This document shows, piece after piece, positions 1 to 41,090 of a stretch of DNA of 41,090 nt. The DNA comes from a virus. Location: positions 1 through 41,090 of the IMG/VR virus record IMGVR_UViG_3300023110_000073; one strand, given 5' to 3'. Position numbers and translations under genes: made by a program. The notes under the pieces were generated by a model that saw nothing but the letters and a program-made list of their open reading frames with translations, did not search any database and was not told where the DNA came from. How positions within the stretch are numbered: the first letter of the stretch is position 1; each line of letters starts with the position of its first letter.

Positions 1-1037
1 GGAATGATCGACATGGCCGCCGCCTCGTCGACCGTGAAGCGCCCGGACGCCACGGCGTCCGCCCACTCCGTGAGCGTGCGGAACCCCACGTCCGTGGTGA
101 CCTCCGCGGACCGGCGGCACCGGCCCACCACGTCGACCATGAAGCGGGCGGCGTCGTCGTCCAGTCCGGGGACCCGGTCCATGAGCGCCCGGCGCTCACG
201 GCCCGGCGTGGGGTACCCCATCGTGACCCGGTAGCCCAGTCGGTTCGACAGGGCCGGGTCCAGCGCGTGCGTGCCGATGTAGTCGCCGTCGGGCGGGTTC
301 GACGTGGCGACCACGATGAGGTCACCGACCGGGATGCGTTCGCCGTCCGCCATCAGGTAGCCCTGCCCGTCGGTTACCGGATACAGCGATGCCAGTTCCG
401 ACACTTTGTCGATCCGGTTCACCTCGTCCAGTAGCAGGACGGTCGGCCCGCGCTGCGACAGTCGGGCGGCCGCGGCCAGCGGGCCATCGACCCGGTCGAA
501 CGCGGCGCCGTTCCCGTCGGAAGACGGGACCGGGACGATGCCGCCCAGCAGGTCTTCCGCGGTCACGCCCGGCGAGATGGTGACGCCCACGAACGACCAC
601 CCGCGGGCCTCGGCCATGAGGCGGACGGCGGTCGACTTCCCGCACCCGGTCGGCCCCTGCAAGTGGACGTGCCGCCGCCGGTCCAGCGCGTCGGCCAGTC
701 GGTAGAGCGCGTCATCCTGCCCGACAAGCGGCGGGACGTTTCGGGGCGTCGTGCTGTCCCCGGGGAGTCGCTCCCCTTCGATCACCGGGCGGCCCTTCAC
801 GGTCACCGCCCACCGGTCACCGGTGAACGTCAGTCCGCCGGACGACGTGGCCGGGGCGCCCGCCGAACGGACGACCGTCGGCGCGGTGCTACCGGACCCG
901 GTGACGGTCAACGTGACCGGCCCCAGTCCGTCGCGGGTGACGCCCATCACCGGGACGCCGTCGACGGTCACCGCGGCGCCGCCGTCGCCGTCCGCGACCA
1001 TTGCGATGGTCGGGGTGTTGTTGGTGCTGCTGCTCAT
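1..1037 (-). CDS. MoxR/CobS-type AAA+ ATPase, 3' end cut by window edge
   Basis: The frame is open from an ATG at 1037 to the window edge (about 345 residues visible, C-terminus missing). The N-terminal third is a Ser/Thr/Val-rich region of unknown fold. The ATPase core follows, with Walker A GPTGCGKST and Walker B LLLDEVNR, then a sensor-like ATSNPPDG and an arginine-bearing NRLGYR. This order matches MoxR/CobS/GvpN-type AAA+ proteins, which remodel metal-binding or VWA-domain partners using ATP. The partner is very likely the VWA gene at the other window end. An in-frame ATG at 1055 also exists, but the AGGAGCAGGAGC ribosome site lies between the two ATGs and favours 1037. The family call is firm; the biological substrate is unknown. 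Confidence 0.88.
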   Translation of the reverse strand, partial: MSSSTNNTPTIAMVADGDGGAAVTVDGVPVMGVTRDGLGPVTLTVTGSGSTAPTVVRSAGAPATSSGGLTFTGDRWAVTVKGRPVIEGERLPGDSTTPRNVPPLVGQDDALYRLADALDRRRHVHLQGPTGCGKSTAVRLMAEARGWSFVGVTISPGVTAEDLLGGIVPVPSSDGNGAAFDRVDGPLAAAARLSQRGPTVLLLDEVNRIDKVSELASLYPVTDGQGYLMADGERIPVGDLIVVATSNPPDGDYIGTHALDPALSNRLGYRVTMGYPTPGRERRALMDRVPGLDDDAARFMVDVVGRCRRSAEVTTDVGFRTLTEWADAVASGRFTVDEAAAMSII

Positions 1038-1149
1038 GCTCCTGCTCCTGTTCATCGTGCGCCGTTCGGGCGCGTTGTGTGTGCCGGAAACCTAGCAGGG
1101 TGAACCCCTGCGCAGGTGTCCGGATCGCCGGGCCTAGATCGCCCGGAAG

Positions 1150-1194
1150 GGACGCCCGGGGAGTCGAACCCCGGGACCGCTTGCGCGGCCGTCC
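1150..1194 (-). ncRNA. Mini tRNA-like three-way junction 1 (T-arm mimic)
   Basis: Read on the minus strand, an outer stem GGACG/CGTCC encloses two hairpins. One is CCGC-GCAA-GCGG, a GNRA tetraloop. The other is CGGGG-TTCGACT-CCCCG, which has the exact geometry of a tRNA T arm (5 bp, 7-nt loop with TTCGA). It is only 45 nt, so it has no room for both a D arm and an anticodon arm and is not a complete tRNA. It lies just after the stop of the 41-residue membrane protein gene and upstream of the AAA+ gene. It may be a leader attenuator, an RNA-processing signal or a tRNA remnant. The base pairing is visible; the function is inference. Confidence 0.4.
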
Positions 1195-1209
1195 TGCACG
1201 CCCCGACGG

Positions 1210-1335
1210 TCACCCGAACAGCACCACCGCGAGGATGAGCAGCGCCATCCCCGCGACCAGTGCCGCGGCGGTCAGTGAGTCCGCCCGGCACCAGTGCGAA
1301 GGCATCGCGGCGCGGTCGTGGTCGTGGTCGTTCAT
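1210..1335 (-). CDS. Small single-pass membrane protein (41 aa)
   Basis: The short N-terminus is His/Asp-rich (MNDHDHD). One hydrophobic helix then runs from about residue 21 to the C-terminus (LTAAALVAGMALLILAVVLF), ending one residue later. The start at 1335 is supported by the recurring leader with GGGAG at a normal distance. It sits between a 172-residue hypothetical and the AAA+ gene in the accessory block. No family is recognised. Size and topology would fit a small membrane-modulating or holin-like accessory peptide, but nothing identifies a role. Confidence 0.65.
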   Translation of the reverse strand: MNDHDHDRAAMPSHWCRADSLTAAALVAGMALLILAVVLFG

Positions 1336-1358
1336 CGTCGTGCTCCCTGTTCCGTTCG
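1336..1358 (-). promoter_or_regulatory. Recurring leader/RBS, copy upstream of membrane peptide
   Basis: On the minus strand this reads CGAACGGAACAGGGAGCA just before the ATG. It is one of at least six near-identical leaders in the accessory regions. GGGAG is the Shine-Dalgarno part; the conserved CGAACGGAAC in front of it is more than ribosome binding needs. Confidence 0.6.
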
Positions 1359-1364
1359 TGGTGG

Positions 1365-1883
1365 TCAGTGGTCGGCGCGGACGTAGCCCGCGAGGCCCGC
1401 GGCGTGGATCGTGAGGCGTTCCATCTCGGCGGTCGACCACCACCGGGCCGGGGTGTCGCCGTGGTCGTTGATGATCTCCCACCGGAACCCCTCCCCGGGG
1501 AGCGACTGCACCGACAGCGCCGCGCCCTCGTGGCCGTGCGTCCCGTGGTGCGCGTTGTGGGCGGCCATGTACAGCGTCGCCAGTGCCTCCGCGTTGTCGT
1601 GGCGCCCGCGCCGGGCACGGCGAGGCGTCGCCCGGACGGTCCGGGCCAGTGCCACGAGGTCGTCGCCGTGGCCGTGCTGCACGACCCGCTCCGCGATCGT
1701 CTGGGCGGTCCGGTGCGCCGCGTTCCGGTCGGACTGCGACCAGTCCGGGGCACTCCACGGGTGCAGGTCGGCGCGGCGGTCGATGTCGGCGGCGGTGGTG
1801 GTGGTCGGGTTCATGGTGCTGCTCCTGTTCTCGTCGATGGTGTCGGTGGTCGTGGTGGTCGTGGTCCGGTCGGTGGTCTTCAT
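1365..1883 (-). CDS. Hypothetical accessory protein (172 aa) with Thr-rich N-terminus
   Basis: No family is recognised. Residues 1-35 are dominated by Thr and Asp. The remainder is a compact, His- and Ala-rich domain of about 135 residues with several Trp residues, likely soluble. Two in-frame starts, at 1883 and 1814, each carry a copy of the AACAGGAGCAGCAC ribosome site directly upstream. A long form (172 aa) and a short form (149 aa, beginning MNPTTTT) are therefore both plausible. The longer is given because its leader also has the full CGAACGGAAC box. It lies downstream of the T-arm-like element at 1933-1991. Confidence 0.6.
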   Translation of the reverse strand: MKTTDRTTTTTTTDTIDENRSSTMNPTTTTAADIDRRADLHPWSAPDWSQSDRNAAHRTAQTIAERVVQHGHGDDLVALARTVRATPRRARRGRHDNAEALATLYMAAHNAHHGTHGHEGAALSVQSLPGEGFRWEIINDHGDTPARWWSTAEMERLTIHAAGLAGYVRADH

Positions 1884-1905
1884 CGTGCTGCTCCTGTTCC
1901 GTTCG
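1884..1905 (-). promoter_or_regulatory. Recurring leader/RBS, best match to consensus
   Basis: The minus strand reads CGAACGGAACAGGAGCAGC before the ATG at 1883. A second partial copy (GAACAGGAGCAGCACC) lies inside the gene, immediately before the in-frame ATG at 1814, as if the leader-start unit had been duplicated. Confidence 0.6.
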
Positions 1906-1932
1906 ATTCCAGTGCCCGCCAGTGCGGCGGAA

Positions 1933-1991
1933 GACCCGGCCGGGGATCGAACCCCGGGGCCACCAGTCGGCGGCCGCGACCTGCCCGGGTC
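1933..1991 (-). ncRNA. Mini tRNA-like three-way junction 2 (T-arm mimic)
   Basis: On the minus strand a perfect 7-bp outer stem, GACCCGG/CCGGGTC, encloses two hairpins. The first is GGCCGCC-GACT-GGTGGCC (7 bp with one G-U pair). The second is CCGGGG-TTCGAT-CCCCGG, a T-arm-like hairpin with a 6-nt loop. At 59 nt it is about 15 nt short of a tRNA, and the first hairpin has no 7-nt anticodon loop. It begins 6 nt after the stop codon of the upstream gene and ends about 28 nt before the next leader. The architecture repeats that of the element at 1150-1194. The pairing is visible; the role is unknown. Confidence 0.42.
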
Positions 1992-1997
1992 GGCGGT

Positions 1998-2516
1998 CTA
2001 GTCGATGTCGATCACGCGAACCGCGTCGTCCTCGTCCAGCACGCGGGCGGCGCAGGTGCCCGGCCCGGGGATGGTCCGCGGCGGGTAGCCCGGGCGGCCG
2101 TCCGGGTCGGTGCCCGCGTTGTCGGTGAACCGGAGGGCGTCGGTGAGTCCGTCCGCGACCCGGTCGGCGGCGGCGCCGACGCGCCCGGCGGTGCGGACCC
2201 GCGACCACATCGCGGGCACGTCGTTCAGTGCGAGAACGGCCGGGAGCGATTCGTGCGGCTCATCGGCGTGGGCTTCCGTGATCTTGGCCGTGAGGCGGGC
2301 GGCCGCCTCCGACATCTTCACGGCGTCGCGGTGGCACTGCGCGGAGTGCGCCCGCAGGGCGTCGACCATGACGGCGAGGGCGTCGGTGGTGATGGTGATC
2401 GTGATCGTCTCGGTGGTGGTGTCGGTGATCATGCTGTCGCCCTCCCGGGTCGTCGTGGTGTCGGTGATCGGTGCGCCCTTCGCGGCGCGGTCGGTGGTGG
2501 TCGTCTCGTGCGTCAT
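1998..2516 (-). CDS. Hypothetical accessory protein (172 aa) with Thr-rich N-terminus
   Basis: No family is recognised. The N-terminus (MTHETTTTDR) resembles that of the gene at 1365-1883. A predicted helical, Ala/His/Met-rich middle (about residues 40-90) follows, then an acidic C-terminal tail ending VIDID. The ATG at 2516 follows the recurring leader CGAACGGAACAGG. An internal ATG at 2432 has a stronger Shine-Dalgarno (GGGAGGG), so a 144-residue product is equally possible. It is the first gene of the leftward accessory block beyond the gene-poor stretch at 2517-3160. Confidence 0.55.
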   Translation of the reverse strand: MTHETTTTDRAAKGAPITDTTTTREGDSMITDTTTETITITITTDALAVMVDALRAHSAQCHRDAVKMSEAAARLTAKITEAHADEPHESLPAVLALNDVPAMWSRVRTAGRVGAAADRVADGLTDALRFTDNAGTDPDGRPGYPPRTIPGPGTCAARVLDEDDAVRVIDID

Positions 2517-2982
2517 TGCCTGTTCCGTTCGTTCGTCCCGGCCCGTCCTCCCCGGGCTGTTCCCGGGTCGGCCGTGGGCGGCCGGGTGGTGTGTTCGTTG
2601 TGCCCGGATTGTACCGCCGCCGGTGGCCAGTGTGCGCCGTCCGCGGGGACTGCGCACGCGGGCGCCGGGAGGGCGCCCCGGGAGCGGCGACAGGGACGCC
2701 CCGGAACAGTCGGCGCACGTCGGGACGGCCGCCCGGCCCGCGCACTGGTGACGGCCCGGCCCGGCCCCCGGTCGCCCGGTCCCGTCCGGTCGGGCGCTAT
2801 TCCGTACCCCTCCCCCCCTCCCCCCGGGGGGTGGCGGGCGCGGGCGGGTCCCTCGTCGGGGGAGGATACCCAGCCAACGGACCCGTTCACACACAGGCGC
2901 GAAGTCCGTCCGGACGAACAACCAACAGGTCAAATAACCCGACGGAAAAAAAGGGTCCCATAATGGGTCCTACCGTCATTAC

Positions 2983-2998
2983 CCGCAAATACCGCAAA
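2983..2998 (+). repeat. CCGCAAA direct repeat (iteron-like, two copies)
   Basis: CCGCAAA occurs at 2983-2989 and 2992-2998, one nearly helical turn apart, inside the AT-rich part of the divergent region. Two short copies are weak evidence for an initiator binding site. Confidence 0.3.
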
Positions 2999-3028
2999 AA
3001 TGAATAAACGTCAGATGGACCAAATCAC

Positions 3029-3056
3029 TTGCATTTCTGACTTTTGCTACTAGGCT
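3029..3056 (+). promoter_or_regulatory. Candidate sigma-70-type promoter for ssb
   Basis: TTGCAT (3029-3034), a 16-nt spacer, and TAGGCT (3051-3056, matching TANNNT) lie about 105 nt upstream of the ssb ATG. The leader between contains a GCGGC-CGAA-GCCGC hairpin near 3090-3105, which could attenuate or protect the message. Confidence 0.5.
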
Positions 3057-3160
3057 CGGCCTCGCCCTAGCCCGAGGAGGGCGGCGGGCAGCGGCCGAAG
3101 CCGCCGTTTGTGGCAACTTTTCAACGGTCCTTTCGGGGACGACAAGGAAAAGAGGACCAG

Positions 3161-3565
3161 ATGGACACTGAGGCACTTATCGCTCAGGCGCAGAAGGAAC
3201 TGAGCGAGAGCGCTAGCGCTACTACGGACATTCCGTGGCATCGCTGGAGTGAGGACGACACCACCGTGATCGGTGTGCTGTCGGATCAGGGGACCTTCAA
3301 CAGTCGTGAGGGCGAGGTAAGGCACTTCGCCGTCATTACGAAAGAGGATGGGTCCCGGGTGCGTGTGGGCACGGACAACGCTGCGCTGCGCAGGCTGTGG
3401 GATGAGAAGAACCCGCAGACCGGCGACACGCTGTGCATCATGCGTGGGACGGAGATGCGTGAGTCGTCATCGGGGCGGCAGTTCTGGCCGTATGCGCTGG
3501 CTGTGGAAAGCGCACAAACGGTGATGAACGCCGGGATCGACCCGGACGACGACGCTCCGTTCTAG
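3161..3565 (+). CDS. ssb: Phage single-stranded DNA-binding protein (SSB-like, 134 aa)
   Basis: The product ends in DPDDDAPF, the acidic tail with terminal Pro-Phe that bacterial and phage SSBs use to recruit repair and replication partners. The body (about residues 25-120) has alternating hydrophobic and charged stretches, such as TVIGVLSDQGTF and DTLCIMRGTEM, consistent with one OB fold. It would coat single strands during replication and recombination with the primase-helicase and RecT-like protein. ATG 3161 is chosen for its AAGAGGA ribosome site; a GTG at 3110 in frame has none. It is one of only two plus-strand genes. Its TAG overlaps the stop of the convergent primase gene within the same CTAG. 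Confidence 0.78.
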   Translation: MDTEALIAQAQKELSESASATTDIPWHRWSEDDTTVIGVLSDQGTFNSREGEVRHFAVITKEDGSRVRVGTDNAALRRLWDEKNPQTGDTLCIMRGTEMRESSSGRQFWPYALAVESAQTVMNAGIDPDDDAPF

Positions 3566-5463
3566 TCGATCAAAGTGCCCTCGTCCGGACGGGAGAACCA
3601 CCGGGCGAGGGCACTCTGCAACATCGCCTTCGTGCTGTTGTGCTTCGACGGGTTGTCCAGCATGGAATTAGTCGGGTCCAGTAGCGACTTTTCCTCCACC
3701 GCACGCGCGACAGCCGCACGAAGGTAGGGGTTCAGCCCAGTTATTTCCCGGCGCGATGGAGCCTCACCGAACGGAACACCGTGGTTGTGCGCGTCGTCCA
3801 GTCCGCTGATCAGCGCGGAGATGTAGTTCTCGTCGCGCAGCGCGGATACATTCGCATCATGTTGTGCGCGTGTCACGCCAGCGTCGTCTTCGCCCAGTTC
3901 GTCGATCATCACCGACTGGCCCTCGCGGGCCGTGTCGCCTTCTTCGACCTGCTTCAAGCGGAATCGGCCGACAACCATCCCGTCTTCTGAGTCGCGGCTG
4001 AAGTCCAGCGTCGCCTTGATGTACGCCTGCTCGTCCTCGTGCGCCACCGACTTCTCCAGCCGCAGCCCGGCATCTGATCCGTTGCGCCAGTCCCGGGACC
4101 CCGACATGCGGCCCTCGCCATTCTCATGGTGAATAAACAGGCCAACGTCCTGCGGTCGGATCAAGGCGCGGATTCTGTTGATGAACTTGCGCACGACTGA
4201 CGCACGCCATTCGTCGTCGGTTCCCACGTCGCGCAGCGCGGTCACAGAGTCAAACAAGATCACCCCGGGGCCGACCGGGCGTATGCGTTCGATCTTATTG
4301 CTGACCCATTCATACGTCCGTGGGTCAGCAAGATTCGCGCCCATCGCGTCCGCGACGTGCAGCGCATTCTTTGTCTTGTCAGGGACCCCGAACTCCCAGA
4401 GCCTCATGGTCAGTCGGCGCTCGCCGTTCTCGGCGTCGATCATCAGTGCCCATTGGGCGGGATTGACGTATCTGCCGAGCAGGGTCCCCCCACCGTTCAG
4501 GGCGGTGATGATGTACTCCATTGCAAGGAACGATTTAGCGGTCTTGCCTGCGCCGAACACCATCGCCAGTGACCCGCGTGCTGCTATTCCGTCCCACGCC
4601 CAGTCGATCGGGGGAGGTGGAGACGCAAGCATCGCCTCCACATCCAGCATCTTGATGTTCAGTTCCTCGGCGGCAATCTCGTCCTCGGACTTGCCGCTAC
4701 TCCGGACCAGCACGAACTGATCAACGGTGGCGCCTCCGGCCAGATGGTCCCATGCGTCCTTGCCAGTGCGGGCCTCAACGATCGTTACTTCCAGACCGGC
4801 GCCCTCATGCAGCACTTTGTACAGGCGATCCGCGCGGGCCTTGCCCACGTCGTCCTTGTCGCGCACGATCACCACAGACGCGCCGCGCAATGCCTCAGTC
4901 CACTCGTCAATCCACTTGCGCTGGGCGCCGCCTGCGGTGGTGGTGGCGGTCACGCCCGCATCAACGAGCGCATCTGCGTCCTTCTCGCCTTCCGTCAGGT
5001 ACACGGTGCCGCCCTCGCGTGTGACGCGCACGACATCCGGCAGCCGGTACAAGGGGGCGACGTGCCCGTTCAGGCCATTGGCCCACCCCTGCCCGTCCCA
5101 GTGCGACTGGCGGAACTCTTTGCCGGGGCTGCGGGTGACGCGCACGACCGGCTCGCCGTCAGCAGTGGTGTAGATGTAGTGGACATCGGTCCGTGATTCG
5201 CGCAGGCGTTGTTCCGCTGCCTGTTGAAGTTTCTCCTGCGCCCGGCTGGAGAACTCAAAGCCCACGCTCCGCGCGATGTCGGAGTACTCGCATCCCGCGT
5301 GGCAGTGAACCAGCGATCCGTCGGGCACCGCGGTGATTGATAAAGACGGACGGCCGTCGTCATGGGCGGGGCACTGCGCGATTGCGCCGTTTCCCCTTCG
5401 TATTACCTGTTTCCCAGCGCTTCGCAGGGCTTCCTGCCACTCCGTCAGGCTGAACTCAGACAT
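3562..5463 (-). CDS. Bifunctional DNA primase-helicase (Toprim + RepA-like ATPase)
   Basis: This protein of about 633 residues makes primers and unwinds DNA at the phage fork. The N-terminal zinc-binding part carries CPAHDD and CHAGC (about residues 30-60). A Toprim domain follows with the acidic motif TEGEKDADAL and the DKDD pair (VIVRDKDDVGKA). The C-terminal half is a RecA/RepA-type ATPase with Walker A GAGKTAKS, Walker B VILFDS and the FIHHENGEGRMSGS motif. ATG 5463 is preferred because it overlaps the end of the upstream zinc-protein gene (ATGTCTGA); a TTG at 5481 would add six residues. With no polymerase gene seen in the window, it probably works with the host replicase. Confidence 0.88.
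   Translation of the reverse strand: MSEFSLTEWQEALRSAGKQVIRRGNGAIAQCPAHDDGRPSLSITAVPDGSLVHCHAGCEYSDIARSVGFEFSSRAQEKLQQAAEQRLRESRTDVHYIYTTADGEPVVRVTRSPGKEFRQSHWDGQGWANGLNGHVAPLYRLPDVVRVTREGGTVYLTEGEKDADALVDAGVTATTTAGGAQRKWIDEWTEALRGASVVIVRDKDDVGKARADRLYKVLHEGAGLEVTIVEARTGKDAWDHLAGGATVDQFVLVRSSGKSEDEIAAEELNIKMLDVEAMLASPPPPIDWAWDGIAARGSLAMVFGAGKTAKSFLAMEYIITALNGGGTLLGRYVNPAQWALMIDAENGERRLTMRLWEFGVPDKTKNALHVADAMGANLADPRTYEWVSNKIERIRPVGPGVILFDSVTALRDVGTDDEWRASVVRKFINRIRALIRPQDVGLFIHHENGEGRMSGSRDWRNGSDAGLRLEKSVAHEDEQAYIKATLDFSRDSEDGMVVGRFRLKQVEEGDTAREGQSVMIDELGEDDAGVTRAQHDANVSALRDENYISALISGLDDAHNHGVPFGEAPSRREITGLNPYLRAAVARAVEEKSLLDPTNSMLDNPSKHNSTKAMLQSALARWFSRPDEGTLID
3574..3615. terminator. Bidirectional hairpin between convergent ssb and primase genes
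   Basis: A 15-bp stem with one G-T pair (AGTGCCCTCGTCCGG against CCGGGCGAGGGCACT) and a 12-nt loop begins 8 nt past the ssb stop, inside the last codons of the primase gene. There is no T tract on either side, so it may act as a rho-dependent pause, a 3'-end protector or an actinobacterial tailless terminator. Confidence 0.5.
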
Positions 5464-5584
5464 CCTGCGTCGTTTCGTCAAGCGCCTTGATGTCGCACGC
5501 CCGGCACAAATCTGGCCAGAACCCTGTCGGGTTATTGCACCCCGGTGTCTGGCACGTCTTCTCGGCCTGCGTCTCGTCGTTCAC
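5456..5584 (-). CDS. Small zinc-ribbon protein (42 aa)
   Basis: A 42-residue product with four cysteines arranged C-x4-C and C-x2-C (CQTPGC and CRAC), separated by 11 residues, which is enough for one zinc knuckle. The GTG start at 5584 overlaps the TGA of the upstream gene (GTGA). Its own stop overlaps the primase ATG, so translation of the three genes is probably coupled. A zinc knuckle next to the primase suggests a nucleic-acid-binding helper, but the partner is unknown. The coupling on both sides is the main support that it is real. Confidence 0.65.
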   Translation of the reverse strand: MNDETQAEKTCQTPGCNNPTGFWPDLCRACDIKALDETTQDV

Positions 5585-5958
5585 GCGGCGTCACCGAAGT
5601 TCCGGTAACGCTCCCGGCACGTCTCGCAGAAGTAGCGGCCGTCCAGTTTTCTCCCCACGGATGGGTTCATGCATCGGCGCTTGTGATCCACCGGCTGCCC
5701 GGCACGTTGTGCAACCCGCTTGTCGCGGAACACGAACGAGCAGCGCTGCGGGAGCGCGATGGCTGCTGCCGCCAACGCGGCGCCAACCCGCTGCGCTTCC
5801 TCGGGGTGGAACGTCAATGCGTAACTGGCGGCGCCTTCGCTGGTCGTAACCCACAGCGTTACCGCTGGCGCCTCTGTGATGGTGTCCTCGGATTCGGTGG
5901 TGATCTGGAGGATCAGACCCGAACCGAGGGGGATGTTGCTACTCTTTGCCTTCGGCAT
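5581..5958 (-). CDS. Hypothetical protein with C-terminal zinc-ribbon (125 aa)
   Basis: Residues 1-75 look like a small beta-rich domain (GLILQITTESED, AVTLWVTTSEGAASYALTF). Residues 76-125 carry cysteines in RRCMNP and FCETCRERY that could form a zinc site. ATG 5958 has TAGGAG upstream at a long spacing. It is the first gene after the spacer with the plus-strand terminator and is translationally coupled to the 42-residue zinc protein downstream. No family is recognised; a nucleic-acid-associated role is inferred only from the Cys pattern and position. Confidence 0.6.
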   Translation of the reverse strand: MPKAKSSNIPLGSGLILQITTESEDTITEAPAVTLWVTTSEGAASYALTFHPEEAQRVGAALAAAAIALPQRCSFVFRDKRVAQRAGQPVDHKRRCMNPSVGRKLDGRYFCETCRERYRNFGDAA

Positions 5959-6012
5959 GGAGGTTCACGCTCCTAGTCGCAGTCGGCAGAGAATCTGCGC
6001 TCTAACCGACCG

Positions 6013-6055
6013 GGAGGGCATCACAAGGGGCTTGTGGTGCCCTCCTTTTTTCTTT
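6013..6055 (+). terminator. Strong intrinsic terminator on the plus strand, antisense to the operon
   Basis: A 15-bp stem (GGAGGGCATCACAAG against CTTGTGGTGCCCTCC, one G-T pair, GGG loop) is followed by TTTTTTCTTT on the plus strand. All genes around it read the other way, and on the minus strand the hairpin is preceded by A residues rather than followed by T. It would stop plus-strand transcription, such as readthrough from ssb or an unseen antisense RNA. Confidence 0.7.
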
Positions 6056-6073
6056 GAGAGTGGGTCGGGGACC

Positions 6074-6337
6074 CTACCCCTGCTCCTCATCTGGGTCAAG
6101 AATAATGTCGGCCAGCGCGTCGGCCTCCTTCTCCAGCGTGGCGATCAACGCAACCACGTCGCGCCGCGCCCGCCGCACGAATACCCGGAACTGTGCCGGG
6201 GCCTGCGCCTCGTACACGGCGTACAGGGCGTCGGCTTCCTGAGTGAACGAACCCTCGCGCTGTACTAGGTAATCCACGTCCGGTGGGTAGTCCAGTTCAG
6301 GCAAGTCGTCGAACAGCGTCTTGTTCTTGTCAGTCAT
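6074..6337 (-). CDS. Hypothetical acidic protein (87 aa)
   Basis: A small acidic protein (DDLPELDYPPDVDYL near the N-terminus, DPDEEQG at the C-terminus) with a helical middle rich in Ala, Arg and Val. ATG 6337 has AGGGGA upstream and overlaps the end of the preceding gene by 8 nt, which indicates coupling. No family is recognised. It lies in the replication operon between a small hypothetical gene and the spacer holding the plus-strand terminator. Confidence 0.6.
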   Translation of the reverse strand: MTDKNKTLFDDLPELDYPPDVDYLVQREGSFTQEADALYAVYEAQAPAQFRVFVRRARRDVVALIATLEKEADALADIILDPDEEQG

Positions 6338-6647
6338 AGAAGCCGGTCCCCTGTGCCCTGATCTTGTCCTGCAAGACTTTTCGCGCGTTCGTTGCGCAGT
6401 CCTCCAACGTCTTGCCGCTGGCCTGCACATGCACCGTGGTGTTGTCGATCCGCAGGTGGCAGTTGGCCACCCACTCATCGTCCAAGTTGCGCGAGAAATC
6501 GCAGATGCCGTTTCGCACAGAAACCGCGAAGGTCAGGTCGTACAGGGCTTGCAGGTCACTCACGCTCGGCATTCCGTTCGCACGACGATGCCGGTCGAAA
6601 TTATCTGCCGCTTCGGCGTAAGTGCTTTCCAGTGGATGCAGCGTCAT
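6330..6647 (-). CDS. Hypothetical protein (105 aa)
   Basis: A soluble 105-residue protein. The N-terminal half looks helical (ESTYAEAADNFDRHRRANG); the C-terminal half looks like two or three strands followed by a helix (HLRIDNTTVHVQASGKTLEDCATNA). ATG 6647 overlaps the rusA stop as ATGA, so it is translated by coupling to the resolvase gene. No domain family is recognised. Confidence 0.6.
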   Translation of the reverse strand: MTLHPLESTYAEAADNFDRHRRANGMPSVSDLQALYDLTFAVSVRNGICDFSRNLDDEWVANCHLRIDNTTVHVQASGKTLEDCATNARKVLQDKIRAQGTGFYD

Positions 6648-7081
6648 TCTGGGTTCACCATTCCGAACTCAACGTAGGTTCCCGGTTTGTCGTTGATCGA
6701 CCACCGCTTTGTGACCCGGACATTGACCATGCGGGCGTCGTCTGGAACACCGCCAGCAGCAACGATCGGGTCAGTCACCATCTTCAGCAGGTTGTCCGCG
6801 TCTGGCTTGATACCCGGGTAGGGCTTGCGCAGCCCTTCCGCTGACAGTTCGCCGTTCTTCTTGAAGTGCCCCTTTGGCCTTGTGAACGACGCCTCCACGC
6901 GAACGGACCAGTAGCAGTCGTCCGGCAGGCGCGGCATCCCTTCCTCGCGCCACGCCAACTCCACGCGCTGCTGTGATTCCACATCTTTTGGCGCGGTGTA
7001 GACGCGGGCGTACTTCCCCCGCGACGCAACCCGCGGTCTGCCCATGCCCCGGATTTCACCGGGTATGAACAGGGTGAACAT
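6644..7081 (-). CDS. rusA: RusA-family Holliday junction resolvase
   Basis: RusA enzymes are dimeric magnesium-dependent nucleases that cut four-way junctions left by recombination or replication. The 145-residue product has the family core KPDADNLLKMVTDP followed by DDARMVNVRVTKRW. Its conserved aspartates are the expected catalytic residues. The N-terminus FTLFIPGEIRGMGRPRV also fits the family. It would resolve junctions produced by the exonuclease/RecT pair upstream, and so prepare DNA for packaging. ATG 7081 has only a weak GAGAG site; a GTG at 7099, overlapping the preceding small gene, is possible and adds six residues. Confidence 0.87.
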   Translation of the reverse strand: MFTLFIPGEIRGMGRPRVASRGKYARVYTAPKDVESQQRVELAWREEGMPRLPDDCYWSVRVEASFTRPKGHFKKNGELSAEGLRKPYPGIKPDADNLLKMVTDPIVAAGGVPDDARMVNVRVTKRWSINDKPGTYVEFGMVNPE

Positions 7082-7091
7082 GCTCTCGTAT

Positions 7092-7199
7092 TCACTCACC
7101 GTCGTACCACATCCAGATTCCAGCCCCGACACACAGGAGGATCGCGCCGACCAGTATCCAGCCCTCAAACCCTGCGGGGTTCAACGGGTTCCAGTTCAT
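7092..7199 (-). CDS. Tiny membrane protein (35 aa)
   Basis: A 35-residue product: MNWNPLNPAGFEG, then one hydrophobic helix (WILVGAILLCVGAGIWMW) and the tail YDGE. It starts in an ATGA overlap with the 77-residue membrane protein, so the two are made together. It sits two genes after a secreted Rpf-like lysozyme, so a holin or lysis-helper role is possible. The main lysis cassette is elsewhere (23055-24122), and function is not established. Confidence 0.6.
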   Translation of the reverse strand: MNWNPLNPAGFEGWILVGAILLCVGAGIWMWYDGE

Positions 7200-7429
7200 T
7201 TCTCGTTCTCCAGTCGGATGAGGTCATCCGGGTCCTCATGCTCTGGATCAGCAAACCAGTCGCGTTCCATCCGATTCAGATGTTCACGCTCCTTATTCCG
7301 GTGCCAATCCCTTTCCGCCTTCCGGCGCACGCGGTGCGCACGATCGTCGTGCATCTCCGCAATAGCGACGATGACTATTCCGATCACCGCGATCACCGCG
7401 AGCGCCGTTAGGAAGGTGTTGCTGATCAC
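7196..7429 (-). CDS. Single-pass membrane protein with charged cytoplasmic tail (77 aa)
   Basis: The N-terminal helix (about residues 5-24, FLTALAVIAVIGIVIVAIAE) would cross the membrane. The remaining 50 residues are highly charged and probably coiled-coil (HRVRRKAERDWHRNKEREHL). The GTG start at 7429 is chosen because TAGGAGC, overlapping the stop of the lysozyme gene, gives it a good ribosome site. It could be a holin-like or scaffold-type membrane factor linked to the Rpf-like enzyme. No family is recognised. Confidence 0.62.
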   Translation of the reverse strand: MISNTFLTALAVIAVIGIVIVAIAEMHDDRAHRVRRKAERDWHRNKEREHLNRMERDWFADPEHEDPDDLIRLENEK

Positions 7430-7436
7430 TTTGCTC

Positions 7437-7964
7437 CTAGTAGCAAGCCCATGCGCTAAAGCCGTACCGTCGGGCAAGTGCTACTGCCCCCATAAGGCCC
7501 TCGGCGGGGGTGGCCCCGGGGAATGAGTACCCCGTTGCCGAGTTGATGTAGCGCCCGTTTCCGTTCCAGATTCCGAACGCCGACGAGTACCGGGGGAGAT
7601 CAAGGCCCCAGCGCAACTTTGCCCACTTGCTCTTCGCAGGCGGGTGCCCCTTCGTCGGTGGCTTCTTGTACCCGGGGGAGCGCGTGCCCATTTCGCACAC
7701 GCCGATGCGGTACATCACCGCCTGCTCCGTGGGCGACGTGCGCTTCAGCGCCTCGTTCCACGTCGGCTTTTTCGGGTAAGCAGTGTGAGTCCTCTTCCAC
7801 TGCTTCATGCAAGCGGCCCGGGTAACAGTTGACCGGGTGCGCTCGGAGTCGATCTTCACCGGATGCTTCGCGCATGGCTTCGACTTGTGGTCTGCCATCG
7901 CAACCTGACTGGTTCCCGCGAGGGGGATCAGAAGTGCGGTGGCCGCGATTACGAACTTCCTCAT
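7437..7964 (-). CDS. Secreted Rpf-like / transglycosylase-type muralytic enzyme
   Basis: A clear Sec signal peptide opens the 175-residue protein: MRK, a hydrophobic core, and a likely cleavage after AMA near residue 24. The mature C-terminal domain has GVCEMGTRS, with the catalytic-type Glu beside a Cys. A YSSAFGIWNG stretch and a final AEGLMGAVALARRYGFSAWAC follow. That order and the paired cysteines match the lysozyme-like fold of resuscitation-promoting factors, which cleave peptidoglycan outside the membrane. ATG 7964 has AAGAGG upstream. It sits in the early/replication operon, followed by two small membrane proteins, away from the late lysis genes. Fold assignment is probable; the biological role is open. 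Confidence 0.75.
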   Translation of the reverse strand: MRKFVIAATALLIPLAGTSQVAMADHKSKPCAKHPVKIDSERTRSTVTRAACMKQWKRTHTAYPKKPTWNEALKRTSPTEQAVMYRIGVCEMGTRSPGYKKPPTKGHPPAKSKWAKLRWGLDLPRYSSAFGIWNGNGRYINSATGYSFPGATPAEGLMGAVALARRYGFSAWACY

Positions 7965-7984
7965 ACAGTGAACCTCTTGCTTGC

Positions 7985-8320
7985 TTACAGGTCGTCCACG
8001 TCACGGCTCACGGTTGCGACACCGTCGATGTCGTATTCCGTGCCTGCGACGTGAGTAATGATGGCAATCAACCTCTCTCTGACCTCGTCTTCCGAAGTCT
8101 CAACTGGTTGATTGACGTACTCCGCAGCGAAAGTCGCGGCGGGGATTCGGTAGCGCGTTCCGATCTTGACGAACGGAACAAGGCCACCCTTGATCCACCT
8201 ACGAACGGTTGCCTGAGAGACGTTCATGTAGGTGGCAACTTGCGGAACAGAAAGCATCTGGCGATTGACGATTCGGAGATCGTCACTCGTCAGTTCGTCA
8301 CTCGTCGTCGGATTCGTCAT
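7985..8320 (-). CDS. Excisionase-family helix-turn-helix protein (111 aa)
   Basis: The central segment MLSVPQVATYMNVSQATVRRWIKGGLVPFVKIGTRYRIP (written here as a description of residues about 22-60) is a MerR/excisionase-type winged helix: helix, turn, recognition helix TVRRWI, then the Gly-Thr-Arg-Tyr wing. The C-terminal 50 residues are acidic and unassigned. The gene overlaps the upstream helix-turn-helix gene by 23 nt. It may bend DNA for the tyrosine recombinase at 35814-36578 or regulate early transcription. The DNA-binding call is firm; the role is inference. Confidence 0.78.
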   Translation of the reverse strand: MTNPTTSDELTSDDLRIVNRQMLSVPQVATYMNVSQATVRRWIKGGLVPFVKIGTRYRIPAATFAAEYVNQPVETSEDEVRERLIAIITHVAGTEYDIDGVATVSRDVDDL

Positions 8321-8498
8321 TCGGAGTGAGGATCTTCTGCATGTCGGCTTCGGTCAGATACCAGCGCTGACCAATCTTGACGGCAGGGATGTTCTTCAAG
8401 CGGACGTTGCGCCACATCCACTGGTACGCGGCCCGACCCTCTAGGTCGGGCCGCATAGTCTCTGCTGCTTCCTTGATTGTTATGAGCCTTTCGCTCAC
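8298..8498 (-). CDS. Small excisionase-family helix-turn-helix protein (66 aa)
   Basis: Sixty-six residues form one winged-helix unit of the same kind as the next gene: LITIKEAAETM, then AYQWMWRNVRLKNIP and the wing VKIGQRWYL. An acidic tail (NDESDDE) ends it. The GTG start at 8498 follows GAGGGGGAG, a strong ribosome site made by the end of the recT-like gene. The two proteins look like diverged tandem paralogues, sharing the V-K-I-G-x-R-[WY] wing. Either could be an excisionase or a small repressor. Confidence 0.75.
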   Translation of the reverse strand: MSERLITIKEAAETMRPDLEGRAAYQWMWRNVRLKNIPAVKIGQRWYLTEADMQKILTPNDESDDE

Positions 8499-9394
8499 TA
8501 CTCCCCCTCAGCGTTTTCCATCATTTCCAAAGACTCAGGCCACGACTCCACCACGGTGATGAGCATGTCGTAGGCGTCGGTCCTGATCTCCTTCGTGGAC
8601 TCCACCTTGCACAGCCACTTGACGATCCGCTTCAGCGTGGCCTGCGTGTCCTCCGGTATTGCTTCCCGGGCGGTTGCCCAAAGCCGACGGATCTGCGCCT
8701 GCGTGATGAACTCAACCGCAACGGCCTCCGCCTCCACGGGCGGTTCCTCCACCACAACAACTTCATCGGTGTCGTTCCCTTCTTCGACGATCTCGCCCAG
8801 CACCGGCTCGTCAGTTTCCGGCTCGCTGACGCGCACAGTCTCGGTCGGGATCTCCGGCTGGTCCCCGAGGTCTGCACGCGGGTGCGCGTAGTCCTCGGGG
8901 TCGGGGTCACCGACGGGAAGGTTCATGGCGACCTCCGGGCAGTACAGGCGGACCGCACGAGACGTAGCGCGGGCAGCCAGCATCTCTGCCGGAAAGTTTG
9001 TCCATGCGGGGTTTTTTGTCAGCCCCGCCTTCTTTGCGTCGTCGATCGTGAAGGCCACGGGCGGCATCGCCTCCCATTCCCCGGTGCGCTTCGACTTGCG
9101 CCAGATGGTGACCGTGGCCTGCTCGCGGCTGGTTTCGATCTCGTAGTCCACGTTCGGGCTGTTGTTGATCAGCCCGCGCAGCGCTTCGGGCTTGACCATC
9201 GGTCGGCCCTTTACTTCTTCGATGTGCCACAGACCGGTTTCCGGCGCGAGACCAAGTGACTGCGCAGCAGCCAACTTGACCCCGGCCGAACCGGCGGAGG
9301 ACGCCCAGCCTGCGTCCGCCGCCGCCTTAGCGATGCGAGCGATCTCTGACATTGGGAGTCGCTTCTCGGGAAGGTTGTCGCTTTCGTCGCTCAT
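8498..9394 (-). CDS. RecT-like single-strand annealing protein with acidic linker and C-terminal domain
   Basis: RecT-type proteins anneal single strands generated by a partner 5'-3' exonuclease. Residues about 12-185 have the RecT-family look: repeated helices, GLAPETGLWHIEEVKGRPMVKPEALRGLI (residue ~50-80), then WTNFPAEMLAARATSRAVRLYCPEV, which resembles the family's conserved A-x-R motif. A Glu/Asp/Pro-rich linker (about 190-240) joins a helical C-terminal domain (about 240-298, ITQAQIRRLWATAREAIPED) that may bind partners. It starts in a TAATG overlap with the ParB-like gene and is two genes after the exonuclease, the usual Red-type arrangement with an insertion. Confidence 0.75.
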   Translation of the reverse strand: MSDESDNLPEKRLPMSEIARIAKAAADAGWASSAGSAGVKLAAAQSLGLAPETGLWHIEEVKGRPMVKPEALRGLINNSPNVDYEIETSREQATVTIWRKSKRTGEWEAMPPVAFTIDDAKKAGLTKNPAWTNFPAEMLAARATSRAVRLYCPEVAMNLPVGDPDPEDYAHPRADLGDQPEIPTETVRVSEPETDEPVLGEIVEEGNDTDEVVVVEEPPVEAEAVAVEFITQAQIRRLWATAREAIPEDTQATLKRIVKWLCKVESTKEIRTDAYDMLITVVESWPESLEMMENAEGE

Positions 9395-10272
9395 TAGAAC
9401 GGCCTCACTACGAGGTTGCCGTTCATGTCCAGAATGCCCGGGAACTCCTCGCGTGGCTTGTAATGGACGCGCTGCACCGGGACGTTCAGGATCCACTTGT
9501 TCCACGTCTTGATGATCAGCGCCGTCTCCACGGTGGACGTGACGGGGTCGCTGCTCCCATGCCGGTGCGTGTGACGGTTGCGCATCCACTTCACCAGTGC
9601 GATGCGCGGGTCGCCCGCTGTCATTCCGATGCCGGAATTGATCGGCTCCCAGAACTCGTCCAGTAACCCGGACGTGTTCATTGCGTACTTCCGCACCATC
9701 CAGTTGAAGGAGTTGACGGCCGTCGTTCGCAGGTAGCCCTGCCGACCCATCCACCCGTTGAACAGGGCCGGGTTTTCCTCCATGTACCTCGCTGCCTCGG
9801 CGTGGGTCGGTCGGTTCGCGGTGTCGCGCAGGCCCTCCTTCTCCCATCGCCAGACGAAGGACAGCACCGCTGCCCGGGCGTTGTGGTCCTTGTGCCCCAT
9901 CAGCATGAGCATGTCGCCAATGGTCCGCTTTGTTCCGGTGTCGATGTCCTTGAATGCGTTGGGCGTCACGCCGGTGACCAACACCGTGGTGAACGGAACT
10001 CCCGCCCGGACGCACGCCATAAGGCGGTGCTGCCCGTTCAGCAGGTTTCCGTTCGCGTCGATGGTGATCGACTCGCCCGTGAGCGACCAGTTCCCGGCCC
10101 TCATGTCTCGGGAATACCGCTCAACCACGGTCATACGCGGCTTGCGGTTGTTCTGGTTGTTGTTCAGATAGCGCTGTGCGTCCGCGGGCGTGATCTCCAC
10201 GACCTCGGCGTTTTCCTGCTGCTGCTTCCTCATGCTGATCATCTTCTTGAACTCCAGTGTCCTAGTGGTCAT
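9394..10272 (-). CDS. ParB/sulfiredoxin-like domain protein (292 aa)
   Basis: The recognisable core is NGNLLNGQHRLMACVRAG (about residues 80-97), the G-Q-H-R motif of ParB N-terminal-like domains, preceded by ITPADAQRYLNNN and ERYSRDMRAGNW. The C-terminal 180 residues are helical and Trp-rich with no family I know. In phages such proteins are often labelled ParB-like nucleases, but activity is rarely shown. It sits between the exonuclease and the RecT-like protein and is coupled to both (ATGA and TAATG overlaps). That suggests a recombination or DNA-end role rather than segregation. ATG 10272 has GGAAAGG upstream. Confidence 0.68.
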   Translation of the reverse strand: MTTRTLEFKKMISMRKQQQENAEVVEITPADAQRYLNNNQNNRKPRMTVVERYSRDMRAGNWSLTGESITIDANGNLLNGQHRLMACVRAGVPFTTVLVTGVTPNAFKDIDTGTKRTIGDMLMLMGHKDHNARAAVLSFVWRWEKEGLRDTANRPTHAEAARYMEENPALFNGWMGRQGYLRTTAVNSFNWMVRKYAMNTSGLLDEFWEPINSGIGMTAGDPRIALVKWMRNRHTHRHGSSDPVTSTVETALIIKTWNKWILNVPVQRVHYKPREEFPGILDMNGNLVVRPF

Positions 10273-11126
10273 TCCGCAGCCTTTCCTGACTGCTCTGTTC
10301 CGAAGACTTCCTTCTCCAGCCCGTATGCCCATCGCCCGCCAACTTCGCGGACGTGCATGAACATGCGCTGTACCTCCGGCCCGCTGTCGACCTCAATGAG
10401 CCGCCAGCCGTCCGGACTCACGTCAAAGACCCACGACGTTTCGATCCCGTACGACTCCGTCGGAACCGGCTCGTCGTTGTCCATAACGAACTCGCTTGCC
10501 CGGTACGCAGCCAACTGAAGCGCTGCCTCCGGGTACGCGCGTCCGGTCTTGATGTCGAACACGCCGACCTTGCCGCCAATGTTCACGATGGCGTCAAGCG
10601 TCCCGGCGTATCCGGCTGATGCGTTCCAGCAGGTTGCTTCCTGCACGATGAACTCGGGGTTCACGTCCTCCACGAAGGAGAGGAACTGCATGACGTACGG
10701 GCGAACCTCGTCGTCAAGGCTCTGCATCAGCGTGGCAACGTCGCCAACGTGGCGGGCGTCACCCAACTGCTCAATGGCGTTATGCACCGCCGTCCCGACC
10801 TCGCCAGCCATGTCGCGCTTGCGGTCGGGGTAGCGCTTCAGCAGGTCGATGGCTTCCTCGCGCTGACCCTTCTCGTGCAGTAGCGCCAGTACGTCGAAGT
10901 TGTCGTACGCCTGCTCGGCTGTGTACTTCTTAGCCCAGTTGACCAGCGCGGGCTTCGGAATGCCGCGGCTGATCAACGTCGTCACTGAGTACAGCCGGAC
11001 CGGGTCGCTCAACTGCACAACCCCGTCGTCCGACCACTCGCTTTGCGTGACCTCGTACCAGCGGACACCACGGTTTGTGGTGACCTGCTTGATCTCTGTC
11101 ACGACTCTGCTTCCTGCCTGTCCCAT
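10269..11126 (-). CDS. PD-(D/E)XK exonuclease, RecB/Cas4-like (RecE partner type)
   Basis: A 285-residue nuclease of the RecB/Cas4 class. Motifs in order are GTAVHNAIE (His of the family's first motif), GYAGTLDAIV (metal-binding Asp), FDIKTGRAYPEA (D-x-K catalytic pair) and QLAAYRASE (Q-x3-Y). It probably degrades one strand of phage DNA ends to feed the RecT-like annealing protein two genes on. It is the first gene of the early operon. ATG 11126 carries AGGAA 6 nt upstream and lies 28 nt downstream of a near-consensus promoter. Confidence 0.87.
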   Translation of the reverse strand: MGQAGSRVVTEIKQVTTNRGVRWYEVTQSEWSDDGVVQLSDPVRLYSVTTLISRGIPKPALVNWAKKYTAEQAYDNFDVLALLHEKGQREEAIDLLKRYPDRKRDMAGEVGTAVHNAIEQLGDARHVGDVATLMQSLDDEVRPYVMQFLSFVEDVNPEFIVQEATCWNASAGYAGTLDAIVNIGGKVGVFDIKTGRAYPEAALQLAAYRASEFVMDNDEPVPTESYGIETSWVFDVSPDGWRLIEVDSGPEVQRMFMHVREVGGRWAYGLEKEVFGTEQSGKAAE

Positions 11127-11153
11127 GTAAGTTCCTGTCGTCGTGTAGACGGG

Positions 11154-11182
11154 AACATACTGGCTGAGATTCAGGAAGTCAA
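11154..11182 (-). promoter_or_regulatory. Near-consensus sigma-70 promoter of the early operon
   Basis: On the minus strand TTGACT (11182-11177), an exact 17-nt spacer, and TATGTT (11159-11154) would start transcription near 11147, about 20 nt upstream of the exonuclease ATG. It is the best promoter match in the window and probably drives the run of coupled genes down to the primase. Confidence 0.75.
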
Positions 11183-11211
11183 AGTGCTACCCACGGCTAA
11201 TCCCGCAAATG

Positions 11212-12387
11212 CTACTGGCGGCGAACCCCGATGTGGATGTGGTCGTGATGGTTCCCGCCGGTGTTGGTCCTCCACAAGACCTGCACCCGGTAGTTGCCGA
11301 TCTTGCCGTTGTAGGTGCCGCCGGTAGCGCCCCAGTTGTCGGGTCCGCCCAGTGCCTTGACGATGCGCGACGCAGCGGCGTCTGTGCGGCCGTCTCCGGG
11401 CCTTCCCGGCAGGTCGATGGCGTAAGAGGTAGTAGACCCTTCCCAGTGGTCGCTGGTGTTGTTAGACGCCGTAATACGGCGGCTGCGCTTCTGGCTGCTG
11501 GGCGTGATGCCGCTAAGGCGCTGCAACTGAAGCGCGATCGGCAGCGACCCGCCCCAGTTCCCGCCTTCTCCACCGCGAACCACCTTGCCGCTGTCCACGG
11601 CCCCCTCGGGTAGCGCGGTCACGTTGGTGAAGGTTTCCTGCGGTGTAGTCGCAGTCGACGCCATCTGGCCCATGTTCTTGGTCAGCGTGCCGTACAAGGC
11701 GCTGAAGTCCGGCTCCTTCGGCTTCTCCTTGTTCTGCTCTGCCTGCTCATCGGCGTAGGACATGAACGTGCGCTTTGGCGACGTTGTTCCGCCCAAAGCC
11801 CAGTTCTCTGACTCCTTCAGCCATTTCTGCATCGCCGCAGGGTCAGGCAGGCTAATCGTGGCTATTCCTTTTGGCGCCCCGCTTGCAGCGTCCGTTGCTG
11901 CTGCGCTCAGGTCTGACGACGCAAGCCCGGCCCCGCCCGGCCCCAGCCCGCGCACTGCTGATGACGGGTTGCCGCCGAGTTCGCGGAAGAACTGGCTTAC
12001 TGCCGACGGCCAGCCGCCGTTAGTTCCGTTCGGGTCGTTGCTGGCACCGACCGGCGCCCAGATGCGGGCGATCTCGGGGATGGTTTTGGCGTTCTTGTAG
12101 TACGCCCGCATTCCGGACGTATCGGCGTTGGCGCCCAGCGCCTTGCCTGCGATCTGGATTGCGTTGCGCGGATTGCCGTACGAAGTCGCAGATCCGTAAC
12201 CGAACGGGCCGCTGGCCCCGACGCCGGTCTTCCCAAACTGCGTTTCGATTCCCGAGATAGCAGGGAGGATGCGGTAGTCCAGCCCGTACTGGTCGGCCAC
12301 GTTGACGAAATCCTGCGCGTACGAGGCGAGGGGTGACCCCTTCCTGCGGAAGAAGTCGGCCAGTTGTGTTGTGCGTTGGTCAGCCAC
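11212..12387 (-). CDS. Virion-associated two-domain lysin (lysozyme-like + LAS metallopeptidase)
   Basis: Residues about 10-130 resemble a lysozyme/transglycosylase-like domain (ADQYGLDYRILPAISGIETQFGK, with the likely catalytic Glu in GIETQ). A long Ala/Gly/Ser- and Glu-rich linker follows (about 130-280). The C-terminal 95 residues have SDHWEGSTTSYAIDLP and HHDHIHIG, the S-x-H...D and H-x-H zinc ligands of D-Ala-D-Ala carboxypeptidase-type LAS enzymes. It would cut both glycan and peptide bonds. It directly follows the three probable ejection proteins, so it is likelier to act at DNA entry than at lysis. The GTG start at 12387 abuts the stop of the 1689-residue gene. Confidence 0.75.
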   Translation of the reverse strand: MADQRTTQLADFFRRKGSPLASYAQDFVNVADQYGLDYRILPAISGIETQFGKTGVGASGPFGYGSATSYGNPRNAIQIAGKALGANADTSGMRAYYKNAKTIPEIARIWAPVGASNDPNGTNGGWPSAVSQFFRELGGNPSSAVRGLGPGGAGLASSDLSAAATDAASGAPKGIATISLPDPAAMQKWLKESENWALGGTTSPKRTFMSYADEQAEQNKEKPKEPDFSALYGTLTKNMGQMASTATTPQETFTNVTALPEGAVDSGKVVRGGEGGNWGGSLPIALQLQRLSGITPSSQKRSRRITASNNTSDHWEGSTTSYAIDLPGRPGDGRTDAAASRIVKALGGPDNWGATGGTYNGKIGNYRVQVLWRTNTGGNHHDHIHIGVRRQ

Positions 12388-12388
12388 G

Positions 12389-15300
12389 TCAGGGACCGTA
12401 CTTCAGGAATCTGGCTCTTGCCTTTGCAATGTCGATTGGCTTGATGTCCAGCCCGGTGAACTGCCTGCTGCCTGCCTGCTGCCACCGAGCCATGTCGATT
12501 TCGCCGCTGCCGATCTTGTCCGACAGGCCGGAGAAACCGACAAGCCCTTCGATCTGGCGCTGAGGTGGGTACAGCCCGATGAAGTCGGAAAGGGTCTTGC
12601 TGATGGCTGAGTAGGAATCGCCGCTCTGGTTTTCGTAGGAGGGGTCGAACCTCGCGCCAAACAGGTTCTTACCGCCCTTCTCGTCGTCACCGCCGAGCGT
12701 GCCGATGGTCAAGTCGGCAATGCGGGAAGTGAGCGGACCGGCAGCCCGCACGCCCTTCGGGTTGCGCGTGTCGCGTGCCCGTGGGTCGTAGCCGAGCCGC
12801 TGGGCAACAAACTGTGCGAACGGATTAGCGCTGGCGCCGATCGAAGCAAAGGTGCTGACCGGAACGCGGAGTGGCAGCGGAAGGTCATCAGCGATCGGGG
12901 CGTACGACGGGGACCAGTCATCCAGCACGGCGAACGGAAGAGAAGACCGACCGGAATAGACTGGCGGGTTTGCTGCACCGATGGCTCCAGCCGCACCGCC
13001 GATAAGCGGCTCCAAGAACCCGGGAAGCGGAACAGCGAACATGGTGCTGGTTTCCGTCGGGACGCCCCACTCATCCAGTTCGATCTGCGCCCCATACATC
13101 TTCTCGGCTGCCTGCTGCGAGGACATAGCGATGTCCTTGTACCAAGCAAAGATCTTCGTGTTGGTCAGGTAAGCCTCAATGACCCGCGGGTACATCTTCG
13201 ACGGCCACACGATGAACGGGATCCAGAACCGGCGCAGCGCTGAGATCATCGGTGCAACGTCGCCGTAGTCGAACAGCCACTTCATCGTTTCGGACTGAGC
13301 GACTAGAGGGTCAAGCCCCTGCCTGCGCTTCTCAACGTACATCGCGGTGCGAACGAAGTTCTCTCGGCTCTCGTTCATCTTGTACAGGCGCGTTGCCCAT
13401 TCACCGCGGCCGGGGATGCTGGGTCCGTGGACCCGCAGCACACCACCGTTGATCTTCTTCGGGAGGATGTGGAGGTCGGCGTGCCTCTTGGTGATCTTGT
13501 TCAGCGCTTGCTGAACGTCGGAGCCTGCGAAACCGGACTGGCGGATCTGCTGCGTGAAGACTTCCTCACGCAGTTGCTCGTATGTCAGGTCGCCGTACCC
13601 AGACCCGATACGGCCGGTGTGCTTGTACTCGCCAGTCTTCGCGTTCCGCTTGAAGATCTTGTAGGCGACAGCCAGCGACTCTGGGTTGGTAAACCCGCCC
13701 ATGACCATCGCAATGGAGTCACCAATAGCGTTGCGAATGGAATAACCCGTTGTTGCCAGCGCGAGACGCTTCCACGTTGATGTCATGCCGCGCAGCGTGT
13801 TCGTGGTGTTGATCAGGTTGTAGATACCGCCCTGATCACCGACCATCCCGAACACCTGCCCCAGCGCCCGCTCAATCTGGTTGTTGGTCGCGCCGGGGAC
13901 GATGGTGAACTCGTAGTGCAACTTGTCGCCCAGACGCCGCCAGCCGTCGGCCATGTTTGCGTCAAAGTCCGCTTGACTGATCCGCTCGCCCGGAATGTTG
14001 AGAAGCCGGGCCTCAGCCTCAGCGACCTTCTTCCTTGCAGTGTCGGCCTTCTTTGCGCGGCGCTTTTCCTCGGCAATAACGCGGCCGATCTTCCTGAACC
14101 CAGACGGCGTTCCCTTGATCTTCCGTCGGCCAGCCAGCACTTCCGAACGCTCCTGAAGGGCCACGTCCAGTTCGCGCTCTGCCTGTCGCAGTTCGTCTGA
14201 TGTCGCGTTGGCCCGCGCCTTCTTCTTCTCGTCCCGAACACCACGGCGGGCGGCAGCGACTTCCGCTGCCTTCTGCTTTTTGGCCTTGACCTTTGCAGCC
14301 TGAACTTTCTTGCGGGCAGCAGCAACCTGCTTCTCAACTTGCGCTTCGCGCCGGGCAAGGTACTTGTCGATGTCGTCAAGGTGCGCCTGTGCCTCGGCCA
14401 ACTTCCCTTCGATGACCTCGTACCGGGCAAGTTCGCTGCTGGAGTCAACGTCCAACATCTTGTTCAAGTCGGCGTACAGAAGTTCCAGCCGCTCTCGGCT
14501 GCGCTCTACGAACTGCGTCTCCTGCTTCTTCAGTCCACCACGGCCCACGGTGGAACTGGTAGTGGTCGCCCCGGTCTTCGGGTTCTTGCGGGTGCGGCCC
14601 TTCTTGCCGGAAACCTTGCCTCCAGCAAACGTCCTTTGCAGCGCGACTTCGCGGTAGGTGAGCGCTCGCTGCAATGTCTCGTCGGCGTCAACGATGCGGG
14701 CCAGCAGCCCGTAGATCTCGTCAGCAACGTGGACCGGGTCCTTCGCCCGCGTGTTGAACAACCTGTTCTCTGCAATGAGAAGTTCGTCGTACGACTTCTT
14801 CAGTTCGCGCTCCAGCCTGCGAACCTCACGCGCAGCGGGTCCACGACCGAGGAACCGCGACATCTGGGTGACAGGGTCGATGACCTTCGCCGCAATGCGG
14901 CGGTCAAGGTCTTCAGTACTCCAGCCCTTCCGCACAGCACGCTTGCGCATGTCCAGCAGGCGCTCCAGCGGGAAGTCAAGGTTGTCCAGTTCGCGCGGCT
15001 TGTTGGCGTTCTGAGCGATTTCAAGCGCTGCCTCTGCCGCCCGGACCTCGTCCGCATTGCGGATCGGGCGGGCCAGTGCCTCGTCCAGCGCAACCATCGC
15101 GTCGGCCTCGGCGTCGGTGACACCGCGGTTTGCCCGCGTTTCGCGTAGGACTCCTTCGTAGTTCTCGCGTGCGTCGCGGACTGCCGCCTGCGCCTGCGCT
15201 ACATCTTCCTTCGTGCGCCTGCGCCCTCTCATTGCCTGCCACTCGGACTCGGCTGCATCCAGCGCTGCCTTTGCCCGTGCAATGCGTTCCTCTGCTGCGA

Positions 15301-17458
15301 TAGCCGCCCGGCTGTTCGCTACGTCTAGCGTCTTTCCGTACCGCTGCGCCAACGCGCTGTTGATGGTGTTCTTCGCCATCAGACCAGCGTGGTCACGCTG
15401 GCGCATCCGGAGCAGGTTCAGGAAGTTGAGTTCCGGCAGGATGCCAATCCCGCCGGGCTGGTCGGGGGTTCGCAGATAAAGCCCGAGGCTTTCGATGACA
15501 CGGCTGTGCATGGAAGCCGCGGTCTGGTTCGGGTTGTTGGCGGCTGTTCCGCCGATGTCTTTCCGTTCGCGGGGACGGAACGTCTCTGACCGGGAAAGTC
15601 CCTGAGCCTGTGCGCTCTGATCGTAGAAACGAACAGAACGACGGTTGCGCCTGTTCCGGAACGCTCGCATCTGCGGGACGTAGAACTCACGCTGCCCGCG
15701 GCGAAGGCCAGCCGCCATCTCTGCCGCGTCAAGTTCGGCCAGCGACTTACGCATGTAGTTCACGTCTTCCGCAAGGTGCGTGCGCACTGCCTGACGTGAC
15801 GGGACATCGCGCCCAAAGTTGTTTCGGAGCAGGGTTCGCAGGTTCTCGTAGGCAACGTCTTCAAGCGCCTGTCTGCTCATTGCGCTGAACTGCTCTGGGT
15901 TCTCACGCAGCAAGACATCGGCCCACTGTGGCGTGATCGCTTCCAGCGTCACCGCGTCGGCTGCGTCCTCCACCCCGTACTTGACGGCGGGCGCACCCTC
16001 GCGTGCGGACAACTCAGAGATGGAGTCTGCGTTCCCCCGTACGCGCTTGGAAAAGTCCACACCGCGGACTTGGTACGACTTGTCGGATGCGTCATCTGCC
16101 CTGTCACGCGCTGCGCGTCCTGCGTTAGAAAGTTCCCAAACGCCAGCCCCGGTCTTGCTCAACTCGCCGTACCGGGTGAACTCGTTGCGCAGCCACTTGC
16201 GTGCGTTCGGCAGGAAGATGGGCGACTCACCAGCAGCGCTCATTGCGTTGTCGATCGTTGCACCAGTCCGACCGGGGAGCCACGGGATGTTCCCTTCGCG
16301 CATCTGCTGGCGAAACCACGCTGCATTCGGCATGTCACCGAGCGTCCCCCCAAGCCCCAAGAAGGATCGCGCGGAACGGTTCGACATAGTCGGTGAACGC
16401 TTGAAAGCGTTGAGGGCGTCGGCGTAAATCGCCCTCTGCACAGCGTTCAGTTCGTTGTTGAGGAGAACTGCGCCGGTCTGTGTGTCAGGCAGGCCGTGAG
16501 CCGCAGCACGCTCTACGTCGGAAGAAAAGCCAACTGGAGCCTTTGCCTTGCTCGGGGTGTTGGTTGCCACCTTGCCTGTTGGCGTAAGGGCGTTCCTCCC
16601 GCCCATGCGCAACTGCCAAAGGTCAAGGTTTGTCGGGCCCGTGTTGACAAACCCGCCTGCCTGCCCCTGCGGGACAAAGTCATCTGCGCCGATAGAAGCC
16701 GGGTTCCGTGTTGCAGTAGTCCGCTCGTTTGGTCCGCGCCGGATGTTCCGCATCGCGTCAGCGCGTCTCGCGTCAACGATGTTTCTACGCACACCGCGGG
16801 AGGACTTCTTTACGAGGTCTGCCGCGGCCAGTTTCGCAACGCTCTTTGCCCCGCCCAGACCCGGAATGACGTTGATCGGATCAAGGGCGATCGTTGCGGA
16901 CGTGTCGTGAATGAAGTCTCCGATGGTGTCGCCAGCAAGGTACGACCCGCCGGACATGAAGATGTCCTTTGCGATGCTCCCGTCTGGGAGCAACTTCTGA
17001 CGGATCGGACTCCACGGGGTTATGTAGGTGTTCGTCACCGAACCCACGGCGGGGCGCATCGTCAACTGCCGCGGGCGACCCTTCGTCGCTTCGACGACCG
17101 CTCCACCCGGAGACATCAGGTAAACGTCTTTGGCCGCTTCCTTTGCCCTGCCGGTGTCGCCCATTGCCAGCGAAATAATTGCGTCTGTTGCTGCTGATGA
17201 CCGGTGGTTTGCGTCGATCAGCGGCGCCAGCATAAAGCCGAACGTGGTCTTCAGCGCGTCCCGAACAGGGAACTCGCGGTTTGCATCACGGGTGATAAGC
17301 CCTTGCATCTCCGGGCTGCCCCACCCAGCGCCACGCATGTTCACTGGGCGCGGGTCCCTCGGGTTCACCCGCTGTCCCCTGACCCTGCCTCGGCCTACCC
17401 GCTTTGGCTTGACCCGCTTCCGCTTTGGCTCAACCCAGCGCCCGTCTACGAAAGGCAC
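12389..17458 (-). CDS. Giant internal virion / DNA-ejection protein (1689 aa)
   Basis: The largest gene in the window. The N-terminus is very basic (about residues 10-40). The middle holds long Ala/Lys/Glu-rich coiled coils (about 715-860 and 1030-1180). The C-terminal third has hydrophobic helices, including FWIPFIVWPSKMYPRVIEAYL near residue 1415. T7 gp16-type ejection proteins are similarly large and enter the host envelope to make a DNA conduit. This identification rests on size, coiled coils and position after the tail genes next to a lysin, not on sequence motifs. A tape measure is less likely because no tail tube genes are seen. The GTG start follows a weak AGG. Confidence 0.6.
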   Translation of the reverse strand: MPFVDGRWVEPKRKRVKPKRVGRGRVRGQRVNPRDPRPVNMRGAGWGSPEMQGLITRDANREFPVRDALKTTFGFMLAPLIDANHRSSAATDAIISLAMGDTGRAKEAAKDVYLMSPGGAVVEATKGRPRQLTMRPAVGSVTNTYITPWSPIRQKLLPDGSIAKDIFMSGGSYLAGDTIGDFIHDTSATIALDPINVIPGLGGAKSVAKLAAADLVKKSSRGVRRNIVDARRADAMRNIRRGPNERTTATRNPASIGADDFVPQGQAGGFVNTGPTNLDLWQLRMGGRNALTPTGKVATNTPSKAKAPVGFSSDVERAAAHGLPDTQTGAVLLNNELNAVQRAIYADALNAFKRSPTMSNRSARSFLGLGGTLGDMPNAAWFRQQMREGNIPWLPGRTGATIDNAMSAAGESPIFLPNARKWLRNEFTRYGELSKTGAGVWELSNAGRAARDRADDASDKSYQVRGVDFSKRVRGNADSISELSAREGAPAVKYGVEDAADAVTLEAITPQWADVLLRENPEQFSAMSRQALEDVAYENLRTLLRNNFGRDVPSRQAVRTHLAEDVNYMRKSLAELDAAEMAAGLRRGQREFYVPQMRAFRNRRNRRSVRFYDQSAQAQGLSRSETFRPRERKDIGGTAANNPNQTAASMHSRVIESLGLYLRTPDQPGGIGILPELNFLNLLRMRQRDHAGLMAKNTINSALAQRYGKTLDVANSRAAIAAEERIARAKAALDAAESEWQAMRGRRRTKEDVAQAQAAVRDARENYEGVLRETRANRGVTDAEADAMVALDEALARPIRNADEVRAAEAALEIAQNANKPRELDNLDFPLERLLDMRKRAVRKGWSTEDLDRRIAAKVIDPVTQMSRFLGRGPAAREVRRLERELKKSYDELLIAENRLFNTRAKDPVHVADEIYGLLARIVDADETLQRALTYREVALQRTFAGGKVSGKKGRTRKNPKTGATTTSSTVGRGGLKKQETQFVERSRERLELLYADLNKMLDVDSSSELARYEVIEGKLAEAQAHLDDIDKYLARREAQVEKQVAAARKKVQAAKVKAKKQKAAEVAAARRGVRDEKKKARANATSDELRQAERELDVALQERSEVLAGRRKIKGTPSGFRKIGRVIAEEKRRAKKADTARKKVAEAEARLLNIPGERISQADFDANMADGWRRLGDKLHYEFTIVPGATNNQIERALGQVFGMVGDQGGIYNLINTTNTLRGMTSTWKRLALATTGYSIRNAIGDSIAMVMGGFTNPESLAVAYKIFKRNAKTGEYKHTGRIGSGYGDLTYEQLREEVFTQQIRQSGFAGSDVQQALNKITKRHADLHILPKKINGGVLRVHGPSIPGRGEWATRLYKMNESRENFVRTAMYVEKRRQGLDPLVAQSETMKWLFDYGDVAPMISALRRFWIPFIVWPSKMYPRVIEAYLTNTKIFAWYKDIAMSSQQAAEKMYGAQIELDEWGVPTETSTMFAVPLPGFLEPLIGGAAGAIGAANPPVYSGRSSLPFAVLDDWSPSYAPIADDLPLPLRVPVSTFASIGASANPFAQFVAQRLGYDPRARDTRNPKGVRAAGPLTSRIADLTIGTLGGDDEKGGKNLFGARFDPSYENQSGDSYSAISKTLSDFIGLYPPQRQIEGLVGFSGLSDKIGSGEIDMARWQQAGSRQFTGLDIKPIDIAKARARFLKYGP

Positions 17459-17464
17459 TGTTGC

Positions 17465-18889
17465 CTACTTGCCGAAGTAGCGGTTGGCGATCTTGGTTGC
17501 CTCGGCAGGGTTCGTGCCTGCGTTGACCAGCGACGTGTACAGCAGTTTCCGCATGTTTGCTCTCTGCCGTGTTCTCGTCTGTTGCGCCTTCACCTGCTTC
17601 TTGCCTGTCTTGGGCGAAGGGCGCCACTGGGAAATCTTCCTCAGCGAAGGCGTGGAGTTGATTACCTGCTGCGCGATGCGGGTCGCGTACTCAGGCCCAA
17701 AGAGATCAACGCCCTGAGAGATCAGCGGACCCCAGCCCATCGGCTGCCCCGTTGCGACTTCTAGGTACGGCTTCTCACCGGGCGACTGCTGGGAGTCGAT
17801 GTAGTCCGGGTTCGGCTTCAGTTGGAAAGACCCGTCCATTACGCGCGGGATTGCCTTGACCCATTCTTGGTAACTAGACGGGGTAGCGCCGGTCGACGAC
17901 CTACCGCTGCCTGAGCCGCCTCCGCTGCCGCTGCCGCCGCCAGTGGATGTGGCAAGGTCGACACTGGCTTGCAGGTTGGCAATCGCCTGCTGCGTCTGGT
18001 TGTCGGATGCGTTGTTGGCAAGCGACGTACTGGACTGCAACTGGGCGTTGGCCATGCCCGCCTGCGTCCCGTACAACTGACCCATGAAGGACAACTGCTG
18101 GCCGCGCAGTTTTGCCTGCGCCTGCTTCAGCGCTTGGTCTGCCTCGTACTTCGCGGTGCGGCGCTCGGTTGCAGACTCGTTGATCTTTGCGACCAACTTC
18201 ATGCGCTGTTCCAGCGCCTTGCTCTTTGCGGTGCTGACGGCGTTGGCCTGAGCCTGACGCGCTGCCGCGCCCATGTTCTTGTAGTAGTTCTCCTGCGGGT
18301 TTGCTGACGCGACGGCCTCTGCTGCCTGCGCCTGCGCACGGCGAGTTGCTGTATCGGCGGCAGCAACGCCTTCCTGATTAGTGGTGAGCGCTGGCCCAGC
18401 CGAATCCTCAATCAACTTCTGAAGGCTGCTGTTCGCGTTGGTGTAATCCGTTCCCCGCTGGTCAGCCTGCGTGATGTAGGTGTCGTACTGGCTGCTGATC
18501 GACCCCACGTTTGCGTCGGTCTTCGTGTCGAAGTACGCAAGGTTCGCCCGCTCGTACGGCGTCATCTGCTGTTCCAGCGTGGGCTTGCGAGCGAAATAAC
18601 GACCGGCCGTGTTCTGCCCGATCTCCCACACCGAGGAGTCAAGGTTCGGCTTCTCCCACCAGCCACCGGCAACCTCAGTGCTAGTACCCCAGCCGTCAGG
18701 CCGCTCGTTCTTCACCTTGTTGGTGACGCGGGCGTACTTGTTGGTGTTGCCGTCTAGGTAGAAGCGGGCGCCCTTTGAGCGCAGGCGCTTGTAGATGGTG
18801 TCAGCCAACTTCTTGTTCTTGCCGTACGACTGAGCGACAAACGCACCGACGTTGCCGGGGTCATACGTTGGCGGCTTCCAGCGTGCCAT
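17465..18889 (-). CDS. Probable internal virion protein (474 aa), Ala/Gln-rich
   Basis: The N-terminal 100 residues form a Lys/Tyr/Trp-rich globular part (GARFYLDGNTNKYARV, DGWGTSTEVAGGWW). An Ala/Gln-rich helical stretch follows (about 160-310), then a Gly/Ser linker near 320-335 and a basic C-terminus (about 430-474). The composition and the position between a 303- and a 1689-residue protein fit the middle member of an ejection-protein trio, as in T7 gp14-gp15-gp16. No motif proves it. ATG 18889 has AAGGGA upstream. The preceding spacer holds a 12-bp GC-rich hairpin. Confidence 0.5.
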   Translation of the reverse strand: MARWKPPTYDPGNVGAFVAQSYGKNKKLADTIYKRLRSKGARFYLDGNTNKYARVTNKVKNERPDGWGTSTEVAGGWWEKPNLDSSVWEIGQNTAGRYFARKPTLEQQMTPYERANLAYFDTKTDANVGSISSQYDTYITQADQRGTDYTNANSSLQKLIEDSAGPALTTNQEGVAAADTATRRAQAQAAEAVASANPQENYYKNMGAAARQAQANAVSTAKSKALEQRMKLVAKINESATERRTAKYEADQALKQAQAKLRGQQLSFMGQLYGTQAGMANAQLQSSTSLANNASDNQTQQAIANLQASVDLATSTGGGSGSGGGSGSGRSSTGATPSSYQEWVKAIPRVMDGSFQLKPNPDYIDSQQSPGEKPYLEVATGQPMGWGPLISQGVDLFGPEYATRIAQQVINSTPSLRKISQWRPSPKTGKKQVKAQQTRTRQRANMRKLLYTSLVNAGTNPAEATKIANRYFGK

Positions 18890-18913
18890 CTACTTTGTTC
18901 CCTTCGTGCGGGT

Positions 18914-18955
18914 CCCGGCCCCGGCCTCCGAGGACCGGGTGAAGCCGGGGCCGGG
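18914..18955 (-). terminator. 12-bp GC-rich intergenic hairpin
   Basis: A perfect stem CCCGGCCCCGGC/GCCGGGGCCGGG with an 18-nt loop lies between the two probable ejection-protein genes. No T tract follows on either strand, so it may set relative expression by partial termination or by protecting the upstream message end. Confidence 0.5.
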
Positions 18956-18966
18956 CTTGTTGACGA

Positions 18967-19878
18967 TCATCCCCACCGGAACAGCCACTTTCCGTTACCG
19001 GCTCGGTTCAGCGAGTAGGTCCCGGTTGCTCCAGTGAAGTCATTCGCCTTGACCCGCTTTCCGTAGCGGGCAAAATGTTTCATCCCCGGCAGGGTTGCGA
19101 ACACCTGACGGTTCAGCGCGTTGATTGCTGAGGCTCCGGCATCGTCGCTGGGGGGAGCCTCGTTCTGGGCTGCAACAAACTGGGCGTATGCAGGGTTCTC
19201 CACTACGCCCTGCTGGCGGTCACCCTTCCATGTGTTGTACGCCGACTGAGCGCTGTTCATCGCCCGGTCGTACTCTTTCCATGCGTCGTTTTGTCCTGTT
19301 GCAAGTTCGGTCTGCGTGCTCTGGTACGCCTCGCGTGCCGACGCAGCCTGCTTGTTCAGGCCGCTGCGGCGGTTGAGCCAGTCGTCCCATCGGTCGGAAG
19401 AAGAACTGAAGCCGCGCTGTCCCGCCTGCTGAGACGCCGTCCTGAAGGCGTCGCCGTACGCGGTGCCTTCTTTCTGGTCACCGAACTGGTACTGCTTGTT
19501 GCCGTCCTCCTTGTCCACCGTGGTGTAGTTCGCGTCGCGCCACAGTCCGGCACGCTCCATCTGCGTACGCAGAGCGTCGGCAGCCTGAAGACGCTTTGCG
19601 TTGTAGACGCCCTTAGTTCCGTCGCGCGACTCCTTGTACGACTGGATCAGGTTTTCTTGCGCCTGATCCACCGGGGCTACCCAATCCGGATCCTTGATGA
19701 ACTGCGCCGGTGGTGCAGGGGAGGGGGCGGGTGGCGGAGCAGGGGCAGCAGCGGCGGGAGCCGGAGTCTGGAAACGCGCCTGCTGGGTGTAAGCGCGGTA
19801 GCGCTTCGCGTTTGCCGCGGTCGATCTCAGACCGTGGTAATTCAGCCACTTCTTGTACTTCATCGGCGTAAGAGCCAC
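18967..19878 (-). CDS. Probable internal virion protein (303 aa)
   Basis: Begins with a basic helical segment (MKYKKWLNYHGLRS, residues 6-19). A Pro/Ala-rich linker (about 38-60) follows, then a helical, Gln/Ala/Tyr-rich body with repeated Trp residues. No family is recognised. It is first of three consecutive large hydrophilic proteins placed after the nozzle gene and is taken as the small member of an ejection-protein set. The GTG start at 19878 has a strong AAGGAG ribosome site. Confidence 0.45.
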   Translation of the reverse strand: MALTPMKYKKWLNYHGLRSTAANAKRYRAYTQQARFQTPAPAAAAPAPPPAPSPAPPAQFIKDPDWVAPVDQAQENLIQSYKESRDGTKGVYNAKRLQAADALRTQMERAGLWRDANYTTVDKEDGNKQYQFGDQKEGTAYGDAFRTASQQAGQRGFSSSSDRWDDWLNRRSGLNKQAASAREAYQSTQTELATGQNDAWKEYDRAMNSAQSAYNTWKGDRQQGVVENPAYAQFVAAQNEAPPSDDAGASAINALNRQVFATLPGMKHFARYGKRVKANDFTGATGTYSLNRAGNGKWLFRWG

Positions 19879-19910
19879 CGCTACTCCTTATTCCGCTGCG
19901 GGAAGAATAC

Positions 19911-22112
19911 TCATACTTCTGGCCTGCGGGAACGGACAGACACCCCGATTTCGTTCAGGGCAATCAGTCGGTTGTCCGCGTGGACCCCGGTCACCGTGAC
20001 ACGAACACGGTTGTCCCGGCCGGAAAGCCCTGCATGGAAACGCTTTTGATGAGTGAAGCCATCAGCAGCCGAGGTCATCTTGCCGACGCTTTGCTCGATC
20101 TTCCCAACCTGATCTATTCCGCTTGACGCTGTCACGACCACTTCAACCGTTGTTCCGGTCTTCTCGTTGTCGTCCAGCGTCGTGTCCAGTCGGACCTCGG
20201 TCAGTCGACTGTCCCGAGACGGCGTCTTGTCGCCATCAACAGTCGACCCCGTCTCCACGCGCATGTACGGAATAACGGAGTTGCCGTCAGCGGGGTCGCC
20301 GCTCATGTCCAGCGCAGTCTTGATGTTGACCGGACGCCGATCCACATTGCCGCCAGTGAGGGTCGCCAGCGTTGCTTCAATTCCGGCGTTAGTAACGACG
20401 TTCCAGAAATAGCGTGCCCCCATGTTGGTCATCTCTGCCCATGCCCCGGTGGCAAGGTTGTACGTCCACACCCACTCGTCCTTAGCGCCAGTTGCGCCAA
20501 CGGAACAAGACACGATCAGGTGGTCGTTAGAGATGCCGAGGGCAATGACGTTGTCAGTGTCTTTGTCGGTGCGGTACGCCTTGATCCGGCGCTTCCATTC
20601 CGTGTTGACCTTCTTGCTGGTGATGTTGGTGATCTTCCCCTTGCGGTACGAGTAGATCCCGTTTGGCCCGGCCCAATACGCGCCGTAGCCGTCGACGCTG
20701 ATCGCCCCGCGAACGTCAAGGCATCCAGTCCCAGAAGACAGGAGGTTCTGGGTGTAGTTCGGAAACGCGCCGTAGATGCCGTGAACAGTGTTGTTCTTCA
20801 GCACCAGCAGCGGTGAGTCAGTGGAAAGAATGGCGATGATCTCGTCCGTGTTCTCGCCGGGCACATCGACGTAGCGCATCCGTCCAGAGCGGCGGTTGAT
20901 GAACGGATCAGTGCCGTAGTTCCAGTTCGGCGCACCGAGTTCCGGGGGGAGAGCAAGGTTCCAGTTTGACTCCGTGTACCAGACCCGCGACGGATTAGTT
21001 ACCGACCCGGCACCCCAGAGCGACGAGTTGTGAGCGGCAATGTCTCGGAATCCGAGACGGCGGGTGATGGAGTAGTTGGCGTTGGTTACGCCCGAAGGGA
21101 ATAACCCAGCAGACGTAACGGCCTTCTGGACTAGCGGGGCCTGAACCCACTCCAGCCCGGCCACCTTCTCAACGTGAATGCAGTCGTGCATCCACGGGTA
21201 CGGCGCGTCCGTCTGCGTCATCAGCAGTTTGTCCGGGTGTTCACCAACGGAATAGGTAATCGCACCCGTGCTCTTTGCGATGCTTACTTTCCCTTCCGAC
21301 GTGATCTCTTGCGCAGCCCACGCAACGCCGAACAGCGAAGTCCAGTGAATAACGGGGGTGCTGGTCTGCGCGTTGGCTACAAACCCAGACTCCAGCGGGT
21401 AACGGTTAGCGCTCGTCGCGTCTTTCCGGGTAATCCGCCATGACGGGTGAGCGCATCCGTTAGTCCGAGGCATCCAGTATTGGCCTCCAACAAACGTCTG
21501 CCCGTTGTTCAAGAGGTTGGCGTACGAACCACCATCATCAAAGACGTTTCCAAGCCCATTGGTCGGGTCAGTGAACTCAAACGCGGAAGACTGGTTCTGG
21601 TAGCCGCCGCAGTAACGCAGCACCGGGTAGTAGCCATCGGTAGCGCAGAACAAAATCTCGCCGTTGTAGAACACGCGAGGGATGTAGCGGGGAGTGCGCT
21701 TTGTGCTGATGTCAGGCGTCGTTACCGACATGCCGCTGACCTTTGTCTTCGGCAGCGGCACGTTCTTCCCTTGAAGGAATTCCTTGGTCGGGGCAGCAAT
21801 CTTGCGCCACACACTCTGATTGTCGCTCTCGTCAAGGCTCCACAGCGAAGTCTTCTGGGTTGCCACGCTTCCGATGCGCTGTGTCGATGGGAAGTAGTGC
21901 TCGGAATACGAGTCCATGTCGTGATCGGAATCAGAGTCGGTCACTGACGCTGCGACGTGGTACTGCCAGCCACGACGCTGAGTGACCACGCCGTTGTGCG
22001 TAATTCCGTTTATCAGAACACGGACCTGATTCGGCTCAATGCTCCACGGCTGGTCGTCAGTGTTGATCCCACCAGTGCCCGGCATGATGAATGAGAGTTT
22101 CGTGGTCGGCAC
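19911..22112 (-). CDS. Probable tail nozzle / tail tubular protein B-like (733 aa)
   Basis: A beta-rich protein of the length expected for a podovirus tail nozzle. It starts GTGGINTDDQPWSIEPNQV and has repeated short strand motifs such as VFYNGEILFCATDG, SLWGAGSV and GAYWAGPNGIYSYRKG. These look like blades of a propeller-like or stacked beta domain. Nozzle proteins close the short tail and contact the adaptor. Position among tail fibres and ejection proteins supports this. An alternative is a large receptor-binding propeller protein. The GTG start follows the previous stop immediately. Confidence 0.55.
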   Translation of the reverse strand: MPTTKLSFIMPGTGGINTDDQPWSIEPNQVRVLINGITHNGVVTQRRGWQYHVAASVTDSDSDHDMDSYSEHYFPSTQRIGSVATQKTSLWSLDESDNQSVWRKIAAPTKEFLQGKNVPLPKTKVSGMSVTTPDISTKRTPRYIPRVFYNGEILFCATDGYYPVLRYCGGYQNQSSAFEFTDPTNGLGNVFDDGGSYANLLNNGQTFVGGQYWMPRTNGCAHPSWRITRKDATSANRYPLESGFVANAQTSTPVIHWTSLFGVAWAAQEITSEGKVSIAKSTGAITYSVGEHPDKLLMTQTDAPYPWMHDCIHVEKVAGLEWVQAPLVQKAVTSAGLFPSGVTNANYSITRRLGFRDIAAHNSSLWGAGSVTNPSRVWYTESNWNLALPPELGAPNWNYGTDPFINRRSGRMRYVDVPGENTDEIIAILSTDSPLLVLKNNTVHGIYGAFPNYTQNLLSSGTGCLDVRGAISVDGYGAYWAGPNGIYSYRKGKITNITSKKVNTEWKRRIKAYRTDKDTDNVIALGISNDHLIVSCSVGATGAKDEWVWTYNLATGAWAEMTNMGARYFWNVVTNAGIEATLATLTGGNVDRRPVNIKTALDMSGDPADGNSVIPYMRVETGSTVDGDKTPSRDSRLTEVRLDTTLDDNEKTGTTVEVVVTASSGIDQVGKIEQSVGKMTSAADGFTHQKRFHAGLSGRDNRVRVTVTGVHADNRLIALNEIGVSVRSRRPEV

Positions 22113-22655
22113 TTAGTTCTCTTTCGGGATTAGGAATCCGGTCCATGAGCAGCGGTTTCCGTGGCAGGTCCCCAGTGCCACGTTCAACCCTACGGCATCA
22201 CCAGCGTTGAGTTTCAAGATTCCAGCACCGTTGGCATTCCCGTACTGAGTGTTGCTGTACCCACGCGGAAAAGTATTTGTCGGCAGAGCGGTGCCGTTTA
22301 CGACCACTTCAATGTAGAACTCGGCGGCTGCGCTGTTCAGCAGGCTGTACGAAATGAAATAGTTGCCATCCGTCGGGGCCTTGAACTGGTGGTTCGCTGA
22401 GTCCCAGATGTTGCCCTCGTTGACAACAATGTTGCTCCACGCGATTCGCTGACCGACAGTGTTGGCAGGTGCGCCGTTGCGGTACACCGCAAACTGTGGT
22501 CGTTCCGTTCCTGCTCTGGAACCATCCCGTGCAGGAGCGATCGTCGGGTACTTCGACTCTAGGTACGCCGTGAACTCGGGACCACGAACGAACTCCATAA
22601 AGGCGCTGCCACCGTCGTAGATGACCTCGCCCAGATAGGGGTCGTCCTTTGCCAT
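22113..22655 (-). CDS. C1q/TNF-like jelly-roll domain virion protein
   Basis: Residues about 50-180 read as a C1q-like jelly roll: FAVYRNGAPANTVGQRIAWSN, FKAPTDGNYFISYSLL, EFYIEVVVNGTALP, ILKLNAGDAVGLNV and a final SWTGFLI. In phages such trimeric heads occur on fibres and bind host surface ligands. The N-terminal 50 residues (GEVIYDGGSAFMEFV) may be the virion attachment part. It abuts the nozzle gene. Fold call is likely; ligand unknown. Confidence 0.65.
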   Translation of the reverse strand: MAKDDPYLGEVIYDGGSAFMEFVRGPEFTAYLESKYPTIAPARDGSRAGTERPQFAVYRNGAPANTVGQRIAWSNIVVNEGNIWDSANHQFKAPTDGNYFISYSLLNSAAAEFYIEVVVNGTALPTNTFPRGYSNTQYGNANGAGILKLNAGDAVGLNVALGTCHGNRCSWTGFLIPKEN

Positions 22656-22909
22656 TAGCCGCTGTACCTGCTGCGGAACTGCGGGCGGACACGGCTACCT
22701 GTGCCGTATCCGCCCTTCCCGCCCGGCGTCCGGTTCTTCTTGTCCACGCGGACCCACTTGCCCTTAGCGATCTGCTTCCGCTCGGCTTCAGTAGGCGGGC
22801 GAGACTTGACGACCTTGCCTTCGCCCTTCTTCTTCTTGCGCGTTTGCCCGGACTTGATGACCGCAGGAGTATTGCGGCCCTCGTACCAGACCAGCCGGTA
22901 GTCAGCCAT
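22655..22909 (-). CDS. Hypothetical very basic protein (84 aa)
   Basis: Lys/Arg-rich throughout, with a TRKKKKGEGK cluster near residue 25 and a Gly/Arg tail (GGKGGYGTGSRVRP). It probably binds nucleic acid or an acidic partner. It starts 2 nt after the stop of a strongly acidic 43-residue gene, and its stop overlaps the next gene (TAATG). No family is recognised. Confidence 0.55.
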   Translation of the reverse strand: MADYRLVWYEGRNTPAVIKSGQTRKKKKGEGKVVKSRPPTEAERKQIAKGKWVRVDKKNRTPGGKGGYGTGSRVRPQFRSRYSG

Positions 22910-22911
22910 TT

Positions 22912-23043
22912 CTACGCCTCGGGAACCTCGCCCTCCGGGTACTTGTCCGGGGGCGCGTCAAGAGCAGGAGTCTCCTCCGGCTCCTCCAACTCAATGTCGT
23001 CGGCGTTGTATTCCTGAATGACGGGAATCTCTGGATCAGTCAC
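22912..23043 (-). CDS. Small acidic protein (43 aa)
   Basis: Forty-three residues with about 14 Glu/Asp and almost no basic residues (DDIELEEPEETPALDAP). GTG 23043 has CGGAGA upstream. The basic 84-residue gene follows within 2 nt, so the two could form a charge-complementary pair. No function is recognised. The clean ribosome site and tight spacing are the main evidence that it is a gene. Confidence 0.5.
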   Translation of the reverse strand: MTDPEIPVIQEYNADDIELEEPEETPALDAPPDKYPEGEVPEA

Positions 23044-23054
23044 GGTGTCTCCGA

Positions 23055-23939
23055 TCAGGTGTATTTCACGTCGCCGCTGGACGACGGGCCGGAGCCTCCG
23101 CCAGTGACGTTCTTCTTGTACGAGTACGGGCGCATGGTGCGTCCGGTGTTCGCCTCGCGCTTCTTCATCGTGGAGTCACGCCCGGCCTTGTTGTCCAGCC
23201 ACGGGCCGAAGTCCCACTGCTCGCCGTAGGTCCCCTGCTCGCCTTCCTCGAAGGCGAACTTGCCGTTGACCTTCACCTTGCGGAGCCAGCGACCGTTGTT
23301 CTGCTCCTTGTTGTACGCCTCGCGCTTGGCGTACTGCTTGTCGCGGCTGTCCTTTGACGACCACGGACCCATCAGAGTCGGCTGAAGCGCGACATCCTGA
23401 AAGCAAAACGCCGTCTGAGTGACCGAGCCAGTGGCAGTACCGAGGTCGCTGGGCGTGATGTAAGACCACTGCTCCGCGGTGCTGCGGGTTGAGTAACGGA
23501 CCGAATCGGACTCGTTACCACCAATACACTCAAACCGACCGTTCTTGTCGGGCGCAGTGATGATAAGAAAAACGTGCTTCCCGCGCTTGATGCCGAGACT
23601 TCCGGGCTTAGGCTTACTTGTAAGCCAACCCTTTGCCTTCGCGTTGTCATAGGTGATTGATGTAGCGCCGGAGCAGATGCCACCGTTCTTGGTGTGCTGA
23701 TAACTTTTATAACCGGCCTCATTGGCCCACGCGATTATCGCATTGTTACACCACGGGGTATTTGACACTCCGTAGCCACCCGCGATGTTGCTTCGGTTCA
23801 CGATCTCCGCGCCCTTGCTGCTATAGCCGAAGGCGTCGTTACCTGTACCCGAGCCGATGTTGTCCCGCTGGGGGCCGCGCTCGGTGTGGTTTATGTATTT
23901 CCGTGCAGTGGCGATCATCTTGTCGGCGTTGCTAGCCAA
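23055..23939 (-). CDS. CHAP-type peptidoglycan amidase/endopeptidase (endolysin)
   Basis: The N-terminal ~170 residues have the Cys-His layout of CHAP domains. The nucleophile lies in NTPWCNNAIIAWANEAG, the general-base His in KRGKHVFLIITAP, and the third polar residue in ECIGGNESDSVRY. It would hydrolyse peptide cross-links of the host wall at lysis. The C-terminal 110 residues (basic, with RWLRKVKVNGKFAFEEG) are probably wall-binding. It has a strong GGAAAGGA ribosome site inside the end of the holin-like gene, the usual holin-endolysin order. It has no signal peptide, so it depends on a holin. Confidence 0.75.
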   Translation of the reverse strand: MASNADKMIATARKYINHTERGPQRDNIGSGTGNDAFGYSSKGAEIVNRSNIAGGYGVSNTPWCNNAIIAWANEAGYKSYQHTKNGGICSGATSITYDNAKAKGWLTSKPKPGSLGIKRGKHVFLIITAPDKNGRFECIGGNESDSVRYSTRSTAEQWSYITPSDLGTATGSVTQTAFCFQDVALQPTLMGPWSSKDSRDKQYAKREAYNKEQNNGRWLRKVKVNGKFAFEEGEQGTYGEQWDFGPWLDNKAGRDSTMKKREANTGRTMRPYSYKKNVTGGGSGPSSSGDVKYT

Positions 23940-23942
23940 TGT

Positions 23943-24122
23943 TCAGTCCTTTCCTGATTGGTTACGTCCGAGGGTGTAGCCCGCGACTGCACCCATAAGT
24001 GCAAAAGAACCCGTAATAGCGTCCTCGCTGTAGGGCCTTCCGCCAAAAAATCCGAATACGACCATTAGGGCGAGAAGCCCGAAGATGCCGACGACAGTCA
24101 TTTGCTCCGGCGACCAGTTCAT
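23943..24122 (-). CDS. Putative holin (59 aa, two membrane helices)
   Basis: Two hydrophobic segments, about residues 9-27 (TVVGIFGLLALMVVFGFFG) and 36-52 (ITGSFALMGAVAGYTLG), joined by a short charged loop and followed by a polar tail (RNQSGKD). This is typical of small class II-like holins, which time lysis by opening the membrane. It starts in an ATGA overlap with the fibre gene and is followed within 3 nt by the CHAP endolysin. Confidence 0.75.
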   Translation of the reverse strand: MNWSPEQMTVVGIFGLLALMVVFGFFGGRPYSEDAITGSFALMGAVAGYTLGRNQSGKD

Positions 24123-25558
24123 ACGACTGACTCAACATCGTCTTTGCTGAAGCGGATCATCACTACCCCGCCATTCCCGGGGTACCCGTTGATGTGCCGT
24201 TGGTTGTTCGCCATTTCCCCGCCGTAGCCACCGTCGCCGGGGTTTCCTGCGGGGGGGAACGGCCACGTTCCCAGATGGCCAGCAAGCCCACCAGCATGAC
24301 CGCCAGCACCAAACGTCCCAAAGTCAGTCGTTTTCCCGGGTCCGCCCCAAACGCGGCTGTTGCTCGGGTTGGGTTCGATCTGCGTTCTGCCCTGTGAGCC
24401 GTTGCCGCCAGCACCAGCGCCGCTGCCGCCCGACCGGTTTGGCAGGTCGTAGATAGTTCCCCACAGGCAGTTGTTGTTCCCCAACACGCCGTCTCCGCCG
24501 AGGTTGGCGGGCTGCGCGACTGCGTTGCTGGCATAGACGACGCCAGAACCGCCGCCTACTCCTGACTTGTACGCTTGTGCTGTCCCTCCACCGATGCTTC
24601 CTGCCGCCCCACCATCGCAACGGACAATGAAAACGTCGGGGCCGGGGCCAATGGTTGTCCGGTCCCCGGTCATCGCGGGACTGCCATCGTTACCCTCCAC
24701 CCCGCCGTACCAAGTCCCTGTCGCAGCCGCGCCGCCAGCCCCGACGTGGATGGGGGTTGTTCCGGTAAATAGGTGCGTCATTTCCCAAACGCCGCCAGCA
24801 CCGCCGCCAGCCCCCGCGATGGTCACGATGTCGTAACCAGCGTTCAGATAGCCGGGGCTGTCACCCACGCGCGGAGCACCTGCGCCACCGCCGCCGACTG
24901 CAACCAGCGTGCATGGGGCGTCTCCTTCGACGCTCAACGTGTAGTCGCCCGGGGGGTAAGTGACGAGGAACGAATCCCCTTCGTCAACGACCGTTCCGCC
25001 GCCAGTGTCAATCTTACCCATGCGCTCCGCTGTAGGCGCCGTCGGGTTCAGCAACATCGACACGTTCGTGATCTCTGCGTTCTTCTCCTTAGTGACCTCG
25101 CAGCCGGAGAGCGTCATTCGGCCAACGCTGGGATAGGCAGAGATGAAGTAGGACTGCCACTCGCGGCACAGTTCGATGGCCCGCTCAACCTCAACGATGT
25201 CCTCTTCGTTGTAGGAAAGCCGCGCAGCGTTCAGGTCTGACGGGTCGTTCTGGAATGCCGTGGTATTCCGGTCCAGTTGCCGCTGAAGGGAGCGGAGCGC
25301 AACGTGCAGGTTTACGCACGCACGCCAGTACGACATTTCACTGTTGTCGTATACCGCTGCTCCGGTGAGAAGCATCGGCTGCGGGACAGGCTGCGCAAAT
25401 ACCTGCCGCTGATGGCCGCTATTCCCGGTGAGCAGCATCGGCTCTACGTCAATCAACGCCGTTGCCCCCGCGAATGGCTCGCAGGGAAGCAGCGTCAGTT
25501 CACCAACGTCAACCGGAACCGAGCGCGACGCGCCGTAGAAGAACACGAGCAGGCTCAT
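24119..25558 (-). CDS. Glycine-rich fibre or minor tail protein (479 aa)
   Basis: Residues 1-180 are a mixed domain containing two PMLLTG copies about 20 residues apart and a helical segment near 75-135. From about 200 to 460 the chain is dominated by glycine runs (AVGGGGAGAPRVG, IAGAGGGAGGVWEM, GSGAGAGGNGSQGR). Such runs are common in phage tail tips and fibres that fold as polyglycine or beta-solenoid surfaces. The C-terminal VVMIRFSK is typical of this class. It is coupled to the collar-type fibre upstream and the holin downstream (ATGA overlaps on both sides). Confidence 0.6.
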   Translation of the reverse strand: MSLLVFFYGASRSVPVDVGELTLLPCEPFAGATALIDVEPMLLTGNSGHQRQVFAQPVPQPMLLTGAAVYDNSEMSYWRACVNLHVALRSLQRQLDRNTTAFQNDPSDLNAARLSYNEEDIVEVERAIELCREWQSYFISAYPSVGRMTLSGCEVTKEKNAEITNVSMLLNPTAPTAERMGKIDTGGGTVVDEGDSFLVTYPPGDYTLSVEGDAPCTLVAVGGGGAGAPRVGDSPGYLNAGYDIVTIAGAGGGAGGVWEMTHLFTGTTPIHVGAGGAAATGTWYGGVEGNDGSPAMTGDRTTIGPGPDVFIVRCDGGAAGSIGGGTAQAYKSGVGGGSGVVYASNAVAQPANLGGDGVLGNNNCLWGTIYDLPNRSGGSGAGAGGNGSQGRTQIEPNPSNSRVWGGPGKTTDFGTFGAGGHAGGLAGHLGTWPFPPAGNPGDGGYGGEMANNQRHINGYPGNGGVVMIRFSKDDVESVV

Positions 25559-26139
25559 GTCTTGATGATGTAGCCCCCGACTACCGCGCTCGGCTGGATG
25601 TTGTTGTGTGCTCCGCTACCGCCCACGCTGCGCGAGTAGTCCCACTTGCCGTCCGTGAGAACGCGGACGTTGGCCCCGCTAGACGCGATAACGCTGTCGT
25701 GGTGACTGTTCGTGCCGTACACGTTCGGGTTATACATTCCGCTATCGCCACCGCCGAGACTGTCGGGGCCGCCGCTGTGGTGGTAACGGTGGCCGTGCCC
25801 ACCGTCCCACAGGGAAATGTGATGGTCGTGCGACGGCATTTCCGTTGCGGTCAGCGTGTGCGTGGCCGCGCCGGGCGTTTCGCCGGGGTTGCGCGTCGCA
25901 GTCCCGTCGTGCCCGCTGCCAATCGCCACGCGACCGCTCATGTTCGGAACACGAAACATGCCCGCGCTTGCTGTTCCGTACATGCCGTTGCAGGCAGCCG
26001 CGAGAGTCGGGTAGTCAGCCTCGTTGTATTCCGCTCCGTCGCACCACAGCCAGCCGTCTGGCGCAGGGTTGGTCGCTGCACCAGCGTGCAGCATGATCGA
26101 ACCGGTGGGCGGCCCCGAAGGAAGGACGACGACGCTCAT
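25555..26139 (-). CDS. Phage tail-collar-domain fibre protein (copy 2)
   Basis: Residues about 10-75 match the tail collar/microcystin-dependent-protein domain: PTGSIML, DGWLWCDGAEYNEADYPTLAA and FRVPNMSGRVAIGSG. The C-terminal half has EMPSHDHHISLWDGGHGHRYHH, an H-x-H-rich stretch of the kind that binds iron in trimeric fibre needles. NVRVLTDGKWDYSR follows. It is a diverged tandem paralogue of the next upstream gene and overlaps it by ATGA. It probably forms a trimeric tip or side fibre for host recognition. Confidence 0.75.
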   Translation of the reverse strand: MSVVVLPSGPPTGSIMLHAGAATNPAPDGWLWCDGAEYNEADYPTLAAACNGMYGTASAGMFRVPNMSGRVAIGSGHDGTATRNPGETPGAATHTLTATEMPSHDHHISLWDGGHGHRYHHSGGPDSLGGGDSGMYNPNVYGTNSHHDSVIASSGANVRVLTDGKWDYSRSVGGSGAHNNIQPSAVVGGYIIKT

Positions 26140-26708
26140 GGGTCAGCCTTGATGATGTGGTTCAGGACGATGTACGGCGGCATGTTGTCGTGAGCCTGTC
26201 CGCCGCCTGCATTACGGGTGTAGTCCCACTTGTTGTCTGTCCTGACGCGGACGTTGGACCCGTTGCTGCCAGTCCAGCCGAACGACGAAGCGCCACCAGC
26301 GCCAGCGCCTCCCACGGTCCACGATGCGTTTTGCGCGGGGCCGCTCCCAGCGGTTGAGATAGCCGAGTGGTTATGCCCGGAGTCGTTGAGATACACATAA
26401 TGGTCGTGCGACGGCATTTGGTTAGTCGTCAACGTGACCTGCTCAACTCCGCCAGTGTCGCCAACGGAATAAGTGCCGTCGCCGTTGTCGCCAACAATCG
26501 TTCGCCCCTGAATGGCAGGGATGCGCGGATTGGTCCCGTCATCCCCGTATGGGGAACCGTCTGCGAGTAGTGCGATGCCGAGAGGGGAATCAGCCGGAAC
26601 GACGCTGCCATCGCAAAGCATCCAACCCTCGGGGGCTGTCGTACGCGCGGTAGTGACGACAGTTCCTACGGGCAAGCCACCGCTTGTTGACTGGAAGATG
26701 CTGCTCAT
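26136..26708 (-). CDS. Phage tail-collar-domain fibre protein (copy 1)
   Basis: The same architecture as its downstream neighbour: LPVGTVVTTA, EGWMLCDGSVVPADSPLG and PRIPAIQGRTIVGDNGDG. QMPSHDHYVYLNDSGHNH and NVRVRTDNKWDYTR follow. The shared C-terminal blocks at similar spacing show tandem duplication followed by divergence, mostly in the middle. No strong ribosome site lies before ATG 26708. Confidence 0.75.
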   Translation of the reverse strand: MSSIFQSTSGGLPVGTVVTTARTTAPEGWMLCDGSVVPADSPLGIALLADGSPYGDDGTNPRIPAIQGRTIVGDNGDGTYSVGDTGGVEQVTLTTNQMPSHDHYVYLNDSGHNHSAISTAGSGPAQNASWTVGGAGAGGASSFGWTGSNGSNVRVRTDNKWDYTRNAGGGQAHDNMPPYIVLNHIIKADP

Positions 26709-26716
26709 CGCAGTTG

Positions 26717-27172
26717 CTAGTCCAGTTCCTCGAAGTAGTTGACCATCACACGGCTGCTGCTATCAGCCCAGATGTAGATGGCAGCGCACGGCGACTTGTC
26801 CAGTACCGCGATCTGCCCTGACTGAAGCAAGAGTCCCTGCCCTTCCTGAACGGCAGGACCGCCAACCCAGATGTTCGCAGCGCTTATGTTGTTGATGATG
26901 ATGGAGCGCCGGGCGCTGTTCGGGGGGATGTAGCCGTAACCTAAACTCGCTGCAACGGGGTAATGACTGTCGCACAGCGCAATGCCGCCCGACAGAGTTT
27001 CCCCGCGCGAAGCGCCATCCACGCGCATCCCGTCGCTGTCAGCCTGAAGCGGGTCCTTGCTCCCGTCCCCGCTCTGCGCCAACTTGACGATCTGAACGTG
27101 CGTGTCATCCGTCGCCTGATCGGTTGCAATCTCAGCACCGGCTCCCGGTGTCCACGAAAGGTTGTCGGCCAT
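26717..27172 (-). CDS. Minor virion protein (151 aa)
   Basis: The N-terminus NLSWTPGAGAEIATDQATDDTHVQIVKL is of a type often seen in phage tail or decoration proteins that display a short conserved arm. The C-terminal ~80 residues are beta-rich (RRSIIINNISAANIWVGG, LLLQSGQIAVLDKSP, AAIYIWADSSSRVMVNYFEE). It starts in a TAATG overlap with the preceding gene. Its exact position in the virion is unknown. Confidence 0.5.
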   Translation of the reverse strand: MADNLSWTPGAGAEIATDQATDDTHVQIVKLAQSGDGSKDPLQADSDGMRVDGASRGETLSGGIALCDSHYPVAASLGYGYIPPNSARRSIIINNISAANIWVGGPAVQEGQGLLLQSGQIAVLDKSPCAAIYIWADSSSRVMVNYFEELD

Positions 27173-27615
27173 TACGGCACCACCGAAGCGTTCAGGATTC
27201 CGTCCCCGTCCCAGACGATTGCGAACGTGAGGTCACTGACGATCTGGTTTGACTCGAAATCCACCAGCCCGATAAGCGGGGAGTCCGCGTCCGTGCCGCC
27301 GACCTTGTAGATGACACCCCAGCGGAACGTCGCGGTCAGCGTGGGCCAAACACAGTCGTCACCGTCCAGCACGACGGTCTGACGAGTGCTGCTCCACTGG
27401 ACGCTCTTGTTGTCGATCGCCATTCCGCCAGCGGGGTAGTTAGCACCGCTGGTTTCGTTGGCGTCGATCTCACCCCAGTTCGACTGACTTTCGTTAGGAA
27501 CGAACGCCTCGGTCATCAATGCGACCTTGATGGTGTCGTTCGCCCAGTCAATGCGCGAGTTCGCAATACCGCCCCACTGGCCGGTTGCGCCCTGCGCAAG
27601 CCACTTCGACTTCAT
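27172..27615 (-). CDS. Hypothetical virion protein (147 aa)
   Basis: A compact beta-rich protein. The segment IDWANDTIKVALMTEAF near residue 22 and the ending FAIVWDGDGILNASVV recall small phage structural proteins that carry a potential tail or neck domain. It sits between head-tail genes and fibres, with coupled starts on both sides. No family is firmly recognised. Confidence 0.5.
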   Translation of the reverse strand: MKSKWLAQGATGQWGGIANSRIDWANDTIKVALMTEAFVPNESQSNWGEIDANETSGANYPAGGMAIDNKSVQWSSTRQTVVLDGDDCVWPTLTATFRWGVIYKVGGTDADSPLIGLVDFESNQIVSDLTFAIVWDGDGILNASVVP

Positions 27616-27773
27616 GTTTCCTCCAGTTTGACTGACACGCGGAGTGCGCGTTCTGTGGTTTGCACCAGCGCGTTCAGCACCGGGACAAGTTCGGGATCCG
27701 TGTTCTCTTCACGGTGCTGTCCAAAGACCACAAGAGATTCAGTGAGAAGCGTCGTGACAGCACCATGCGCCAT
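27612..27773 (-). CDS. Small hypothetical protein (53 aa)
   Basis: A short, mostly helical product (VTTLLTESLVVFGQH, LVPVLNALVQTTERALRV) held by coupled overlaps at both ends (TAATG and ATGA). This strongly supports real translation. No family is recognised; it could be a small assembly chaperone for the neighbouring virion proteins. Confidence 0.55.
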   Translation of the reverse strand: MAHGAVTTLLTESLVVFGQHREENTDPELVPVLNALVQTTERALRVSVKLEET

Positions 27774-28405
27774 TACGAGTAGACCCCCACACGGGAAGGT
27801 GGCGGCGGGATCTTCGACTGCCCCTCGCCGTCACGCTTCGTGGCCACCGCAGCCATGCGCCCCTCCAGCGCCGTCGACTCCTGAAGCGCAATCGCGGCAA
27901 GGTCTGCTGACTCCTCGGCCAGCAGGACGTGATACGAAGCGAGCGCGGGGAGGATCGGCTGGAACGCTGGGCTGATTGCAAACGCGGTCTGGTCGTCGTG
28001 GACAAGTTGGACTGGACGCGCTGCGTACACCAGAGTTAGCCCCGCCGGAATAGTCACGGTTGGAACCGGAAGGATCCTGATCCGCTCAGGCGCCTCGCCG
28101 GTGTAGACAAAGCGACCGGAATAACCGCTGGTCTTGTATTCCGCAAACTTCAGCGCAGTGATCGGTTCCAGCACATACGAGGCCGTGCGGATCTGGATCG
28201 TCTTCTGCCAGTCGTCAGGAAGGTCGACGTACTCGGAGTTGGCGACGAGAGAAACGTCTCCGACCTTCTCCAGCAGCGAATGCTCGGCACACAGCCGTGC
28301 GTACTCGGAGTTGATCATCGACTTGATGTAGGTGGTCATGCGCGTGTCCTGTGCGCTGATTCCACACCTGAGTCGAACCTGCTCAACCATTTCCGCGAAC
28401 GTCAC
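27773..28405 (-). CDS. Head-tail adaptor / tail tubular protein A-like
   Basis: Two hundred and ten residues with the look of podovirus adaptors such as T7 gp11. An N-terminal helical hairpin (MVEQVRLRCGISAQ, TYIKSMINSEYARLCAEHSLLEKVG) is followed by EYVDLPDDWQKTIQIR and a beta section (RIRILPVPTVTIPAGLTLVYAAR). A C-terminal helical part ends it. It would join the portal to the nozzle. The GTG start overlaps the upstream stop as GTGA. Confidence 0.68.
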   Translation of the reverse strand: MTFAEMVEQVRLRCGISAQDTRMTTYIKSMINSEYARLCAEHSLLEKVGDVSLVANSEYVDLPDDWQKTIQIRTASYVLEPITALKFAEYKTSGYSGRFVYTGEAPERIRILPVPTVTIPAGLTLVYAARPVQLVHDDQTAFAISPAFQPILPALASYHVLLAEESADLAAIALQESTALEGRMAAVATKRDGEGQSKIPPPPSRVGVYS

Positions 28406-28725
28406 GACCCGACCTCCACCACGGTTTCGATCGTCAAAGACACCGGCGGAGAAATGATCTCCCCACCGCAGTACTGCTCTCCGTCCTTGCTCACTGCCAC
28501 GATACGGGGGTCAGCGGAACTTCCGTTCCATTCGTATGAAACGTCGTTGACCCGGTGCGGCCACACGCTGACTGCCACAAGGGTCCCACGGTCTGCGATG
28601 TCTGCGGAAAGAGGTTCACCGCCTGTCAGGTATTCCCCTGACAACAGGACGCGGGCCATCTTCCGGTCAACGATCCGGTTCATTGATCCCTCGGAAGACC
28701 GCCAGCCTGTCTTGTTGCTGATCAC
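28402..28725 (-). CDS. Hypothetical head-tail connector protein (107 aa)
   Basis: A small beta-rich protein (MARVLLSGEYLTGGEPL, TLVAVSVWPHRVNDVSYEW, SLTIETVVEVGS) translated from a GTG that overlaps the upstream stop. Placement between the capsid-proximal protein and the adaptor suggests a neck or connector role. No family is recognised. Confidence 0.45.
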   Translation of the reverse strand: MISNKTGWRSSEGSMNRIVDRKMARVLLSGEYLTGGEPLSADIADRGTLVAVSVWPHRVNDVSYEWNGSSADPRIVAVSKDGEQYCGGEIISPPVSLTIETVVEVGS

Positions 28726-29291
28726 TTCTTGTCAGAGTCGGACGGCGCCGGAGCGTCGAACGTCTCATCCTTTTCGGCAGTGGTCCGCTGTCGTGCGGGC
28801 TTAGGCTTTGCGCCTTCTTCCACGGCGTCCAGCGCGTTCGACAGCGCCTTGATCACACCGCTGCGGCGGCGTCCACCCTTGCGGCTTTCGTAAGCGATGG
28901 CGTCGCTGATGTTGCTGACCTGCCCAGAGTCGACCGCGTCCTTGATCTCCTTGACGGTCAACTTGTCCCAGCCTTCGACCGGGGCGACCTCCTTGCGAAC
29001 GGAACCAGTGTTCATTCCGCTCACCACGTTGCGGCGCCCACGCGGCCCGAAGGTCGGGCAGTCGTCATCAGACTCCAGCCACACAACCTTCTCAGTCGTC
29101 GCACCGATGTACGACGGCGACTCGGTGATGATCTTCAGGTCTTCGTCCTCAACCAGTGCAACGTGGTTGTTGAACTTGATGACCCGGCCCGGAGCAGTGA
29201 CGATGCGACCACGCTGGGGGTCAAGCGCCGTCTCAGTGTTCCGGACGATCAGGTGAAGGTTGGCGTACTTGGAAACGAGCATTGCGCTCAC
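28722..29291 (-). CDS. Hypothetical capsid-proximal protein (189 aa)
   Basis: The N-terminal half is beta-rich (ANLHLIVRNTETALD, VIKFNNHVALVEDEDLKII). A short helical domain near 110-135 follows (WDKLTVKEIKDAVDSGQVSNI), then a Lys/Pro/Asp-rich disordered tail. It lies directly after the major capsid gene and its terminator-like hairpin. The GTG at 29291 is supported by AAGGAGA at 7 nt; an internal ATG at 29282 has none. A head-completion or decoration role is inferred from place only. Confidence 0.5.
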   Translation of the reverse strand: MSAMLVSKYANLHLIVRNTETALDPQRGRIVTAPGRVIKFNNHVALVEDEDLKIITESPSYIGATTEKVVWLESDDDCPTFGPRGRRNVVSGMNTGSVRKEVAPVEGWDKLTVKEIKDAVDSGQVSNISDAIAYESRKGGRRRSGVIKALSNALDAVEEGAKPKPARQRTTAEKDETFDAPAPSDSDKK

Positions 29292-29325
29292 GATGAAATC
29301 TCCTTGGTCGGTCCTCGGTAGAAAG

Positions 29326-29364
29326 CGGTCGTGCCCCCTTCCCCGGAGGGAGGGGGCACGACCG
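29326..29364 (-). terminator. Hairpin terminator after the major capsid gene
   Basis: A perfect 14-bp stem CGGTCGTGCCCCCT/AGGGGGCACGACCG with an 11-nt loop is followed on the minus strand by CTTTCT. It lies 17 nt past the capsid stop and probably ends or protects abundant capsid mRNA, lowering expression of the genes below. Confidence 0.7.
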
Positions 29365-29380
29365 GAACTGCATGGAGCGC

Positions 29381-30559
29381 CTAGTAGACCACTCCGGTGA
29401 TCACGCCGTGCGCCTCGGGCATGGCGATCTCAAAGCCGAGTTCCGTCAGGTACTCGGCCCGCTTGCTGTCCTCGTCCGGATCCTGAATGTTGTTCCGGAG
29501 TTCGGTGGAGTGGAGCGAGCGCATGTAGATCGCGTCCATGTCCAGCAGGTAACCCTTGCCTGCGTACGGACCCTCCAGAAGAACGTGGCGGACAAGGTTG
29601 ACCGTGCCGAACGGCGAGACGTAGTCCATGACCACGAACCCGTGCTTGTCCGACGTGCGGTCGTTGTGCCGCAACTTCTCCAGACCCCACGAAGAGATCA
29701 CAGCCATGATCTCACCGGAAGCGAGAAGCACCTTGTTGGTCTTCCCCGGGTTGACGGAGTAACGGAACGCGCCCTCCAGCCAGCCGATGAAGTCCGACTC
29801 AGTCAGCGTGCCACCCGCGGGGGTGAGCGCGTTCTGGGTCAGGAAGTGGTCAAGCCCGCCCGTGGTACGGACCGGCTTCGCCCCACTGATGTCCTCAGAC
29901 GGAACGCCGTGGAGGAATGCCTCCTCAATGGCGCGGGCGTGAGCCTCACCAGACTTGCGGATCTGGTAGGCCCACTCCCCACCGGGACCGCCGGTGTCGT
30001 AGTGAGACATCTCGTCCAGCGTGCGGCTCATGTAGGCCGAAGTGCGGAAGATCTGGGTGTAGTTAGTGACCTTCTCGCGCACGGTCATCAGCGACTCGGG
30101 GGCCTTGCTGCCCTCGGGGATCGCTGCCCGGACGTTCATCACCGATGAGTTGGCCGGAATAGCCGCGGCCGTGGTGCCGAGAGCGCCACGGTCGATGGTG
30201 AGTTCGCCGGTGCCGGTGTTCACGGCATCGACCTTGACGACCTCGCCCGTGGACGGGACCTTCAGGAGATCGCCAACCTGCACGGCCTCAGCGTTCGCGT
30301 CGACGGTCAGGGCCGTTGCCGAGTCCGACGCCCCAGCGGTGCTGGAGAAGACGTACGGAACAGGAACGTCACTGACCCAGTTGAACTCGTACGAGATCGT
30401 GTTCTTCTTTGCCGACCTGTCCGAAAGGATCTTCAGGCCGGGGCTGCCCGGAGGGTCCAGCGCATAGATCTTGCTGTCCCAGTCGGGCTTCTGGGTGACC
30501 TTGCCGGGATCCGCGTTGGTCCCCGCGGTGGCCACCATGCCTTCACGAATAGTTGCCAT
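29381..30559 (-). CDS. Major capsid protein, SU10/DUF5309 type
   Basis: The 392-residue product has the pattern of SU10-type major head proteins: DSKIYALDPPGSPGLKILSD, then NYTQIFRTSAYMSRTLDEMSHYD and a Glu/His-rich helix (IRKSGEAHARAIEEAFLHG). A C-terminal SPFGTVNLVRHVLL and DMDAIYMRSLHSTELR complete it. These proteins adopt the HK97 fold. An insertion near residues 75-145 (Ala/Thr/Val-rich) resembles a surface domain. ATG 30559 has a very strong GGGGAGG ribosome site. It is flanked by hairpins at 30705-30741 and 29326-29364, as expected for a highly expressed gene. Confidence 0.85.
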   Translation of the reverse strand: MATIREGMVATAGTNADPGKVTQKPDWDSKIYALDPPGSPGLKILSDRSAKKNTISYEFNWVSDVPVPYVFSSTAGASDSATALTVDANAEAVQVGDLLKVPSTGEVVKVDAVNTGTGELTIDRGALGTTAAAIPANSSVMNVRAAIPEGSKAPESLMTVREKVTNYTQIFRTSAYMSRTLDEMSHYDTGGPGGEWAYQIRKSGEAHARAIEEAFLHGVPSEDISGAKPVRTTGGLDHFLTQNALTPAGGTLTESDFIGWLEGAFRYSVNPGKTNKVLLASGEIMAVISSWGLEKLRHNDRTSDKHGFVVMDYVSPFGTVNLVRHVLLEGPYAGKGYLLDMDAIYMRSLHSTELRNNIQDPDEDSKRAEYLTELGFEIAMPEAHGVITGVVY

Positions 30560-30676
30560 TGGGAATAAACCTCCCCAGTAGAGAAATGAACGAACTGCTC
30601 TGACTGGGCTTATTCCCGTCTTCCGCCGGGGGCACTCGCCTTATTCCGGCGACGGAAGTGCCTGCGAACGGAAGAC

Positions 30677-30705
30677 TACACCAGCGCTAGACGCTGTTTG
30701 CAAGC
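30677..30705 (-). promoter_or_regulatory. Possible promoter upstream of the capsid gene
   Basis: On the minus strand TTGCAA is followed after 17 nt by TGTAGT, or after 19 nt by TAGTCT. It lies between the scaffold-gene hairpin and the capsid gene, with about 120 nt of leader containing three GGAAT/GGGAAT sites. The match is weak; it is listed because the position is right. Confidence 0.3.
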
Positions 30706-30741
30706 GCGGCCCGGAGTTTTCGGGCCTCCGGGCCGCGTTGC
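30705..30741 (-). terminator. Hairpin directly after the scaffold gene
   Basis: A 12-bp perfect stem (CGCGGCCCGGAG/CTCCGGGCCGCG), extended by two weaker pairs, with a 9-nt loop, begins 3 nt after the scaffold stop codon. There is no T tract on the minus strand. It separates scaffold from capsid expression. Confidence 0.55.
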
Positions 30742-30743
30742 AT

Positions 30744-31541
30744 TTAGATCCCGTCGTACCCGTTTGGACGGGATCCAGCGTCGAACACGGCATCCATCAG
30801 CGCTGATGCTGCGTCGGCCTCGCGGTCACGCCGGGATGCGCCACCCGAACCGCGGCCACCGACGTTGTCTGCGGCAGCCTTCTTCGCTGCGGCAGCACGG
30901 GACTGTCGCTGGTCGTGAGCGGCGACCAGCCCGAACGCACTCCACATTCCCCGGGCATTGTTGTACTCCGGGTTCTGCTGGATGAACTCTGCGACCTGCG
31001 GAGCCAGCCGCTCGTAGTCATCGGCGTAGACCGACGACAGGTCTGCGGCAGCCTGCTGCAACTGCGACTGCTCTGCCTGCTGCGCGAGCGGAGCGACCTG
31101 CCCCTGAAACTGCTCCATCGCCTGCTGGACTGCGAACTGTGCTGCTTCCTGCGCACGCTGCTGCGCGATGAAGTCGATGGCGGCTGCCTCGTTACCACCG
31201 AAGGCATTGACCAGCGCATCGTATTCCGGCGGACCATCGTCGTTGAACATCTGCGGCTCTGCGGGCGCCTCTTGCTGCGCCCCCATCTGGTCCGTCACCT
31301 GCTGAAGCATTGCACGCAACTCGTCGCGCTCTGACTGCGATGCGCGTCGGGCCTGCTCCGCTCCCATAGCCGACTTCAGCGCACGGACCGGGTCATCGTA
31401 AGCGCCAATGCTTTTGGCGAACTCACGCTGGTCTTCGTCTGCACTGTCAAGCCATGAGGGAACGTCGTCGGCCGGGGCGTCTTCAGCGACAGGGACACCA
31501 TCGTTGTCTTCTACTGCCTGCTGAAAGTCCTCGTCATCCAT
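30744..31541 (-). CDS. Capsid scaffold / assembly protein
   Basis: An acidic N-terminus (DDEDFQQAVEDNDG, then APADDVPSWLD) leads into a long Gln/Ala/Glu-rich helical middle (about residues 60-200). The C-terminus is basic (about 212-245, AAAAKKAAADNVGGRG), which is the scaffold-type region that touches capsid protein. The gene precedes the major capsid gene. Scaffolds template the procapsid and are then lost. ATG 31541 has GAGGA upstream. Confidence 0.8.
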   Translation of the reverse strand: MDDEDFQQAVEDNDGVPVAEDAPADDVPSWLDSADEDQREFAKSIGAYDDPVRALKSAMGAEQARRASQSERDELRAMLQQVTDQMGAQQEAPAEPQMFNDDGPPEYDALVNAFGGNEAAAIDFIAQQRAQEAAQFAVQQAMEQFQGQVAPLAQQAEQSQLQQAAADLSSVYADDYERLAPQVAEFIQQNPEYNNARGMWSAFGLVAAHDQRQSRAAAAKKAAADNVGGRGSGGASRRDREADAASALMDAVFDAGSRPNGYDGI

Positions 31542-31661
31542 GAAAGATCGTCCTCGTTTGGTAGTCTCTAGTTACGCCCTACGGTTTTCCTGTTCCCCGT
31601 GGTGGTGTGTGTGTGAGGGGGTCGTGCTGAGTCCAGTGTCCTCGGCGCGGCCCCCTTCGTG

Positions 31662-31913
31662 TTAGGTGTTACGGGCCACGACGCGCCTGATCACCGCGGT
31701 GTGTTCATCCTGCGGCCAGTCGCGTGAGTACTGAAGACCACGGATTTCCCCTGCAAGCGCGGCCCTTTCTGTGTCGGTGCAGTCGACCTGAATCATTCTC
31801 TCAACCAGCGCCGCAATGCGCAGGTCGATTTCCTCCACCGTCACTGTCCAGCCGCGAGACTTCATCAGTGTTTCTAGCGCTGATGCCCGGTCAAAGTCTT
31901 CGGGTTCGCTCAT
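31662..31913 (-). CDS. Hypothetical protein between portal and scaffold (83 aa)
   Basis: Small and mostly helical (RASALETLMKSRGWTVTVEEI, RIAALVERMIQVDCTDTERAAL), similar in character to short head-assembly helpers. It is coupled to the portal gene by an ATGA overlap. The 120-nt spacer to the scaffold gene below holds no strong hairpin. No family is recognised. Confidence 0.55.
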   Translation of the reverse strand: MSEPEDFDRASALETLMKSRGWTVTVEEIDLRIAALVERMIQVDCTDTERAALAGEIRGLQYSRDWPQDEHTAVIRRVVARNT

Positions 31914-33730
31914 CCGTAACCAACCGGCAGGCCACCGGCCTGCTCGTCAGGCGTGACTGGCATCTGCTCTGGCGGGAACATCTCCGGCGGAAGCCCCATG
32001 TCCATGTCCGGAGCGGGCGGTGCGCCCATCTCTGGACCCGGCGGCTGGGGCTGCTCGGGGTTCATAATCCGCTCGGGCATGTAGCCGTGCGCCTCAATCA
32101 CAAGGCGCATCACCTGATTCCAGTCGATCGTCGGCTGGACTGGCGGCGGCATCATCAGTAGCGCGTTGACCATTGCCATGACTCGCTTCGCCTGTTCCTG
32201 CCCGGCGGGCGGTGCCATCGCTCCGGCGTCGACGGTGATCTCATAACGAAGGTCAGGGTCGTTAGCGTCATCGCTTACGCCCACGATTCCGTTGTCGTCG
32301 TAGATCCCCTCAGCGCTGTCCGAGATCGTCATCCCCGGCTCTGGGGTGACGTGCTTTGTTCCGTTCCCCAGCGCCCGGTCAAGCCAGTCAAAGTTCTCCG
32401 CTACTCGGCGCATACCGAGTTCGACCATGCGCATGAGCATCTGGAAGCGCTTGTTGCTCTCACCGAGGATCGCCATTGTTCCGGTCGCGGTCTGGGCGTC
32501 AAGCCCTGTTCCGCTCTGGACACCGGCCGAGAAGTCTGAGATGCCAGCAACCAGTTGCGCCTCGTTGCGAAGGATCTCGTAGTTCTCTGCGAAGTCGCGG
32601 CTTGATCCGCTCGGCGGGAAGCGGACGACTGCATCGCTCGGCGGACCATCAGTTCCGAACAGGCCGCCCGGAGTTGACCACGCCTGCGCCACTTCCTCTG
32701 GCCGGACCTTCCGGCTGTCGAACCCGATCGGGGCGAACAGGTTGCCGCTCGCTTGGTCAAGGTTCTGGTTGCGTAGCAGCGTTGCCTCACGCTGGTGGTT
32801 CTCCAGCAGTTCTCCATAGCCGATGCTGTACGGCAGGTTCATGTTCGGCGTGTTCTGGAACACAGAGAACGGGCGGAACGGACGACCGTCCGGGTCACGG
32901 AACGGGCACTCGTCCTCGTTCACGACGCGCAGGATTTCCAGCGCGTCCTCGGGCCCGCCGACAACCACACGGCTGCCGTCTGAGTACCAGCATTCGATGA
33001 CCTGAACCACACCACGGTCCTGATCGGAATAACGGATGTCGCCCAGCCCTGCTGCCTCGCGGCGTTCGATGTAGGTCGGGTCCTTTGTGGACTTCAGCCC
33101 GACGTTCCCGATGAGCCGGTCGATCGCCTCCCTGCTGTAAAGACTCTTCCCGTCGTTCTTCCGTCCGCGCAGCGTTTCCAGTTGGCGCTTCGTGTGCCAC
33201 GTCCGGTGGAACAAGACCTCCGCCTGATGCCAGCGGTCTGCCTCGCTGCTGATCCACCAGTCCCACCACGACACCGACATGATCGACGGCGCGTTGCGGA
33301 TCGGATCCCACGGGGTTTTCGCTATTCCGTCACCGAACAGCAGCATCGACTTCAGGATGTGCAGCATCTCCTCGTCGGAGTGCGCCGCCCTGAGATCTGA
33401 CTGGATGCGCAGTTGCTTTGCCTCTGCGTACGGAACAGCAGCAGGGTTGCGAGCAGTCACCGTGATGGTCGGCGGCTGGATGCCAATCCTCGGCAGCGCC
33501 GTCTCCACCACCCATGCGATGATCGGAACAGTGACCTTGCTCCAGCCGAACGGACCAGCAGGGTCGAAGCCCTCCTTACCCCCGCCCGGAACGTCCTCTC
33601 GGTACATGGAGTAGTTCTGAAGCGCCCGCACCTTCTGGTCTTCGACGTTCTGGCGGGTGTCTCTGGCGGCAAGAAAATCCTCGCGCACCATCTCCTTCAG
33701 GTCTTCCCGCTTCATACCCTTGATCGACAT
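31910..33730 (-). CDS. Portal protein
   Basis: The 606-residue protein has the order of podovirus/SU10-like portals. The N-terminal helical wing is DFLAARDTRQNVEDQKVRALQ. A stem/core region contains ILKSMLLFGDGIAKTPWDP and SWWDWWISSEADRWHQ, followed by LPYSIGYGELLENHQREATLLRN. A long clip/crown helix region then ends in a Pro/Met-rich tail (MNPEQPQPPGPEMGAPP). Portals form the dodecameric DNA gate and dock terminase. It lies two genes below the terminase, as expected. Its start has no clear ribosome site and probably depends on coupling to the upstream stop 3 nt away. Confidence 0.83.
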   Translation of the reverse strand: MSIKGMKREDLKEMVREDFLAARDTRQNVEDQKVRALQNYSMYREDVPGGGKEGFDPAGPFGWSKVTVPIIAWVVETALPRIGIQPPTITVTARNPAAVPYAEAKQLRIQSDLRAAHSDEEMLHILKSMLLFGDGIAKTPWDPIRNAPSIMSVSWWDWWISSEADRWHQAEVLFHRTWHTKRQLETLRGRKNDGKSLYSREAIDRLIGNVGLKSTKDPTYIERREAAGLGDIRYSDQDRGVVQVIECWYSDGSRVVVGGPEDALEILRVVNEDECPFRDPDGRPFRPFSVFQNTPNMNLPYSIGYGELLENHQREATLLRNQNLDQASGNLFAPIGFDSRKVRPEEVAQAWSTPGGLFGTDGPPSDAVVRFPPSGSSRDFAENYEILRNEAQLVAGISDFSAGVQSGTGLDAQTATGTMAILGESNKRFQMLMRMVELGMRRVAENFDWLDRALGNGTKHVTPEPGMTISDSAEGIYDDNGIVGVSDDANDPDLRYEITVDAGAMAPPAGQEQAKRVMAMVNALLMMPPPVQPTIDWNQVMRLVIEAHGYMPERIMNPEQPQPPGPEMGAPPAPDMDMGLPPEMFPPEQMPVTPDEQAGGLPVGYG

Positions 33731-33733
33731 GGG

Positions 33734-34165
33734 CTACATCATTCCGTAGGCAGCCGCGTCTGCGGGCATGTCGTAGCCGGGGCCAGCGACCGGACCACCG
33801 GGGGCGTCGACTGACTCACTCATGGCGCGTGCCTTCTCCATGAGTACCTGTGCAGCCATCGCGTACTCGCCCTTGATCTGCTCGGCCAGCGCCAGCGCCT
33901 CGGCCTCCTGCTTGCGGCGCAGTTCCATTGCGCGTGCCTCGTCCATGAACGCGGCAAGAGCGTCAACAGCGCTCGGCAGGTCAGCGCCAATCTGCGGCGC
34001 CATCATCGGCTCCTGCATCACTGGCATGTCTGCGGCGGTCGGAGCCATGCCCGTGTCCATCATCCCCTCCATCACGGCGGGGTCCATGTCCATCCCTTCT
34101 GCGGGCATCTGCGGGCCAGTCATCTGCTCCTGAGCCAGCACTGCCGCCATCATGTCGGGGTCCAT
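33734..34165 (-). CDS. Met/Ala-rich hypothetical protein (143 aa)
   Basis: The N-terminal half is unusually rich in Met and Pro (MDPDMMAAVL, AVMEGMMDTGMAP). Residues about 65-115 form one likely coiled helix (AFMDEARAMELRRKQEAEAL). The portal C-terminus has similar Met/Pro composition, so the two could interact, for example in head assembly. ATG 34165 has AAGGAGAA directly upstream. No family is recognised. Confidence 0.5.
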   Translation of the reverse strand: MDPDMMAAVLAQEQMTGPQMPAEGMDMDPAVMEGMMDTGMAPTAADMPVMQEPMMAPQIGADLPSAVDALAAFMDEARAMELRRKQEAEALALAEQIKGEYAMAAQVLMEKARAMSESVDAPGGPVAGPGYDMPADAAAYGMM

Positions 34166-34175
34166 CTACTTCTCC

Positions 34176-35717
34176 TTACGATGCGTATGCGAACGGTGCT
34201 GCTCGCAGGTTGGAAGGTGTCCTCGGAAGTTCCGTCGATACTTCAGTGTGCGACAAGACTGCTGCCGCAATTGCATGGGACATAAGCACGTCATCGTGGT
34301 GATTGTGCGCAGCCTCCATGCGACCCTTGTCATCGACAAGGTAAGTTCCCGCTTCGGAATAAAACCGCGTGTCTCTAATAGCCATCGTTTGCTCGCGGAT
34401 TGCTTGCTGCAACGATGAGATCATAATCGGCTTTGATTTGGCGGTAGTGAACCAGCCCAAAGCCTGTGACTCCCGCTCGGAATCTAGGTCGAACCGGCGG
34501 TGGCGGAATACCTTCGGGTAAGACCAGTCACGGAACAGGGCCGACAACGCTTGACCGTGGTTGTTCCCTTCGTGTACCAGCAGCGCTGGTTCTCCTGCAT
34601 TGGTCTGGTACAGCCAGCCAGCGTTCCGCATGATCCGTGCGAACTCTGATGGATCCGGTCGACCGTGGTAGGCCGCGACCTGCGTCCATCCTTTGATGTC
34701 GTAGATGGCAGCAGCGGAATAGTCCGATGATCCGACTCCGCCCGAAGGGTCGCCGGTCACCATGTATTCCCGACCAGCAATGGGCCACTCCCAAATCTTC
34801 CACCCGCCAGAATCAGACGGGCGGCAGTGAACTCCGGATGCGTCGTCGTAGATGTCGCCAGTCCACGGTGCCGCTTCAGCCACTAACTCCTTCAGCGCAA
34901 GAACGTCGGCGGGGTCGAAGACATTCCGGCTGGTGCTTAGGAAGGACTCGTCGGAACTCAGCGGGTATTCCTGCGGACCCAGATCGCCCAGCGATTTCCG
35001 TTGTTCCGCTACCCACGCCTCGTCTCGGCCCGGGCGGTCAAGCGCCCCCGAGAAGAACCGCGCCCACCCAATGTCATCGGCCTCCTGCCATGTGGAGAAG
35101 AACCGGCCAGTCATTCCGTTCGCTGTGGAGATCATGCAGACCTGACCAGAGTCAGCGAACGTAGGGAGCAGAGCGGCAAGACGCTGGTCGCTCCGCTCGT
35201 AGAAAGCGGCCTCGTCCAGAATGACCAGTGCCGCCTGAAGACCACGGCCAGCAGAGTCACCGGACGGAATGGAAAGAATGCGCGACTCGCCAGCAGCGGA
35301 ACGGAACTGGTATTCGTGCTTCGTCAGGTGTGTACGCCAGACCTTGCGGAACTGAGGAGGGATGGACTGGTACATGACTTTGATCCGGCGCAGCAACTCT
35401 TGTGCCTCACGATCACCGATGCTGATGATCAGGGTCAGGGTGCCGGGGTGGGCTAGCGCGTACCAAAGGGAATAGATGCAGGCGACTTCGCTGACGCCCA
35501 ACTGCCGCGCCTTCAGGCAGATGACTCGTCGGTTGTCGCGCATGAGCCGGACAAGATCTCGCTGGTGCGGCCAGAAGGCGAACGGCACTGTTCCGTTCGC
35601 CGTGTCGATCTCGCAGAACGCAGCCAGCGCCTCGGGGTCAGACATCGCTGCATCGAACGCTGCACCGAGGTCATCGCTAGATGTTGGAAGCCCAAGAGTG
35701 CGTGTGTCCGTGGACAT
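34176..35717 (-). CDS. terL: Terminase large subunit (packaging ATPase-nuclease)
   Basis: The motor that cuts and pumps DNA into the capsid, 513 residues. The ATPase half shows a terminase-type deviant Walker A (LKARQLGVSE, lysine moved N-terminal), Walker B LVILDEAAF and a coupling motif near MISTANGM. The RNase H-like nuclease half has TGDPSGGVGSSDYSA and C-terminal HHDDVLMSHA, which supply the metal-binding aspartates. The small subunit gene is 1.7 kb away on the other strand, separated by integrase and three small genes. ATG 35717 has no ribosome site. A TACGAT box ends 8 nt before it, so a leaderless message is possible. Confidence 0.9.
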   Translation of the reverse strand: MSTDTRTLGLPTSSDDLGAAFDAAMSDPEALAAFCEIDTANGTVPFAFWPHQRDLVRLMRDNRRVICLKARQLGVSEVACIYSLWYALAHPGTLTLIISIGDREAQELLRRIKVMYQSIPPQFRKVWRTHLTKHEYQFRSAAGESRILSIPSGDSAGRGLQAALVILDEAAFYERSDQRLAALLPTFADSGQVCMISTANGMTGRFFSTWQEADDIGWARFFSGALDRPGRDEAWVAEQRKSLGDLGPQEYPLSSDESFLSTSRNVFDPADVLALKELVAEAAPWTGDIYDDASGVHCRPSDSGGWKIWEWPIAGREYMVTGDPSGGVGSSDYSAAAIYDIKGWTQVAAYHGRPDPSEFARIMRNAGWLYQTNAGEPALLVHEGNNHGQALSALFRDWSYPKVFRHRRFDLDSERESQALGWFTTAKSKPIMISSLQQAIREQTMAIRDTRFYSEAGTYLVDDKGRMEAAHNHHDDVLMSHAIAAAVLSHTEVSTELPRTPSNLRAAPFAYAS

Positions 35718-35751
35718 GGAACGGAATCGTACACAAGCGGAACAACTACGA

Positions 35752-35785
35752 CGAAGGGGCACGCCCCAAGTTGCGTGCCCCTTCG
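35752..35785 (-). terminator. Hairpin downstream of the integrase gene
   Basis: A perfect 13-bp stem CGAAGGGGCACGC/GCGTGCCCCTTCG with an 8-nt loop lies 28 nt past the integrase stop and 34 nt before the terL ATG. The T content after it is low. It probably separates integrase from late transcription; a recombination core site here cannot be excluded. Confidence 0.6.
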
Positions 35786-35813
35786 ACGGACAGAACTTTA
35801 TTTCTTACGGCGG

Positions 35814-36578
35814 CTAGCCGACCATCGCACGCCCGCCGTACCAATCGTCGTCCCCGGTGACAGTGACCAGCGCAGACTCGGGACTGAGATCTTTTGACTC
35901 AGGCATTGCGCCAACTGCCTTTGTCCGGTCGCTCCACTCGCGCCTGTTCAGACGCTCAGTGACTTCGCCCGGGGCAATCGTAATGAGGTAGCGACTGGTC
36001 ACTGACAGGTCGGCGTGCCCCAGTGCCCGCTGGATGAAGGGCATGGGAACTCCCTCCTTGACCAACTCCACCGCGTATGTGTGGCGCAGTGAGTGGGGCG
36101 TGCAGCGCTTTGTTATTCCGGCGCGTTTGGCCGCACGTTCGATCATCATTTGCGCACCCCGGGCAGACAGCGGCTCGCCGTCCATCCGGGGGAACACTGG
36201 ACCGGACTTCGGGAATCCCATTTGCTCCCGTGTTTCCAGCCAGTACCGGAGGACTAGTGCGGTGTCGGCGTCGATGCCGACCGCACGTTGCTTACCGCCC
36301 TTGCCTTTGTTGACCATGATCGTGGGCTGACTGCCCAGATCCAGATCGTGCGGAACTAGCGCCAGCGCCTCGCTCAGACGCAGACCGGCTCGCCAAAGAA
36401 CTACGACGAACGCTTTGTTCCGCAGCGCAAACTGGCGCGGCCTTGTTCGGTAGCCGACTTGATTCAGCAGAGCCGCGACCTCGTCGTCGGTCAGGCTGAC
36501 CGGAGGTCGCAGGACTCCACGGAACTGGGTGCCGGGAACAAGGTTGTCAACGCGGCTGTGGTTTACGACCGGGTTCAC
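35814..36578 (-). CDS. Tyrosine recombinase (integrase/Xer-like), short form
   Basis: All catalytic positions are visible: Arg in AGLRLSEAL, Lys in GKGGKQR, His-x-x-Arg in PHSLRHTYA, His in ALGHADL and the nucleophile Tyr in TSRYL. The N-terminus has only about 30 residues before the core-binding or catalytic region, and no room for an arm-type DNA-binding domain. At 254 residues it is shorter than most phage integrases. It may integrate at simple sites or resolve dimers of a circular genome. The GTG start overlaps the upstream stop (GTGA) and has AGGAGGAAGGA just before it. Confidence 0.87.
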   Translation of the reverse strand: MNPVVNHSRVDNLVPGTQFRGVLRPPVSLTDDEVAALLNQVGYRTRPRQFALRNKAFVVVLWRAGLRLSEALALVPHDLDLGSQPTIMVNKGKGGKQRAVGIDADTALVLRYWLETREQMGFPKSGPVFPRMDGEPLSARGAQMMIERAAKRAGITKRCTPHSLRHTYAVELVKEGVPMPFIQRALGHADLSVTSRYLITIAPGEVTERLNRREWSDRTKAVGAMPESKDLSPESALVTVTGDDDWYGGRAMVG

Positions 36579-36760
36579 TGTTCCTTCCTCCTGTATTCCT
36601 TCACGTCGTCGATGGGGACCCGGATGTTCCGCTCGGAACGCGGGGGCTTGATGTGGGCATACCGTGGCGTGACCTTGACCAGAACCCCGTACCGGATGAA
36701 CTTGCGGCGAGGGCAGACGAACTGAACGGTCATGTCCGGTACAAGATCAGGCCGGGTCAT
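36575..36760 (-). CDS. Hypothetical basic protein (61 aa)
   Basis: A short basic product with a probable small beta barrel (MTVQFVCPRRKFIRYGVLVKVTPRYAHIKPP) and a charged tail (VPIDDVKEYRRKEQ). ATG 36760 has GAGGGGG upstream and overlaps the preceding gene by 14 nt. It is coupled to the recombinase gene, so it might assist recombination, but no family is recognised. Confidence 0.6.
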   Translation of the reverse strand: MTRPDLVPDMTVQFVCPRRKFIRYGVLVKVTPRYAHIKPPRSERNIRVPIDDVKEYRRKEQ

Positions 36761-37013
36761 TGTTGGCCCCCTCGCTGATGGCGGCGGAACGCCACGACGC
36801 ATAGGTGAAGACGGCGCCGACGTACAGAACGACGACGACCGCGTAGCAAAGCGCGTTGATCCAGCCGTAGGACTCGGACGCATAGTCGATGCCCAGAATC
36901 CCGCGCACCGCAGGTGCCACGACGGAGAACGCAAAGATGATCGGGACTGGCAGGGCCATCGTTGCGACGGCGATGAAGGACTCGGTGTCGTCCTCGTACT
37001 TACGCACGCGCAT
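36747..37013 (-). CDS. Two-helix membrane protein (88 aa)
   Basis: Two membrane segments, about residues 20-38 (TMALPVPIIFAFSVVAPAV) and 50-70 (INALCYAVVVVLYVGAVFTYA), with a short loop and polar ends. ATG 37013 overlaps the upstream TAA (TAATG); an upstream GTG at 37025 has a poor site. It sits in the operon with the recombinase, so superinfection exclusion is one possible role. No family is recognised. Confidence 0.6.
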   Translation of the reverse strand: MRVRKYEDDTESFIAVATMALPVPIIFAFSVVAPAVRGILGIDYASESYGWINALCYAVVVVLYVGAVFTYASWRSAAISEGANNDPA

Positions 37014-37228
37014 TAGAGGCACCACGTTTCCGCGAGGTCCCTTGCGGCGTCGTCAAACTCCTTCGCGCCAACCCCGCACAGGTCACGCGCCGCCCACGCA
37101 AGCGTCCGCATTGCGTTGTGGAACGGGTCCACTCCCTGAAGATCCTCAAACTCCTTCAGGACATTCAGGTGGGCACGGGTTTCGACCAGCGCCACCAGCA
37201 TCTGTGCTTCCTTCACTTTCCCGCTCAT
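37013..37228 (-). CDS. Hypothetical helical protein (71 aa)
   Basis: Mostly helical (EAQMLVALVETRAHLNVLKEF, NAMRTLAWAARDLCGVG) and soluble. It is the first gene of the recombinase operon. It starts after a copy of the recurring leader (CGAACAGGAAGCAGGAACA) and about 30 nt downstream of a good promoter. No family is recognised. Confidence 0.6.
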   Translation of the reverse strand: MSGKVKEAQMLVALVETRAHLNVLKEFEDLQGVDPFHNAMRTLAWAARDLCGVGAKEFDDAARDLAETWCL

Positions 37229-37250
37229 TGTTCCTGCTTCCTGTTCGTGT
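37229..37250 (-). promoter_or_regulatory. Recurring leader/RBS before the recombinase operon
   Basis: The minus strand reads CGAACAGGAAGCAGGAACA before the ATG. It is closest to the copy at 38785-38806 and has two AGGA sites, the nearer one as Shine-Dalgarno. Confidence 0.55.
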
Positions 37251-37264
37251 GTCTATGTGTGCGT

Positions 37265-37294
37265 ATCGTATCACGAACTGTGCGCGAACTGCAA
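37265..37294 (-). promoter_or_regulatory. Promoter for the recombinase operon
   Basis: The minus strand has TTGCAG (37294-37289), an 18-nt spacer, and TACGAT (37270-37265). Two CGAACTG copies 11 nt apart lie across the spacer and -35 on the plus strand and could be operator half-sites. terS diverges from the same 155-nt spacer. Confidence 0.6.
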
Positions 37295-37383
37295 TCGGGG
37301 CGCAGCCGAACTTAGAAACCCAGACCCATTCCGACAGAGCGCGGTATCTTTTACGCACTATTCCGTTCCGATAGGAGTACCGG

Positions 37384-38181
37384 GTGCAGAGGAACAGCAA
37401 CCTTTCGATGGGCACGATCGCGGCTGCCGCACGGAAGAAGGCCAAGCAAGCGGAGCAGGTGGAAGAAGCGAAACAGGAAAGCACCACCCGCGAATGGTCC
37501 GTTCACGAATCAACGGACGAAGGCCAGCCGGACTGGCACTGGTATCTCGGCGGGAACCTGCTGGATGGGACGAAGACCCAACGGTGCTGCGCGTCGTCGC
37601 GTTCTTCCGGTGGGGTAGAGCGGTGCAGGCAGACTGCGATCAAAGGAACAACGGTGTGTCGCCATCACGGCGGGCAGGCACCGAACGTGCAGGCGTCGAT
37701 CCAGCGCAGGCAAACGGAAGAAGAAGTCGCGCAGGTAATCAACGCGACCCGGCGGAAGATGCGGCTAGGCGAGGGGCCAGTGGAAGACCGGGACCCAGCG
37801 CTAGTCCTGAACGATCTACTCGCCACGGTGCGCGGCGATCTCCTCGCATTGCGTCAGGCGGCGATGACCGTAGACCTAACCGATGCGGAACAAGACGTGA
37901 GCCATCGGGCCATGTTCATCACCGGGTTGTACGGACAATGGCTGGACCGTGCGCAGAAGATGGCGGAGTCGCTGGTGAAGATAAGCCAGAACGACCGCTC
38001 GCTAAACATGGCGGAATCCCTGTCAGCACTGGAACGAATCGAACGCGCACGCGATCTTGGACTGGATGACGAGACGCGCGACGCCGCCATCGTGCTGGCG
38101 AAGGCGATGCGGAACAAGATGTTGACCGACGGGCAGCAGCCAGACACATTCGACATGACCCCCAACGCAGAAGCGGACTGA
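37384..38181 (+). CDS. terS: Terminase small subunit-like protein with Cys/His cluster
   Basis: A 265-residue protein. Cysteines and histidines in QRCCASS, RCRQTAIKGTTVCRHHGGQAP (about residues 68-95) form a probable zinc site followed by the HGG-x-AP motif. That motif is common in small terminase proteins of actinophages. The C-terminal 150 residues are helical, including DLTDAEQDVSHRAMFITGLY, and suit ring assembly. It would recognise phage DNA and load the large subunit. GTG 37384 has AGGAG 6 nt upstream. It is one of two plus-strand genes, divergent from the recombinase operon. The family call rests on the HGG motif and context. Confidence 0.68.
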   Translation: MQRNSNLSMGTIAAAARKKAKQAEQVEEAKQESTTREWSVHESTDEGQPDWHWYLGGNLLDGTKTQRCCASSRSSGGVERCRQTAIKGTTVCRHHGGQAPNVQASIQRRQTEEEVAQVINATRRKMRLGEGPVEDRDPALVLNDLLATVRGDLLALRQAAMTVDLTDAEQDVSHRAMFITGLYGQWLDRAQKMAESLVKISQNDRSLNMAESLSALERIERARDLGLDDETRDAAIVLAKAMRNKMLTDGQQPDTFDMTPNAEAD

Positions 38182-38204
38182 CCACCAACGCAGAAGCGGA
38201 CTGA
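38162..38204 (+). repeat. 20-bp direct repeat spanning the terS stop
   Basis: CCAACGCAGAAGCGGACTGA occurs perfectly at 38162-38181 and 38185-38204. The first copy encodes the last residues and TGA of terS; the second is out of frame and downstream. It looks like a recent tandem duplication, or two copies of a binding or recombination site. Confidence 0.7.
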
Positions 38205-38227
38205 GGTGCGCTAAAAATCCCGAGGTT

Positions 38228-38257
38228 TGTTCCGTTCGTGGCGCAACGAGCGGAACA
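38228..38257. repeat. Inverted repeat built on TGTTCCG/CGGAACA
   Basis: TGTTCCGTTCGT and ACGAGCGGAACA pair over 12 bp (one G-T) around a 6-nt loop. The arms carry the genome-wide RTTCCG/CGGAAY hexamer. It is the first of three palindromes in the convergent spacer after terS. Confidence 0.6.
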
Positions 38258-38269
38258 CCCGGGGAACGG

Positions 38270-38305
38270 GCGGACTCTTTAGCAACTGGATGCTAAAGAG
38301 TCCGC
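38270..38305. terminator. Perfect 15-bp hairpin after terS
   Basis: GCGGACTCTTTAGCA pairs perfectly with TGCTAAAGAGTCCGC around ACTGGA. Transcription converges here (terS from the left, the accessory operon from the right). It is probably a bidirectional terminator, though no T tract follows on either strand. Confidence 0.65.
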
Positions 38306-38366
38306 TCCAGTCTGCCGGAGTCCGGATCAGTGGCCACCGGCATCGCCCAATCTCCAGAACGACGAC

Positions 38367-38398
38367 GGCCCCGGCGTTCCGTACGGAATACCGGGGCC
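38367..38398. terminator. 32-bp near-perfect palindrome with TTCCGTACGGAA core
   Basis: GGCCCCGG and CCGGGGCC flank a perfect 12-bp palindrome TTCCGTACGGAA, with only 2 nt mismatched on each side. As RNA it would terminate the minus-strand accessory operon, whose last stop is at 38426. As DNA it is a symmetrical double copy of the over-represented CGGAAY hexamer and could bind a dimeric protein. Confidence 0.55.
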
Positions 38399-38425
38399 GA
38401 CGTGCGACCGGATTATGTGGCCGGG

Positions 38426-38530
38426 TTATCCGGCGATGCCTCCAGCGATCCACGCCGCGAGGGCGTCGGCCGCTAGGTAGGTGATGGCACCGACGACGAA
38501 GACCACGGCGACCTGCCGCGCCCGGCTCAT
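38426..38530 (-). CDS. Tiny membrane protein (34 aa)
   Basis: MSRARQ followed by one hydrophobic helix (VAVVFVVGAITYLAADALAAWIAGG) to the end. It begins in an ATGA overlap with the 85-residue gene and has GAGGGC upstream. It is the last gene of the right accessory operon. Its size and topology echo the 41-residue protein at 1210-1335. Function unknown. Confidence 0.6.
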   Translation of the reverse strand: MSRARQVAVVFVVGAITYLAADALAAWIAGGIAG

Positions 38531-38784
38531 GCCGCGCCCTCGGCGTTCCGCTCCCGCTGGGCGTCGTGCTGGTAGATGCCCCAGTAGATGCCGTTCGCGG
38601 CGCCGATGCATAGGTCAACCTCGGCAATGCACATCTCTGCGAGGTTGTCGGCGCACACTGGCGACTTAGCCTGTTGTTCCGCCGCCCGCGCGTGCTGTTC
38701 CAGCGCCTCGGCCGTGGCGATCCAGTTAGCCCGGGTGAACGTGACCGTGATCAGGTCGTCGTCCCTGTTGTCATTCCTGTTCAT
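38527..38784 (-). CDS. Hypothetical protein (85 aa)
   Basis: The N-terminus is Asn/Asp-rich (MNRNDNRDDD), followed by strand- and helix-like segments (LITVTFTRANWIATAEALEQHA) and three cysteines (VCADNLAEMC, DLCIG). ATG 38784 carries a recurring leader. An in-frame ATG at 38820 overlaps the upstream stop, so the leader itself may also be translated. No family is recognised. Confidence 0.58.
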   Translation of the reverse strand: MNRNDNRDDDLITVTFTRANWIATAEALEQHARAAEQQAKSPVCADNLAEMCIAEVDLCIGAANGIYWGIYQHDAQRERNAEGAA

Positions 38785-38806
38785 CGTTCCTGCTCCCTGT
38801 TCGTGG
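38785..38806 (-). promoter_or_regulatory. Recurring leader/RBS copy
   Basis: The minus strand reads CGAACAGGGAGCAGGAACG before the ATG at 38784, nearly identical to the copy before 37228. Confidence 0.55.
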
Positions 38807-38812
38807 TGTGCC

Positions 38813-39013
38813 TTAGTCATCGCTGTACCGCGTTTCCATCCAGTCGATCAGCGCAGTTTCCTCGTGCACGACGCGGTTGCCCTTGCCCCCGCACCCGGTG
38901 CACCGGATTTCCATGTGGTCGTACGCGCCGATGTCGTCGTCCCAAAACCGGGAATGCTCTATGCCGGATCCCCGGCAGTATGGGCACCTCTCAATGTCTC
39001 CGAAAGCAGCCAT
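38813..39013 (-). CDS. DnaJ-type zinc-finger protein (66 aa)
   Basis: Two C-x2-C-x-G-x-G modules, CPYCRGSG (about residue 10) and CTGCGGKG (about residue 38), match the DnaJ central zinc-domain repeat. Two such modules can make one zinc centre. Between them is an acidic aromatic segment (FWDDDIGAYDHME). There is no J domain, so it is a stand-alone zinc protein. ATG 39013 has AAGGGAG upstream. The role is unknown; protein or RNA binding is plausible. Confidence 0.72.
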   Translation of the reverse strand: MAAFGDIERCPYCRGSGIEHSRFWDDDIGAYDHMEIRCTGCGGKGNRVVHEETALIDWMETRYSDD

Positions 39014-39036
39014 GCGAATCTCCCTTCTCGTGGTGT

Positions 39037-39062
39037 GCCCCGGGGCCGGATGGCCCCGGGGC
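39037..39062 (-). terminator. 11-bp GC hairpin between accessory genes
   Basis: GCCCCGGGGCC/GGCCCCGGGGC with a GGAT loop on the plus strand lies 14 nt after the stop of the 244-residue gene and just before the next ribosome site. It has no T tract and is probably an attenuator or mRNA-end protector. Confidence 0.5.
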
Positions 39063-39076
39063 GTAGTGCGTGCTGC

Positions 39077-39811
39077 CTATGCCGCCCGGTACTGCTTGCC
39101 GCGGGCCTTGCCGGGCGTGAGGTCGATGATGAACCCGCGGTCGACGGCGACCGGGATCACCTCGTAGACCGCGGTCTTCGCCAGTGTCCCGGCCATCCCT
39201 GCGACGGCGTCGCCCCGGGTGAACGGCGCGTTCCGGTCGATGGCCCATGCGACCAGTGCCCGCACCTGCTGTTCCGTAGTCATGGGCGACCGGCGAGACG
39301 CGCCCGGCTTCACCACCGGGTCAGGCACCGGGGCCGGGACTATCTCCGTGCCGTCCGTGTCGAGGACCGCGGCGCCCGGGGCGTGCTGGTCGCGGAGCGC
39401 GGCCAGCGCCTCCGGGGTAGCGGTCGACTGGTAGGTGGTCGGGCCGACGGTCGACGGCTCCACGTCCAGCGGGGCCGGGTCGGGCACCGGGTCCGGGTCG
39501 GGCGCCGGGGCGTCCGGCACCGGGTCCGCGTCGACGGGGCCGACCGGCTGTTCCGTTCGGGACTGGTCACCCTTGACGACGGACGGGACGACGGTCAGAC
39601 CGCCGACCGGGTCCGGGGTGTCCGGCACCGGGTCGGGCACCGGGGCGACCGGGGCCGGGGCGTCGGCGTCGGGCGTGACGACCGGGGCCGCCGTGCCGGT
39701 GACCGTGGCCGCCATGCGCAGGGCGTCGGCCGCCGCGCGGGCCGCCTCGGCCTGAGCCGCCAGCGTTTCGGCCAGTGTGTTCATGTCGATGCTGTTGTGG
39801 TCAGTGTTCAC
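39077..39811 (-). CDS. Pro/Asp-rich protein with winged-helix-like C-terminus (244 aa)
   Basis: A short Ala-rich helix (about residues 10-35) is followed by a long low-complexity linker of Pro-Asp-Pro-Val repeats (about 45-120). A C-terminal domain follows (about 177-244, TTEQQVRALVAWAIDRN, FTRGDAVAGMAGTLAKTAVY, VDRGFIIDLTP) with the helix-helix-wing spacing of a winged helix. It may be a DNA-binding regulator on a flexible tether. GTG 39811 is supported by AGGAG and the recurring leader. The linker's Asp/Pro richness resembles the acidic stretches of the VWA neighbour. Confidence 0.6.
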   Translation of the reverse strand: MNTDHNSIDMNTLAETLAAQAEAARAAADALRMAATVTGTAAPVVTPDADAPAPVAPVPDPVPDTPDPVGGLTVVPSVVKGDQSRTEQPVGPVDADPVPDAPAPDPDPVPDPAPLDVEPSTVGPTTYQSTATPEALAALRDQHAPGAAVLDTDGTEIVPAPVPDPVVKPGASRRSPMTTEQQVRALVAWAIDRNAPFTRGDAVAGMAGTLAKTAVYEVIPVAVDRGFIIDLTPGKARGKQYRAA

Positions 39812-39834
39812 TGTTATCTCCTGTTCCGTTCGTC
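39812..39834 (-). promoter_or_regulatory. Recurring leader/RBS copy
   Basis: The minus strand reads ACGAACGGAACAGGAGATA before the GTG at 39811, a full match to the CGAACGGAACAGGAG core. It directly follows the VWA gene stop. Confidence 0.6.
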
Positions 39835-39837
39835 CGC

Positions 39838-41090
39838 TTACGCGGCGTCGTTGTCGGTGGTGGTGGTAGCGCCGGGCGTGAGTTCCTGCGGGGCGCCGCC
39901 GGACATGACGTGGCGCAGTGCCGTCGCCAGTGTTCCGGGCAGGTTCGGCAGGTTAGGCACCGATGCCCAGTACGGGTGGTAGTCCGGAGTCGCGCCACTG
40001 ATCCCAATCCCAATCGTGTGGATCCCTGCCCCATTCATAGCGGCGGCCTTCAATCCGCACGACCCCCGGTCATTCGGGACTCCGTCCGTGAGGACGAGAG
40101 CGATCTTTCCCGGGTGGTCGTGATCCATAAGCGACCAGTACGCAACGTCCAGCGCCCGGGATTCGTCGGTGCTGCCGCTGCTGTACATGATCGCGGAGGA
40201 CCAGTCGACGAGGTCGACAGGCCGACCGGGCGGGTAGCACGCGCCGATCTTGCTGTCATAGGTACAGCCGCCAACGTGGACACCTCGCATACGCTTCGCA
40301 GCGTCCAGCAGGGAGGTAACGATGCCGACGCATTCGCGCCGCTCCCTGTAGCCCATGCTGCCGGACGTGTCGACGGCGAGGAATACCGCCCAGTCGGTGA
40401 TGCCGTCCGGGGCCACCGGCCGCCGGAAGATCCGTGCGTCGGCGTGAGTCACGATCCGCCCGGCCCGGCGGCCGTCCAGTCGGCCGCGTCGGGTGCGCCG
40501 CTGGACACCGCCGGTGGCGTTGTCATCCAGCACCCGGCGCAACGCCCGGACGTTCCGCCCGGTCGTCTCGGCCACTGCCTGTCGGACGGTCCGCGGCGTC
40601 TCACCCTCCGGCGTTCTCCGGTCGGGTAGGCCGACGCCCTCCCATGCGGACGGCGGCGCCGTGGACGCCGTGGTGGCGTCCCCGATCCACCTGCCGACCG
40701 GACCCTCCGCCCACGCGGCCCGCTCGGCCTTCGTCCTGTGCCAGTACTTGCCCTTGCCAGCGATCATGCGATCCCGGTCCTCTGCCTTTAGGGCGTCTTC
40801 GACGGCGTCCTGTCGCCACTGTTCGTGGACCCATCCCTCCCCGTCGTCGTCCTGCGGGTCGTTCCATTCTTCGTCCTCATCCCCTTCGCCCTTGTTGTTC
40901 CGGTCGTTGTTCCCTTCGTCGTCGTCTTCGGCGTCGTCGTCGTCGTCGTCGGCCGGGCCGCCGCCGCCTCCCTCGTCGCCGCCGTCGCCGTCGTCGTCGC
41001 TTTCCGAATCGACCGGCGGGCCGGGCGTGTCGCCGTCGCCGTCGCCGTCGCCGTCGTCGTCGTCGTCGTCGATGTCGCCGTCACTGTCGA
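39838..41090 (-). CDS. VWA-domain protein, CobT-like, 5' end cut by window edge
   Basis: The frame is open to the right edge. The visible N-terminal part (about 100 residues) is an extreme Asp/Gly/Glu stretch, typical of CobT-type proteins. A linker follows, then the VWA domain (C-terminal ~190 residues) with a full MIDAS: DTSGSMG, the Thr loop in GSTDESRAL, and TDGVPND. VWA proteins of this class bind a metal ion and partner with a MoxR/CobS AAA+ ATPase to insert metal into, or remodel, a substrate. The ATPase partner is at 1-1037. An internal ATG at 40767 would exclude the acidic part and is unlikely to be the true start. Confidence 0.85.
   Translation of the reverse strand, partial: DSDGDIDDDDDDGDGDGDGDTPGPPVDSESDDDGDGGDEGGGGGPADDDDDDAEDDDEGNNDRNNKGEGDEDEEWNDPQDDDGEGWVHEQWRQDAVEDALKAEDRDRMIAGKGKYWHRTKAERAAWAEGPVGRWIGDATTASTAPPSAWEGVGLPDRRTPEGETPRTVRQAVAETTGRNVRALRRVLDDNATGGVQRRTRRGRLDGRRAGRIVTHADARIFRRPVAPDGITDWAVFLAVDTSGSMGYRERRECVGIVTSLLDAAKRMRGVHVGGCTYDSKIGACYPPGRPVDLVDWSSAIMYSSGSTDESRALDVAYWSLMDHDHPGKIALVLTDGVPNDRGSCGLKAAAMNGAGIHTIGIGISGATPDYHPYWASVPNLPNLPGTLATALRHVMSGGAPQELTPGATTTTDNDAA

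Follow-up and report, generated by a model that had tools for sequence, protein, structure and literature searches.

A putatively exported Rpf-type enzyme encoded in the recombination operon of a probably temperate phage

Resuscitation-promoting factors (Rpf) are bacterial enzymes that cut the sugar chains of the cell wall. In the viral record IMGVR_UViG_3300023110_000073, we have analyzed a stretch of 41,090 nucleotides (hereafter, the window) in which a gene for an Rpf-like protein with an export signal lies among recombination genes, in a phage that also has putative genes for a holin, a main endolysin and a virion lysin. The question raised by this locus is why such a phage would export one more wall enzyme. 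A preliminary description proposed that it may remodel the host wall early, wake or keep growing a dormant host, or block superinfection, and that two small membrane proteins encoded beside it could act with it.

The enzyme gene and its operon

All three reading frames of the preliminary description are found where it placed them, each with a plausible start (Table 1). The enzyme gene starts with an ATG at 7964, preceded by a GAGG Shine-Dalgarno sequence. The N-terminus of its product is predicted to be a Sec signal peptide, as expected of a secreted accessory endolysin, with the usual n-h-c layout: MRK, the hydrophobic run FVIAATALLIPLAG and a putative cleavage site between AMA and D. The mature product would have about 150 aa and a net charge of +20. 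A chance reading frame was considered and ruled out by eight homologues, whose aligned parts are 41 to 53% identical to the window protein, and by dN/dS values of 0.04 to 0.33 (pairs with measurable dS), which indicate that the family is under purifying selection.

Table 1. Features of the window considered in this analysis, with the evidence for each (KD-19, 19-residue hydropathy value).
Feature	Position	Strand	Evidence
RusA-like Holliday junction resolvase, next operon gene	6644..7108	-	PF05866 E 9.8e-16, phrog_140 E 6.4e-23
35-aa single-span membrane peptide	7092..7199	-	ATGA overlap with the 77-aa gene; maximum KD-19 1.95
77-aa single-span membrane protein, coupled to the enzyme gene	7196..7429	-	AGGAG over the upstream stop; KD-19 3.03
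Secreted Rpf-type (lysozyme-fold) enzyme, 175 aa	7437..7964	-	ORF, Shine-Dalgarno and export signal; 8 homologues; Rpf profile and fold match
Rpf-type catalytic domain, residues 61-175	7440..7784	-	AlphaFold2 pLDDT 86, pTM 0.82; top PDB matches RpfB/RpfE
Cys174, predicted disulfide partner of Cys90	7443..7445	-	Invariant in the family
Cys90-Glu91, equivalent of the Rpf disulfide Cys and catalytic Glu	7692..7697	-	Invariant in 9/9 family members and in L016/L017/L019
Signal peptide, residues 1-24, cut after AMA	7893..7964	-	Predicted by reading the sequence; KD-19 maximum 1.73
HTH_17/excisionase-like protein, just upstream of the enzyme	7985..8320	-	PF12728 E 6.8e-12, phrog_66 E 1.6e-8
Second excisionase-like HTH protein	8298..8498	-	phrog_1840 E 6.4e-8
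RecT-like annealing protein	8498..9394	-	phrog_561 E 1.9e-14
Recombination exonuclease, first gene of the operon	10269..11126	-	phrog_298 E 5.4e-34
Virion-associated SLT-like protein	11212..12387	-	Weak: SLT_2 E 0.0028, phrog_1259 E 8.6e-4
CHAP-like endolysin (late lysis gene)	23055..23939	-	TIGR02594 E 2.4e-7, below cut-off
59-aa holin-like protein	23943..24122	-	Hydrophobic ORF directly before the endolysin
Tyrosine integrase	35814..36578	-	PF00589 E 7.2e-34

The position amid recombination genes was also confirmed. The operon runs from the exonuclease through a phrog_5931 protein, RecT and the two excisionase-like HTH proteins to the enzyme, the two membrane proteins and RusA, with a primase/helicase farther on. 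No relatives were found in a search for those of the HTH gene immediately upstream of the enzyme. This gene content suggests that the enzyme is made early. A single promoter-like site precedes the operon (11182-11154, minus strand), of a kind no commoner than expected by chance.

The two small proteins, with one hydrophobic segment each, are real and translationally coupled, as previously described: the 77-aa gene starts with a GTG at 7429, its AGGAG overlaps the stop codon of the enzyme gene, and it is overlapped in turn by the 35-aa gene. The suggestion that they act with the enzyme did not hold. In none of 11 homologous loci does a small membrane gene follow the enzyme within 1 kb, so these proteins are not conserved partners, and a search of IMG/VR gave no relatives of the 77-aa protein. 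Obligate partnership was rejected, since none of them is found beside the enzyme in the relatives. The coupling across all three genes would fit a three-component unit devoted to lysis or to the wall, but it reaches RusA, whose gene overlaps the 35-aa gene, and therefore seems a general habit of this operon; with no such gene in the relatives and an apparently isolated 77-aa protein, we regard a unit of this kind as very unlikely.

The enzyme is distinct from the holin-endolysin pair, located about 15 kb away, and from the virion lysin, although both lysin assignments stand up weakly. The endolysin matches TIGR02594, which we take to be a CHAP-type family, and the N-terminus of the virion-associated protein resembles the NlpC/P60-carrying virion protein of the related contig L011. 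The integrase indicates that the phage is probably temperate and, considering the virion genes as well, it looks like a temperate podovirus. Internal-virion-protein-like and head-tail-adaptor/portal-like proteins are encoded at 19911-22112 and 31910-33730, and a VWA-domain protein at 39838-40767 (all on the minus strand); the latter has PHROG matches to a cobalamin biosynthesis protein family, unusual in a phage. A 14-kb contig from another sample (IMGVR_UViG_3300017986_000337) has an identical terminase, showing that this phage recurs.

Relationship to resuscitation-promoting factors

The enzyme has no family match in Pfam, PHROGs, NCBIfam or PADLOC, and at the curated Pfam cut-off PF06737, the Rpf family, was matched neither by it nor anywhere else in the window. 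It was also left unmatched by tblastn against 50,697 phage records, even at E 10 with the relative from L005 as query. Searches of PDB with phmmer returned only designed beta-propellers, discarded as false, repeat-driven matches. The eight relatives were found by pattern and tblastn searches, six in viral contigs and two in MAG contigs. Among the nine members, the invariant residues include P30, C90, E91, G93, W119, G131, W172 and C174, and the motifs CExG, AFGIxNxN and GFSxWxC are invariant across the homologue alignment. Host genomes almost lack the family: in a collection covering 84,980 species it was found in two contigs, of which the first (L013) has phage virion-lysin-like genes and the second (L014) a serine recombinase. 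No further members were found in 394 other genomes from the class of G002. The enzyme belongs to a small, uncatalogued and divergent phage family of Rpf-type enzymes.

Three lines of evidence relate this family to Rpf. In a profile comparison (hhalign) of the mature enzyme family with Rpf domains drawn from PF06737 matches, the probability was 92.7 (P 4.4e-7), against 38.5 for the best of 200 column shuffles and 0.2 for the reversed control. A chain of homology leads to the same family: the HMM of the window family recovers the enzyme of L016 (E 2.8e-10), which, aligned with its relatives from L017 and L019, leads to that of L061 (47% identity), and the latter, a distant relative, matches PF06737 with 33.6 bits for a cut-off of 27, being the only one to clear it. 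The place of L061 in this chain is based on these two matches; its row in a combined alignment was in a wrong frame and has been disregarded. The third line is the predicted structure, modelled at pLDDT 76 in full length and better for the catalytic domain (Table 1). Helix H78-91 of the model, the first of the domain, ends at Cys90-Glu91 and is thus closed by a Cys and the catalytic Glu. For the domain model, the top five Foldseek matches in PDB are RpfB/RpfE (probability 0.75-0.87), followed by lysozymes, MltF and Slt; the TM-scores by target domain with 4emn and 4cge are 0.67-0.71. In BFVD, the top match is annotated as 'Transglycosylase-like' (probability 0.98). The Foldseek E-values for RpfB/RpfE are weak (0.3-0.7), so that the structure would be insufficient by itself for the Rpf claim. 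In RpfC, the catalytic and disulfide set consists of Cys15-Glu16 and Cys76, with a Cys15-Cys76 disulfide (PMC4648573); by position, these correspond to Cys90-Glu91 and Cys174 of the enzyme.

Considering the three lines, the protein is very probably an enzyme of the Rpf/lysozyme superfamily. The secreted enzyme of the preliminary description is thereby supported, and the comparison with Rpf and lysozyme folds that it had called for gave a related fold. The proteins RpfB, RpfC and RpfE of M. tuberculosis (PF06737) are also secreted, and share with the window protein the CE-x-G ending the first catalytic helix, the C-terminal Trp and Cys and the predicted fold. They differ from it in several aspects, since the window protein does not score with Pfam on its own, has SAFGIWNGN in place of GGLQF, a longer insert after CExG and an N-terminal KPC-H-C extension, and carries no accessory domain. 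Along with the weak Foldseek E-values, the replacement of the GGLQF substrate loop by SAFGIW counts against the Rpf-type reading; because of it we name the enzyme 'Rpf-type' rather than 'an Rpf', and its active site may have another specificity. It could even bind the wall in an Rpf-like manner with its catalysis changed or lost, the altered loop admitting a new substrate, and the N-terminal extension (KPC-H..C), absent from the Rpf domains compared, would agree with that. However, all nine members retain Glu91, the Cys before it and the C-terminal Trp-x-Cys, and purifying selection acts on the family, which makes this alternative improbable.

The export of Rpf-type enzymes by phages is not new, since there are examples from phages of Streptomyces, Rhodococcus and Mycobacterium. 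Secreted Rpf proteins that stand alone are encoded by prophi79-1 (gp102, annotated as resuscitation-promoting factor), BRock (gp43), Weasels2 (gp46) and LuckySocke (gp182). As in the window, they combine a signal peptide with an Rpf-type domain, and several are encoded outside the virion genes. That of Weasels2 lies between a methyltransferase and a thymidylate synthase, and those of the Streptomyces phages BRock and LuckySocke are about 1 kb from the endolysin. Nevertheless, they are canonical Rpf (CESGGNW..GGLQF), and tblastn does not link the window family to them.

Gene neighborhoods of the relatives and possible roles before lysis

Three settings were observed for the Rpf-type gene. In the first, an integrase is adjacent to it or close by (L007, L008, L009, L010, L014, L016, L057 and L059; weak for L009 and L010). 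An attP-like tRNA-Gly 3' end (GGGCGACCGGACTCGAACCGGCGACC..CAGCTTGGGAA) is found directly upstream of the gene, between it and the integrase, in L008 (7752), L017/L018 (4851) and L019/L020 (4887), the surrounding DNA being otherwise dissimilar. ARAGORN predicted no complete tRNA close to the Rpf-type genes, so it is the match to the 3' end that suggests a likely attP core. The gene of L016 has the same position as that of L014, beside a serine integrase and before the same small downstream gene. This slot carries two different Rpf-type enzymes, that of L016 being 24% identical to the window protein, and is possibly an exchange site. We have also observed DNA-modification genes nearby, with the enzyme gene followed by a C-5 cytosine methylase and a Mom-family protein (L008:8952-9797, L009:8422-8982).

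In the second setting (L011 and L012), the enzyme gene ends an early-type block, and neither integrase nor resolvase was detected across these records of 45.6 and 46.1 kb, which may be incomplete. In the third, it is part of the lysis cassette of L061, where a CHAP endolysin is followed by a 62-aa holin-like ORF and the abutting secreted Rpf gene. Every relative with enough sequence read has its own lysin elsewhere, being CHAP-type in L009 and L010 (weak), L057 and L061, an amidase in L011 and a peptidoglycan-binding protein in L007.

A position beside attP is typical of genes useful to lysogens, and its occurrence in many relatives keeps in play both superinfection exclusion and a role in growth or resuscitation. 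For the former, the exported enzyme would edit the host wall during lysogeny or early infection and block the adsorption or injection of a second phage. The integrases beside the gene in eight loci, the attP-like 3' ends and the integrase of the window are consistent with this. On the other hand, PADLOC and PHROGs gave no match to known defence or exclusion families, L011 and L012 carry the gene with no detectable integrase or resolvase, and the strictly kept catalytic residues would not be needed for exclusion by binding. We consider this role unlikely.

With a true Rpf function, released muropeptides or an opened wall would either sustain the growth of the infected cell or lysogen or rouse dormant hosts, so that more productive cells become available. 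The fold and active site match Rpf. Host rpf genes are up in the infection by the Rhodococcus phage WC1, which was read as preventing dormancy (PMC10986025). The tape measures of mycobacteriophages carry Rpf-like motifs (motif 1), used for entry, and the motif-3 hydrolase (TM4) aids the infection of stationary cells (PMC1796659). These motifs also represent Rpf-like wall cutting by a phage, but as a virion part for DNA entry, whereas the window enzyme is a separate protein with an export signal. Moreover, resuscitation is not something that sequence can reveal, and a product made inside the infected cell arrives too late to wake that cell. We consider a true Rpf function equally unlikely. Somewhat less so, though still a minority view, is a broader reading in which a branch of the Rpf fold peculiar to phages would work while the infected cell or lysogen is alive, reshaping its wall to control superinfection or host growth and not for lysis, from an integrase/attP-side slot where phages exchange different Rpf-type enzymes.

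A possible accessory wall hydrolase

The reading we tentatively prefer, with a probability of roughly 0.4, is that of an Rpf-fold wall hydrolase, exported by Sec, made early and placed in the wall before lysis, which acts with the late holin and CHAP-like endolysin. The enzyme would be translated along with the recombination operon and exported by the host. The predicted disulfide beside the catalytic Glu91 would hold it in shape, and its strong positive charge could draw it to the wall. As a transglycosylase-like enzyme with a PF06737-related fold, it would cleave the glycan strands of peptidoglycan, these cuts being harmless before lysis; after the late holin collapses the membrane, it would work jointly with the endolysin.

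The best precedent for such a function is Tgl of kayviruses, experimentally shown to be a secreted accessory endolysin under an early promoter, lytic only after the loss of membrane potential (PMC7150955). Both are exported (by prediction, in the window) as a second muralytic enzyme besides the main endolysin, and the early promoter of Tgl has its parallel in the early-type operon of the window. The likeness drawn here is one of role, since Tgl is IsaA/SceD-type in sequence, has a staphylococcal host and is encoded close to lysK. The accessory role is also supported by the cassette of L061, the proximity to the endolysin in BRock and LuckySocke and the separate lysins of the relatives. What counts against it is that about 15 kb separate the gene from the holin and endolysin in the window, and that in eight related loci an integrase or attP is nearby instead. 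With Tgl and the L061 cassette at hand, accessory lysis is at least as likely as the wall remodelling, waking or superinfection block of the preliminary description.

These sequences add an uncatalogued and divergent family to the phage-encoded Rpf-type enzymes, and can be used to test why phages equipped with endolysins and virion lysins would export an Rpf-like enzyme as well. If the enzyme acts before lysis, phage infection would be linked to the control of wall growth and dormancy in the host.
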